This document shows positions 1-64,000 of a DNA stretch of 64,000 nt, piece after piece (the first letter of the stretch is position 1; each line of letters opens with the position of its first letter). The position numbers and the translations under genes are program-made. This DNA comes from Cynocephalus volans (taxonomy: Eukaryota; Chordata; Mammalia; Dermoptera; Cynocephalidae): NCBI RefSeq assembly GCF_027409185.1, contig NC_084478.1, forward strand, positions 81,265,624-81,329,623, given 5' to 3'. The notes under the pieces are model-generated. The model was given only the letters and a program-made list of their open reading frames with translations. It did not search any database and was not told the origin of the DNA.

Positions 1-600
1 CTGCTTTATAACTTTTCCACAATATGTCACGGACATCTTTCCACAGCAGTAAGTGGAGAGCTGTGTCTTCATTTTTACTGGCTGCATAGTATTCATCCAT
101 GTCTATCTGCCATAATAATTCTCCTGTTGTTGAATATTTTCAGCTGTTTTTGCTATCATGATGCTGGGATGGATGCCATTCATTATGTGTATTTTAAAAA
201 TACATTTGTATAATTTTCTATCTCCTTTGGGGTAAATTCCTACATGTAAGACTGCAGTCTCATAGAATATGCTTATTATTTTTTTTATTTTGATACATAT
301 TGCTAAACTGTCCTCTGGTAAGTCTGAAAGAATTTACATTCCCACCAATAAGTACACAAGAGTGCCTGTGTCCCCACAGCCGTGTTAACACTGTGTCAAA
401 CTTTTAAATCTTTGCCAATCCCATAGACAAACACCAGAAACACATTATTTTATTTTCATGTCTTTGTCAGTGAAACTGAACATCTTTTTGTAAGTTTATT
501 GACCATTTGTGTGTCTTTCGATAACTACCTTTTCATGTCCTTTGCTCATTTTTCTAACAAGGAATACCTTTTCCTCTCACCTTTTTGTTAAAACAGTTTT
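1..600 (-). mobile_element. Old L1 3'-end fragment, antisense
   Basis: The plus strand reads as the reverse complement of a diverged LINE-1 3' region. Recognisable antisense landmarks are the GCATAGTATTCATCC stretch near 83, the 'ATCATGATGCTGGGATGG' block near 155 and the 'ACATTCCCACCAATAAGT' block near 336, which correspond to the end of L1 ORF2 read backwards. No open frame survives. The element continues off the left edge. Subfamily not assigned; age inferred from divergence. Confidence 0.6.
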
Positions 601-812
601 TCTTTGATCCCTGTACGCTTCTTTCTGGTTCCCCTCCTACAATGTTGCCAGTTCTTTCTCATTTTCCTTCTGTGGTTTCTTCCCCACTGTTTTCCCCTTA
701 AATGCTGATGCTTGCTTCTCTTCTGCTCAATCCACTTTTCCTCAGTGATCTCATCCACTCTTCTGATCTTAACTAAAATCTATAACAACACTAACAATCC
801 CAGTAGTGAGTG
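600..812 (+). mobile_element. L2 fragment
   Basis: Pyrimidine-rich sequence with 'GATCTCATCCACTC' near 747 resembles the 3' portion of the ancient L2 LINE. It appears to continue at 1310-1475, the two pieces being separated by a MIR and a hAT MITE. Assignment from memory of the consensus. Confidence 0.45.
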
Positions 813-814
813 AT

Positions 815-1055
815 ATTAATAATTAGCAAACATGTACTGAGCATTTACTATATGCTAGATACTGTAATTAGTGCTTATATGGAATATCTCAGTTATTCCT
901 CACAGTAACCCTGTAAGGCAGATATTATCATGAATCTCCATTTTACAGACAAGGAAATGGAGTCAGAAAAGTTGAACTGAGTGGTCCAAGGTCACAAACT
1001 TAGTATATAAGAGCTGGGACTCAAATTCAAGTCTTGTCTGATGACAAGTATACTA
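815..1055 (+). mobile_element. MIR SINE
   Basis: Contains the MIR core: a 'TACTGAGCATTTACTATATG' type block near 835, 'CTCCATTTTACAGACAAGG' near 936 and a 'GTCACAAACTTAGTA' block near 990. The tRNA-derived head is eroded. Confidence 0.8.
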
Positions 1056-1083
1056 TGTTACATCCCATGACTGTATGCTGTAT

Positions 1084-1302
1084 CCCATCTACATCAGGAA
1101 CTGGCAGACTATGGGATGCCAGCCAAATCCAGCCTGTCATGTGTTTCAGTAAATAAAATTTTATCGGAATACAGCCATACCCATTCATTTAAATATTGTC
1201 TATGGTTGCTTTGATGCTACCACAGCAAAGTTGGCAGAGACCTTATGGCCTGCAAAGTCTAAACTGCTACCTGAACCATTACAGAGAAAGTTTTCCACCT
1301 CT
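1084..1302. mobile_element. hAT-type MITE (MER class)
   Basis: The stretch from CAGGAACTGGCAGACTATGG to CCACCTCTGATCTG matches a common mammalian non-autonomous hAT element whose interior carries 'GTAAATAAAATTTTATCGGA' and 'ACAGCCATACCCATTCATTT'. Imperfect terminal inverted repeats are visible. The exact family name was not fixed. Confidence 0.6.
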
Positions 1303-1309
1303 GATCTGT

Positions 1310-1475
1310 ACACAGATAACTCCAAAAATCTACCTTTTCATCACTGACCTATTGTCTGTGCTCTCCATCTACTTATCAACTGGACTTCTCTAGCCCATAA
1401 GTACTACTTCAATCTTAATATACTCAAAACCGGACTCTAAGTTACCAGCTCCTGCCATTCTCCACCTCACATCCT
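1310..1475 (+). mobile_element. L2 fragment (continuation)
   Basis: The 'ATCTTAATATACTCAAAACC' and 'GGACTCTAAGTTACC' segments follow the L2 consensus order after the 600-812 piece, so this is probably the same insertion interrupted by younger elements. Confidence 0.4.
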
Positions 1476-2179
1476 ATGCTCTCACCCAGGGTTGTGGCAT
1501 GCATGCTGCCATTCCTCACTGTTACACCCATGGCAGACATTGCGAACTGATCACATTACTCTTTCCCATTAAGCCCAGATGAGGCTTTAGAATCTTTCTT
1601 ACCAAGGCATGTATGAAGGCCTGGCCTGAGATTGGCAGTGAGAGGTGCAGAGAAGGGGTTGGAGTTAAGAATTATTTAGGAGGTAGAATCAGCAGAATGT
1701 GGAGATAATGGAGGCCCATGTGTCTACCTTTTGTCTGGTAGATGGTGATTCCTGAGATTGTTAGCTACTACCAACTGTTCCTCTGTTGGTTTGTTGCCTA
1801 GATGATCTGTCCAGTACTGAGACAGGTATGATCAAGTCCTCCCCTACTGTCATAAATCAGATGCTTCTTCTATTACTCTGGAGTGTGCTTTGTGGAGAGA
1901 GAGGACCTCTTCTTCTTTATTTCCTTTTGGTCTCTGCTGGTGCCTCTCCTTTTCTCAATGCAGTTGAGAGTCTGGTGTGCCATCTGCACAGTGGCTGTGA
2001 CTGCTGCTATAGAGAGTAGCCACATTTGCAGCAGCCATTGCAATTGTGATGGCTATGGTGGGCTACCTGCGTGAAAGTGGTGTTTTTGGTGTGCTCTTTA
2101 CCTGGTTGCAGCTGGGTTCAGCTTCCCCAGCTACATGCCTCATGCACATGATTCTTTATCCTAGAATGCCACACTCTCC
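1476..2179. other. Intronic sequence, nothing recognised
   Basis: Part of HDAC8 intron 4. Short open frames here have no coding character, no splice-bounded exon was found on either strand, and no repeat family was recognised. Confidence 0.4.
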
Positions 2180-2470
2180 CTACTGTGCCTCACAACTCCT
2201 TTTTCCATGTCTGATAACCAGCTCAAATGTCAATATCATGAAGCCGTTCCCCACTCCTCTATCTGGATTAGTTATTTCCTACATGGTGCCCTTATCAGTT
2301 CTGAACTCTTTCACAGCACTATTACATATATATTATACCATATCTGTCTTTTCATAGGCTGGTCCGTCTACCTCACTAGACTGAGAGCTTCTTAAGAGCG
2401 GGCCACATATCTTAATTCTCTTTGTATCCTTGGTGTCTAGCAGTATTCAGGGCATAGTAAGTTGTCAGTA
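2180..2470 (+). mobile_element. L2 3' fragment
   Basis: The 'CTAGACTGAGAGCTTCTTAA' block near 2376 and the 'TCTTTGTATCCTTGGTGTCT' block near 2419 are the characteristic tail of L2. Confidence 0.65.
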
Positions 2471-2692
2471 CGGTACGTTGAAAGGAGGATGAAATCATTG
2501 CAGGTGTTATCATCTACCCAGACAAAAGCTTGGTACATAGTTCTTGACTCCAACACCTTCTCCGTGCCTTGTACTGCCAATCTCAGGCAAACCTTTATCA
2601 TTTGCACCATGGATTAGTGTCACAACCTCCTTGTTTCTAGCCTAAGCCCCTCACATCAATCCCCCAACATTAATTCCTTCCTTCAACAAATA

Positions 2693-2774
2693 TTAGGGTA
2701 CTTCAAAAAGTTTTTGGAAAAATAGAATTAAAAGATAACATGAATCTTTCCATAAACTTTTTGAAGTGCCTTTG
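2693..2774 (+). mobile_element. Palindromic ~82-bp MITE, copy 1
   Basis: A near-perfect inverted repeat: left arm GGGTACTTCAAAAAGTTT, right arm AAACTTTTTGAAGTGCC, with a short asymmetric centre. TA dinucleotides flank it at 2691-2692 and 2775-2776, as expected for Tc1/mariner-class elements. Two further copies are at 29497 and 56399, with this copy's centre in the opposite orientation to theirs. It has no coding capacity; a transcript of it would fold into one hairpin. Confidence 0.75.
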
Positions 2775-2779
2775 TATCT

Positions 2780-2884
2780 ACTGAGTGTCTACTAAATGCT
2801 CTATGTTGTAGGCATTTAAACAAAATCCCTGCCCGCACAGAGCTTATGTTCTAGGAGGAGGAAAGACAATCATCAGAGCGACCA
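2780..2884 (+). mobile_element. Short piece of an unnamed mammalian-wide repeat
   Basis: The 'CAGAGCTTATGTTCTAGGAG' block (2838-2857) and the preceding 'AAATCCCTGCC' match the beginning of the repeat seen in long form at 18530-19485. Confidence 0.45.
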
Positions 2885-3420
2885 TTTGTATGCAGCTCTG
2901 ACCATGTCACTCTCTTTAAAACCTTCACTAGCTCCCCATTGCTTACAATCCAAACAACCTGAGCATGGCGCAAAAGGCCTTCCATGACCCAGCCTTTAGG
3001 TGCTCTAGCAATACTGAAATGACTACAGCATGCTTTTTCTTGCCTCCCTGACTTTGCTTCTACAGTCCCCTTTGCCTGGAATGCCCTTCATTCTCTTTCT
3101 TGTTACATGGTTAACTCCAATTTCTTCTTTCAGATTCAGCCGAGACAGCACTTAATCTGGGAAGCCTTCCCTCTTCCCCCCCCAGTTAGGTGCTTCTCAT
3201 CAGTGCTCCTGTAACAACATATTATGCACACCTCTCTCACTGCATTTCTATATTTCCTTATCACTGTTTGTTTCTATATGTTTTCCCTACTAGGCTGTGC
3301 CCTTGGAGGGCAGAAACTGTCTTATTCATCTTTGTAACTCCCAGAACCTTAGGGACTTCCTCCAGTGTATATAGCACGTATTAGGTGCTCAATAAGTATT
3401 TGTTGAATGAAGGACTGTTA
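2885..3420 (+). mobile_element. L2 3' end
   Basis: Good match to the L2 3' region: 'CTGACCATGTCACTCTCTTT' near 2897, 'CAAAAGGCCTTCCATGACCC', 'TTTGCCTGGAATGCCCTTC' and a tail with 'AATAAGTATTTGTTGAATGA' (3392-3411). The short open frames inside are accidental. Confidence 0.85.
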
Positions 3421-3424
3421 CTTC

Positions 3425-4430
3425 CACATGCCATTCTTGTTCATGCCCAGACCACTCTTATAACCAACTGCTTACCAGGCATCTTTCTACTTCTCGGATA
3501 CCTCAAAGATTCCATGACCAACAATGACCTCATTATCACCCTCTGAAACCTGCTCTTCCTCCTGTTGTATTCCTACCATTATTTTTCAAACTGGCAACCT
3601 TAGAGCGAATCTTGATTATTCTCTCTTCCTCTCCCTGACAATTCTACTTCATAAATCCTCCCTCTGGCCCCTCCTTCCTATTTCCTCTGCCACTGCCCTC
3701 ATTATTGCCCCCCCCTGGCTGACTGTACCAGTCTTCCTGCCTCTAGTCTCACCCCCTGGATTTCATCCTCCACATTGCTGCCAGTGTTATTTTTGTCAAA
3801 GAAAAATCTGATTGTGTCACTTCCCTGCTTAATGATCTTTTCTGGCTTCCCACTGCCTTCAGGATAAAGTCCAAACACTTTTGTGCAGTACACAAGGTCC
3901 TTAAGGATCTGGCCATCATCTAAGTTTCCAGCCTCATCTCCCGCCAGTGACCCATGCAAACTTTCCACCTCAGCAACACTAAACTCTCGACAGCTCTCGA
4001 CACAGCTCTTGTTCTCTCATGCCTTCCTACCTTTGCATGTTCAGTTCCCTTTTCCTTATCCTTTTCCTCTGCATCTGCCTGGATAATACTTCCTTGTCCC
4101 TTAAGACTCAGCTCAAGTACCACAACAGCCTTGATACTTCAAAAAAGCCTGCTCCGAACACAGCACCTCCCCATAGCTCAGCCAAATTTAAGGTGTTTAT
4201 TTATGTGCTTCCCTGGTACCCTGTGCTGATTACAACCATTAACCACATTATGCTAGAATGCTAGATTACTTGTCAGTCTCTTCCAGTTGACCACAAGCTC
4301 CTGGAAGTCAGGGACAGTGTCGGTGTGGTCTATCTCCGTATCTCCAATGATTGACATCAATGCCTGGAACATAGCAAAAACTCAATGATGGAAACAAATG
4401 TTTAAATAAGTGAATGCTTTCTTGACTTTG
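3425..4430 (+). mobile_element. L2 fragment(s)
   Basis: A second, longer L2 in the same orientation. Landmarks are the 'GATTGTGTCACTTCCCTGCT' block near 3810, 'AAGGTCCTTAAGGATCTGGC' near 3893 and a degraded tail to about 4430. Frames of 60-95 codons on both strands are by-products of L2. Confidence 0.8.
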
Positions 4431-4589
4431 CAAATGCTGATCTTGTTGCCCAGCATACTTTGTCTGGTAAAATTCTAGGTCACTATTGAATGTCTAGCAC
4501 CTAGCAGAGTCCCTGATGGACAGTAGGTACTCAATAAAAACTGAATGAATGAATGAGACCAAGCTAAATTGCCACCTTCCTGACCTCTT

Positions 4590-4830
4590 AGCTTTAGGTG
4601 TAGCTGGTTGGTCTCTACCCCCAGCTCCCACAGAACTTTGTGTCTTCTTCTCCTAGCACACTTGCTACATTGCACTAGTTGCATGGCTGTCTCTTTGCTA
4701 GACTGATAGCTCCTTGAGGACAGAATTTTGTCTACTCATCTCTATTTCACATCCCTAGCACAGTGCCAGTCATACAAGAGATGCTCAGAAAGCATTTGTT
4801 GAATGAATAAATGAATGAATGAGAAGATAA
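4590..4830 (+). mobile_element. L2 3' tail
   Basis: The 'GCTAGACTGATAGCTCCTTG' block (4697-4716), 'ATCCCTAGCACAGTGCCAGT' and the terminal GAATGAATAAATGAATGAAT are the L2 3' end with its short tandem tail. Confidence 0.8.
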
Positions 4831-5659
4831 GACTTAGGGGACATCTGGATGGCTGTCATGGGGCTGAGAAATTAGACTATTCTGTGTGGCTGCAGGAGGT
4901 AGAAAAATTAAGAAGAGCAGTGGCATTATTTTAGCTTAATGGAAGAAAGAATTTTGTTAACTTTGAAAATGGCTTGAGTATCAAATGGGCTGCCTCAGGG
5001 GGAAGAGAGCTTCCTGTGATACTAGGTGAGCAATCAGAAGCTGGAGAGCGCTTGGCAGTGATGCAGAAGAGGGAATTTCAACAGCAAAGGTGTGGTGATG
5101 GTGGCAGGTGATGATGGTGATGCCAGATGACCTTTGGGGTTCCTTCTGGATGAGGCATCCATTTACCCACTCTCTTCAGAGGTGCCTGTGGATCAGGACA
5201 CTGCTTCTCCACCAACCAGACCATTCTTAGCCACCCCAGGCATACTTAGTTGCTCACTATTTCTCCTCAGGAGGCAAGATCAACTTACTCATGTCTTTAT
5301 TTTTAATAAATAACATGATATCTGGTACATAGTAGGAGCTTGACAACTGTGTCCTAATTACATCTGACTATCTATATATCAAAATCCCATCTCCTCCCTG
5401 CCTCAATAAATATTTGTTCAGTGAAGTTAATGTAAATTCTACTATGTGACAGGGTATGGCTCATATCATTCATTAATTATTTACCTCTATGTATATTCTA
5501 CAAGCAAGGCCACATGCTTAGCATTGTGAGAGAGGAAGCAACATGAATTCCGTCTTCCTGGAGTTTGCAGTGTAGCAGGAGAGAGAAGCTATGAACACAG
5601 TAAGGGTAGCACAGGTATAAAGTGCCTAGCATGGTGTCTGCTATGTAGTAAGTACCTGT
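4831..5659. other. Intronic sequence with small L2-like scraps
   Basis: No exon recognised. A piece near 5310-5430 ('ATCTGGTACATAGTAGGAGC', 'AATAAATATTTGTTCAGTGA') looks like an L2 tail. The rest is unassigned. Confidence 0.4.
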
Positions 5660-6148
5660 GAATAGTGGCTGCTAAAGATGCCCATGTCTTAATCTCTGGA
5701 ATCTTTGAATGTTACATTATATGGCAAAAGAGACTTTGCAGGTGTGATTAAGTTAAGGATATTGAGACGGGGAGATTATTCTGCATTATCTGGATGGGTC
5801 CTAAATGTAATCACAAGTCTCCTTGTGAGGTAGGCAGAGGGAGATTTGAAATGGAAGAGAAGGAGGCCATGTGATGGAGGCAGAGAGAGAGAAAAGAAGC
5901 TATGTTGCTGGCTTTGAAGACAGAGCAAAGAACATAGCTCTAGACACTCTAAAAGAGAGGAAAAAGATTTTTTCTTTGGAGCTCCCAGAAGGAATGCAGC
6001 CCTTCTCATATCTTGATTTTAGCCCTGTAAGACTCATTTTATACTCACTTTATACTGACCTCCAGAACTGCAAGAGAATAAATTCCTGTTGTTTTAAGCC
6101 ACTAAATTCATGGACATTTGTTACAGCAGCAATAGGAAACTAATACAA
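5660..6148 (+). mobile_element. MLT1-type MaLR LTR
   Basis: The 'GACTTTGCAGGTGTGATTAA' block (5732-5751), 'GAAGGAGGCCATGTGATGGA' near 5859, 'GAATAAATTCCTGTTGTTTT' and the terminal 'GGAAACTAATACAA' are hallmarks of MLT1, the solo LTRs of ancient non-coding ERVL-MaLR retrotransposons. It lies in sense on the plus strand, antisense to HDAC8. Its AATAAA would act on the plus strand only. Confidence 0.8.
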
Positions 6149-6149
6149 C

Positions 6150-6999
6150 ACTCAACAAATATTTGTGAATAAGTGGATTTTTTAAAAGTTTCATAAAAGA
6201 AGTAAAGATGCAGGAATTCCTTACTGAGTAGAAGGGAGCCTAAAAGCCTTGAAAATGCTCCAAGGAGCCACAGCTTACTTTTCCCTTGACTAGGCTGCTT
6301 GGGGATTAGTAGTACAGTTTACTGCTTGCCCACCAGAATGCTGAGAGCTGTTAGCCTCTTGTTGCCACTCTGGAAATCTACTTGGAAGGCACCTGTAGGG
6401 CCCCCAGTTGCCTGAAATGCTGTGTCTTGTAGCACCAACACCTGAGATATACAAATAAGATACAGCTTCCTTTTCACTGAATTCCAATAGCAATTATAAC
6501 CTGCTTTAAATTGGTGAATGCTGTATTACATGCTTTTTATATTATTTTTTGATTTCAGCACACATCTGAGTCTTCTCTCTTTAATCTCACAAGGTTCTTA
6601 AGGGCAGGGACCATTATATATGTATTTGGATCTTCCGTGACACTAGACATGCCCAGAGGGGCTCAGGAAATACTTATTGTGAATAAACAAGTGCCTGGGT
6701 AGGGGGAGAAGAAGAGCATTATTTTGTGCTTCCTTTTCTAGACCACAACCAGCTAGCTGACTCTATCTACCTACCTACCTACTTACCTATTAATCAACCA
6801 GACATTGGTATCTTATCATGGGCCAGGCTTATACTTGGTATATTCAGTGCATATAGAAGTATAAAAACACTTGGTTTTTTGCCTTCAGTGTCAGAAGACT
6901 GCTAAACAAACACATTACAACATAACATAATATGCTGTAGGCAAAAACAAACACTATTAAAACAGAGGCAAGAGCAATTAATTCTGTCTATGGGATTCA
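6150..6999. other. Intronic; L2 tail and CTAC microsatellite
   Basis: An L2-like tail is visible at about 6565-6700 ('AAGGGCAGGGACCATTATAT'). A short imperfect CTAC repeat lies at 6760-6790. No exon recognised. Confidence 0.45.
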
Positions 7000-7295
7000 G
7001 GAAGAACACCTCGAAGGTGACAATTAAGCTGTGCCTTGAAGGAGAAGCAGTTTTCCAGAAGGAGAAGGGGTGTATAGGGCATTCGAGACAGAGGAAAAAT
7101 GTGAGAAGGTTCAGAGGAGTTGTGAAAAGAAGAATCAGCTAGAGAAGGAAATCGTTGGTGATGAGGCTAGAAAGGTAGGTTAAGGCCAGACTTTTAAAGC
7201 CATGCTCAGGAGTGTCTGGACTTATATATTGTATGTAAAGGGTAACCATTGGATCTGATTTCTGCTTCATGTGAAAAGCACCTCCTAATAGAAAA
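7000..7295 (+). mobile_element. Unnamed mammalian-wide interspersed repeat, internal part
   Basis: The 'GAAGAACACCTCGAAGGTGA' (7001-7020) and 'CTGTGCCTTGAAGGAGAAGC' blocks resemble the middle of the same old repeat seen at 18530-19485 and 47735-48060. I recognise the sequence as common in mammals but cannot name the family safely. Confidence 0.5.
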
Positions 7296-7559
7296 TTTGC
7301 ACAGTAAAGAGGATGTTTAAACTGTGGAATTACTATATAAAATCTATACTATTTAAAGAAATAGAACAATGATTGGAATAAGTTTTTTGAAGAGTGTTAA
7401 ATTTGGAGAGATCCCTGTGCTAGCTCCTCAGTTTCCCTGTCCTTTTCTTCTATTGAACAGAAAAATAATGTTTATTATTCAGAAAAAAAATTTTCTGGTC
7501 ACTAAAATGCATAACTAATCTAGTACAAGACCCAGAACTTTTGATTCTTCTTCTTTTAT

Positions 7560-8088
7560 TAAAAAATGGCTTTATCATTTATCTATCACCACAACCAATT
7601 TTAGAACATTTTTGTTACCCCAGAAAGAAACCCTGTACTCATTAGCTGTCATTACTCTCCATTTCTCACACCCCTCCCCCCTCCCCCAGGCCCTGGCAAC
7701 CACTAATCTACATTCTGTTTCTATAGATGGACTTGTTCTGGATATTTCATAAATAGAATGTACAATTTATGGTCTTTTGTGACTGGCTTCTTTAACTTAG
7801 CTGTTTTTGAGGTTCATCCATGTTGTAGCATTTATCAGTACTTCACTTCTTTTTATTGTGAAACAATATTCCTTTGTATGAACATACCACATTTTGTTTA
7901 TTCATTCATCAGCTGATGCACATTTAGGTTGTTTTCACCTTTCAGATTAGTGAAAAATGCTGTAGTGAACACTGGCATACAAACTTTTGTGTGGACCTAT
8001 ATTTTCAGTTCTCTCAGATACACACATGCATGCGCACACATACAAACCCTTGGGGGTAGAAGTTCTGGGTCATATGGTAAGTCTGTAT

Positions 8089-8091
<3 letters not shown>
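7560..8091 (-). mobile_element. Old L1 (host of nested insertion), 3' part
   Basis: Antisense L1M-type 3' end: 'AGAAAGAAACCCTGTACTCA', 'CCTGGCAACCACTAATCTAC' and 'GGTTCATCCATGTTGTAGCA' in plus-strand order. It is broken at 8091 by the chimeric L1 insertion and resumes at 11074 in the same register (the 'TCATATGGTAAGTCTG' context continues as AACTTTGAGGACTGACAAAC). Confidence 0.85.
8077..8091. repeat. Target-site duplication, left copy
   Basis: GTAAGTCTGTATTTA is repeated exactly at 11074-11088. The two copies bracket a 2,982-bp insertion and rejoin the interrupted older L1, proving one retrotransposition event. Confidence 0.9.
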
Positions 8092-8119
<28 letters not shown>

Positions 8120-8308
8120 TTTTATTTTGTCGATATACAATGTGGTTGATTATTGTGGCCAATTACTAAAACCTCCCTCCCTCCTCCCGCTTCCCCCCCA
8201 ACAATGTCCTTTCTGTTTGCTTGTCGTATCAACTTCAAGGAATTGTAATTGTTATGTCTTCTCCTCTCCCGGTTTTTTTTGCGTGTGTTTGAATTTATTT
8301 ATTTATTT

Positions 8309-10430
8309 TTAGCTCCCACCAATAAGTGAGAACATGTGGAATTTCTCTTTCTGTGCCTGACTTGTTTCACTTAATATAATTCTCTCTAGGTACATCCATG
8401 TCTTTGCAAATGGCAGTATTTCATTCTTTTTTATAGCTGAGTAGTATTCCATCGTGTAAATATACAACATTTTCCGTATCCACTCATCTGATGATGGACA
8501 TTTGGGCTGGTTCCGAATCTTGGCTATTGTAAAGAGTGCTGCGATGACCACTGGGGAACAGGTATACCTTCGACTTGATGATTTCCATTCCTCTGGGTAT
8601 ATTCCCAACAGTGGGATAGCTGGGTCATATGGTAGATCTATCTGCAATTGTTTGAGGAACCTCCATACCATTTTCCATAGAGGGTGCACCACTTTGCAGT
8701 CCCACCAACAATGTATGAGAGTTCCTTTTTCTCCGCAACCTCGCCAGCATTTATCGTTCAGAGTCTTTTGGATTTTAGCCATCCTAACTGGGGTTAGATG
8801 GTATCTCAGTGTGGTTTTGATTTGCATTTCCCGAATGCTGAGTGATGTTGAGCATTTTTTCATATGTCTGTTGGCCATTTGTATATCTTCCTTAGAGAAA
8901 TGCCTACTTAGCTCTTTTGCCCATTTTGTAATTGGGTTGCTTGTTTTCTTCTTGTAAAGTTGTTTGAGTTCCTTATATATTCTGGATATTAATCCTTTGT
9001 CAGATGTATATTTTGCAAATATTTTCTCCCACTCTGTTGGTTGTCTTTTAACTCTGTTAATTGTTTCTTTTGCTGTGCAGAAGCTCTTTAGTTTGATATA
9101 ATCCCATTTGTTTATTTTTCCTTTGGTTGCCCATGCTTTTGGGGTCATATTCATGAAGTCTGTGTCCAGTCCTATTTCCTGAAGTGTTTGTCCTATGTTT
9201 TCTATAAGAAGTTTTATTGTTTCAGGGTGTATATTTAATTCTTTAATCCATTTTGAGTTGACTTTAGTGTATGGTGAAAGGTATGGGTCTAGTTTCATTC
9301 TCTTGCATATTGATATCCAGTTCTCCCAGCACCATTTGCTAAAGAGGCAGTCTCTTCCCCAGTGTATAGGCTTGGTGCCTTTGTCAAAGATTAGGTGTGT
9401 GGGTTGATTTCTGGATTCTCTATTCTATTCCATTGATCAGTGTGTCTGTTTTTATGCCAGTACCATACTGTTTTGGTTATTATAGCTTTGTAGTATAGTT
9501 TAAAGTCAGGTAGTGTTATGCCTCCAGCTTTATTGTTTTTGCTCAGCGTTGCTTTGGCTTTTGCTATGTGTGGTCTTTTGCTATTCCATATAAATGTCTG
9601 GATAGTTCTTTCCATTTCTGAGAAAAATGTCATTGGAATTTTGATGGGGATTGCATTGAATTTGTATATCACTTTGGGTAGTATGGACATTTTCACTATG
9701 TTGATTCTTCCAATCCAAGAGCATGGGATATCTTTCCATCTTCTTGTATCCTCTCTAATTTCTCTCAGCAGTGGTTTGTAGTTCTCATTATAGAGATTTT
9801 TCACATCCTTGGTTAACTTAATTCCTACGTATTTTATTTTTTTGGTGGCTATTGTAAATGGGCAAGCTTTCTTGATTTCTCTTTCTGCATGTTCACTATT
9901 GGAGAATAGAAAAGCTACTGATTTTTTTTGTGTTGATTTTGTATCCTGCTACATTGCTGAAATCATTTATCAACTCCAAGAGTTTTTTTGTAGAAGCTTC
10001 AGGCTGTTCGATATATAGGACCTTGTCATCTGCAAACAGAGACAGTTTGACTTCATTTTTTCCAATCTGGATGCCCTTTATTTCCTTCTCTTCTCTGATT
10101 GCTCTGGCTAGTACTTCCAACACTATGTTGAATAGGAGTGGTAAGAGTGTGCATCCTTGTCTACTTCCTGTTCTTAAAGGAAAAGCTTTCAGCTTTTCCC
10201 CATTCAGGATGATATTGGCAGTGGGTTTATCATATATGGCTTTAATTATGTTGAGATACTTTCCATCTATACCTAACTTTTAGAGGGTCTTTGTCATGAA
10301 TGAATGTTGAATTTTATCAAATGCTTTATCAGCCTCTATAGAGATGATGATATGGTCCTTGTGTTTGATTTTATTAATATGGTGTATCACGTTTATTGAT
10401 TTGCATATGTTGAACCATCCCTGCTGGATG
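8309..10430 (-). pseudogene. L1 ORF2 remnant (C-terminal two-fifths), degenerate
   Basis: Conceptual translation gives the end of the L1 reverse-transcriptase domain ([20 protein letters not shown], with the FADD catalytic motif, near 10040), then the downstream region through '[20 protein letters not shown]' to the cysteine-containing C-terminus ('[20 protein letters not shown]'). The longest intact piece is 329 codons (8309-9298); stops and frameshifts break the rest. The endonuclease domain and the first half of the RT domain are absent, replaced by the VNTR. Not expected to make protein. Confidence 0.9.
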
Positions 10431-10910
10431 TCTCCCTGCTCCATGCATGCTGGGCCAGGCTTGGGATGGAGCTGGGTTCCAGCAGTGAAGTGTACCTGCT
10501 GCTGGATCGCGCGGCAGCGGCCCCCCCACAGGGTGTATGGTCTCTACAGAGCTTCCACCTCCCCTGCTGGACGTCTCTCTGCTCTGTACGCACTGGGCCG
10601 GGCTGCTGGATTGCATGGCGGCAGTGTGGTCTCTGCGGAGCTTCTGCCTCCCCTGCTAGATGTCTCCCCGCTCTGCATGCACTGGGCTGGGCTGCTGGAT
10701 CCTGTGGCGGCAGTGTGGACGCCACAGAGCTCCTGCCTCCCCTGCCGGACGTCACCCCACTCTGTGCGCACTGGGTCAGGCTGGGAATGGAGCCAGGTGG
10801 CGGCGGTGAAGCCTATCTGCAGGATCGTGTGATGGTGGCCCCGCAGGGCATGTGGTCTCTGCAGAGCTTCTGCCTCCCCCGCTGGACATCTCCCCGTTCC
10901 GTATGCACTT
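10425..10910 (-). repeat. GC-rich VNTR-like tandem repeat
   Basis: Five copies of a unit carrying CTCCCCTGCTGGACGTCTC-like sequence followed by a 'GCACTGGGC' motif start near 10420, 10548, 10647, 10736 and 10871. Spacings are about 128, 99, 89 and 135 bp, so long and short unit types alternate. Long units have an extra block with 'GGAATGGAGCCAG' and 'GTGGCCCCGCAGGGCATG'. Composition is strikingly GC-rich and CpG-containing against AT-rich L1 on either side. Open frames on both strands (up to about 160 codons) are by-products of low stop-codon density. Confidence 0.85.
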
Positions 10911-11073
10911 GATGTTATGTTTTTATAGTTGTAAATCAGTTGATTTGTGGAAGATAGTGATGCCAAGGACCATCTATTCTGCCATAGTTTCTGAGTCTGG
11001 GAAGTCCAAAGTCCATCTGGTGGTGGCAAGAGTGACCCAGGGTTCTCATATTGTAAGATGGTGGAAGCAGACC
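10911..11073 (-). mobile_element. 5' module of the chimeric element
   Basis: On the minus strand it begins at the target-site duplication and runs through ATGAGAACCCTGGGTCACT, 'CCACCACCAG' and 'GGACTTTGGACTTCCCAG'. These three blocks occur in the same order in the independent mini retro-insert at 33214-33382. The 'GGACTTCCCAG...' part resembles the 3' end of MaLR-type LTRs, suggesting the element's 5' end was captured from an LTR-containing transcript. Confidence 0.65.
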
Positions 11074-12050
11074 GTAAGTCTGTATTTAAACTTTGAGGAC
11101 TGACAAACTGTTTTCCAAAGTGGCTGTGTTATTTTAGATTCCCACCCACATTATATGATGGTTCCAATTTCTCCACATCCTCTTGAATACTTGCTAGTTG
11201 TCTATCTTTTTAATTATAACTATCGTAGTGGGTGTGAAATGGTATCTCTTGTGGATTTGATTTGTATTTCCCTAATAATTATGATGCTGAAAATTTTTTT
11301 ATGTCCTTATTGGCCACTTGTATATCTTCTTTTGAGAAATATCTATACATACACTTTGCACATTTTTTAATTGGGTTATCGCTTTTTTTCTTCTTAAGTT
11401 GTAAGAGTTATATATATATATATTCATATACAAGATCCTTATCAGATATATGATCTGCAAATATTTTCTCCCATTCTATGGGTTGTCTTTCTACTTATTT
11501 GAAGTTTTCATTTGCAGCACAAAGGTTTTTAATTTTGATTAAATCCAATTTGTTTTTTCTTTTGTTACTTGTGCTTTTGGTGTTATATCTAAGAAATCAC
11601 TGCCTAACCCAAGGTCATGAAGATTTTCTCCCAAGTTATCTTCAAAGAGTTTTATAGTTTTAACTCTTGCATTTATGTCTCTGATCTATTTTGAGTTAAT
11701 ATTAAATATGGTGTGAAGTATGGTCCAACTTCATTCTTTTGCATATGGTTATCCAGTTATTGTAGCATCATTTGTTGAAGAGACTACTCTTTTACCATTG
11801 AGTTTTCTTGGTACCCTTCTTGAAAATCAACGGAGCTTGGAAGTATGAGCTTATTTTTCAACTCTCAATTCTATCCCATTGATCTATGTCTATCTTTATA
11901 ACAGTAACAGACTGTTGATTACTACAGCTTTGTTGTAAGTTTTAAAATTGGGAAGTATGAATCCTCCAACTTTGTTCTTTTTCAGGATATTTTCAGCTAT
12001 TCTGGGTCCCTTATATTTTCATATGAATTTTAGAATCATGTCAATTTCTG
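11074..12050 (-). mobile_element. Old L1 (host), continuation in antisense
   Basis: Resumes the 7560-8091 element: antisense ORF2 C-terminus with 'TTCTCCACATCCTCTTGAAT', 'ATTTTCTCCCATTCTATGGG' and 'TTTGCATATGGTTATCCAG'. It ends at about 12050 (TGTCAATTTCTGCAAGAGAG), where the sequence flips to sense orientation. The right copy of the younger element's target-site duplication is its first 15 bases. Confidence 0.85.
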
Positions 12051-12054
12051 CAAG

Positions 12055-13080
12055 AGAGTCCCGGCCCCAGATGGTTTTACTGGCAAAATCTACCAAATAT
12101 TTAAGGAAGAAATAATACCAATTATCTACAATGTCTTCTAGAAAATAGAAGCAGAGGGAACACTTCTCAACTCATTTTATGAGGTCACTATTATTATCCC
12201 GATACCAACATCAGAAAAAGACATGACAAAAAAAGAAAACTACAAATCAATGTCCCTTATAAATACAGAGGCAAAAGTCCTCAACAAAATATTAACAAAC
12301 CAAATCCAGCAAATAAATTAAAAGGATTATACACCATGACCAAGTGGGATTTATCCTGAAATGCAAGTTTGGTTTAAGATACAAAAATCAATGTAATATA
12401 CAATAAATCAATAAAATAAAGGATTAAAACAAAGGATTAAAACCACACCATCATTTCAATAGAGTCAGAAAAAGCATCTGACAAAATCCAACACCTTTTC
12501 ATGATACACTCACTAGGAACAGGGTACTTCCTCAACCAGATCAAGGGTCGCTACAAAAATTCACAGCTAATATCATACTAAATGGTGAAAGACTGAATGC
12601 TTTCCCCATAAGATCAGAACAGACAAGGATATCTACTCTCATTTTTATTTAACATTGTACTGGAGGTTCTAGCTAGGGCAATTATGCAAGAAAAAAAAAA
12701 TAAAATAAAAGGCATCCAGATTGGAAAGGATGAGGTAAAACTATCTCTATTCACAGATGACAGGATCTTATGTACAGAAAATTCTAAGGATTCTACTAAA
12801 AAAAACTATAAAAAATAATAAAATGTGTTCAGCAAGATTGCATGATAAAAGATCAGAATATAAAAAATCAATTGTGTTTCTATACAGTAGTGACTAACAA
12901 TCCCAAAATGAAACTAAGAACATCCTATTTATAGTAGCATCAAAAAGAACAAAATATCTAGGAATAAATTTAAGAAAAGAAGTATGACTTGCATACGGAA
13001 AATTACAAAACATTGTTGAGAGAAATTAAAGATGACCTAAATAAATGGAAATAAGTTATGATTCTTGAAATGCACATTTT
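12055..13080 (+). mobile_element. Inverted 5' part of the same old L1 (twin priming)
   Basis: Sense ORF2 sequence from the RT region ('CCAGATGGTTTTACTGGCAA', 'GACCAAGTGGGATTTATCCT', 'CACAGATGACAGGATC' near 12751) to the block equivalent to 'LLREIKDDLNKWK'. The antisense part at 12050 begins, in ORF2 order, shortly after the point where this part ends (an 'AEIDMILKFI' equivalent). The two halves are therefore one L1 with its 5' half inverted, as produced by twin priming, minus a small junction deletion. Confidence 0.75.
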
Positions 13081-16000
13081 CAAAGGGCCTGTCCTAGTAG
13101 AGTTGGGAATGGTAGTTTCAGAACTTGAGAAAAGCTGATTATTACATGAAAGGATGAAGAAAACAGCTGATGCTTTTCATGACGTGGGAAGATGTCCTTT
13201 AGAAATTTATTCACTTCATACATTTTTGGGTGTTTAACTGCAGTTAGCTACAAGCTCTGAAATGTCTTTTTATAATTCTGTTCACCATTTTCCACAGAGC
13301 TGCAGTTGTTGGAACTTCTGTAAATTTCCATGGTTGTTGGCAGGTCAGGACAAAGGCCATTTTTCTAGCTGTAACTTCGGCCTTTAAGAGCACCCCACGC
13401 AAGCCTGTAGCCTTTGTCATCCAGGGTTGTGTTTAACAAGTTGCATTTTTACTTTCAAACAAGGTACATTTTTTCCCCTTATTTTCAGTACTAGCTGATC
13501 AAACCTCTTACGCTTTTCCGGGAATGTGATATTGGTGCTTCTATTGTTGCTTCATTAAATGGTGCTATTTGTACCCTTTTGGGTAATTTCTGTTTAAAAG
13601 CTGTAATAGTTACAGGAGATCAGTAGGGGAGAAAAATTCAACTGGTTGGTCAGAGGTGGGAGGAACACCAAAGATGGAAAGCAAGATGGCTTTCCCAGAA
13701 ATTGGAAATGGCCACAATTTTCAGTGTTCTTTCTCTTTTTATGTCTCTTGCCCATTTAATTCTAATCCTCTCTTAGTACCCTTGCATCTCTCCTTCTCTC
13801 TAGACAGCACTCATAATCCTGTTTTTATGCTTTGCCCTGCATGTAAATCTACACAGATCATATGGTGCTACATGAAACCAGGAAAACAAAATTCTCTGAA
13901 ATCTGCTCTTTATTTTATGTTGGTGCATAGACTATGTATTGTAAAATATCTATGTTTTACAAATAGTAACACTAAGGTAAACCTTGTAATAGACAAATTC
14001 CTGAAAAGTCATGTGATAATTGACTCTTTGTAAGTCAAATCTTAAATTCACCAGAGAAGTTAATTTAAAATTTAAGGAACTCAGTCGGTGAATCTTGTCA
14101 TAGTGAAGACTCCTTCTATAAAGTGAATACTCTACCCAATATCTTTGTATCTATCAATTTTGCAACCTGTGCTTTTTTATTTCCTGAGTTTTCTTAAATT
14201 GGAGCACACTTGTACTTGATCTTTAAGACAGTGCAGAAATCACTGTTAGAATACTGGGTATAATGATCTAGGGAGGGAAAAATAACCTAATAAGCCCTAG
14301 CTTGTGTCATTATAGCTTATGACTAATTAACATATTATATAATCAGATGTTTCCATACCTAATTCCAAACATTGTTATGATATCTTCTGTGGGATCCCTT
14401 TCCCAACACTCTGTTTACTACTCCTGCGGCCAGTTCATGTTGCTGTCAAATGCATTGCTCTCTTGTGAGAAATGACTCAATGACTTTTACAGATCAAGTA
14501 TGTGTGTTTATAACTGCATTGTTTCCTCTATCAAAGAGGGAGAATGAAAAACCAGAAATCCTTCTGCTATTTGATATCATAGATATGTCCAGCAAGTCCT
14601 CTTAGAGACTTAAATGTTCTAATGATAGAAACTGGGGTAGGAACAAGGAGACCTAAGTCTTTCTGCTTCAGTTTTTAGTCTTACCAAAAGGCCCGTCATC
14701 TTACCTACTTCTTCACAGGAATGTCATCATGATAAGTCAAAGGTATTTATAAAAAATCCAAAATATTAACTATTCTAATAATCTAACTCGCAATTTTTCT
14801 TTCATTAAGAGCCCAATTCTGATTTAAAATAGCTAAATAAATCAGCTTTGTGCACACCTGCTTCTTTCCACATAAAATATGCATGTGCACAAAATATATG
14901 CACCTGATTGTGGGAAATCAGAAATTAGTCACACATAATAGGTTTTCTTTTAACCACCCACTCTACATTTATAGTCCACTTTAAGGGCTCTGTGCCTAGA
15001 GTTGGCAGCTCTAGGAACAGTGAGATCAGTTTGTCTACAGTTGTTCCCAACCTTTTTTGGCTCTGGTACACCTACACTTGCTTCCAAAAATATACCCCAC
15101 AGTCTGGTGCTCAATGGAATGAAAATCTATCCTGAGCTAATAGAATATAAAGCAGAGGAGGCAATGGACACAGTTCTGCATTTTACGATATTCATGACAA
15201 CACAGCAAGGCAAACCAGAGGAAACGATGCAGTTGACCCAGCACTGAGAGAAAGGGTGCTTTGGGCTGTTTTTTCAAAGATGGGCTAGATTTACACTTAT
15301 CAGTCTACATACCCCAGCTTGGCCTCCCTTGTGACTGAGGATATGCTTTTGAAGAGATGGCTGGCCAAGGGAAATGGTGCAGCCAACAGTAGCATTAGAG
15401 TAAGTAAAAACTGAGTGGTTTATACAAGGACTAAAATCATGGTTTTGGCCTTATTAGCACTATATTCTAACTGCCTGAGCTAACTAGCTGCAGATATTGC
15501 CTGAAAGAAAATCAACCTTTAATCAAAACAAAAATGCACTTAAGTACATGACACAGATAAATCACTCAGTCTTAACGACATGCATTCAATGTTGAGCCTA
15601 TTCCAAAGTTGCCATCTAATAAGGTGGGAAGACCCTTTATTTACCTGAGCAGTTCCATAATTTATACCATTACTCCCAATAATTAATTTTATTTCATGTG
15701 AATGACTTGGACTCCAACTATTTACACCATATTTCCTGCAATTAGCATGCATTTCTGAGAAATTTTTAGTAAATATTGCTATTGTTTATTATGAAATAAG
15801 CCTTGAAGGGCAAACAGAAGTCTCTAAAGTATTTGGAGTGCCTTCTTTATGGATGTATATCGCTCCTATAGTAAATTCATAGGTAGGGATTCCTGGCCAA
15901 GGCATTAATAAGAACTTAACAACCTTCAAGATACCTTCCAGAGGAAGCTATAATTATCTCTTTGGTTTTGCTAGTTGTCTGGAATAAAGTCCATAATTAC

Positions 16001-16879
16001 CACTTTACTCAATCCACCCTGTATATTCTATTATTACTGTTATATTAAAGCACATCAAGCAAGGCTAGTGACTTAAACTCCTCTGAATTTATGCCTTACC
16101 TCAATTTACCCCCAGTCTCCAGAAGAGTTCAAAGAGCCATTTTTACTAAATTCCAAAGACAGTATATAGAAGGCATGGAAAATAAAGATTCTCAGAAGAA
16201 AAATCCACTGAATTCTAGCAAAGTTAGGAAGTGAATATAGCTTACTAGCATTCCGACTAAATTTAGTAGCATCAGTTGTATAAAAATCTGTGTGGATAGT
16301 TGGATTAAATATTTGAAAATATGCTAAAAAAAAAAGAAAGCTGAGTTTTATCTTGGTGATAATACAGTTTATATTAAAGACAGGTTGGGGTAGAAAATTA
16401 CATTAAGGTAAAGCTGTAGAAAAACACGTATCTCTACCCAACTGATTCCTTCCTATTTTCCTCCACAGAGCTCTTGGTTCTTATATTTAAACACTGGAAT
16501 TGAAAATTAAGACTCTCACGACAGTTTAGATGTTAGAAAAAACAGAAAGTAAAAGATCCATTAATTCTAGATATATACTTTGAATTTGTACCTTCCATTT
16601 CCATTTAAATTTTCTGAGAAAAGATGATAGCATGAGTTTGGAGACTATGAATAACAAATAGAAAGGCTTACTCTGGAGTGTATACTGTATTTGAAAAATT
16701 CACCAGTGCTATAGATACTTGTGCTCTTCTAACAAGGAATTGTTCAGATTTATTATAAAAATAGGTGCTGGGAAGAGCAATAAAAGTGGGTTATATTTCT
16801 CAGGCTATTTGAAAAGATTCCATTAAATAGACTGAAAAAATACATTAAAATACATAAAACAGACTGAAAAATACATAAT
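13081..16879. other. HDAC8 intron 4, mostly unique sequence
   Basis: No exon recognised on either strand. The open frames here (for example 13656-14033) lack splice context and known domains. A weak DNA-transposon-like scrap ('CAGTTGTTCCCAACCTTTTT') occurs near 15036. AT-rich throughout. Confidence 0.45.
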
Positions 16880-17245
16880 ACTGAGTATTATGACTAGTAC
16901 TTCTCAAAACTGTGAAGGTCATCAAAAACAAGGAAAGTGTGAAAAACTGTCACAGTCAAGAGGAGCCTGAGGAGACATGACCACTAACTGTAATATGACG
17001 TCCTAGGTGGGATCCTGGGACAGAAAAAGAACATTAGGTAAAAACTAAGGAAATCTGAATAAACTATGGACTGTAGTTAATAATAATGTATCAATATTGT
17101 TTCATTAATCACAACAAATGTATCACACTCGTAAGATGTTAATGGTAGAGGAAATGTGTGTGGGGTATGATTGGAACTCTGTACTAACTGCTCAATTTTT
17201 CTGTAAATCTAACACTGCCCTAAAATATGAAGTTTATTAAATTAA
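16880..17245 (+). mobile_element. Probable old L1 3'UTR
   Basis: The 'GAAAAACTGTCACAGTCAAG' block (16941-16960), 'GAGGAGACATGACCACTAAC', 'GGATCCTGGGACAGAAAAAG' and the end 'CTAAAATATGAAGTTTATTA' follow an L1M-type 3' end that I recall from mammalian genomes. The family was not checked. Confidence 0.5.
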
Positions 17246-18529
17246 AAGAATGGGTTATATTTCACAGGCCATTTGAAATGATTGTATTAATGAAATATTC
17301 TTAATACTAAGGGCCCAGCTCATGGGCCTGGATTAAAGGCAGTCAGAGGCTTCAGCCATTAGATGACAACAGGACAAGGACTCCACACCCCCACAGCAAT
17401 CCAGCTCAGAAAGCCACAAATGCAGCTACTTGAAATCCCTTCAGAGAATTTCAATGGAAACAATGGTTTATTAAGATGGTAAGTAAAGCCGGTTTAACTT
17501 TCTTCCTTCCAAACAACCCTACAGCTCTAAGGCACATTGTGGACGGCAGGTTTCCTGAGCAGTGGAATCTCCATGCACAGAAGTGGAGCTAACAATTCCT
17601 GGGGGGCAAGCAAGCCCAGGGGAACCACATCTAGCCCTTCCTGAGGTGTGGAGGCAGAGGCCTGCCCAGGGCTTTGGTGACTACAAGCTCTGGCACTACA
17701 ACACACACTGTTGTCTGACACCATCGTTTACACAAATAAAGCACAAACACTCCACGTTTGACCCTTTTCCTCCTCTGGCCTAAAGATTCTTTAAGTACCA
17801 AGAATCATGAGTGTTGTATTTATCAGTTAGGTTATAAACTCTGAAGGATTTTTTTTAATGGAAATACTGACCACAGTTAATTAATAAAACAGATTTCAAG
17901 GTGAAAAATCTGTTGATTCTAAATATTCATTCTTTCATTCAAATTCTAAATATTTAATAAAGGCCGTTATGAGCCAGATACTGGACTGATGAAAGAAATT
18001 AACTCAGGAGAACACTCTGAACTGATGAAACATTTTAGGTGAACATCAGATCAGTAAATAGCAATGTGAATGACGTTAACAGAGTTTCATTAAGCAGAGA
18101 ACATTCTTCATTTAACCTTGCACTCCCTCTAGTGATCTCTTGGCTAAATGCAAAGCTTATATAACAGCCCACAGTCTGGAACTGTTCAATACACTGGAAC
18201 TCTGACATACCAACTGCTTATTTGACTTTGTGAGCGCTCTAATCTGTGACTGCTATGTGTAATCTCTCTCTTTCTCCTGGTTCTGATAATTTCATAATAT
18301 CTGTTAATATATTACCATTGATTCATTCAACAAATATTTATTGAGGGCCTATCTTGAAAAGGCATTTAATTAATATTTCCAATTTAATAACCTTATTCTA
18401 TATTTCATAAACATTTTGACATTCAATATGTCAATTGGTAACACTACGAGGGACACTCCCACAAAGGGTTAGGAATTAATGTTCCCTACTCATCTGTCTC
18501 CTGCCCATCCATTCCAACACTCACCCCAC
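17246..18529. other. Intronic, nothing firmly recognised
   Basis: No coding exon or clear repeat apart from a short 'CAACAAATATTTATTGAGGG' scrap near 18329. Confidence 0.4.
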
Positions 18530-19485
18530 AAGAAATTTTTATTGAGAGTTTACTATGTGCCCGGTTAGAGTTCTAGGCAGTGAAGCTGCAGTAATGAACA
18601 AAATAGACAAAAATCCCTACCTCCATGAAGCTTATATTCTAGTTGGTCGTGGGGGGGGGGGGGAGGAGGGTGAGACAGGAAATAAATGTAATTAACAAGT
18701 CAATTAAGTAATTTTTCAGGTAGCATGGAGAACAATAAAATGGAAAACAGGTGAAACAGGAGAATTTTGGGGGGTGTCAATTTTAAATGTGGTGAGGAAA
18801 GGCCTCACTGAGATAGTGATATATGAGCAAAGACTTGAGTGAGGTGAAGGGGCATTCGCTGGGAGAAGACCTTTCCAGGCAGTGGGAACAGCAAGGGCAA
18901 AGGCCTAAGGGGTGGGAGCATGCCCAGTAAATTCAAGGGACACAAGTAGTTCAGGGGCTAGAGCACAGTGAGGAAAGGAAGAGAACAGTAGTTTTACAAG
19001 GGGAGAGGAGAAAAGGGGATATTGTGCAGGGCCTTGTAGGCCATGGTAGGGACTTTGGCTTTTACTGTGAGTGTAACAGGGAGCCAATGCAGTGTTTTGA
19101 ACAGAGAAGTGACAGGATCTAATTTATGTTTTAAAAGGATCACTCTGACTGCTGTGTGGAGAAAAGACCGAAGAGTGGCAAGGCCAGAAGCAATAACACT
19201 AGCTGGGAGGCTGGCGCAATAATTCAAGAGAGAGAGATCACAGTAGCTCGGAGTAGGGTTGTAGCACTGGAAGCAGTGAGAAGTGGTCAGATTATGGATA
19301 TATTTTGGAGATAGAGTTGACAGGGTTTTTTACAGATTGAATATGATATGTGAAAGAAAGGAGTCAAGGGTGATTTCAGTATGCTTGGCTTGAACAATAG
19401 AAGAATAGGGCTGCCATATGCAGGGAAAGATTAGGAGCTCGGCTTTGGACATTTTAAGTTTGGGATGTCAATTGGACACCCACCA
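18530..19485 (+). mobile_element. Unnamed mammalian-wide interspersed repeat, long copy
   Basis: A long copy of an old repeat common in mammals: 'ACTATGTGCCCGGTTAGAGT', 'GAAGCTTATATTCTAGTTGG', 'GGGAACAGCAAGGGCAAAGG', 'GGCCTTGTAGGCCATGGTAG', 'AAAAGGATCACTCTGACTGC' and 'TTTAAGTTTGGGATG' in order. A G-homopolymer (about 13 G) lies at 18651-18663. Other pieces of the family are at 2780, 7000, 47735 and 48860. The reverse-strand frame at 18994-19227 is inside it. Confidence 0.6.
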
Positions 19486-19950
19486 ACCAATCCACTTTCT
19501 ACCACCTTCTCCTACCTATCTATTCATTTACTCACTCAGATTTCTCTCGGTCACAAATCCTTTTGATACCTCTATATGTTTTTTGGTGATCCATTTCCAG
19601 TTTTAGTAATAATATTTCAACCTACTTAGGAAAGAAACTAGGTGTTTTTGACATTTCCCTTCTCTCTACCCTCAAAAGCGAACTGATCACCACGTTCTGT
19701 CAATAATGCTTCCAAAATCACTTTCAAGTGCCATCCTTCCTTTTCACATCTGCTGTCACTACCTTTGTTCATGCGTTCACAATCATACTTTTCCCTGGCT
19801 GCTGAGCATAATAGTCTGATCTTTTCCCTTCATTAGTGAGGATGGGTAGAGTGGTCTAGCTGATCTGGGGTCAGGAGGCAGGGGTTGAGGCAAGGAGTAG
19901 GGCCTAAGTAATAGTAGAATTTATTCCCGGTACCTGGACCTGAAAGGGAA

Positions 19951-20021
19951 CAAACACCATTTTCACACTTTGTGGCTTGGTCTGCAGATGGTGCTTCTGT
20001 AATCACTCCATTACCACCCAG
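19951..20021 (+). repeat. Diverged direct repeat, copy A
   Basis: Begins CAAACACCATTTTCACACTT and contains 'CTCCATTACCACCCAG'. Copy B at 22122-22192 has the same blocks in the same order (by eye about three quarters identical). Confidence 0.7.
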
Positions 20022-20489
20022 TCTAGAACTACATTTAAGTGAGAATGCTGAGGTTGAACTGGGAAATACCTATAACAGGATTATGAGATCGAGGTCTCCC
20101 CTTGGGTGGTCCACCAAATGATTTCTTAATCAACAGCCTTTTCAGAGAACCAGGCAGAGGGCCAACCATGATGTTGTTGGAAATCTAGTACTTCTTTTAT
20201 GATGTAACTGGTCTCTCAGGCTTAGGTTGCTGGGGGCTAACTGCAGGGTACAAGGTAGCCAAAATACACCAGGGAGTAGAAAAAGACTGGATGAGTGATC
20301 ATGGAGAAGGAAGGGCAAGAGGTACAAGGGGCTGCTGACATAGGAGGTCTATGCGCAGATGAGTGAATTTCATATCAAAGGTTTCTGAAGAGTCCTTCAA
20401 TTTCTGGCATGGACCGCTGTGTGTGGGCCAAAAGGAAATGTAACTGGTATCTCACACATGAATGATCCAGTTACTGTAATTCATATACA

Positions 20490-20745
20490 ATTTAACAGCA
20501 AACACTTTTTGGTGCTCAGTTTGTGCCAGGCACTATCCTATGTGCTTTACATATATTAGTTTATACAATACTCACAACTGCCTTGTGATACTATTATTAT
20601 CTCCATTTTACAGGTGAGGAAATTGAGGAAAAGAGGGTTTAAGTAAGTTGTTCAAGGTTACATAGTTAGAAAGTGGCAGTGCTGGGATTCAAACCCAGGC
20701 AGTGTGACTTCAGATTCCCTGCTCTTAACCACCATGCTACATTGT
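20490..20745 (+). mobile_element. MIR SINE
   Basis: Near-complete MIR: 'GTGCCAGGCACTATCCTATG', 'TCCATTTTACAGGTGAGGAA' and 'GCTGGGATTCAAACCCAGGC' in order. Confidence 0.9.
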
Positions 20746-21229
20746 ATGGTGAAGGTTAACTGAATGTACCCTTGGGTAGTCCATACTTGGGTGGCTGAGG
20801 TATTGACCAGAATCTGGGGTGTTAATTGTTCCAGCAAATTGCCAAGGCAGTAGTGGGCTGGAAATGATTGAAGCCATGAAGGGAAAAGGTCTAGATGGAG
20901 GGGTGTAGTGAGCTGTTAAAAATGAATTCTGAGGAGTCTGGGGAAGAGGACCAATCATGTTCTGTGTTGGAGTAGAAGTAGCACTGCCGCCCCGTACCTG
21001 GTTAATTCACATAGCAGTGGCTGGTGTGCGTTGGGCTAACAGGGTAAGCGGAATCCACCACTGTTTTGAAGGTGTTCTAGATGGAGGAGGAGGGAAAATC
21101 TACAATGAAGTCCACTGGGACAATGTCCCAAGAGCCTGAAGGTTACCTTGGTCTGTGTTTGCTTCAACCATAGGAACCACAGATGAATATTAGAGGTTAG
21201 GTCAGATGTGGGGCAACTAGAAGATCCCT

Positions 21230-21350
21230 TAGACCAGGAGTTCTCAAACTATGATGTACATCAGAATCACCTGGGGAGGCACTGGCTGAAAATGAATATT
21301 CTTGGGCTTTATGCAGGTGGTCTACAGACCACATTACGAAACACACTCCA
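21230..21350 (+). mobile_element. MER20-like hAT MITE
   Basis: 'GGAGTTCTCAAACTATGATG' and 'TCAGAATCACCTGGGGAGGC' match the start of MER20-type elements; the 3' half is degraded. Confidence 0.6.
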
Positions 21351-22121
21351 TCAGATTACATCCAAAGTTTGATAGGCTGTGTTGGCCTGTTGGAGTGGTG
21401 CACATGGCACAGGCAACCCCGATCCTAAAAGAATAGGGCACCTTGGAACCTACACCTCTGGGCTACCACACGAGGGACCTAGATTGTTATGCTTTACACA
21501 TGCATCTGCCTGCTACCTATGCTGTGACTGGGGTAAATGGCTGTGACATTCTCAGGCTGGAACCATTTCCATTACCCTTTGGTATTCTGAATTCTGAAAT
21601 AGAAGGGTTGCAAGTCTTCCCTGGCTGCTCCAGGCTATAATGGTTTGAGCTCATGACCACAAGCTGCCTTTTCCTGTTAAAGGAAGTGTCTTCCTATCTT
21701 AAACATGGCCTCGATCACTAAAAGCTCTCATTCCCACTTGGGGTAATTGACCTTGGTTAGGATCAACTTCCTGGAGAAGTGGGTGCATGGGCAGAAATCA
21801 AAGTACGCAGGTCCTCCTGTGACAGGACAATACCTCCTACCTCCACACCTGGATATTGAAGGCATCTGTCAATGGTAATGGTACAGGACAGGGCTGGGAT
21901 AGAAGTAAACAAGGTCTTTAGCTTGTCATTTTTGTGTCATTTTTTTCCTTTTTCTTAAGGAGAAGGGATATTGGGGTAGTAAAGATGCAGATGTGGGAAA
22001 TGAATTGCTGGTGGTATAAAGAGATTGCTGATGTCTTCAATCATCCTAAGGGATTTCATTTCAGAAAGGCTTACATCTTATCCAGCACTAAGTAAACTCT
22101 GGCAGAACAGAATGTAGCCTA

Positions 22122-22192
22122 GAAACACCATTTTCACACTTTGGTGCTTGGCCTGGAGAAAGTGCTAGTGTACTAACTCCATTACCACTCAG
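22122..22192 (+). repeat. Diverged direct repeat, copy B
   Basis: GAAACACCATTTTCACACTT followed by 'CTCCATTACCACTCAG'; partner of 19951-20021. Confidence 0.7.
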
Positions 22193-22894
22193 CTCAGAGA
22201 GTCTGTCAAGTCACATTAAATAAATTTATCAAAATATTGCCCAGGTAGACGACTTTGGAATTGATTTAAAGTTCCAGATTAACAGGATTTTGGATAGTGA
22301 CTACACTGAGGCTGGGGTAATCTTGACAAGGAAGAACTTCCTGCTTTTTGTTTTCAGCAAGAGCCTCAGGGGCAATGTGGAAAAGATGGAGGATCTGATG
22401 AAACCTGCTCCAAGATGCTGCCCAAAGTTTTTGTTTTATAGAAGGCCTTGATTTTAGACTCAGAGAGCATCTGCTCCTTTGGTAGTAAGGCAAGTCCTGG
22501 GGATCAGGGCTACCATACAGTCACCCTTATCAGTTAGGGTGTTCCCTCTGTCTCTTGGTAGGTAGTATCTTTATTTGCCTCCTGGGTATGAGTTGGATTC
22601 TAGCAGTGTAAAGGGTGGGCTGAACAGGGAATTCTCTGTGAGGTTTGGGAGTGGGGTAGGAGGGTATAGAGAATGCTGGCAGCAAAACTCTGACAAAGCA
22701 AAGGATCTGAGTCTTGAGGGCAATAATGAGTAGTCTGCTTTCAGCCAGGAGCAGCATGTGGATGAAGGGGAGAGTTAGGTGTAGTGGGTGACAAACAACA
22801 CTAGGGCTGACTTCAGCTGGACAGGCATTTGGACCTGTTGGACCAAGGACTTGTCCTCAGACAAGGTGCCTAAGATCCCCTGAGTATAACCCAG

Positions 22895-23085
22895 TCTGGA
22901 TATAATAAGTGACTTTTATCAAGCACTTACTATGTACCAGGCTCTTTGCAAAGGTTTTTAATGCAATTATCACATTTAATTCTTATGCCCCTAAAGGTAG
23001 GTACTATCATTATCTCCACTTTACAAGTAAAGACACTGAGGCACAGAGAGGTTTTATAGCTAGTAATTGATGGAGCTGGGATTTC
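22895..23085 (+). mobile_element. MIR SINE
   Basis: 'GCACTTACTATGTACCAGGC', 'ATCTCCACTTTACAAGTAAA' and 'GATGGAGCTGGGATT' give the MIR core and 3' half. Confidence 0.85.
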
Positions 23086-24639
23086 CTGTGTGACAGCGAA
23101 CTTCTGTGATATACCATCTTCCCCAGTTTTGACACTGCAATATACCATCTCCCCCACAGTTCTATAGGAACTATAGGAACACACCTCATGTCCTAGAGTC
23201 TATGGATGGGGGTGCCATAGGGGCAAAGCCTGTCTTAGCTTGTTCCTACTCTGGTGGCTGGCTGCACAGTTTTCTGGTGGAGGGGCTTGTGCCTTATGGG
23301 TTGGACGTGTATTGACAGAGTGATCTGGGCTACTATAGTAAAGGCCTGTCGATTTTGTCTGGTGACGTGCCTGTTCTACAGGTGCCAGTATGGAACAGGT
23401 TTGAGTAACCAGTGATAGGGACATGCCTCCATGGATGAAGGAGGGGTCTGCCTTGGTGGTAAGGCAATGTGGCCAACACTGAATCCAGGCATCCATTTGT
23501 ATGCAGTTATCTGTTTGTAAAGGCTGGAGTTGGGGTGGTGTGGGTAGAGGTGGTGTGGCTGCTTGGTTAACAAGTGACACTACGCAAAGAGCCCTTTGGG
23601 GAATTGGAACTGTATTGCAGTTCACTGCCATTTACTCTATCTGATTCATATGGAGGTAGAGCTTTGGGGAATATAGCTCTAGTAGTTTTGATCCTAACTG
23701 CCAGGTGGGTAGTAACTAAGATCTGGAGGTCTACTTCTCCATTCTTCTTGTAGATTTTGCCAAGACACAGGGCATAGAGCTTCATGGCTCTATTGTTTGC
23801 TGCTTCAGATGGAAGTCCCAGAAACCAACAGCACTACAGGACAATGATCTCTCCCTCTCCTAGCAGGGAAGCAGGACAGAGTGGACCCAGCTGGCATAGA
23901 TCCCATGTTGCCAGGTGGGAAGCTGAATTGTAACGGGATAAGAGGGCAAATAACAGAATTGTGGGAGGAAGAAGGATGTGGCTGAGCTAAAGATGTGGGT
24001 CTTACATGGATTATCAGAATGATATAAAGAAAAATATTGGGAGCTGAGATGAAGAACCAGAGTGGGTAAGAAACACCAGAAGAGTCTGGTGAAAGGATGG
24101 GGACCAGCCAGTCAAAGTGCACAAACAAGATGTGATCCAAATTCTGGAGGTTAGGAGTCACTGTCCTGTGCTAGGTTTTAGTAATCTCCTGGTACATGTT
24201 TACATGGATAGGGTGAGTTTCATTTAAGCGAATCTGGATGGGATGAGATGACCTTCTAAGAGACTGACTACAAAAGGCAGAATCAAAGGATTTAAATAGG
24301 TCGGTGAGCAGGGAGCATAAGAGGGCAATAGTTATTTCACAGAGAGACAGCGACCACTGGGCAGGCACTCTGTCAGTTTGCTAGCAGCCAGCTCCCCCTA
24401 GCTTCTGTTACACCCATCCTGAACTCCTTTTGCTCTGGCTTCACAAGAGGTGGTTCTCCTCCAAAAGTCACTCACCCCAATCTTTCCTGCCTCCTCTGAG
24501 TCTGCTCCATTTCTTATCCTTCTCATATTTCCAATATTTCCCTTTCAACCTATAAATGTTCATAAATATTTGAAAACAATACAAGAATGACAAACAATTC
24601 CTCAACGCTTACTTTCCCTTTGCCACTCCCCTCCTCTTT

Positions 24640-25210
24640 CCTTTCTTTCTCATTCAAACCTCTGGACAGAGTACCTTTTCTTTCCTCTCCTATTTCCCTA
24701 GTTCCTACTCATCCCTCAACAGTTTGAGGTGTACTTCCATCACTCTTGAGAAAGGTCTCTGGCCAAGGTCATGAATGACCATCTTACTTGCCAAATATGA
24801 CTGATAGTTTTGTACCTATCTGGATTGGTTTCCCCATAGCACATGACACTGTTGAGAGCTCTTTCCTTCTTTAAACTCTTCTGCTCCCTTGGGATCCCAT
24901 GACCTCTTTTGATTTTGATTTTGAGTTTCTGGCTAGCCATGATTCCTGCTTTTCAGCTGGACTGACTAAAGCCTCTTCTCCTGCTTGCCCATTACACGTT
25001 GGTGCTCCCTGAGGTTCTGGGCTCTATTTCTTTTTCTCCTTACTCTACCTTTTCCCTACGTAATCCCATCCATTTTCATGGTTTGAGCCATCAGTTGATA
25101 TACCGGCAACAACACATCTGTTTCCAGCCAGCTTCTACTTGCAGCTCCAGATCTGGATATCCAATTTTCCTTGGTATTACCTCTGTGGCATACGCCACCT
25201 ATTCCTGTTT
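24640..25210 (+). mobile_element. L2 fragment
   Basis: 'GGTCATGAATGACCATCTTA' near 24768, 'TTGGTGCTCCCTGAGGTTCT' near 25000 and 'CCCATCCATTTTCATGGTTT' near 25066 are in L2 order (regions encoding the end of ORF2). No intact frame. Confidence 0.65.
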
Positions 25211-25214
25211 ATTG

Positions 25215-25450
25215 AGGTAGTACAGAACAGAGATTAAGTACTGAGGTTGAAGAATTAGATTGCCTAGGTTTGAATCTCAACTTGACCACTTACTGGCCTT
25301 GAGCAAGTCATTTAATCTCTCTGTACTTCCACGTGTAAAATATATGTAATAATTAGTAGCCACTTCTTAATGTTGTGAGGATATATGAGAAAAATTCACA
25401 TAAGGTAGTGCCTGGCATATAGCTCAACATATGTTAACTAATGTTATTAA
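25215..25450 (+). mobile_element. MIR SINE
   Basis: 'TTGCCTAGGTTTGAATCTCA', 'GACCACTTACTGGCCTTGAG' and 'AGTGCCTGGCATATAGCTCA' mark a nearly full-length MIR in sense. Confidence 0.9.
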
Positions 25451-25479
25451 TTCTTATCTTGTTTGGGACTCCACTTAAG

Positions 25480-25795
25480 CAAGCCAGCAACTTAGTCATC
25501 TTCCTCATCTTTCATCTCTTCCCACATCCACTCAACCACTAATACTGGATTTTATCTCTTACAGCTATCTCAAATCAGCCTTCACCATTCTCCATCCTCC
25601 AATCCCATTGCTTGGCCTTAGTTCAGGTCTTCATCAATTTCCACTGGGACTGCTGATATCCTAATTGGTCTCCCTACCTCCAGCCTATGCTTTCTTGAAT
25701 CTGTCCTCTACAACTGCAGTCAGAGTTATTTTCCTACAACACAAATCTAGCCACGTTACTTCCCAACATAATTTTGCAGTGGCTCCCCATTTCCT
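25480..25795 (+). mobile_element. L2 fragment
   Basis: 'CACTGGGACTGCTGATATCC' and 'CCACGTTACTTCCCAACATA' correspond to L2; the copy continues after a hAT MITE at 25796-25955. Confidence 0.65.
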
Positions 25796-25955
25796 ACAGC
25801 AGAGTTTCTCAAAGTGTGCACTTCAGAATCACCCCTAGAGTTTGAAAGTGCAGGTTCCTATGCATCACCCCAAACCTACCAAATCAAGATCTCTGAAAGA
25901 GACCTAGAAACCTCTATTTTTCAATTGGGTGATTCTGATATACATGAAGCCCTTT
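25796..25955 (+). mobile_element. MER20-like hAT MITE inserted in L2
   Basis: Starts with 'AGAGTTTCTCAAAGTGTGCA' and 'TTCAGAATCACCCCTAGAGT'; ends with 'GGTGATTCTGATATACATGA'. The L2 resumes immediately afterwards with 'AAGCCCTTTATGACCCATTT'. Confidence 0.75.
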
Positions 25956-26290
25956 ATGACCCATTTCCAACAACTCTACCTCATCTTCTGCCATTACCTG
26001 CTTTATACCTTACCCCTTCAGCAATACTGAGCTATGTGTACTTCCCCAAATCTGCCAAGCTATTTACATTGCTGTTTTAAATTTTTTATTGCTTTGCTTT
26101 TTATTTACATTGCTTTTTAAAACTTTACATTTCTTATTTTACATCTGCTTTTTATTTTACATTGCTCTGCTTTTGCAAATGCTATTGTGGCCTTCTAAAA
26201 TGCTCCCACCTCCTTCTCTCCCTGGCATATCCTTTGAAGTCTTCGTTACTGTAACATCCTTACTGATAAATCTTACCTCACATCTCTACA
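25956..26290 (+). mobile_element. L2 continuation with internal short duplications
   Basis: L2 sequence with the unusual motif 'TTTTTATTTTACATTGC' repeated in variant form three times at 26080-26175, probably local slippage. Confidence 0.5.
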
Positions 26291-26569
26291 AGCACTGTTT
26301 CTCAACCATTTTTTTCATTATCATGCCTCACCCAAGGAGCCTTTTTAGACGCCTTTTTCTAATTGATCCCCCCTACCCCCGTGAAATTTTAATGTCACAG
26401 ACATACTGCACATGTTTATGTACTGTGGCCCTTTGGGGGACCACAAACCATTGTAACATCTAAGTTTTTTCAGCCCTCAAGAGTCAATTTTTGCTCCCTT
26501 GGGGGCAATATCATACCTGTTGCAAATGCGAGCTCTACAGTGTCAGACACTGCTATTCCAACTGGTCTT

Positions 26570-27395
26570 TTTGAGGTTCACCCTCAGTTTCTGTGATAAG
26601 TCTTTCCTATCTCTCTGACCATTCCTTCTTAAGACTCCTTTGTAGGCCTTTCTCCCCCACTTGCACTTTAAACACTGGCATTCCACAAGGCCTTATTATT
26701 GTATACATGCTTTCTAAGTGATTTAATCTATTTCCTTAGTTTTAATTACCACCTATAATGCTGTTGACTCCCTAATCTGTATCTTCGGGGAAGATGATTA
26801 GTTTGAGCTCCAGCCTCTTGCTGTTTCATGTGTGGCCAACAGACTGGCAGCATGTAGCACCACCTGGGAGCTTGTTAGAAATGCAGATTCCCAGGTTCCA
26901 CCCCAGGACTCCTAAATCAGAATCTGCATTTTAACAAGATCCCCAGATATTTCATATGCACATTAAAAGTAGAAAGGCCCCGGATGGGCCCTATTACCAG
27001 CTCTCTAATAGACATCTTCAATTAGATGTTCCACAAGCACATCGATCCTCACCCTCTATGTTTCTTGGTTAATGGTAATGCAATTTACTCGGTTGTTTAC
27101 ACAAGAAATCTAGACCACCCCTTCCTTATCATTTATATTGAATTGGTCACCATTCCTATTTATTCTATCTACTAAGTGGCTCTTGAATTTGTTCCCTCTT
27201 CTATGTTCATCACCACTGCTTTCATGTCCTCTTGGGTGGATTATCACAGTAAAATTCTAACAGATTTCTCTATCAGCAGTCTCCCACTGATTTATCTGCC
27301 AGCCATTGCTAGAGTCATATTCCTAAAATGCAAATCTGATAATGTTACTACCTCCTGGCTAAAAATTCCTTCAGTGACTGCTCACTGTCTGAAGC
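26570..27395 (+). mobile_element. L2 fragments
   Basis: 'AGACTCCTTTGTAGGCC', 'ATGCTGTTGACTCCCTAATC' and, after the nested MER20, 'AATTAGATGTTCCACAAGCA' through 'TCCTAAAATGCAAATCTGAT' run in L2 order. Confidence 0.65.
26830..26975 (+). mobile_element. MER20 hAT MITE inserted in L2
   Basis: 'ACCACCTGGGAGCTTGTTAG', 'AAATGCAGATTCCCAGG' and 'GAATCTGCATTTTAACAAGA' are MER20 landmarks. Confidence 0.85.
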
Positions 27396-27397
27396 CG

Positions 27398-27821
27398 AGG
27401 TTCCTTAGTGGTTACCAGAGGCAGAGAAAGGAAGAGGGAAGGGAGGACAGGGAAAGGTTGGTAGACCATACAAAGTTACAAAGTTACAGTTAGATAGGAA
27501 GAATAAGTTCTGGTGCTCTAGGGTGACAATATAATAATAATTATATTGTAATTATAATATTACAATTATATATTAATAATTGCAATTTTAATAATATACT
27601 AATATAAAATTATAATATTACAATTATATGCTAATAATATTGTGTTGTATATTTCAAGATAACCAGAAAAGAGGATCTTAAATGTTACAATCACAAAGAA
27701 ACAATAAATGTTTAGGTGATAGATATGCTAACTATTCTGGTTGGATCATTATACAATATATGCATATACTGAAATAATAAACTGTACCCCATAAACATGC
27801 ACAATGAAAAAAATAAATAAA
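27398..27821 (+). mobile_element. L1 3' end with AT-rich expansion
   Basis: L1M-type 3'UTR: 'AGTGGTTACCAGAGGCAGAG' (27408-27427), 'AGAATAAGTTCTGGTGCTCT', then an AT-rich block at 27525-27645 made of near-repeats of 'TTATAATATTACAATTATAT', then 'CTGTACCCCATAAACATGCA' and an A-rich tail. The AT block is an expanded simple repeat inside the UTR. Confidence 0.75.
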
Positions 27822-29374
27822 GCCAAGGTTCTTAACCTGGGATTCATACATGGGCTTTAGGAGATCCTTATACTTTGTGAAATTATAAGGAAAAATTTGT
27901 GTATGTACATTTTCTGGGGACAGTGTGAATAGCTTTCATCAGATTTTCAGAGGAGTTCATGATCAAAAAAGGTTAAGAACAACTGACCTAAAGGATCAAG
28001 TTTGAGCTATTTAATTTTGCATACAAGGACCCTTCATACCTCTCCGGCCTTACCTCCAGCCACTTGCCTATAGAAACCCATGGCTCCAGCTTTAATGACA
28101 TACTTGGAAGTCCCCCCAACTTTCACACCTCTGTGTCTCTGCACATGCGGTTCCTGGACTTACCCCAAAGTTACAGAAATAACTTGTAAGTGATGGAGCC
28201 TGGATTTACATCTAGGTTTTGCTTCGAAGTTCACAGTTATTTCACTCTACAGTGGCTTCACATTTTACATTGTGACCTAGTATACACAAATAAATACACA
28301 CACATACACCCCAGAACAAGTTTCATGAAATTCACTTTGATATGTAAAAATGCTTGCTGTAGCCCACCACATTGATGTAATGTTCCATTAATGAATTGCA
28401 GCTCTTGGTTTGAAAAACGCTGCACTAGACCTTTGCTGATACAGGGGATTCCCATTGTTTAGAATTTACTATTATAGCCCCAGTAGTACCAAGGTTTTGA
28501 GGTTTCCTAAGGACACAAAAGTTGTTCTAATATGAAAGTATTTGCTAACGAACTGATCACTTATATGAGTCCCCACTCAAATAACCCACTCCTTTAAACA
28601 CTAGCACTTAACCCCATTCTTCTGTTCAATCATTGTGCCTCTCATGGATTGTCAGATGTATCAGCTGTCAATTCAGTGTGAATCTGTCACCAAGTGAAAT
28701 TACAAATCTTATTAAAAGATATAGCACACCATGAAGTCAGCATATAACATTGACAACAAGGATCTGATAGACCAGTTCACAATTGAAGAGGAGAAAAATA
28801 AGTACAAATAATGATTTAAAAAGTGGTTCAAAGAGAATGATTTGAAAACCAAGTGATCAAGGAGAAGCCCTCAGGAAAACTGATGAAGCCCTTGAATATT
28901 TTGGCAAAAATCAACCCGCCTAACAATCATGCTGCAAAAGTCTTACAGGAAGTGAAACCACCTTGAAATATCATACAATTTTGTTTGAGAAATTAGGCCC
29001 AAACCAAAAACCATCAATCCTTGATATATTCTTTGTTTGTTTTAAGAATTAGTGCATAGTTGTACATAGCACTCAATTTTATTAAATGAGACAAAATAAA
29101 CATTTTTAATAGTTTTTACTTTTTCATGCTAGCATCCTAATCAAACTCTGCCTCTTCCACTATCTAAAATTTTGGTTCCCTTTTTAAATGGGTCCCATAC
29201 TTTCCTGCTGCCATGCTCTCATGATTTTTTCTGCTCGGAATTCTCCATCCCCACCAATGAGAAAGCAAACTCCCCCTCTTTCTACTGTACACCACACTAC
29301 TTAGTATGTAATGCTAGCATACACTGCCCACACTGCCTTTAAACTGCTTCCTGCCTTGTTCTGAGCAGTTTTTA
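27822..29374. other. Intronic; L2 scrap then unassigned sequence
   Basis: An L2-like piece covers about 28005-28190 ('TACAAGGACCCTTCATACCT'). From 28430 to 29110 there is an AT-rich segment ending 'ACAAAATAAACATTTTTAAT' that could be an old DNA-transposon remnant, but I could not name it. No exon seen. Confidence 0.4.
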
Positions 29375-29448
29375 ATTACAAAAATTTTTATTTATAAAGG
29401 TAATACAATCACATCAGACAAATATGGGAATCAGAAAAAAAATGTGGG

Positions 29449-29474
29449 TATGTATGTATGTATGTATGTATGTG
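29449..29474. repeat. (TATG)n microsatellite
   Basis: About six TATG repeats followed by a short TG/TA run. Confidence 0.9.
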
Positions 29475-29496
29475 TGTATATAAAAAATATTACATA

Positions 29497-29579
29497 CAAG
29501 GGGTCTTCAAAAAGTTCATGGAAAGATTTGCATTATCTTTTAATTTCATTTTTTCCATGAACTTTTTGAAGTACCTTCA
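29497..29579 (-). mobile_element. Palindromic MITE, copy 2
   Basis: Starts CAAGGGGTCTTCAAAAAGTT, ends 'GAACTTTTTGAAGTACCTTC', with TA on both sides (29495-29496; 29580-29581). Its centre is the reverse complement of copy 1's centre. Confidence 0.8.
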
Positions 29580-29587
29580 TATAGCAT

Positions 29588-29608
29588 ACACACACACACA
29601 CACACACC
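29588..29608. repeat. Short (CA)n run
   Basis: About ten CA repeats immediately after MITE copy 2. Confidence 0.9.
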
Positions 29609-31884
29609 CATTATCACCATCCTCACAAAGCCACTGCTATTATTTTCTTGTATTTCCTTCTAAGATTTTTCATATGTATATATTTTTTACATGACTCAAA
29701 TTGGGATGCATGGATGATGTTGCAGCCATTTACCCTTTAAAAACAAACCAACATTACAAGATGGGCATTTTTTCTAGCTTATGCAGTCATCCTAACCACC
29801 ATTTTAAATGGTTTTACAATAGCCCATCAAGTGGATATGTTGCAGTATATTACTTAACAATTCTAGTGTTGTTGAATATTTAGGTCTCTTTCCTGCCCCC
29901 CAACTCCCTTTTTTGGCTATTATAAGTACGTGTATATCTTCATGTACACATCTTTACTATATTTTGGATTGGTTTATTTCCTTAGAATAGATTACCAAGA
30001 GTAATAGATGTTATGAGTTAAAGATTTTCCTTCCTTTGGTTCAAGTTTGGTAGGAGGAAAAAAAATATTTGTAATATTTCAATTTCTCTGGTTATTAGTG
30101 ACACTAAATATTTTTTCATGCTTGTTTACTATTTGTTTCCTCTTTTATGAATTGACTATTTTGTGTCTTTTGTCCATTTATCTGAATATTAGTATTTTAA
30201 AAAATCAATTAGAATAGTTAAAGATTTTAACACTTTGCAGTATTTGCTGTGCCTGTATTTTTGGTTTTGCCTCTTTATTTTGTTAAAATTTTAGCTGCAA
30301 AAGTAATACAATCTCATTACAGGAATTTTGGAAACTAGAGAAAAACATTAAAAAAAATCATCAATAACTCTATTAGTCTAAGATTACCATTATCATTCTC
30401 ACTGGTCTTTTTTTTCTCATATGTGTGTGTTTTCAAAGTTGTGACTGCAATGTGCATACAGTTTTAACACCTGCTTTTTTATTAACACAGATCATTAAGT
30501 ATTTTTCTGAAATGCCTTGTAATCTTCATAATCATTTAAAATAATAGCATAATATTCCATAGAGAGTGGATTTACCATTTCATTATTGCTAGGCATTTGT
30601 GTTTTTTAAATTTTTTAATTTTATTTTATAAAGAACGCTGATAAATACATTCATGAAAATAGTTTTTTCCCATATTTTGAATTATTTTCTTAGGAAACAT
30701 TCCAAGAAGTAGGATTATTATATCAAAGAGCATTAAAACCATAGGCTACCAAAATGCTTTCTTAAGGAATTGAACCAAATCACACTCATTAGCAAACTGA
30801 GTACCATCTTTTTCAATTCTCTTAAACACAGGCTTAAAGAGAGGCTTACCTAGTTGTTGTAATTTGCATTTATTGATGAGTAGTGATGAACATTTCCCCA
30901 TGTTTTCTAGTTATACTTAAACTCCTTTGTAAATTGTCTATGTGTTTTTTGTCCATATTTCTTCTTATACATTATACTGCTTGAGTGCCTTAGATAATAC
31001 AAATCTATCACTGTCATATATGTGTCACACAGGTTTTTTCAGTCTGGTTAGATTTTATTTTTAAAATGGCCAAAAAAGTTTCAAAAGTTATTTTGTTTTT
31101 ATAATTTTATAGAGTCAGATTTATTAATCTTTTCCTTTGTGATTTTTTCTATTACCGCTTAAGCTTAGAAAATGATTCCCCTTTAAAAGCTTGATAAACA
31201 TTCATTTTAGTTTTTAAAATTTGCCTTTTTATATTTAACTCTTCAATCCAGCTGCCACTTATTTTAGTTTATTACAGGAGATGAGGGTATAAATGCTACA
31301 AGTTGTCACAATATCATTTACTGAACAATCCTTTACACTTCCATTCATTTGCAATGTATCCTTTATGATAGATTAGATTCATATAACTGGTCTCTTGGTG
31401 GGCACTGTATTATAACACTATCTGTCTAATTTAACACCAATGGTACCAGTGTTTTTTCATTATCCTAGCTTTGTATACTTAATATCTAGTAGCATTAGTC
31501 CTTCATTACTCTTTCGTAACAGAATTTTCTTTGAAAATCACTCTTCTTTAGCTTTCAAACGCAATTATTTTCTATCTTATCCCTAAGACATGAATTTCTT
31601 GAGTACAGAATTCGTTTATTTCCTTAGAATAGATTACCAAAATATTGTTACTGGGTCGACAGGTATGTATTTTTTCACACTCTTAACACTTACTCAACAT
31701 TTTCAAAAAGAGTTGTCCCAATTTCATTGTAACCCTGCCAGCACCTGGATATTTTGAAATTTTGTTTTTTCAAACTTGGTAGGGAAAAAATATACTTTGC
31801 TTCAATATCCATATCTCTACTTATTAGTGATGATAAACATACACTTGACATTAAGTGGGTACTTAATCAATGCTTGGTTAATGA

Positions 31885-31898
31885 AGAAATGGCATGTA
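31885..31898. repeat. Target-site duplication of outer L1, left copy
   Basis: AGAAATGGCATGTA recurs exactly at 39647-39660, bracketing 7.75 kb. Confidence 0.85.
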
Positions 31899-32881
31899 TG
31901 TCCATCTGTAGAAGAATGAAACTAGACCTGTACCTCTCGTCACATATGAAAATCAGTTCGACATGGACTAAATACTGAAATATAATACCTGAAGCTATAA
32001 AACTACTGAAAGAAAACACAGGGGAAACACTTCAGGAAGTAGGATGGGGCAAAAGCTTTATGAATAAGACCCCAAAAGCAGAGGCGAGAAAAGAAAAAAT
32101 AAACAAATGGGATTATATCAAATGAAAAAGCTTCGGCACAGCAAAAGAAACAACAGAGCAAAAGACAACCTACAGAATGGGAGAAAACATTTGCAAACTA
32201 TGCATCTGACAAGGAATATCCAGAATATAAAAAGAATTCAAACAAGTTAACAGTAAAAAACCAAGTAACCCAATTAAAAAATGGGCAAAGGAGTTGAATA
32301 GGCATTTCTCAAAGGAAGATATACAAATGGCCAACAAACACATGAGAAAATGCTCAACATCACTCAGCATCAGGGATTTGCAAATCAAAACTACATTGAG
32401 ATATCATCTCACCCCATTTAAACTGGTTATTATAAAAAAGACAGAGAACAACAAATGTTGGCAAGGATGTGGAGAAAGGGGAACCCTCCTACACTGTTGG
32501 TAGGACTGTAAATTAGTGCAGATGTTATGGAAAACAGTATGGAGGTTCCTCAAACAACTACAGAGAGAACTGTCATGTGATCCAGCAATCCCACTGCTGG
32601 GTATATACACAAAGGAATGGAAATCATCATGTTGAAGAGATACCTGCACTCCCATGTTTATTGCAGCTCTATTTACAATAGCTAAGAGTTGGAACCAACC
32701 TAAATGTCCATCGACGGATGACTGGATAAGGAAAACATGGTATATATACTACTCTGCCATAAAAAAGAATGAAATTCTGCCATTAATAGCAACATGGATG
32801 GACTTAGAGAAAATTATGTTAAGTGAAATAAGTCAGGCACAGAAAGAGAAATACCACATGTCCTCACTCACAAGTGGGAGC
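31899..32881 (+). pseudogene. L1 ORF2 C-terminal remnant of the outer L1
   Basis: Translates in pieces to the L1 ORF2 C-terminus: '[20 protein letters not shown]', '[15 protein letters not shown]' and '[20 protein letters not shown]'. Stops and frameshifts interrupt it (for example after the tryptophan at about 32503). 5' truncated; not functional. Confidence 0.9.
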
Positions 32882-33200
32882 TAAAAAAATAAACAAATAA
32901 ATAAATAAGGAAAGAAAGATACAATAATCTGTTGAATTTTCAAAAGGAGAGAACATAACTTAGACCACCAGAGGTGGGAAAGGAGGAGGGGGAGGGAGGT
33001 TAGTGAGAAATTGGTAAATGGCCACAAAAAATGATTACATTGTATAATGATAAATATAGCAATTATCCTGATTTGTGGATCGTGTATTACACACAGATAT
33101 TGATATTCAATGCTGTACCCCACAGATATGTACACCCAATTATGTTCCAATTAAGAATAAATAAATGAATAAAGGGGAAAAAGAAAGAAAGAAAGATACA

Positions 33201-33213
33201 ACAATCACAATAA
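33201..33213. repeat. Target-site duplication of mini retro-insert, left copy
   Basis: ACAATCACAATAA; the right copy ACAATTACAATAA is at 33383-33395 with one mismatch. Confidence 0.7.
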
Positions 33214-33382
33214 CTCTCTCTGCTCTGACACTTCTGCCACATGAGACCCCTGGGTCACTGTCACCACCACTAAGGCCTTTGCCCTAGCTGTGTCCCCTGG
33301 ACTTTGGACTTCCCAGTCTTCCGAAACTGTAAGCAATAAATTTCACTTTCTTACAAAAGAAAAACAAAACAAAACAAAAAAA
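33214..33382 (+). mobile_element. Mini retro-insert of a polyadenylated transcript
   Basis: A 169-bp insert with a retro-copied mRNA signature: 13-bp target-site duplications, an AATAAA at 33335-33340, and an A-rich tail starting about 14 bp after the signal. It contains ATGAGACCCCTGGGTCACT, 'CCACCACTA' and 'GGACTTTGGACTTCCCAG', the same blocks as the 5' module of the chimeric element at 10911-11073. The 'GAAACTGTAAGCAATAAATT' end resembles a MaLR LTR polyadenylation region, so the parental transcript probably ended in such an LTR. Confidence 0.65.
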
Positions 33383-33422
33383 ACAATTACAATAATTTGT
33401 TGAACTTTCAAAAATAGAGAAC

Positions 33423-33437
33423 AGAACTGAGGCTGCC
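33423..33437. repeat. Target-site duplication of full-length L1, left copy
   Basis: AGAACTGAGGCTGCC; right copy at 39426-39440. Confidence 0.85.
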
Positions 33438-33599
33438 GAAGTTGGGATTCAGGTTCCGGTCAAGATAGCACAGTAGTCGGTTCCTGGTGTTGCTCTTTAC
33501 CACAGAGTGACCAATTTGAGGAGCAGTGATGGAGGACCCGAGATCTGCACAAGAGCAGATGGGAGCCCAGTTCAGGTTGCTCCCCATTGTGCAGAGAAA

Positions 33600-33990
33600 C
33601 TTTAGAGCTTCTTGGCTCACACGCCCTGAGTCTGCTGGGTCTGAGAAGGCTGGTGGGGTGGGACTTCTGGCCCAGGCCAGCCCCTGCCACTGGGTGAGAC
33701 TTAAGAGGCTCGCAGGCCCCCATACCCTGAGTCAGCCATGCCGGGAGAAGACAGGTGGGGCTGGACCTCTGGCCCAGGCCAGTCTCCACTGCGGAGAGAG
33801 ACTTAACAGCCTGGAGGCTCCCATACCCTGAGCCAGCTGAGCCAGGGAAGGCAAGCAGAGTGGGACTTCCAGCCCAGCCAAGTCCCTGCTGCTGGTAGAG
33901 TCCTAAGAGGATTGGGGCTCCCACACCCCGAGCCAGCCATGCCAGAGAAGAAAGGCAGGGTGGGACTTCCAGCCCGGTCTAGTTCCTCCT
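33600..33990 (+). repeat. L1 5'UTR tandem monomers (~102 bp, about 4 copies)
   Basis: A GC-rich unit with 'CCATACCCTGAGCCAGC', 'GTGGGACTTCCAGCCC' and 'AGACTTAAGAGGCT'-like blocks repeats with starts near 33619, 33719, 33821 and 33921. L1 5'UTRs built from monomers are known in mouse; human L1 lacks them. The minus-strand frames here (up to 154 codons) are a consequence of the repeat. Confidence 0.8.
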
Positions 33991-34068
33991 GCCCAGAAGT
34001 GGCAGTCCCTTCAAGATCCAAGCCCAACACCAGGGTGAAATGAGTTGACTGAGATACCCCCAAGCACA

Positions 34069-35007
34069 ATGACAAAACACCAAAGGAAAGATACCAGAAA
34101 TATGAAAAATCAAGAAAGTATATCACCACCAAAGGAAAATAATAATTCTCAAGCACTATTGAAAGGTGTTGATCCTATAGAACAGGAAGTCTCTGAAATG
34201 ACAGACAAGGAATTTAGAGTAACTATTCTAAGGAAACTAAATGAGATACAAGAAAACTCAGTGAAACAACACAATGAAATGAGAAAAAAATACAGGATTT
34301 GAAAGAAGAAATGTACAAAGAAATCAATGCCTTGAAAAAGAATGTAGCTGAGGTTGTGGAGCTGAAGGATTCATTCAATGAAATAAAAAACACAACAGAG
34401 AGTTTAACCAGCAGACTTGAACAAGCAGAAGAGAGAATTTCTGACCTTGAAGACAGGCTGTTTGAATTATCACAGGCAGTCCAGAAAAAAGAAAAAAGAA
34501 TTTAAAAAATTGAAGAAAATCTAAGAGAGACAACTGATAAACTTAAGTGCTCAAATATCTGAATCATGGGTATTCCAGAAGGGGAGGAAAAAGGAAATGG
34601 CATTGAAAACATATTCAGTGAAATAATAGCAGAAAACTTCCCAGGTATAGGGAAAGTCACACATCTCCAGATTCAGAAAGCCCAAAGATCACCAAACACA
34701 TTCAACCCAAAAAGATCCTCTCCAAGACGTGATAATCAAACTGACAAAACTCAAAGACAAAGAGAGAATCTTAAAAGCTGCAAGAGAGAAGCGGCAAATC
34801 ACCTATATGGGAGCCCTAATCAGAATAACATCAGACTTTTCATCAGAAACCCTAAAAGCCAGAAAAGAATGGGGTGATATATTCAAAACACTAAAGGACA
34901 AAAATTGCCAGCCAAGAATACTTTACTCAGCAAGGCTATCCTTCCAAAATGGACAAATAGTATATTTCCCAGACAAACAAAAACTGTGGGAGTTCACTAC
35001 CACATGA
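34069..35007 (+). pseudogene. L1 ORF1 (RNA-binding protein), frameshifted
   Basis: ORF1p is the L1 RNP chaperone: an N-terminal coiled coil, an RRM and a C-terminal domain. The start is the ATG at 34069. The coiled-coil region is visible as 'LKKNVAEVVELKDSFNEIKN' and 'TSRLEQAEERISDLEDRLFE'. Downstream 'MGIPEGEEKGNGIENIFSEI' is the RRM start, and the C-terminal part ends near 35007. Frame changes occur near 34300, 34505 and 34800, so no single protein is encoded. Length matches a complete ORF1 of just over 300 codons. Confidence 0.9.
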
Positions 35008-36137
35008 CCAGCCCTACAAGAAATTCTCAAGGAAGTACTCGGTTTGATACCACAAAAACAACCATCACTGCCATGAATATGCAAGAAAGAACAATACCTA
35101 TCAGCAAAACAAAAATGCTAACAAAAGAGAAAGAAAGAGTTTATCTATCACCCCAAGAAACCAATAAATACAGAAGACAAACAGAAAATTAGAAAGAAAG
35201 GAATGAAAGGTACTTAAGACATCTAAAAATCAGTAAAATGCTAGGAGTAAATCAGCACCTTTCAATAGTAACTGTACATGTAAAGGGATTAAATTCCACA
35301 TTCAAAAGACACAGACTGACTGGATTAAAAAGATGGACCCAACAATATGCTGTCTTCAAGAGACTCACTTGACCTATAAAGATACATATAAACTAAGAGT
35401 GAAAGTATAGAAAAAGACATATCATGAAAATAGAAATGAAAAACGAGCTGGAGTAGCTATTCTTATATCAGATAAAATAGACTTTAAAGCAAAAACCATA
35501 AAAAGAGGTAAAGAAGGCCACTATATAATGATAAAAGGATCTATCCATCAAAAAGACGTAACAATCATAAATATATATGCACCGAATGTTGGAGCAGCCA
35601 GATTTACAAAGCAAACACTATTAGATCTAAAGAAAGAGACAGACACTAACACCATAATAGCGGGGGACCTAAACACCCCATTCTCATCATTGGACAGATC
35701 ATCTAGCAAAAAATCAACAGAGAAACACAAGATCTAAACAATACTTTAGATCAATTGGACTTGGTAGATATCTACAGAACATTCCATCCAACAGCCTCAG
35801 AATATTCATTCTTCTCATCAGCACATGGAACATTCTCCAGGATAGATGACATGTTAGGTCACAAAGCAAGTCTAAACAAATTCAAAAAAATTGGAATTAT
35901 TCCATGTATTTCTTCTGACCACAATGGATTAAAATTAGTAATCATTAATAAACAAAACTCTAAAAACTATACAAACACATGGAAATTAAACAATATTCTA
36001 CTCAATGACATGTGGTTCCAAGAAGAAATTAAACAGGAAATCCAAAAACTTCTTGAAACTAATGAAAATAATGACACATCATACCAAAACCTGTGGGATA
36101 CTGCAAAAGCAGTTTTCAGGGGGAAATTTATTGCATG

Positions 36138-36151
36138 AAATGCTTACTTCA
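36138..36151. repeat. SINE target-site duplication, left copy
   Basis: AAATGCTTACTTCA; exact right copy at 36293-36306. Confidence 0.9.
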
Positions 36152-36292
36152 GGGCCGAGCCCGTGGCACACTCAGGAGAGTGTGGCGCTGGCAGCGCGGC
36201 AACGCTCCCGCCGCAGGTTCGGATCCTACATAGGAATGGCCGGTGCACTCACTGGCTGAGTGCCGGTCACGAAAAAGACAAAAAAAAAAAAA
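36152..36292 (+). mobile_element. tRNA-derived SINE (probably colugo CYN type)
   Basis: About 127 bp plus A tail. The 5' part folds like a tRNA-Ile relative: GGGCCGAGCCCGTGGCACAC head, and a B-box-like GGTTCGGATCC at 36217-36227. The 3' part ends 'GTGCCGGTCACGAAAAAGAC' and an A-run. It is flanked by exact 14-bp duplications and interrupts L1 ORF2. From memory this resembles the tRNA-Ile SINEs of Dermoptera; other tRNA-derived families cannot be excluded without a search. Confidence 0.8.
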
Positions 36293-39210
36293 AAATGCTT
36301 ACTTCAGAAGAATCAAAAGATGGCAAATAAATAACCTAACAGTTCACCTTAAAGATCTAGAAAAACAAGAACAATCCAAACCTAAAGTTAGTAGATGGAA
36401 AGAAATAATTAAGATCAGAGCAGAACTAAATAAGATAGAAACCCGAAAAACAATACAAAAGATCAATGAAACAAAAAGTTGGGTTTTTGAAAAGATAAAT
36501 AAAATCAACAAACCTTTAGCAAGATTAACTAAGAAGAGAGAAGACCCAAATAACAAAAATTAGAAATGAAAAAGGTGATATTACAACTGACACCTCAGAA
36601 ATACAAGGAATCATCAGAGACTACTATAAACAACTATATGCCAACAAATTTGAAAATATGGAGGAAATGGATAAATTTCTGGATGCATACAAACTACCAA
36701 AACTGAGCCAAGAAGATATAGAAATTCTGAACAGACCAATAACAATATAAGAGATTGAAGCTGTTATCAGAAGGCTCCCAACAAAAAAAGCCTAGGACTG
36801 GATGGGTTCACTGCAGAGTTCAACCAAACCTTCAAAGAGGAACTGATACCAATTCTCTACAAACTGTTCCAAAAGACTGAAACAGAGGCTGTTCTCCCAA
36901 ACTCATTGATGAGGGAAACATCACCCTGATACCAAAACCAGACAAAGATGCATCAAAAATAGAAAACTACAGGCCAATATCCTTGATGAATATAGATGAT
37001 ATAATCCTCAATAAAATACTAGCTAACAGAATACAGCAACACATACCAAAAATTATACACCACGATCAAGTGGGATTCATCCCAGGGATGCAAAGTTGGT
37101 TCAACATACGCAAACCAATAAATGTGATACACCACATCAATAAAAGCAAAGACAAAAACCACATGATTATCTCTATTGATGCTGAAAAAGCATTTGACAA
37201 AACTCAACATCCTTTCATTATAAAAACTCTCTATAAGTTAGGCATAGATGGAAAGTGTCTCAACATAATTAAAGCCATATACGCTAAGCCCACTGCCAAT
37301 ATCATCCTGAATGGGGAAAAGCTGAAAGCTTTTCCCTTAAAAACACGAACTAGACAAGGATGCCAACTCTCACCACTCCTATTCAACATAGTGTTGGAAG
37401 TACTAGCCAGAGCAATCAGAGAAGAGAAGGAAATAAAGGGCATCCAGATTGGAAAGGATGAAGTCAAGCTGTCCCTTTTTGTGGATGATATGATCCTATA
37501 TATTGAACAGCCTAAAGACTCTATAAAAAAACTCCTAGACTTGATAAATGATTTCAGCAAAGTTGCAGGATACAAACTCAACACACAAAAATGAGTAGCA
37601 TTTCTACACTCCAACAGTGAATACGCAGAAAAAGAAATCAAGAAAGCTAGCCCATTTACAACAGCCACCAAAAAAATAAAATACTTAGGAATAAAGCTGA
37701 ACAAGGATGTGAAAAAACTCTATGAAGAGAACTACCAACCACTGTTGAGAGAAATTAAAGAAGACACAAGAAGATGGAAAGATATCCCTTGCTCTTGGAT
37801 TGGAAGAATTCACATTGTGAAAATGTCCATCTTACCCAAAGTGATCTACAGATTCAATGCAATCCCCATCAAAATTCCAATGACATTTTTCTCTGAGATG
37901 GAAAAAGCTATCCAGACATTTAAATGGAACAACAAAAGACCACGCATAGCCAAAGCAATCCTGAGGGAAAAAAAAAAAAAAAGCTGGAGGCATAACACTA
38001 CCTGACTTTAAACTATACTACAAAGCTATGATAAACCAAACAGCATGGTACTGGCATAAAAACAGACACATATATCAATGGACTAGAATAGAGAACCCCA
38101 AAATCAATCTATACGCCTACAGCCATCTGATATTTGACAAAGGCAGCAAATCTACATACTGGGGAAGAGACCGCCTTTTCAACAAGTGTTGCTGGGAGAA
38201 TTGGATACTCATATGTAGAAGATTGAAACTAGCCCTGTACCTTTCACCATATACCAAAATCAACTCAAAATGGATTAAAGAATTAAATATACACCCTGAA
38301 ACAATAAAACTCCTTAAAGAAAACATAGGGGAACACTCCAAGAAGTAGGAATGGGTACAGACTTTATGAATAGGACCCCAAAAGCACAGGCAACTATAGG
38401 AAAAATAAACAAATGGGATTATATCAAACTAAAAATCTTCTGCATAGCAAAAGAAACAATCAATAGAGTAAAAAGACAACCAACAGAGTGGGAGAAAATA
38501 TTCACAAAATATACATCTGACAAAGGATTAATATCCAGAATTTACAAGGAACTCAAACAACTTTACAGCAAAAAACCAAATACTCCAATTAAAAAATGGG
38601 CAAAGGAGCTGAATAGGCATTTCTCAAAGGAAGATATACGAGTGGCCAAAGACACATGAAAAAATGCTCAACCTCACTCAGCATCTGGGAAATGCAAATC
38701 AAGACCACATTGAGATACCATCTCACTCCAGTCAAGATGGCTAATATCCAAAAGAGTGAGAATGGTAAGTGCTGGAGAGGATGTGGAGAGAAAGGAACTC
38801 TCATGCACTGCTGGTGGGACTGCAAATTGGTGCAGCCTTTATGGAAAATGGTATGGAGGCTCCTCAAACAATTACAGATAGATCTACCATATGACCCAGC
38901 TATTCCACTGTTGGGAATATACCCAGAGGAATGGAAATCATCATGCCGAAGGGATACCTGTACTTCAATGTTTACAGCAGCACTATTTACAGTAGCCAAG
39001 AGTTGGAAACAGCCCAAATGTCCATCATCTGATGAATGGATAAGGAAACTGTGGTATATGTACACAATGGAATACGACTCTGCTATAAAAAAGAACAAAA
39101 TACTACCATTCGCAACAACATGGATGGACTTAGAGAAAATTATACTAAGTGAAACAAGTCAGACACAGAAAGAGAAATATCACATGTTCTCACTTATTTG
39201 TGGGAACTAA

Positions 39211-39390
39211 AAATAAATAAATAAATAAACACACAAACAAATCAAGGGTAGTGGGGGAAGAAGACAGAATAACCGCAAAAATTCCTTGAACTATTTAAGT
39301 AAAGTGAACAGATATGATGTGGGGGAGGAGGGGAAGGCGTGGAGAGGAATGGGTAAATGGGCGTGAAGATCAACTACAATGTATTTTGAG

Positions 39391-39425
<35 letters not shown>
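39211..39425 (+). mobile_element. 3'UTR and poly(A) tail of the full-length L1
   Basis: Contains an (AAAT)n run at 39210-39228, a purine-rich tract ('GGGGGAGGAGGGGAAGG', near 39320) typical of L1 3'UTRs, and about 31 A from 39395. Confidence 0.85.
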
Positions 39426-39433
<8 letters not shown>

Positions 39434-39440
39434 GGCTGCC
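39426..39440. repeat. Target-site duplication of full-length L1, right copy
   Basis: AGAACTGAGGCTGCC, identical to 33423-33437. Confidence 0.85.
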
Positions 39441-39646
39441 AGAGGTGGGAAAGAAGGAGGGGGAGGGGGGTTAGTGAGGAATTGGTAAAGGGCCACAAAA
39501 CATGATTACATTGTGCAATGTTGAATATACTAATTATCCTGATTTGAGCATCACATATTGCACACAGGTATTGATATTCAACGTGGCACTCCACAGGTAT
39601 ATACAATCAATTATGTTTCAATTAAAAAAAAACTGGATTAAAAAAA

Positions 39647-39660
39647 AGAAATGGCATGTA
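39647..39660. repeat. Target-site duplication of outer L1, right copy
   Basis: AGAAATGGCATGTA, identical to 31885-31898; preceded by the outer L1's A-rich end. Confidence 0.85.
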
Positions 39661-40984
39661 CAAACCTATATATGTATTTGGAAATGGGGAGGTTTAAACA
39701 AATATTGTAATTATAATAGGTAAATGCTGGTTAGATATAAGTTCGTGGGCTAAATGCCTGTAGTCCTTCTGCAGAGAGGTTCTAGATGTGCCAAGAACAC
39801 CCTGGAATTCAGACCTGAATTGGGGCGATCTTTAGAGACACTGTAATTTACATTCACTGCAGGTATATCTGTTTCTGGGCAGGGTTAGCTTAAAGGATCA
39901 GCTGAAAGCTGTCCAAAACAGTTAAGACAGTGATATGTTGGTATGCCTGCACCTACACACAGGCCAGGAACAGCCATGACTGGCTTTGGCAGCAAAATCA
40001 TAATGAGAAGTGGCAGGCATCTGAGTACTCCACTGGAAACTGACCTGGGCCCTAGCAGGCCTCCTGCAGTGAATTTAAATATATAAGAAACTAGATCTGA
40101 CTCATAGGAGCAGGCATTTTCTATGAAACCACACTACTTTTCTTCTCAACTTGCTAAGCCCAAGAGGACATGGAAATCCTTGATTCAGAGAAGCTTGGTG
40201 TTCTCCTTTCATTCTGTAGCTTGAAGGAGAGAGGGTCATTTTTTCTCCTGGGGATCACTCCTCTATTTTGAATATTTAAAAATCAAAGCAAAAGCTAACA
40301 AAAGCCAAGCTGTTTTTCTTTGTTCTTAACACCACGTAAAACTCATTACTAAAACGTTGGTTCTCTTTGCTCTATTGCCAAAGTAGTAGGTTCTAGTTGT
40401 AAACTTTTTCAAGGACTTCCCTGGTCATGAAGTCTGTCAATTGATGAAAAGAATTCTATGTTATTATCTTAGCCTACATATGCTTAAATTGTGCTGTGTT
40501 TTATTCTGAAAAACAATGTTATTTTCTCCTGACTTTTCAAGAGCACCTGAGAATATCATCAAGGCCACGGTCAATTGCACAAACAGCTGATTTGTGAATG
40601 ATGCATCAGCAGTTACTACCACAGCTGCTTCATTTCATTCAGACAACAGATTGATAAATTCAGAGTTTCAAAAAATCCTTCTCCTCCAACATATATTAAG
40701 TACAACAGACATATCAAACAAGATGCCAAATGCTGAAGAAGGCCCAGCAGTCCTTGTCAGAGTATCGTTGTTTGGACATGTTAACACACAGCTCCAAAAG
40801 GACTTTTCCTTTAACTCCAAATAGCACCTGAGAAGAGCCATTTCACATGCCCTTTCTCCTTAGAGAGACATCCAACTTTAGGTTGCCACTTTCCTTAGAG
40901 ACGGCAATACAAGCCTCTTTCTTGATTCTTCGGCCTTTTGTTTAAAATCTATTCTCATTAGTTCTCCACCTATTCAAAAATGTT
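39661..40984. other. HDAC8 intron 4, unassigned unique sequence
   Basis: No exon or repeat recognised. A 76-codon plus-strand frame at 40594-40824 has no splice context and no known domain. Confidence 0.45.
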
Positions 40985-41345
40985 TGCCACTTCTTTCAAG
41001 AATTAGCTCTTAAATTCACCTCTCCCAGGACCTCTGTGATCAATTCCTCTTTACTGCTAAGTTTCTTCAGCTCATACATATATTCCATTGGTACCATAAT
41101 TGATGTTGTTCTCTAATTATTCTAATTTTGTTAATATTTCTAGAGTGTAAGTCCCATGAAGACAGACGAATTTCCAAAAGCTGAAAAGGAATTTAGAGAC
41201 TGTTTAATTATATCTTTTGCCCTGCACATTTTGCTGATGAAGAAACTAAGGCCTAGGGAGGTTAATCCGTCCAAGTCAGTTAGGCAAGTTAGCGCAGAAC
41301 CCAGGTGTCCTGATTTTCAACAGTGCGCTTTCCACTATATTAGGC
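40985..41345 (+). mobile_element. L2 scrap followed by MIR
   Basis: 'AGTGTAAGTCCCATGAAGAC' (41144-41163) is an L2-type tail. 'GATGAAGAAACTAAGGCCTA' and 'GCAGAACCCAGGTGTCCTG' (41236-41312) form a MIR core. Confidence 0.65.
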
Positions 41346-41499
41346 TGTCTTCTATTTCACTTGCATCTCTTTGGAATGCCTCGTAAAGTGCTATATACAC
41401 ATGTCTCCTAATAAATGTCAATACAATAACCATAAAAGTTTACATAACTGAGAAATTGACTCAAGGAAAGAGTCAGAAAGCAGAAAGATTATTTTCTTA

Positions 41500-41643
<144 letters not shown>

Positions 41644-41789
41644 TTAGGGCAAAAATTGGAAGAGCTTGTTAAAAGATGAACTGGAGAAAGAGGAAGAATA
41701 GGTTGGGGTGTGACAACAACATGCCCTACTAAAAAGCTACTGTGCTAACATCAGCTCCAACTAAGAGAAACATCTCCAGTGTTGGGGAA

Positions 41790-41960
41790 AGAATATTTTA
41801 AAATGTTAGAGCTAGAAAGAATAAACCTTCAAGATGAACTAGTCACATCCTACAGATGTGAGAGAAACCAAGGCCTGAGAGGTGATGTGTTTTGTCAGTG
41901 GTCACACAGAGCCAGGCTCAGGGCTCATTTCCAGTCCAGTGACCTACTAAACCGTGCTGT
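41790..41960 (+). mobile_element. MIR-like SINE
   Basis: 'GAGAAACCAAGGCCTGAGAG' and 'CAGTGGTCACACAGAGCCAG' are MIR 3' blocks. Lies in HDAC8 intron 3. Confidence 0.7.
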
Positions 41961-42327
41961 TTCTCTAGACTATCCTATTGGCCACTTACGGTTTTAAAAA
42001 ATGCAACTGTTTAATGAGAGATAAGGTGGAATACTTAGCCAGAACATAAATCTGTGTTCAACTAAATCAGCATATAGACAGCCAGACCAGATGTGAGCAC
42101 TGCCATTTGGGCCTAAGCAACTACAAGGTTTTCCTCCATCTGACCCATCATCCAATTTTGCTCAACTCATATGGTTTTCTTGTTTAGTGAGTTATACGTA
42201 GCTAACCCAAGATGAGGACTGACAGAGAATACACTCTTTCTTAATTAAAAATTATTAAAAACCATGATGCAAGTTATAAAAAATTAAATAGCATAATCTA
42301 CAGATGGAGGTTGTTGATCTTCCATCA

Positions 42328-42507
<180 letters not shown>

Positions 42508-42914
42508 TCAGTGAGTCAGACACAGAGTATGCCAGAAGTTGGAAACATGAGCCAGCTGTCTGAGCAGAAAATACAGCTCCCAGCTTCTGGTTCCAGTGGA
42601 CAGAAGTAATAAACATATTCTCTTCCTCCCCTATACTGTACAATCTTCCCTTCCTCACATCTATGGTAATGACTTCATTAATAAGGGGCAAGAGGATAGA
42701 TTAGTCCCTTGACATATAGGTAAGTGAAAATAAGTGAATAATTATATTTGAGTAAAACGAATGATTAGGTATCAAACTTTACTCTGTGAGTTATAACTTT
42801 CATGACGAACCAGAAGGCAGAGATATTTTCATTTGAATCAGCTGCTAATTGGGCTATATAATCCTTTCAGCTATATCTTTATTATAATACACAGCTGTAT
42901 TTTAATGCATTTTG

Positions 42915-43110
42915 AATTTGGAGTCAGATTTGGAGTCAGAGAGCTGGGCCACTGTCCTAAGTCTGTATTTATTAGCTCTACAATCGCAGGTAAATTGACT
43001 CTTCTATAGCTCAGTTTCCTCATCTGTAAAATGGGGAAACTTATGAGACTTATGTAAAGACTAAATGACAATATACACAAAAATGTTTTGTGGATAACTA
43101 TCACTATTAT
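42915..43110 (+). mobile_element. MIR SINE
   Basis: 'CTCAGTTTCCTCATCTGTAA' followed by AATGGGGAAA (near 43011-43038) is the classic MIR signature. In HDAC8 intron 2. Confidence 0.85.
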
Positions 43111-43394
43111 TAATATTAAAAGATAAAAATAGGCAACACAAAATGTACAAAGTTTTGATACTTGGTCACTCACATCTGCCTCTGAGAGGAAGGAGAGAAG
43201 GAGCAAAATGGTGCGCTTCACTCAGAACCTCTCAACCTTCTCCTCACAAGATGTGACAAATAGGAGTGAATGAGAGATACAGAGAGCTAACCTAACACCA
43301 GGACTCACCACCTCTAACCTCTGGCTGCCTATTTTCCATTTCCTCTTCTTGACACCGCCACTGCCACTACCATTCTCCAGCCCTTGCCACTTAA

Positions 43395-43540
43395 AGGTGG
43401 TCTGTGGGCCAACAGCATCAGCATCTCCTGGGGACTTGTTAGAAATGCAGAACTTCAGCCTCACCTTAGACCTATTGAATCAGATTTTGTATTTTAACAA
43501 GATGATGTGATTCATATGCACATTCAAGTTGAAGGAGTAC
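43395..43540 (+). mobile_element. MER20 hAT MITE
   Basis: 'AACAGCATCAGCATCTCCTG', 'GGGACTTGTTAGAAATGCAG' and 'TTTTGTATTTTAACAAGATG' in order. Confidence 0.85.
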
Positions 43541-43544
43541 TGAC

Positions 43545-44174
43545 CTAGGCCACAGGGAGGCAGTTAGTAGCTCTTTATGTTTGCTGAACGGGAACATGGC
43601 CATGACTTACTACTATCACCAAGGTGGCCAGGAGAAATCCTGTGGTCCAGCCTCAAAAATTAAATATATAGCCAAGATCCAAAAAATCCTTGCTTCTTCA
43701 AGAAAATATGTCTATACCATCAAAGGTAAAAAAATTAAAATAAAAATTTTATAATTTCTTGGGCCATGTTTTCCAGCCCTAGTAGGTACTTCTAGCACCC
43801 TCTAACTTATTTTGTTAAATGTTACAGTTAAAAAACACTTACTGAAAGCCTGTCTAACAGCAAGGAAACTGGGCAGTTTTACTTTGTTTCGTTATCTTGT
43901 TTATCATAAAATAATTTTCTGAAATGTTAAATAACTTCAATGGAAGGCATGTGAATATCATGTTTCCCAAACATATGGGTTAAAAAAATGGCTGAAAAAC
44001 ACTCCTGAAGAAGGTACTCAGAAAACAATTTTGTTAATAATAAGGATAAAATCTGAAAGCCCATTACACTACCTCTGGGAGATAAATAAAACATACCAAA
44101 CTAGCTGACATAGACACTCATCTATTTAGCCAGAAAATGTCATAAATAATCCTATAGATGGCAGGGTTATAATA
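43545..44174. other. HDAC8 intron 2, nothing recognised
   Basis: AT-rich intron sequence without exon or clear repeat. Confidence 0.4.
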
Positions 44175-44764
44175 TAGCCATGCATTGCTTAACAACGGGG
44201 ATACGTTCTGAGAAATGCACTGTTAGGTGACTTTGTCATTGTGTGAACGTTAGAGTGTACTTCCGCAAACCTAGATGGTACAGCCTACTGCACACTTAGG
44301 CCATGTGGTACAGCCTGTTGCTCCTAGGCTACAAACCTCTACAGTATGTTACTCTGCTGAATACAGTAGGCAATCGTAACACAATGGTATGTATTTGTGC
44401 ATCTAAACATATCTAAACATAGAAAGGGTACAGTAAAAATACATATAAAAGATAAAAAATTGTACACCTGTATAAGACACTTACTATGAATGGAGCTTGC
44501 AGGACTGGAAGTTACTCTGGGTGAGACAGTGAGTGAGCAGTGAGTGAATGTGAAGGTCTAGGACATTGCTGTCCGCTACCGTAGACTTTATAAACACTGT
44601 ACACGGGCTACACTAAATTTATAAAAAATAAAGTAGTTGTGCTTCGACGTTGTGATGGCTATGACGTTATGACGGCTACGATGTCACTAGGTGATAGGAA
44701 TTTTTCAGCTTCATTATAATGCGGTACTTCGTTGACTGAAAAGTCGGTATGCAGCACATGACTG
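44175..44764 (+). mobile_element. Tigger-type (Tigger3-like) DNA transposon remnant
   Basis: A 590-bp non-autonomous element with terminal inverted repeats: left 'TAGCCATGCATTGCTTAACA', right ending 'TATGCAGCACATGACTG'. TA target duplications lie at 44173-44174 and 44765-44766. Interior blocks 'ATACGTTCTGAGAAATGCAC' and 'TTGCTCCTAGGCTACAAACC' match a family I recall as Tigger3. No transposase frame is left. It sits 360 bp downstream of HDAC8 exon 2 in intron 2. Confidence 0.8.
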
Positions 44765-45124
44765 TATTTGCTCTTATAATGACATCAAATACAGAAATGG
44801 CAATAAAAAGCAACCTCGTTTTTTTGAAGGAAGCACTTAACTCTGTCCACAAAGTACCTATCCCTAGGATACTTTCCCAGCCAGTTAAGAAGTACTATTT
44901 CTAATGGATCTTAACTGCGTCATGCACTTTTTTCAAGTTTTCTTAATTCTTCAAGAGCTTTCACGGGTTACAGGCAGATTACAAACACTGTGAATAGTGT
45001 CATGAAAATCTAAAAAAACCCCAACCAAACAGCATTCTCTTCCTAATTAGCCCTATTGGGAAGCAGGATATTAAGGCTAGGAACACCTAGCTTCAGGGCT
45101 AGGTCTTCACGAAAGACAACTTAC

Positions 45125-45177
45125 CTCATTTGCTTATGCAGTGCATATGCTTCAATCAAAGAATGTACCATACTGGC
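45125..45177 (-). CDS. HDAC8: HDAC8 exon 2 (residues 38-54/55)
   Basis: A 53-bp exon translating to 'ASMVHSLIEAYALHKQM' plus two bases of Arg55. It contains Ser39, the known PKA phosphorylation site that lowers HDAC8 activity, preceded by Lys-Arg from exon 1. The amphipathic helix is as in human HDAC8. Acceptor AG is at 45179-45178 and donor GTAAG starts at 45124. It is too short to appear as an open frame of its own, but frame and identity fit exons 1 and 3 exactly. Confidence 0.95.
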
Positions 45178-45713
45178 CTAAAAACATCAGCATAAAAAAA
45201 GCAAGAAAATAGTCTCTTAAAAGTTTAATTCAGCAAAATCCCGTCAATTTCGCCATCCCGAGCAAAGGAACTAACTTTGTTTCAGCTCTCTTCCCTTCTG
45301 TTACTTAACAGTTACAATACACTTTAGATAATACACAAAGTATCAAAACCCTAAAGGCGAAAGCTACCCGGCTTTACTCAGGTGATGGAACTCCTTTCTC
45401 CCGCAGCTTCTTTTCCACTTCAGCGATCCCCTTGTGGTAAAAACTCTATCCCCTCCCTGTCATCCCCCCACACTCCGTGCCCCAACCCCTCCCCTCCCCC
45501 CACCTGTACATTGGACGCCCCGCAGGGACGCCCTGCGCTCTCCCAAACGATAAGAGAACACTTCTTCCTGTTACAGCGTTAGGTATCTGATACTGCTACC
45601 CAAATTTCTGCTGAAGATTTTCCCCAGCCTAGTATCCTCTCCGCTTCCTACTGCCCTCCCGTCCACCACCCTCACCTCAAAAGCCTACAGTCTTTCATTC
45701 CGACCTCTCTTAC

Positions 45714-45824
45714 CCGTTTGGGAACCTTGGCCAGGGAGTCGCACATACTGACATACTCGGGACTATAGATGTAGACCGGCGGCAACGGCTGCCCACCTTC
45801 CGCCGGTTCCTCCGGCTCTTCCAT
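45714..45824 (-). CDS. HDAC8: HDAC8 exon 1 coding part (residues 1-37)
   Basis: The start ATG at 45824-45822 lies in a good Kozak context (GTGGAAGATGG: A at -3, G at +4) and opens '[20 protein letters not shown]' followed by '[17 protein letters not shown]'. This is the HDAC8 N-terminus including the L1-loop sequence near the active site. The donor GTAAGAG starts at 45713. Compared with my memory of human, residues 9-15 differ (EGGQPLP versus DSGQSLV) and Ile34 is Val; the rest is conserved. No in-frame upstream ATG exists close by, so this start is secure. Confidence 0.96.
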
Positions 45825-46262
45825 CTTCCACTTCCAACCGTTCCGGAGCCAACGTCCAGATCCCCCGTTTTTCGGACTCAGCCCGGGCTCCGGTTCCTGC
45901 TCCTCTGATCGGCCGCAGCGGTGTTCCCTGGTCAACGTTCCCTCCTATTCTTGAGATCGCCGGAGACACTGTCCCCGCTCCCCATTCAATTGAAGGAATG
46001 GATAGGCCTTCCCAGGCCAGAAACCCTTCATTTAGTGACCACAGTTCCAAAAAAGGGGCCCGTCGGATATAAAAGCCCAAACAGCTGCGAGTTAGGATCG
46101 ATTTTTTATGGCACGAATAAGTACGGTCAAAACTAACCATCCTTGTTGCCCTACGGGGCCATTTGAGATGAGGTCAGACCAGCTTCGGAGCATACTGGGA
46201 GATGTAGTTTCCAGGGGTTCGAGTAGCGGAAGAGCCGGGGCTAATCTCTAAAATAGCCGCGA
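45825..46262 (-). promoter_or_regulatory. HDAC8: HDAC8 promoter and 5'UTR region
   Basis: CpG dinucleotides are concentrated at 45740-45960 and 46190-46275, against CpG-poor surroundings, giving a small CpG-rich promoter. No TATA box is evident. An ETS-like CCGGAGAC/CTTCCGCCGG context lies around 45798-45970 and a ZNF143-type site at 46190-46210. The transcription start was not determined; it must be upstream of 45824, probably within about 300 bp. Confidence 0.7.
46190..46210 (-). promoter_or_regulatory. ZNF143/SBS-type motif
   Basis: The minus strand contains AACTACATCTCCCAGTATGC, close to the well-known ACTACAATTCCCAGCATGC promoter motif bound by ZNF143 (STAF) and frequent in CpG-island promoters. 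It lies about 370 bp upstream of the HDAC8 ATG. Confidence 0.75.
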
Positions 46263-46285
46263 ATTTGAGTTTTAGCGCTGGAAGG

Positions 46286-46308
46286 AAAAAAAAAAAAAAA
46301 AAAAAAAA
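46286..46308. repeat. A-homopolymer (23 A)
   Basis: Uninterrupted A run just upstream of the HDAC8 promoter on the intergenic side. No recognisable retroelement body precedes it, so it is listed as a simple repeat. Confidence 0.9.
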
Positions 46309-46309
46309 G

Positions 46310-46974
46310 CAGTCTCAACTCCTTATGAATTGTTTCAATCTAAAAATACAGCCATTTCAATACTTAAAGACAGATACAATGTGGCCACCTAGAGCCCACC
46401 ACCAGCCAGCTACATCAGCTGCCTATTCTAAAGATTGGCTTTTTGTTTGGGGGACTAATTAATGGTGCAAATAGCTTGAAAAGTTTACACAGTAAATTGT
46501 GTGATACCACTTTAGTTCATTTCTTTTCATCACTAACTATCCACGTCCATGTAAGAGGATAAACAATCTCAATAATTTACTCTGGAAAATCTGATAACAC
46601 TTTTCCAAGAGTCTGGCTGGTACTGTGGAAATTGCTTGGTAGATTCCAATCAGGCAAGGATGTCAAATGTACTCCTTGAACATTCGTGTGGTAGGAGGAA
46701 TGCAAACAGATACTTTCAGTGGTGTTTGAAAACTGAAGCTCTTCTTCCCTCCTTCTTTTTGTTTCTGCAGCTAAACAAAGGTTAGGAAAATATTTTAGGT
46801 TTGTTGTGAGTGTCCACATTAAGGACCATCCTGAGGCAGTATTAAAATTACCCTCAGCATTTCCAGAATCTGGAGGCCCTTATGATTTGATTCAAGCTGG
46901 CCAATGCCCAGGCCTGAATTCTCACAGTGACCTGAGGTGACCTACTAACACCCCTGAGACAATGTAATATCCTT
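46310..46974. other. Intergenic, nothing recognised
   Basis: Between HDAC8 and PHKA1. No exon or named repeat seen. Confidence 0.4.
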
Positions 46975-47200
46975 ATCTTTTAAAAAATCTTAGCTTGCTT
47001 TTTACTCTTTAAACATTTATTAAGCATTGTAGTATGCACTTTGGATGTGTTATCTCTTTTTATCCTTGCAACAGTCCTGTTTAAGGATGTAATATGCCCA
47101 TTTTACAGATGCAGTTTACAGAGAGAAAACATCTATCCAAAGTCACACACTTAACAAACAGAAAAGCAGGAATTCAAAGTAAGTTCTGCCTGACACTGAA
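46975..47200 (+). mobile_element. MIR SINE
   Basis: 'TAATATGCCCATTTTACAGA' and 'CAAAGTCACACACTTAACAA' with 'GCAGGAATTCAAAG' are the MIR core and 3' half. Confidence 0.8.
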
Positions 47201-47315
47201 GCCTTTGAACACTCCCTTTACTATATAAACTTGATTTCTCCAGGACGACTTGGTGCTACATTGAACTTTGTTTAACCTTCCATTTAGTATCCCTTCAATG
47301 CTTAGTGTTATGGAA

Positions 47316-47318
<3 letters not shown>

Positions 47319-47353
<35 letters not shown>
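47319..47353. repeat. (GT)17 microsatellite
   Basis: Uninterrupted GT run of about 35 bp. Confidence 0.95.
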
Positions 47354-47354
<1 letters not shown>

Positions 47355-47734
47355 TGTGTTTTCTAAGCAGAATGTAAGCTCTTATGCTTCTTTTATATCT
47401 TCCCATAGCAACTACTTCAAAGCTCTGCAATCATTCAGTCATTCATCAAACATTTACCTGACATCAGCTAAGTGTACAAAACAGCTGAAGATTCGAAGAT
47501 GAATTACAATCTGATATCTTTTCTCAAGGAATTTGCATTCTTGTAAAGAAGATGAGGTAAATATACAGGAAATTATATGCAATGCAGAGTCAGAAAATGG
47601 ATGTAAGATGCTTAGCTTACTTAAAAAATAAGCATTAAGTGCTTATTAACCAGTATTTAATAAATGGTAACTAGATTCTTATTTGGTGGCATTTGAGGGG
47701 GCCTTAGAGGGTGCACAGGCTTTTGCTTGGTAAA

Positions 47735-48060
47735 GATGGGAGCCAGAGGAGGGTGTGCTGACTAGAATGAACAGCATAAGCAAAAACACAAAGGAGAAAA
47801 TTTCTAGTCTAATTTGAGTGAAGGGGCCAGACTATGAAGGGCTTTGAAATCTAGGCTAAAGGGAATAGACTTCATTCTGTGGAAAATGGGGAGACTTTTA
47901 GACAGAAATCTTAAAAAAAAAAAGATTTCTACAGCAGTAGTGTGTAGGAGAGATTAGTTATTGAAAGACTAGAGGCAGCAAGATGACTGCAGTAGTTTAG
48001 ATAAGAAGTGATGATTGGTTAAACTAGGGTGGGGACAACCGGAATAGAGAGGGAGAAACA
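47735..48060 (+). mobile_element. Unnamed mammalian-wide repeat, fragment
   Basis: 'GACTATGAAGGGCTTTGAAA', 'TCATTCTGTGGAAAATGGGG' and 'GCAAGATGACTGCAGTAGTT' follow the order of the long copy at 18530-19485. Confidence 0.5.
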
Positions 48061-48364
48061 ATGCACAGGGTAGGTTGAACAGGACTTCCTTAATACATGG
48101 ATATTGATGAGAGGGAGATATATAGAAGAGAGTCACTGAAAACTCTTAAATTTAAAGCCTGATGAAGAGAAGGCTAGTAGTACCAATATAAGAAAGAGGG
48201 CAATCAGGTGGAAGAACTCATAGGATAGGGCGGAATGGACATGAGTCTGATTTGAAAAGTTAAAAAATGTTGAGTTTCATAAATCAATGGGTTAAGCGAT
48301 TACAGTGACACACACACACATATTTCTCCACATGAATAGGAGATAGCTGAAGTCATTAACAGTG

Positions 48365-48830
48365 GCTGAGATAGCCAAGGGAACATGGCTTTCTCCACCG
48401 GGACATCTAATAGTCATATCCAACTAAACATTTTCAAAACCAAACTCCTGATTTCCCCATCCAAGTCCTTTCCACCCCTTCCCCATCTTTCAAGCTTAGT
48501 AAAGATACCAATATCTATACAGTTGCCTAGACCAGAAACCTGGGAGTTATTTGTGTTCCCTCCTTTTCCTTCACCTGCAGATCCAATCCATCAGCAATTT
48601 CCATCAGTTCCACCTCCAAGACATGCCTTAAATACACCCACTTCTTTCCCTCTGCACTGCCACCACCCCAGTCCGGGCACTATTACCTCTTGCCTGGGCC
48701 TTCTGCAATATCTATCCAGTCTCTATTTCCACTCTTGCTGCCCTACAACCTATTCTCTTTGCAGCCACCATAGTGAGCTTCTAAAAAAAAGTAAATTGGA
48801 TCATGTCACTGAAACCTGCCCCACCCCTTG
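48365..48830 (+). mobile_element. L2 fragment
   Basis: 'AGTCATATCCAACTAAACAT', 'GAAACCTGGGAGTTATTTGT', 'CCTTCACCTGCAGATCCAAT' and 'AAATTGGATCATGTCACTGA' run in L2 order. The 184-codon plus-strand frame (48385-48939) lies inside it and is not a gene. Confidence 0.75.
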
Positions 48831-48859
48831 GTGGGAATCTTTGAGCCCAGAAGAAAAGT

Positions 48860-49420
48860 GTAATTTTGGGAAATGCCTGTTTGTGGGGGTTCAGGGGAGA
48901 AAAAAATACCAGAAAGGAGACAAAAGGGAAATAGTTTGATAGGACAGTTTCACAGAAATCAGGAGAGGAGAGAGCTTCATGAAGGAAGAGATGATAACAA
49001 TGTCATGTATTTCAAAAGTGTCAGATCCCCTTCTGCAGCGGAAGCTCACTGGTGAGCTATGAAAAAAAAGGAGGTAGAGGAGGAAGCCAGATTGTGGGTG
49101 GTGGGTGGTGGGTGGGAGGGGGATGTCAGTTAAAAAGTGAAGCTAACACAGTTAAGTGTAGTTTCCTCTTTGAAGAAATGTGATTGTGAAAGGAAGGAGT
49201 TAGTCTATCAGCCTGAAGGGACATTAGAGCCCAGAAATGCTTTTTGGGATAAGAGAACTGCATGTTTATAGACAGAGGGAAAGGAGTCCATGGAGGATGT
49301 AGGAGTTCACTAAAAGGTGAGATCATAACAGGTTGGCAACACAAGAAGGAAATAGGACTTGTCCTGGGCCTTGAGGGATAGGCGGTGGAAGGAAGAGGAC
49401 AGGACAGACTGGGCAACTGA
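48860..49420 (+). mobile_element. Unnamed mammalian-wide repeat, 3' part (tentative)
   Basis: Purine-rich sequence with 'GGAAGCCAGATTGTGGGTGG' resembles the distal part of the repeat family above. A triplicated GTGGGTG run sits near 49095-49117. Confidence 0.4.
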
Positions 49421-49774
49421 CTCCTTAAATTATGGACTCTAATCAGATTACATGAAAATAGATTGTTTTATGTGTTATTTCAGATCTGGCAACAGATAGC
49501 TGAGCACTTCAACACATGGGCATTGCTTCTAATCTGGAAACAGTATCCAAGTAGGGCAAGCAATGTGGCAAGATGGCTCAAGTATGGAGAAATTGTTACA
49601 CAGTGCTCTGGAACTGGCAATGTATTCCTGCAGCAAATCTCATAGGGAGGCTGGATCCTTACTCATAAGTAAGACAGAGCACAAATCATGCCACAGATCC
49701 CTAATCTCAATTTTCCACATGCTTAATACCCATATTGTCCTTAGATTGGGAAGAAAACCCTTCCCAAAGCACTG

Positions 49775-49920
49775 GATTTGCAGTTGAGGGACTTGAAGTC
49801 AGAGGAAGTAGGTTGAATCTTGGCTCCAAAGCTTGCTAGCGTAGTGACCCTGGGTAAGTTACTTGACTCACTTTCCTCAACCGTTATTGCTAAAGATAAT
49901 GTCTGAGCCATCAAGGTCAC
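49775..49920 (+). mobile_element. MIR SINE
   Basis: 'AGGTTGAATCTTGGCTCCAA' and 'AGTGACCCTGGGTAAGTTAC' are central MIR blocks. Confidence 0.8.
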
Positions 49921-49924
49921 GCTG

Positions 49925-50530
49925 GGCCGCACCACTTCTTTTGGTACTCTCTCTTGCCTTCACTTGCTGGCAGAAGTGGTGTCTGGTTAAGGTAATTGTT
50001 GGAATCCTGCCGACATAGCCAACTGTATTGCTAGGGCTAGGGCTCACAGAGTCTTCAAACCTGTTGTACAGACTGGGTCACAGACCCCTCACACACAGAT
50101 CATGAGCTAGGTAATTGGGAAAGATCCTGGGAGCTGTTGGTAGACGACAGGAGTTCAGTCCTCAGCTTCCTCAGCAGCAGCAGCAGCAGTGGCCTCCAAG
50201 AGGGTCCTGGGGGCCCTGGCAGCAACAGCTTCCAGCAACAGCCTCCAGCAGCAGTAGCGGCCTCCCTGTGCCCCTCCACCCCCGGGGTGGCCCTGGGGGT
50301 GGAGGAGCCCTGTGCATCAGAGCCGTTCATCCCTTATACTTAAATCTGACAACGCAGGACAACCTAGGTGTGAGTCAGGCAAGCCAGGAACACCTGCGTG
50401 CCCACGTGCATCTACATCAGACAACAGCCCAGGAACACCTGGGCACACGCGCAGTTAGTTACATATTTACATCAAATGCTGGGCAAGATTCCGAACATCC
50501 AAGGGAGCCCTGACCATTTTCCTATATTTT
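49925..50530 (+). other. GC-rich, CAG-repeat segment, possible LTR remnant
   Basis: Contains six CAG units at 50171-50188 and further CAG-rich stretches to about 50255, then Pro/Gly-type GC-rich sequence. An open frame of 132 codons (50115-50513) reads Gln-rich then degenerates. Composition contrasts with the flanks. The succession could be an ERVL-type LTR with an expanded CAG tract, but I could not match it. A coding exon is unlikely: no homology recognised, no convincing splice sites. Confidence 0.35.
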
Positions 50531-50639
50531 TCATACAAGCAGGCAGGAGGAAAAGCAAACCACCTTTTTTGCTCATTCCACTGATGCTTCAACTGTATTC
50601 AACAGACTGACCCATGTTTTCACACCACCCCATAATATC

Positions 50640-50890
50640 TTTTCCTTGGAGAGTGGAGTTGCTAAGAATGTAAACTCTAGAGTCAGACTGCCTGGGTTCA
50701 AATCCCGGTTCTACCACATTTGAGCTGATTGACCTTCAGTCTTTTGCTTAAACTCTCAGTGCCTCAGTTCCCTCACCTATAAGATGGGAATGCCAATAAT
50801 ATCTACCTCACGTGGCAATTTTGAAGATAAGAAGGCCCATGCCGAGTGTCTATATAACAATGTCTGGCATTTGGTAAGAACCCAAATATT
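50640..50890 (+). mobile_element. MIR SINE
   Basis: Near full length: 'GTCAGACTGCCTGGGTTCAA', 'ATCCCGGTTCTACCAC', 'CCTCAGTTCCCTCACCTATA' and 'TATAACAATGTCTGGCATTT'. Confidence 0.9.
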
Positions 50891-50899
50891 GGTTATTTG

Positions 50900-51880
50900 T
50901 CTTAAGAATCATTATGCCAAATATTTCTTAATTTTTTGGGGAAAGTCTACCTCCACTGTTATCCTTACCCCCACACCACTACTGCAAGAGCACTACTAGT
51001 GGTTTGAGAACAGGTCCTTGGCTTTTGGGCATAGCCTTAAAAGAAATCAGACTTCTGTTAAATATAGGGTGACCATATCATCCAAACTGGGACACTTTTG
51101 AGAGAAAGAGAGTGTTATTAATAACTATGCCGGGATAACAGGCATAAATGGGGACTATCCTGGACAAATCAAGACCTGGGATCACTCAAGTTAAACAGGA
51201 AATGAAGACTAAATGTGGAAAATACTGTATTTATCTTCACTGCATTAGTACAGATACTAGGCATTTGGCAAGTGCAAAAAGGGGTGGTAGAGGTTTTTGT
51301 GAGCTGTGGCGAAGAACAACTTTTGCCTCACCATTTGCATAAAATTCCCAGAATGTGGTAAATAATAATTAACCAGGATGGGACCATAGAGATACTGTTC
51401 ATCCTTGCTGGATAAACTCTCTCTTATTATAGAAAAGGCTGATGAAGAGTATAAACATGATTCTGCCAAACAGTTATAATATTTAGGAGAACAAATAATT
51501 TTTAAGTACCCTCCAGTAGTGAAGAAACACCATTTGTACAAAATTGGAATGCTTAGTAAAAATTTGCTTTATTCATTTATGAGAACAGGTTTCCTAAAGA
51601 TGTCAATAAACCTGTTTGAATTTAGTGAGCCTAGTTTGAGCAGGTATGTATTTGAACGATAAAGCTGCATTTCTTTTCATATATTAACTAACATATTATA
51701 TAGTGTATAATACATGATATGTGTATTAATATTAATATTATTCTACTTTGACCCAATTAATGATCTTTGACTGTACTGTGTATCTAAACAGAATATGTAA
51801 AATAAAGCAATGAAATAAACTTTAGTCACAAAAATGCAAATAAAATTTTGCGCACTGTCACCAGACATGATTTAATTGGA
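50900..51880. other. Intergenic, mostly unassigned
   Basis: A short segment at 51064-51176 ('AGGGTGACCATATCATCCAA' ... 'GGACTATCCTGGACAAATC') has an inverted-repeat look and may be a small DNA transposon. Nothing else recognised. Confidence 0.4.
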
Positions 51881-51891
51881 AATTCTTATTC

Positions 51892-51897
51892 TTTATT
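51892..51897 (-). terminator. PHKA1: Candidate PHKA1 poly(A) signal
   Basis: TTTATT on the plus strand is AATAAA on the minus strand, in the context AGAATAAAGAATAAG, followed downstream by AT-rich then GT-containing sequence. Other weaker TTTATT sites exist at lower coordinates (51562). Confidence 0.4.
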
Positions 51898-52762
51898 CTA
51901 TTTTCAAAACATAAGTGCTTTAAAAAAATCTAACATATCTTTTTAGTCTCACACTTAAAATGAACAAAATACAAGTAGAGTTTTCTAAAAAGTTGATTTA
52001 CAATTTAAATACAACTGTATGGGGATCATAGTGACAGACATTTTAGCAAACCCAGAGAAATGCAGTCATCAGTGTCAGTTCAGGCTAATGAGTGTGGGCA
52101 GGACTGGTGGCTTTCACTTCTGGTACACCAGATGTACTCTCTGTGAATGGGGTACACTTACAGCCAGTAAAAAGACAAACAGTTTTAGAACAGCTTGTAG
52201 ATTTTCTTTAAAAGTGCCAGAAAATCATGTACACAGAAAGCTACTTACTGTATGTCTCCATTTGTTCTGAGGGAGGTACTGAAAAGGTTGGCCATCCTCT
52301 CTTTGTTTCCACCATCTGTTTTCTATCACCCTACTGTGCTCACTTATTTAGTGTCCTCATAAGACTGTCACTCATTCTGTAAGAATTATTTAGAGACTCT
52401 CCCATCCCCAACTTCCTTATTCCCGTTCTTGGGGGAAAAACCTTAAAAACTTGAGGGAAAAGAGAGGATTAAAGTAAGAAATTATCTGAGTACAAACAGG
52501 GAAATGAGCAGAGTCTCTACCCACAAATTGGAAGAAGGAAAGTTAGGAGACACATTTGTCAAGGAAGGCTACCTATTCGTGGGACCAGGGGAGAGGACTG
52601 AAGGTATTCTCCCATTACCCTTTGTGTGTCATCTTGAGATCACACTCCTTCTCTCACATGCAACACTCATATTTACATACTCAGTCCGTCAAATGTAGAT
52701 ACAAATAGGTGTACAGACATATATATCAAAAGTACTTACATTCAGAAAAATTCCCATATGTA

Positions 52763-52764
<2 letters not shown>

Positions 52765-52838
<74 letters not shown>
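52765..52838. repeat. (CA)37 microsatellite
   Basis: 74 bp of uninterrupted CA on the plus strand, hence a (TG)37 run in the predicted PHKA1 3'UTR. Long and pure, so likely length-polymorphic. Confidence 0.97.
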
Positions 52839-52839
<1 letters not shown>

Positions 52840-53998
52840 TTACAAGAAACAGATATATGCCCACAGATACCAAGATACACAGGGGTATGAACACTAGACT
52901 TAGGAAGTGAAAATATAAGGGAACGAATTTAAGAATAGACGGAGGAGGGCAGAGAGATAGGGGGTGTGGCTGGATGTGGTAGGACGTGAGTAGGTGAGTG
53001 AGACAGAGACCAAGAGCATAAGCAAAGAGGTGCTCGGCAGAGCAGCTGTAGACTGGACTGCTGATTTTCTCTTTGCCAAAGACAGCGGCTTCAATTCTTC
53101 TCTGTGTTGTGTGTCAGCTCATTCTTCAGATGCAAGGATAAGGTGCACAAGGCAGTCTTCAGGGAACTAACCCCCCTCTGAATCCCTCTCTACTCCCTAT
53201 GTATAAGACACTGCCCAGGCATCTTTTCTTTCTCCTCCTCTCTGGAATTGGGCCCCTGGCTCCATTTCTCTGGCTTATTCTGCATTTTTCCACTGCAAAT
53301 GTATCTCTGAGTATCAGCAATCTTCATAAAATGTGATTTCAAATGTTAATACAGAAATCCTTAAATATACATGCTGCATTTGCATTTTTCGATATTTCAT
53401 CAGAGTGAGAGTAGGCATTGTATGTGCAGATACAGAGAGGGCAACAATAGAGACAATAATTCTACACAGAAACTATTTCATCACTTAGTGTGAGGTAAGC
53501 TGTGAGTAAAGAAGGAAACTATCATCTGGTACTCTCTTTTCCCAAGAAAAGGCACTTAAAATGAATATTTCCAATTTATGGCAGCATAAAATCCAACAAT
53601 TTAGGGTTTACTCACTTGAAATAATGCCCCAAAGGATCTACCACTCATACACACAATAAAACCACACACAAGAAAACACAGACTTTAGGAATAAGTTGTT
53701 ATTAAGACCTGCTCCCCAAACAGGAGTTAGAAAACGAAGTTGGTAACAGATCCGGAGGAAAAAAAAACCACATGCAAACTTTTATGAACCATGAAAGAAT
53801 TAAAGCCAATAATGAAAGGCCTGGTTGACCATATGCAAAAGCAGTTAGTTTATCTGAAAAGTTCTCTCTTCTTGGTAGGGATGGGATAGAAGGGGGCAGG
53901 ATAGGAGTGATCAGGCAATAACATTTCAGTTCCATGCACAATTAACTGAGGCAGGGACCAGCTGTCAAAAGACTCCTAGCAGCCCGGACCCAAAGCCC

Positions 53999-54172
53999 TC
54001 ACTGCATGGCACAGATGCTGTGTGGCAGGAACTCCTGCACGTAGGTGGCAGCTGCCTTGGAGAGGTAGGTCATGGTGCCAAACCTGCCACTAGGTGCACT
54101 GTCATACAGAAGAGTACAGATGCCAGATGCAGGATCCTTTGCCAACATGATGTCATCTGCGCCGAGGGTTTT
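53999..54172 (-). CDS. PHKA1: PHKA1 last coding exon
   Basis: Minus-strand frame begins right after an acceptor AG (54174-54173) with '[20 protein letters not shown]' and ends '[14 protein letters not shown]' and TGA (54001-53999). PHKA1 is the muscle alpha regulatory subunit of phosphorylase kinase, the (alpha-beta-gamma-delta)4 enzyme that activates glycogen phosphorylase. The terminal Cys-Ala-Met-Gln is the CaaX box known to be farnesylated in the rabbit alpha subunit. The exon is 58 codons including the stop, phase 0 at its 5' edge, with no disruption. PHKA2, the liver paralogue, is the main alternative; the CAMQ end and the adjacency to HDAC8 favour PHKA1. Confidence 0.93.
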
Positions 54173-54174
54173 CT

Positions 54175-55379
54175 GTTTGGTTGTTAAGGGTGAAAGAACA
54201 CAGGGGAAAGGAAAAATTACTAATCCTACTAAGTAAAGTCCTGATTAGTATAACTCAGAGGCTCCTCCCTATCACCAATTAGTTGGACCCTAGGCTGTTT
54301 AGCCAGGAAGGGTTCAGGGTTATGCACGAAAGAGTGAATATGAGTTTCTATACATGCAATTTTTACTAGATCCCAAACTCATGTAAATTATTTTAAAGCA
54401 ATTAATTGTTCAGAATTTTCCCCAGTACAATGAGTTTTTCAAAGTTAAATATAATAGTTAATTAAATGAGTCATTCTTGTTAAGAGACAAATGTTAACAC
54501 AAATCACCCTAGAGGACTTTGGTCTGATTCCTTCTAGTACTACTAATTTTAGCTTGTATTCTTTTATCTTATGTTTGATAATTATTTCTTTCTAAGCCAA
54601 CTTAATTGAAATAGACTGTCAGCTTTCCAAGGCTAGAGTATATGCCTAAAAAAGATCACATTTTCCGATACACAGACTGACAGCAATCCAGAATATTTAA
54701 AGTTAGGACTGTCCTAGAAAATCCTGGATTCTTTTCTTCTGCATCCTCTCACAGTGTCTAATAGAATGAAATACCTGTTATGTTTTAGAGATTTTCCTAT
54801 TGACAACAGTGTATGTCCTTCACCTTATGTGCTTCACTCCTAATCTAGGCAATGTTTCGAACACTTTCAATAAACAGTTTGTATTTTTTAATGTAGTTAA
54901 TTTCCTGGAAGAAGATTTACTAAGAAAAAAAGAAAAATGTAGAAATAAAAGTTTCACTTCATTATTTTCCTATGGGTAAGTAGAACAGCAAAAGCAAATC
55001 TTCTCTTTTCCTTAGTAGTCCAGAAAGGATATGCTACCCAATAGTCTCTAATTAAGTTCTTAAAGCTACAAAAAGCATTGTGATCAGGAATTTAAAATAT
55101 GATGCTAATGCTATGTTTCAGGGCTTTTCAGGGAAGAGCATAAACCTCTTGAGTTCCAGGCAAATTTACCATATAACACAAAGCACAAAACACATGGTAG
55201 ACAGAGGTGGTCCTGTAGCCTACCACTTTTGCAAACAGAGTTCAGAGCCACTACAAAGGAGGCCCAGAAAAGAGCTACGAGAAAGAGGGCACAAGAAAGT
55301 GACCTTGGCTTCGTGAAATGCTCTGAATGCAGTCAGGTTAGCAAACATTCTCCTTTGAGAAAACAACAGGTTTACCTAC
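54175..55379. other. PHKA1 intron before last exon
   Basis: AT-rich; no repeat firmly recognised and no extra exon seen. Confidence 0.6.
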
Positions 55380-55580
55380 CTGTTCTTGAAGGAACAAGTC
55401 ATTGGCAATATGCACTATTTTTTCCACAGCAATGATGCTTCCAATGCTATGAATTTCAATGTCTGCCAGCATGGTGAGGACAAGGATAGCTTCAACCAGA
55501 AGCTGGCGGTACTCTGGCTGAGGTACACGATTCAGGACAGACTCCACATGAACAGAGAATTTAATCTCGCCTGGAGTCAT
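55380..55580 (-). CDS. PHKA1: PHKA1 penultimate exon
   Basis: A 201-bp, phase-0 exon on the minus strand: '[20 protein letters not shown]', '[20 protein letters not shown]', then '[20 protein letters not shown]' and DLFLQEQ. This is the conserved helical C-terminal domain of phosphorylase kinase alpha/beta subunits. Acceptor CACAG precedes 55580 and donor GTAGGT starts at 55379. The methionine at its first codon is internal, not a start. It joins in frame to 'CHGLSVEGF...TTKE' upstream and 'KTLGADD' downstream. Confidence 0.95.
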
Positions 55581-55699
55581 CTGTGAGAAAGAGAAAGAAT
55601 ATCACTTCCTAAGAGCCCATCACTCAGGAGGCATCAATTACCTGCTCTGAAAGGCAGTGAAAACACTGTAGCTGTGAACAGTGCGTTAGCCCCTTTAAG

Positions 55700-56150
55700 G
55701 TAACTGAGTGAATAAATTGGTTCAATCTTTTTGGAAAGCAATCTCGCAATGCATAACAAGAGTCATAAAAGTGTCAATGCCCTCTAACCCATAATCCTAT
55801 TTCTAGGAGTTGATCCTAAGGAAGTAATTCCTAAAAGGAAAAAAGCTCTATATGCAAGAGTGTTTATAGCAACATTAATCACAGGTATAAAACTAGAAGT
55901 ACTTAAACATGGGAATGGCTGTATAAATAATGGTATGTCATGGCATAGCAACTTCACGAGTTTTTATAGAACCATTCAAAAGAATAAATCTAATGACTGT
56001 GGATGAAGGAAAAATTTAATTAGAACTTAAAATTGTATATAGATGATAATTAGAATTATGTAAAACATCTACGTACCGTTAGGTTTAAATGGGCATTAAG
56101 AAATGTAAAGTTATTTTAGGGTGAAGAGGACGGAGTAACAATTTTTGGTA
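55700..56150 (+). mobile_element. Old L1 3' fragment
   Basis: 'GGAAAGCAATCTCGCAATGC', 'ATTTCTAGGAGTTGATCCTA' and 'AAGAGTGTTTATAGCAACAT' are diverged L1 ORF2-end blocks. In the PHKA1 intron. Confidence 0.65.
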
Positions 56151-56159
56151 AAATCATAT

Positions 56160-56395
56160 TGAGTATATACTCTAGGGAGGCAATGTAGATTTGGAGTCTA
56201 AACTCCTGGGTTCAAGTCCTGTCTTCGTCAGTTACTGGTTATACGATCTTGGACAAATAATTTCTTTAAATTTGTTTCCTTATTTGTAAATTGGAAATGA
56301 TAATCCCTTCTTAATCTATCTCACATAGTTGTGTTGAAGATCAAATTAAATAATGTGCAAATGCTTTGAAGACTCTTAATGGTACTATTGAGGTA
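56160..56395 (+). mobile_element. MIR SINE
   Basis: 'GAGTCTAAACTCCTGGGTTC', 'GTCAGTTACTGGTTATACG' and 'CACATAGTTGTGTTGAAGAT' in MIR order. Confidence 0.85.
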
Positions 56396-56398
56396 TGA

Positions 56399-56480
56399 AT
56401 GAGGGTACTTCAAAAAATTCATGGAAAAATTTATATTATTTTTTAATTCTATTTTCCACAAACTTTTTGAAGTGCCCTTG
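56399..56480 (-). mobile_element. Palindromic MITE, copy 3
   Basis: Left arm GAGGGTACTTCAAAAAATTC, right arm 'AAACTTTTTGAAGTGCCCTT' followed by G and TA. The centre matches copy 2. Located in the PHKA1 intron. Confidence 0.8.
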
Positions 56481-56814
56481 TATTATTTTTAATTCTATTA
56501 ACATTTCAGTCTTGTTGAAAGGCAGAGAAAAACAAATAGGAAACATGGTGTTCTTTATTAAAGAAAAGGCTGTAGGCAAGAGTGAAGCCCTAAAGCATAG
56601 CATTAGCTTTCTGTACCTGCCCCCACCCACCCCCCAGCCACTATCTGCAACAACTCCAGAGTTTTTAAGAATTTTCTACTGCCCAATCTTACTACTCCTA
56701 GCTTGCTAATAATAGCTCCTTTGCTGATTCTGTATAAAAGCTAGTTCTTTATCATTTCTGTGTGATTTTGGACAAAACAGAAAATATAAAAGCATTCAAT
56801 ATTCTATGTCTGTG

Positions 56815-56970
56815 GTTTGTGGCAGTGTTTCCCAACCATGGTTATATATCAGAATCATTCTATAGATTTAAAAAAAATACAGATGCTCAGGTCCCATCCC
56901 TGGAAATTCTTATCCACTAAATTGAAGATGGCAGCCGACGGTACTCCAACATATAGTTAGATCTAAGGAC
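56815..56970 (+). mobile_element. MER20-like hAT MITE
   Basis: 'GTGTTTCCCAACCATGGTTA', 'ATCAGAATCATTCTATAG' and 'CAGGTCCCATCCCTGGAAAT' suggest a degraded MER20-type element. Confidence 0.55.
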
Positions 56971-57338
56971 CACTGGTTTATGTTCTAATGGTCTACAAGC
57001 ATCCTACTAGAGAAAGGTGGGAATGAGAAGGACAGAGGGACATGAGAAGTCATTCATTCTTAGATTTCTATCCTTTCTGCCCTCTTCAACTCTCACACAA
57101 ACCAGCCTAACTTAATAAGCCATTAAAAGAAGCTGCCCTTATACAATTAATGTAACACATAATTATGGTCTAATATTCTCATTCAATTTTTAAAAAAACA
57201 TTCTCTTCTTTTTTCAGGTTCATTTCATGATCAGTTGATTTATAAAAGCATAGGTCTGTTACTGTGAAAAATGATCACTGAAATACTTTAGCCAGGCAAG
57301 CTACCAGTCACATAAATGGGAAAGACACAGAATCTTAC

Positions 57339-57392
57339 CTCCTTGGTAGTTGAAGAAGGAAGAACAAAACCTTCCACAGAAAGTCCATGACA
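57339..57392 (-). CDS. PHKA1: PHKA1 small exon (18 codons)
   Basis: A 54-bp phase-0 exon: minus-strand translation [18 protein letters not shown]. Acceptor TTTTGCAG ends at 57393, donor GTAAG starts at 57338. It links the basic/hydrophobic segment of the 59533-59703 exon to the C-terminal helical domain. Too short to form an open frame by itself; recognised from its flanking splice sites and position. Confidence 0.93.
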
Positions 57393-57774
57393 CTGCAAAA
57401 CAGAAAAAACATCTTGTCACCAAGGCTAGGCCAACAACTGGGAGGCTTTAAGGAGACACTTCATATTTCTAAGTGTGCTTCACTGGGCATGTGCTAAGTA
57501 ATCACAGGCCAGCAAGAGGCCCTGCAGCCCAAGTGCCCTTGCCATGAGGTTGGGACTCCTAAGTGCCAAAATGCAGGGTTGGGCTATAGGAGACCCAAGG
57601 TTCATCCTGTACTTGGGGGGTGGAATGGATAGGGAAGATCTGCCTTCTGAGATAGACTAGCCCCAATTATTCAGAAACTATCTGGGAGGATATCATGCTG
57701 GGTCCAAGAACCATCACAGGCTTTCAGAAAGATTTTCAGGCTGCAGGAAAAAACTCAAGTTAGGCATTTACCAG

Positions 57775-58055
57775 ACATGTACCATTGCTACATTTTCTAG
57801 TGAAGCATCCCATATTCCCATCAGTGCTTTTATCCTGCTGTACTTTTTCCATAGTACTTATCATCTTTTAATACTCTATATACTTTACTTATTTACTATG
57901 TTTATTATTTATAATTTTTTCTCCCTAGCAGAATGGAAGTTCCATGAGGAAAGAAATTGTTGTCTGTTTTGCTCTTTGCTGTATGAGCACCTAGAATATT
58001 GCCTGTTGCACTACGGATGCTCAACAAATATTGTATGAATGAATGATATTTTATC
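57775..58055 (+). mobile_element. L2 3' end
   Basis: 'AGCAGAATGGAAGTTCCATG', 'TTTGCTCTTTGCTGTATGAG' and the tail 'TATTGTATGAATGAATGA' are typical L2. Confidence 0.8.
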
Positions 58056-59532
58056 TCCCCCTCACTATCAACTCAATTATTAAAAAGCAATGGGAATTAA
58101 TGACTTGCCATTTTAGATTTTAAATAAATCAAAACATTATATATTAAACAACCACAGATAAAGATTCCAATCCAGCAAGTTCACTGACTGTACTAGACAC
58201 TTCATCCCATATTCCATACATCAAATAACAGTCTTTATACAGAGAAATACCATCCTTTAAACATATGTGCAAAATGACTATGTTACGTTCATACTCTGGG
58301 GGCATGTGTTTTGCTTCTTACATTAAGATCCCAAGTCCAAGTTTTGATTCTGTCACAAAATACCCAATCTTCCCAGTCAGACTTAAATGCTCCTTCTTTT
58401 GTATTCCTGCAGCCTGTGGTTTTGCACTTTTATTACAACACATTTTTGCCTTGCATCATAGATGCTTTTAAAGAAGACTATAGATTAAGAAGACTATATG
58501 CTAAACTCCCTGATGACAAAGATTAGGTACCTTACATGGTATATGGGTAAAACAGCACCTAATACATGCCTGTTAAATTAAATTGCCATAATCCATGCAT
58601 AACTGAGGAGATAAAATGCAAATTTGTCACCATTGTGCTATAGAAGTTAGCTGAGAGGAAAGCAAGTTCTAGGTACTTTTTGAAAGGAAGATCACCAGAG
58701 CCAACAGTCTGAAGAATCAACTTTCACCTTTCCAAAAGATCACCTGATTCTGACCCTGGAAGGGTATCGGTATGCTGAGGAGAAAAAATGTTAACTAGAG
58801 ATTTTGAAGTCCTGCATGAAGTGTTCTTTAGGTCCTTATCAAGGGCCATGAAGCAAAAAGTGGCACCTAAGAGACTGTGAATGAGACCTATGAATGAGCA
58901 CAAAAATATTCTTGGTCTTCTGAAACTGTCATCACCATAATGGTGTGATGTGCCCTCTGTCTTTGGCAAATGTGTTAGGCAAAATAGGCTTTTGAAAGAA
59001 AAACAAATATTGGTCATACCAAGACAGTCATTGAATTATTAGCATTATTATGACTTTGCATTTATTTAGTAGTTTTCACCCAGGAAAAAATATAGGTAAG
59101 AGCTCCTTACACAAACTCCTCAGATGCTACATTTGTTTCACTATAGTGATAACTGGTTATGAACGGCATGCTGCCAGTCGAATAACATTTCCAGTCCAGA
59201 ATAGCTACAAAGAAAGTGAGCTCTTCAGCAGCAAATGTATCACAATGCTCCACAATGTCCAACTGTGGCCAAAAGCAGAAAAATGATTATTTTAAAAAAT
59301 CTGATTTAGAAAAAACACTATACCAACAATAATGGAAAGAGACTAAATTATCAATAATGCCACAATAACAAATCAACTGTTTCGTTTTTATGTTTTCTTC
59401 TAGGTTGTGTTCATCTGAGTGTATGACTTTTACATAATTACAGTGATGTTATAGTCGTGCAATACCTCAGCCAAGGAGACTGAGGATTTCAAGGGGGGAG
59501 ATAAAGAGACATTAACAATATATTATTCTCAC
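58056..59532. other. PHKA1 intron, nothing recognised
   Basis: No exon or clear repeat found. Frames at 58265-58526 and 58724-59017 lack coding context. Confidence 0.45.
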
Positions 59533-59703
59533 CTTCTGCAAAACCTTCCATACTTTTTGATAAAATCCAATTGGGACTCTATTCAGTGCTCCATCCAGCC
59601 TTCTTCGGCGTTGCCATTGACCTTGACGACTATCTTTAGATGTCTGTTGACCATATGCACTGGGAAAGGACCCACTAGTTGGAGTCTCAGAGGTTCCAGG
59701 TGA
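59533..59703 (-). CDS. PHKA1: PHKA1 exon with Ser/Thr-rich and basic segments
   Basis: A 171-bp phase-0 exon: '[20 protein letters not shown]', '[20 protein letters not shown]' and '[17 protein letters not shown]'. The first half is Ser/Thr-rich, fitting the multiphosphorylation region known in alpha subunits. The second has an Arg4 cluster and an amphipathic basic/aromatic stretch of the kind that binds calmodulin-like partners (inference). Acceptor CAAG ends at 59704 and donor GTGAGAA starts at 59532. The next upstream exon is beyond 64000 or unrecognised in the L1-filled intron. Confidence 0.94.
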
Positions 59704-60029
59704 CTTGGGAGAAGAAAAGAGGAAAGATCATAAAGCAAGAGTTACCTTTTTTCTTTGATAAAGTATAGCACAGTGAACAATCAATAAACTTTGCAGAACT
59801 GTAAAACATGTATTAAGTGAAACAGCCAAGATAAAGAGGTTAGAGTGAAGCTAGTAGCTATTAGTGCTGTGAACTGGTACAATCCTTTAAAAAAGCAATT
59901 TGGTGATACATACGAAGATCCACAAGAATACTGATGACATGGGACATTCTTAGATGTCTCTTTACCTGGTTATCTCTGTTAAACTTCCAGCTGATCTATG
60001 GCTTAGTTTGTTGCTCTCATGGGCCATAA
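59704..60029. other. PHKA1 intron, short L1-like scrap only
   Basis: A faint L1-type block occurs near 59880-59945 ('AAGCAATTTGGTGATACATA'). No exon. Confidence 0.4.
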
Positions 60030-61545
60030 CAGAAGCCCCCATAAATTTAAAAGAACTGAAATCATATGAAGTATGTTCTCTAACCACAATGGAATTAAAT
60101 CAGTGACAGAAGGAAATTTAGGAAATTAACCAATATGTAAAAATTAAACAACACACTCCTAAATAACCAATGCATTAAGGAACAAAATCACAAGAAAAAT
60201 TAGAAAATACTCTGAGTTGAAAATACAGCATACCAAAAGAGAAATTTATGTTATAAATGTCTGCATCAAAAAAGAATAAAGATCTCAAATCAATAACCAA
60301 AACTTTCACCTTAAGGCAATGAAAAACAAAGATTAAACTAAATTGAAAGCAAGCAGATTAAGGGAAATAATAAAGATTAGAGTGGAAAGAAATGAAACAG
60401 AGAACAGAAAAACAATAGAGAAAATCAATAAAACTAAAATTTGTTTCTATGAAAATATCAGCAAAATGCACAAATCTTTAGCTAGATGGATCAAGAACAA
60501 AAGAGGAAAGAGAGAGGGGACATCAATTTCAACCTCACAGAAATAAAAGATTATAAGGACATACCATCAGCAGCCATATGCTAACAAATTACATAGCCTA
60601 GATGAAATGGACAAATTCCTAGAAAGACACAAACTACCCCAACTTACTAAAAAAGAAACAGAAAATCTGAATAGACCTATAACAAATAAAGAGATTTAAT
60701 TATTAAGTACAAAACTTCCCACAAAGAAAAGTCCAAGCACAGATGACTTCGCTTGTTAATTCTACAAAATATTTTTAAAAGAATTAACACCAGTTCTTCA
60801 CAAACTCTTCCAAAAAAGAGAAGAGGAGGGAACACTTCCCAACTCATCCTATGAGGCCAGTATTACCCTGATACCCAAACCAGACAAAGATATCACAAGA
60901 AAAGAAAACTATTGTCCAATATCCTTATGAATATAGATGCAAAAATCCTCAACAAAATACCAGCAAACTGAATTCAGTGATATGTAAAAAGGATCATACA
61001 GCATAATGAAGTGGGGTTTATTCAAGGAATTCAAAGTTGTTTTAACATCTGGACATCAATTAATGTAATACACTATATCAAAAGAATAAAGGATAAAAAA
61101 CACAACATCTTAATAGATGCAGAAAAAGCATTCAAAATTCAACACATTTTCATGATAAAAACACTCAACAAACTAGGAACAGAAGGAAGCTTTCTCAATC
61201 TAATAACAGGTTAGTTTTTTTTCCCCTCCAAAAATCCACAGCTAAAGTCATAACGAGTGGTTGAAGACTGATGCTTTCCCTCCTAAGATCAGAACAAGAC
61301 AAGGACATCTACTTTAATCACTTCTATTCAACATTGTACTGGGGGTTCTAGCCAGGGCAATTCAGCAAGCAAAGAGATAAAAGGCATCCAGATAGGAAAG
61401 GAAGAAGTAAAACCATCTCCCTTTGCAAATGACATGATATTATATACAGATAATTCTAAGGAATTCACTAAAAAGCAGCTACAACCAATAAATGAGTTCA
61501 GTAAAGTTGTACGATATAAATTAAATAAAATCAATTACATTTCAC
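60030..61545 (+). mobile_element. Old L1 (host), ORF2 part
   Basis: Sense L1 ORF2 with many stops: 'GAATAGACCTATAACAAATA' near 60671, 'GATACCCAAACCAGACAAAG' near 60870 and 'GCATCCAGATAGGAAAGG' near 61384. It breaks off near 61543 and continues in register at about 63210, after nested L1 3' ends. Confidence 0.8.
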
Positions 61546-62595
61546 TTGAATAGACATTTCTCCAAAGAAGACATACAAATACCCAAAGGTATATGAAAAA
61601 ATGCTCAACATCATTAATTATTATGGAAATGCAAATCAACCTACAATCAGATATCACCTCACACCTGTTAGGATAGCCATTACCAAAAAACGAAAGATAC
61701 TGAGTGTTGGTGAGGATGTGAAGAAATTGGAACCCTTGTACGCTGCTGGTGGGAATGTAAATTAGCGCAGCCACTATGGAAAGCAGAATGGAGGTTCCTC
61801 AAAAAATTAAAAACAGAACTATCATATGATCTAGCAGTTCCACTTCTGGATACTTAGTCAAAAGAACTGAAATCAAGATCTTGGAGAGATATTTGCACTC
61901 CCATGTTCAATGCAGCGGTATTCACAATAGCCAAGATAGGAAAACAATCTAAATGTCTATTGGCAGTTGAATGGCACAAGAAAGTGTGGTATATACATAC
62001 AATGGAATATTATTCAGCCTTTAAAAAAGAAAAAAATCTTGCAATATATGGCAACATGGATGAACCTGGAGAACATTATGCTAAGTGAAATAAGCCAGCC
62101 ACAAAAGGGCAAATACTCTATGATTCCACTTATGTAAGGTATCTACAACAGCCAAACTCATAAAAGCAGAGAGAGAATGGTGGTTTCCAGGGGCTGGGGA
62201 CAGGGGAAAATTGGAACTTGCTACTCAACGGATAAAAAGAACTGTTAAAAGGAGAGAGAAGAACTGTGGTTAGTAGAGGAGGGAAAGGGGAGGCAGGAGG
62301 GGGATAGTGAGAAGCTGGTTAATGGACACAAAATTACAGCTAGATAAGAACAATAAGTCCTATTGGCGTATAGTCAGCCCAGGAATTTATAATTAACAAT
62401 AATTTACTGCATGTCACTGAACAACTAGAAGAGAGGAGATCAAATGCACATATCACAAAGAAATGATTAAGTTTTGCGATCATGAATATGCTAAATACCC
62501 TGAATAGATCATCACACGTTGTATACACATATTGAAATATAACTCTGTACCCCATACATATGTACAATCAATGTGTTTCAATAAAAATTTTTTAA
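61546..62595 (+). mobile_element. Nested L1 3' end
   Basis: Starts 'CTTGAATAGACATTTCTCCA' (ORF2 C-terminal region), passes 'TACAATGGAATATTATTCAG' near 61997, and ends with a 3'UTR ('CTCTGTACCCCATACATATG', near 62543) and A/T-rich tail. 5' truncated, degenerate. Confidence 0.8.
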
Positions 62596-63209
62596 AATAG
62601 CCAAGAAATAGAAATAAACCAAAAGTCCATCAACTGATGAAAGACAAAGTTGGTATATCCATACAAGGAAATATTATTTGGTCACAAAAGGAACGACGTG
62701 CTGATACATGCTGCAACATGAATGAGTCTTGAAAACATTACACTAAGCAAAAGAAGCCAGACACAAAAGGCCACATAGTATATGATTCCACTGATATGAA
62801 ATATCCAGTAGATTAGTGGCTGCCTACGGTCGGGGGCCTGAGAGTGGGGGGGAAATGGGGGAGTGATTGTGAATGAGTACAGAGTATCTTTTTGGGGTGA
62901 TGAAAATTAAAATTGGTTGTGGTAATAGTTGCACATTCTGTGAATATACTAAAAAAGTTGAATTGTATACCTTAAATGACTGAATTATATGGTATGTGAA
63001 TAATATATCTCAATAAAGCTGTTAAAAATGTAAATAAAAAATGCAAGACAAAGCTGATAAAGCAAGTAAAAATAATTTTAATTATGCATGATGAATAAAT
63101 TCTAAAAATCTACTGTGCAACATCATGCCTATAGTTAATGATACTGTATTGTACACTTAAAATTTTTTTAAAGAGTAGATCTCATGTTAAATGTTCCTAC
63201 TACAAAAAC
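62596..63209 (+). mobile_element. Second and third nested L1 3' ends
   Basis: Another ORF2-end copy begins near 62600 ('GAAATAAACCAAAAGTCCAT') and ends near 63045 with 'AATATATCTCAATAAAGCTG'. A further 3'UTR tail follows ('TACTGTATTGTACACTTAAA' to 63209). Confidence 0.7.
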
Positions 63210-63530
63210 AAATCAATTGTATTCCTAAACAGTAGCAATTGATAATCTGAAAATGAAGTTAAAACAATTTCATTTAAAATAGCATCAAAAAGAATAAAAT
63301 ACTTAGGAGTAAATTTAACAAAAGAAGTACAAAATAACTACTTGTGCAGTACCCTTAAAAGTATAAAACACGTTGAAAGCAATTAAAAACTTAAATAAAT
63401 GGTAAGAAATCCCATGTTCATTGGATCGGAAGACCTAAGATCGTTAAGATGGCAATACTCCCCAAATTGATCTACAGACTGAACACAATCCCTATTAAAA
63501 TCCCACCTGGTTCTTCACAGAAATTGACAA
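63210..63530 (+). mobile_element. Old L1 (host), continuation
   Basis: Resumes the 60030-61545 L1: 'AAATCAATTGTATTCCTAAA' near 63211 follows 'AAATCAATTACATTT' at about 61528. It then runs to 'GACCTAAGATCGTTAAGATG' and 'CCCTATTAAAATCCCACCTG'. The repeated AAATCAATT sequence is probably the diverged target duplication of the nested insertions. Confidence 0.7.
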
Positions 63531-64000
63531 GCCGATCCTAATATTCATAGTCCAAATGGATCCCTGTGCAGAAATGCGTTAACACATCAAGCCAGAACTG
63601 CCCTTTTTAGAAAAGCTTGCTTAGAAGGTTGGCCATTGGCTGGCATATGGAAACTTGGATTTTGAGAGGGCTCCTACCATTCACAGGATGGAAAACAGTA
63701 GCTTTTCTGTGCCTAACCTGTTTGTTCAAACACTATGGTTTATGCTGAACACTTGTTTTCTTCCTGGGAGTCTGGAGTTTGGTACATGCCAGACAAGCTG
63801 TTTATAGGACCAGCCCCCAATAAAAACCCTGGGTGCTGAGTCTTTAGTGAGTTTCCCTGGTTGGTAACATTTCACACATGTTGTCACATCTCATTGCAGG
63901 AGGAATTAAGTGCATCTTGTGTTATTGCACTGGAAGAGTACTCTGGAAACTTGTATCTGTTTTCCCTGGACTTTGGCCAACGCACCTTTTTCCTTTGCTG
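63531..64000 (+). mobile_element. ERV LTR fragment (family not named)
   Basis: 'GAGAGGGCTCCTACCATTCA', 'CTTCCTGGGAGTCTGGAGTT', and a polyadenylation-type 'CCCCCAATAAAAACCCTGGG' with AATAAA at 63819-63824 look like the U3/R part of an ancient endogenous retrovirus LTR in sense on the plus strand. It runs off the right edge. The left boundary is approximate. No viral coding sequence is present. Confidence 0.6.

Follow-up and report, generated by a model that had tools for sequence, protein, structure and literature searches.

The closest described counterparts of the element reported here are L1 5′ transduction chimeras with spliced upstream exons, of which Law and Burns (2026; PMC13174262) describe 17 insertions in the human reference; the exons come from genes and lncRNAs, six of them end exactly at splice donors, and some are joined to the first L1 bases without an L1 splice site. 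In SpIREs (Larson et al. 2018; PMC5860796), known in human and regarded as dead on arrival, splicing within the 5′UTR or into ORF1 leaves an internal deletion from the 5′UTR on, as recorded for 131 of 6,609 L1PA1-L1PA6 copies. SVA and LAVA (PMC4432496) have central GC-rich tandem repeats, an L1-type target duplication and tail, and a common 5′ CT-hexamer/Alu-like region, and mouse L1 monomer promoters (PMC9022269) consist of tandem repeats in the L1 5′UTR before ORF1. Literature searches on colugo L1, L1 promoter replacement and LTR-promoter/L1 chimeras found nothing on point, which is no proof of absence.

Like the 5′ transduction chimeras, an element in the window (the whole 64,000-nt stretch of Cynocephalus volans DNA that was analysed) carries an upstream exon up to a splice donor, fused in sense to the L1 5′ end within one target duplication; unlike in those chimeras, its exon derives from an LTR and the element also lacks its middle. 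The unit is very probably one L1 copy with an LTR exon spliced on and its middle missing, rather than a member of a composite family. Its features, with the basis of each assignment, are as follows.

8077..8091, minus strand: target-site duplication, copy 3′ of the element (exact 15-nt repeat)
8092..8127, minus strand: (TAAA)n tail (part of the repeat stretch 8086-8127)
8128..8308, minus strand: L1 3′UTR with purine-rich tract (colinear with the other L1 of the window down to its final bases)
8309..10418, minus strand: 3′ portion of L1 ORF2, starting near residue 573 and interrupted by stops and frameshifts (protein and profile comparison)
10419..10424, minus strand: deletion joint GCAGGG, overlap of array GCAGGG and ORF2 GCAAGG (match ends; single genomic place)
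10425..10904, minus strand: L1 5′UTR GC-rich tandem array, four units and one partial (ORF1 start next in 29 of 32 other loci)
10905..10985, minus strand: L1 5′UTR leader (identity to L1 leaders; L034)
10985..10986, minus strand: putative splice junction of LTR exon and L1 leader (AG before leader starts; same joint elsewhere)
10986..11073, minus strand: LTR-derived exon, 88 nt, from the approximate, inferred transcript start to the splice donor (comparison with unspliced LTR copies)
11074..11088, minus strand: target-site duplication, copy 5′ of the element (exact 15-nt repeat)

Borders and LTR-derived 5′ end of the insertion

The exact repeat GTAAGTCTGTATTTA at 8077-8091 and 11074-11088 encloses a minus-strand unit of 2,982 bp (8092-11073), confirming the duplication and length given in the original prediction, and the predicted order of parts (5′ module, repeats, switch into ORF2, tail) also stands, with the repeat spacing adjusted from 89-135 bp to 88-144 bp. 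Four of the 15 nt are equally assignable to the (TAAA)n tail, which in its full stretch (8086-8127) overlaps the 3′ duplication copy, so that 11 nt are unambiguous. The insertion target is an older L1: each flank matches L1, the matched parts are colinear, and with the flanks rejoined the match grows by about 12 bases across the joint. The duplication and tail fit the L1 machinery and are compatible with mobilization in cis or trans.

Where the element reads AAACT|ATGGC, L056 and L057, two unspliced LTR copies, have AAACT|GTAAGC, and GTAAG follows the exon end in four unspliced copies altogether (window position 33300, L010, L056 and L057). The motif used to search for the LTR exon ended at AAACT by choice, so agreement up to that point is by design and the sequence after it is the test; following 15 sense LTR-exon ends upstream of arrays, none of the sequences begins with GTAAG. 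An unselected exon copy, L072, continues with GTATT, a GT start other than GTAAG, and among four inspected of 28 exon-only places, L056 and L057 are unspliced and L058 and L059 have no GTAAG after the exon end. On the L1 side, AG lies directly before the leader in 18 of the 20 leader starts inspected other than the spliced L034, a share biased upward by a leader search motif that itself contained AG, with five substitutions allowed. The alignment with L034, which covers element bases 32-656 and so extends up to the breakpoint (526 of 673 columns identical, 78%), crosses both the exon/leader joint and the array, after which L034 continues with array and ORF1. The same exon/leader joint occurs at seven other inspected loci, for which common descent and repeated splicing are alike possible.

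Among sampled L1 5′ ends, 12 of 32 in one set and 5 of 23 in another have upstream an LTR-exon end with no donor after it. The first set comprises all distinct array-side loci of a search with the 81-bp array/ORF2 joint, picked for resembling the last unit of the element's array and equal to 31 insertions, L039 and L040 being duplicates; the second comprises the loci first listed among 46 exact leader matches. Three loci (L024, L027 and L040) are in both sets, and neither is a random sample of L1s. A target-duplication search of 17 long loci, run without a null control, led to acceptance in nine (L010, L011, L014, L016, L019, L023, L024, L026 and L027) and in none of the other eight (L009, L013, L015, L017, L018, L020, L022 and L025). 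Of the eight long exon-bearing loci, four (L014, L019, L023 and L026) have an accepted duplication, and in all four the LTR exon lies inside it, just as LTR exon and L1 share a single 15-nt duplication in the element.

Sequence comparison to either side of the joint supports identification of the 5′ module as an LTR exon spliced to an L1 leader. The prediction of an LTR-like module joined to L1 in one unit was correct on both counts, the exon ending where unspliced LTR copies carry their GTAAG donor. Transcription would have proceeded from an LTR upstream of the source L1, and we infer a transcript start within that LTR; the exon would then have been spliced from the GTAAG donor to an AG in the L1 leader (GGTCAAG|ATGG). 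The duplication and tail imply that L1 proteins copied this LTR-exon/L1 RNA into the older L1 by target-primed reverse transcription, generating the 15-bp duplication.

The GC-rich array as part of the L1 5′UTR

Five GC-rich repeat cores begin at 10893, 10756, 10667, 10579 and 10435 (spacing 137, 89, 88 and 144 bp), corresponding to four full units plus a fifth that the switch into ORF2 interrupts. These had been taken for a VNTR forming a separate centre of the element, a claim that fails at the 32 other array loci in the genome: the array leads to the ORF1 start in 29, to the ORF1 interior in one (L011) and to ORF2 in two (L024 and L040), the latter with breakpoints that differ from the element's. 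Because the array so regularly precedes ORF1, the supposed VNTR and the ORF2 segment can be read as one L1 minus its middle. By sequence comparison, the repeats are L1's own 5′UTR array and no independent VNTR domain; mouse L1 monomer promoters are similar by description only.

The window contains a near-complete L1 (about 33441-39427) whose 5′UTR likewise holds a GC-rich tandem array, with units about 100 bp long. The two arrays align with a score of 44; shuffled sequences averaged 40.9, and 157 of 500 reached that score, so the alignment is not significant. The identity of the element's array as L1 5′UTR is settled only by the genomic loci. The element's leader is 80-95% identical to its genomic leader matches, and agrees with the window's own L1 at 33 of 53 positions, with 15 transitions and 5 transversions. 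Against the whole 5′UTR of that L1 the leader gave a weak result, 34 of 500 shuffles scoring as high, and for the complete 5′ module the figure was 72 of 500; the leader comparison was strong only when restricted to the leading 110 bp, where 0 to 4 of 3000 shuffles reached its score, depending on the scoring scheme. The genomic loci made the leader comparison with the window's L1 superfluous.

A composite family akin to SVA and LAVA, whose VNTR centre is independent and whose 3′ end comes from L1, would share the part order, target duplication and tail seen here, but is hardly credible and was rejected: in contrast to SVA and LAVA (PMC4432496), the repeats belong to L1 and no multicopy junction was found, the array/ORF2 junction occurring at one genomic place with three mismatches in 27 allowed. 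In place of their CT-hexamer/Alu-like region, the element has the LTR exon and L1 leader, which explain its 5′ part as judged by alignment of that region.

The array/ORF2 joint and loss of the L1 middle

After the switch, ORF2 begins at residue 573 of the 1275 in human ORF2p, and the Pfam RVT_1 match starts at profile position 50; the element has neither ORF1 nor ORF2 up to about residue 572, while its 5′UTR, ORF2, 3′UTR and tail are colinear with L1. In the 81-bp search, array-side matches reached query position 47 or 48 at most, ORF2-side matches started at 42, and one of 42 matches, the element's own, spanned the joint (40 of 665 candidates scored). Two three-mismatch matches of a further search, seven ORF2-side places of the 81-bp search and 24 of the 28 exon-only places lie outside the loci counted in this analysis. 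A 27-mer across the junction, with three mismatches allowed, so that more diverged copies could escape, was found at one place in 2.81 Gb; the native ORF2 27-mer spanning that site gives 28,785 matches genome-wide and an L1 5′-end 28-mer 4,071. With the junction at one locus only at this tolerance, the proposal of a family fails by the criterion that the original prediction itself set. Exact patterns of the LTR exon, of one repeat unit and of the joint each had zero matches in viral_contigs.

About 3 kb, containing the 3′ end of the 5′UTR array, ORF1, the endonuclease and the first part of the reverse transcriptase, would have been lost at an imperfect GCARGG overlap. Splicing of array to ORF2 in an L1 transcript whose RNA was then inserted, as in SpIREs, is improbable, although SpIREs are known in human, the element's own 5′ joint looks like a splice, and the joint at another locus, L013, may be a GC-AG splice. 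Intact arrays read CAGCAGGG|GAAGGGG at the breakpoint and offer no GT, the ORF2 side has no AG in register, and the joint shows an imperfect 6-nt overlap only, without GT-AG. A splice product could also recur, and unlike the recurrent SpIREs described in PMC5860796, which likewise have an internal deletion from the 5′UTR on, this joint enters ORF2 and was found once.

A loss in one step at insertion, by a jump of reverse transcriptase on the LTR-exon/L1 RNA from ORF2 to the 5′UTR array, is a real possibility, if short of an even chance. The 6-nt overlap GCAGGG/GCAAGG would suit such a jump, as would the 2-3 nt overlaps or short filler at the joints of L011, L013, L019 and L024, of which L024 starts as L1s normally do and has a distinct duplication of its own. 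These four loci and L040 are internally deleted at breakpoints other than the element's, a list that leaves aside gaps in L015, L022, L026 and L028. The only pair that dates such an event, however, points to loss after insertion: L039 and L040 form a segmental-duplication pair (flanks 97.2% and 98.8% identical) with one shared insertion and the same target duplication, and only in L040 are 3.87 kb missing from array to ORF2, at a 5-nt overlap, with the array fused to ORF2. Nor did the genome-wide search with three mismatches yield a sibling with the element's joint, which would show the joint to be older than the insertion. Because L040 lost its middle inside a duplication common with L039, an outer duplication is no proof that all parts entered together, and the original argument to that effect is unsafe. 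DNA deletion after insertion, with roughly an even chance of being correct, seems somewhat likelier than the jump.

Codon-position comparisons aimed at a long-lived non-autonomous lineage showed a third-position excess between the two L1s. Changes private to the element number 17, 15 and 26 at codon positions 1, 2 and 3 (of 327, 327 and 326 compared; 15 ambiguous), which hints at recent coding constraint, though the counts are too small for a decision. Lacking ORF1 and the start of ORF2, the element is presumably a dead end.

Implications for L1 in Cynocephalus volans

The analysis leaves one candidate fewer among independent SVA-like families and identifies two sources of false composites: tandem L1 5′UTR arrays resemble VNTRs, and a deletion within an L1 leaves a composite inside one target duplication. 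The element illustrates LTR/LINE-1 mixing instead. Splicing of LTR exons to L1 RNA seems to be frequent in this genome, which would bear on continued L1 transcription when the L1's own promoter is silenced. An evenly balanced possibility is that one LTR family has widely supplied L1 with an alternative promoter and a donor exon in Cynocephalus volans, with LTR-started transcripts spliced into the leader, the L1 start or the array inserted repeatedly and LTR exons present at perhaps one in five L1 5′ ends or more; L1 lineages could thereby escape silencing of their own promoter.

Anatomy of the element and neighbouring L1 sequences

The minus-strand insertion matches the description in the original prediction with regard to its target duplication, its length, the repeat array, the switch into ORF2 and the tail. 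The insertion target was an older L1; the two flanks match colinear L1 parts, and when they are re-joined the L1 match extends about 12 bases further across the joint. The element and other features of the window are as follows:

8092-11073, minus strand: 2,982-bp L1-derived element within a 15-bp target duplication, comprising, 5′ to 3′, an 88-nt LTR exon, L1 leader, GC-rich array, 3′ part of ORF2, 3′UTR and (TAAA)n tail
33213-33383: copy of the LTR exon containing GTAAGC, AATAAA and an A-rich tail, with ACAATCACAATAA and ACAATTACAATAA as its apparent flanks; its structure suggests a polyadenylated LTR transcript that L1 inserted
33441-39427, plus strand: near-complete L1 in the 3′UTR of another L1, with an imperfect target duplication and a 5′UTR containing a GC-rich array of ~100-bp units
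~36153-36297: SINE-like insert of tRNA-derived type inside ORF2 of the near-complete L1, which may resemble a colugo tRNA-derived SINE

The GC-rich array and its joint with ORF2

An 81-bp query across the array/ORF2 joint was searched against the source genome (2.81 Gb, 130 contigs; window at C30:81265624-81329623), and 40 of the 665 first-look candidates were scored. Among the resulting 42 matches, 34 covered the array side alone and seven the ORF2 side alone, the joint being spanned by the window only. The window was also the single place in the genome matched, with up to three mismatches, by a joint-spanning 27-mer, a search blind to copies diverged at more than three of the 27 positions. 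Under the same rule the native ORF2 27-mer over this site gave 28,785 matches and an L1 5′-end 28-mer gave 4,071, and these thousands of matches indicate that the method detects copies where they are present. The original prediction had proposed a possible SVA/LAVA-like composite family, to be tested by further loci sharing the joint; with the joint at one genomic place when up to three mismatches are allowed, this proposal does not hold. SVA and LAVA (PMC4432496) both have a CT/Alu-like region at the 5′ end and carry a VNTR at their centre. The element is not a member of a family but an L1 with two twists.

The 34 array-side matches represent 32 distinct loci, all examined (20 over 9.9 kb and 12 over 1.5-2.2 kb, with longer sequence taken for three of the 12), and 31 insertions, as L039 and L040 are duplicates. 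Because the array runs into the ORF1 start (reference coordinate 629-647) in 29 of the 32 loci, the predicted "VNTR" is the L1 5′UTR array. At L011 the array enters ORF1 at ~1000, and it enters ORF2 at ~3516 in L024 and ~4471 in L040, compared with ~3657 in the window; at L009 an insert ahead of ORF1 breaks the array.

At the breakpoint the sequence is CAGCAGGG then GAAGGGG in intact arrays and GGGATGCAAGGTTGG in intact ORF2; the two overlap at GCA[G/A]GG, and their comparison revealed no GT donor at the joint. Other deletion joints have a 3-nt overlap (L011), a 2-nt overlap (L013, which may alternatively be a GC-AG splice) or short filler (L019, L024). L039 (C1:22.60 Mb) and L040 (C1:22.49 Mb) are segmental duplicates of one L1 insertion, with a common target duplication, AAGAAATAATGATGATAGA, and flanks 97.2% identical over 849 columns and 98.8% over 1,796. 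A 3.87-kb stretch running from array to ORF2 is present in L039 and missing from L040, whose joint has a 5-nt overlap, TCCAG. Unless gene conversion by a different L1 is responsible, the pair establishes that post-insertion events in this genome can fuse array to ORF2 inside a single target duplication, an origin that it does not establish for the window element. Apart from its 5′ end, the element is a broken L1. SpIREs, described by Larson et al. (PMC5860796), account for 131 of 6,609 L1PA1-L1PA6 elements.

An LTR exon spliced to the L1 leader

A 169-bp exon and leader query, with 40 of 2,754 candidates scored, gave 44 matches among those scored, 28 to the exon alone and 12 beyond the window crossing the exon/leader border. 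Seven of these 12 (L034, L045, L046, L047, L048, L052, L055) carry the window's joint, reading AAACT, AAGCT or GTAACT followed by ATGG or CTGG; four (L050, L051, L053, L054) have the exon joined to the first L1 bases, and L049 has extra bases. The joint pattern occurs at nine places including the window, seven of them, window counted, with at most two mismatches. Unspliced LTR copies L056 and L057 read AAACT then GTAAGC, followed downstream by AATAAA in L056 and AGTAAA in L057 and, in both, by a terminus of LTR type; GTAAG is present in two further copies (window 33300 and L010). On the acceptor side, AG immediately precedes the joint site in 18 of 20 unspliced L1 leader starts, and 12 of 20 have exactly GGTCAAG|ATGG; both shares are biased upward by the search motif.

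The LTR presumably resembles MaLR-type LTRs. Both L056 and L057 contain a TTTAAAAG box ~30 nt ahead of the point where the element begins, a spacing that would place the first bases of the element at about the start of an LTR transcript. The key relative is L034, identical to element bases 32-656 (the breakpoint) at 526 of 673 aligned columns (78%), in an alignment crossing both the exon/leader joint and the array; beyond the breakpoint L034 continues through array and ORF1, and its first exon is unlike the element's first 31 bases. Law and Burns (PMC13174262) describe 17 human L1 insertions whose 5′ end is fused to gene or lncRNA exons; the exon terminates at a splice donor in six, and in some the fusion is to the first L1 bases. 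The 5′ end of our element works like these.

Frequency of LTR exons at L1 5′ ends

At least one sense LTR-exon end lies upstream of the array in 12 of the 32 array loci (15 copies in total), and GTAAG follows none of these 15; the two antisense matches are an unspliced LTR and a weak match. Among the first 23 exact L1-leader matches, five loci carry the exon: four of 19 searched within 700 bp, and L053 among the other four. At L072, one of these five, the exon end is followed by GTATT. No exon matches were found in the 158,020 bp that lie beyond position 2000 in the 20 long loci, a weak control because this is mostly L1 body, and the window has two in 64,000 bp including the element's own. For the eight exon-bearing long loci, an accepted target duplication encloses the exon at L014, L019, L023 and L026, and none was accepted at L009, L015, L017 or L025.

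Six loci (L014, L017, L026, L034, L053, L054) have at least two LTR-exon copies in succession ahead of a single L1 5′ end, an arrangement that would result if multiple LTR exons were spliced to one another. At L016 and L020 an LTR-like exon of a second type runs directly into the L1 array, in L020 at the point corresponding to CAGCAG|CCCGG in the array of the window. A further upstream exon (TCAATCAGGTCC..CACAAA) is common to three L1s with differing neighbours, L009, L027 and L066: L027 and L066 are alike before it and different after it, and in L009 the LTR exon precedes it, as expected of alternative splicing. With the family claim gone, the interest that remains is how frequently LTR exons stand on L1 5′ ends.
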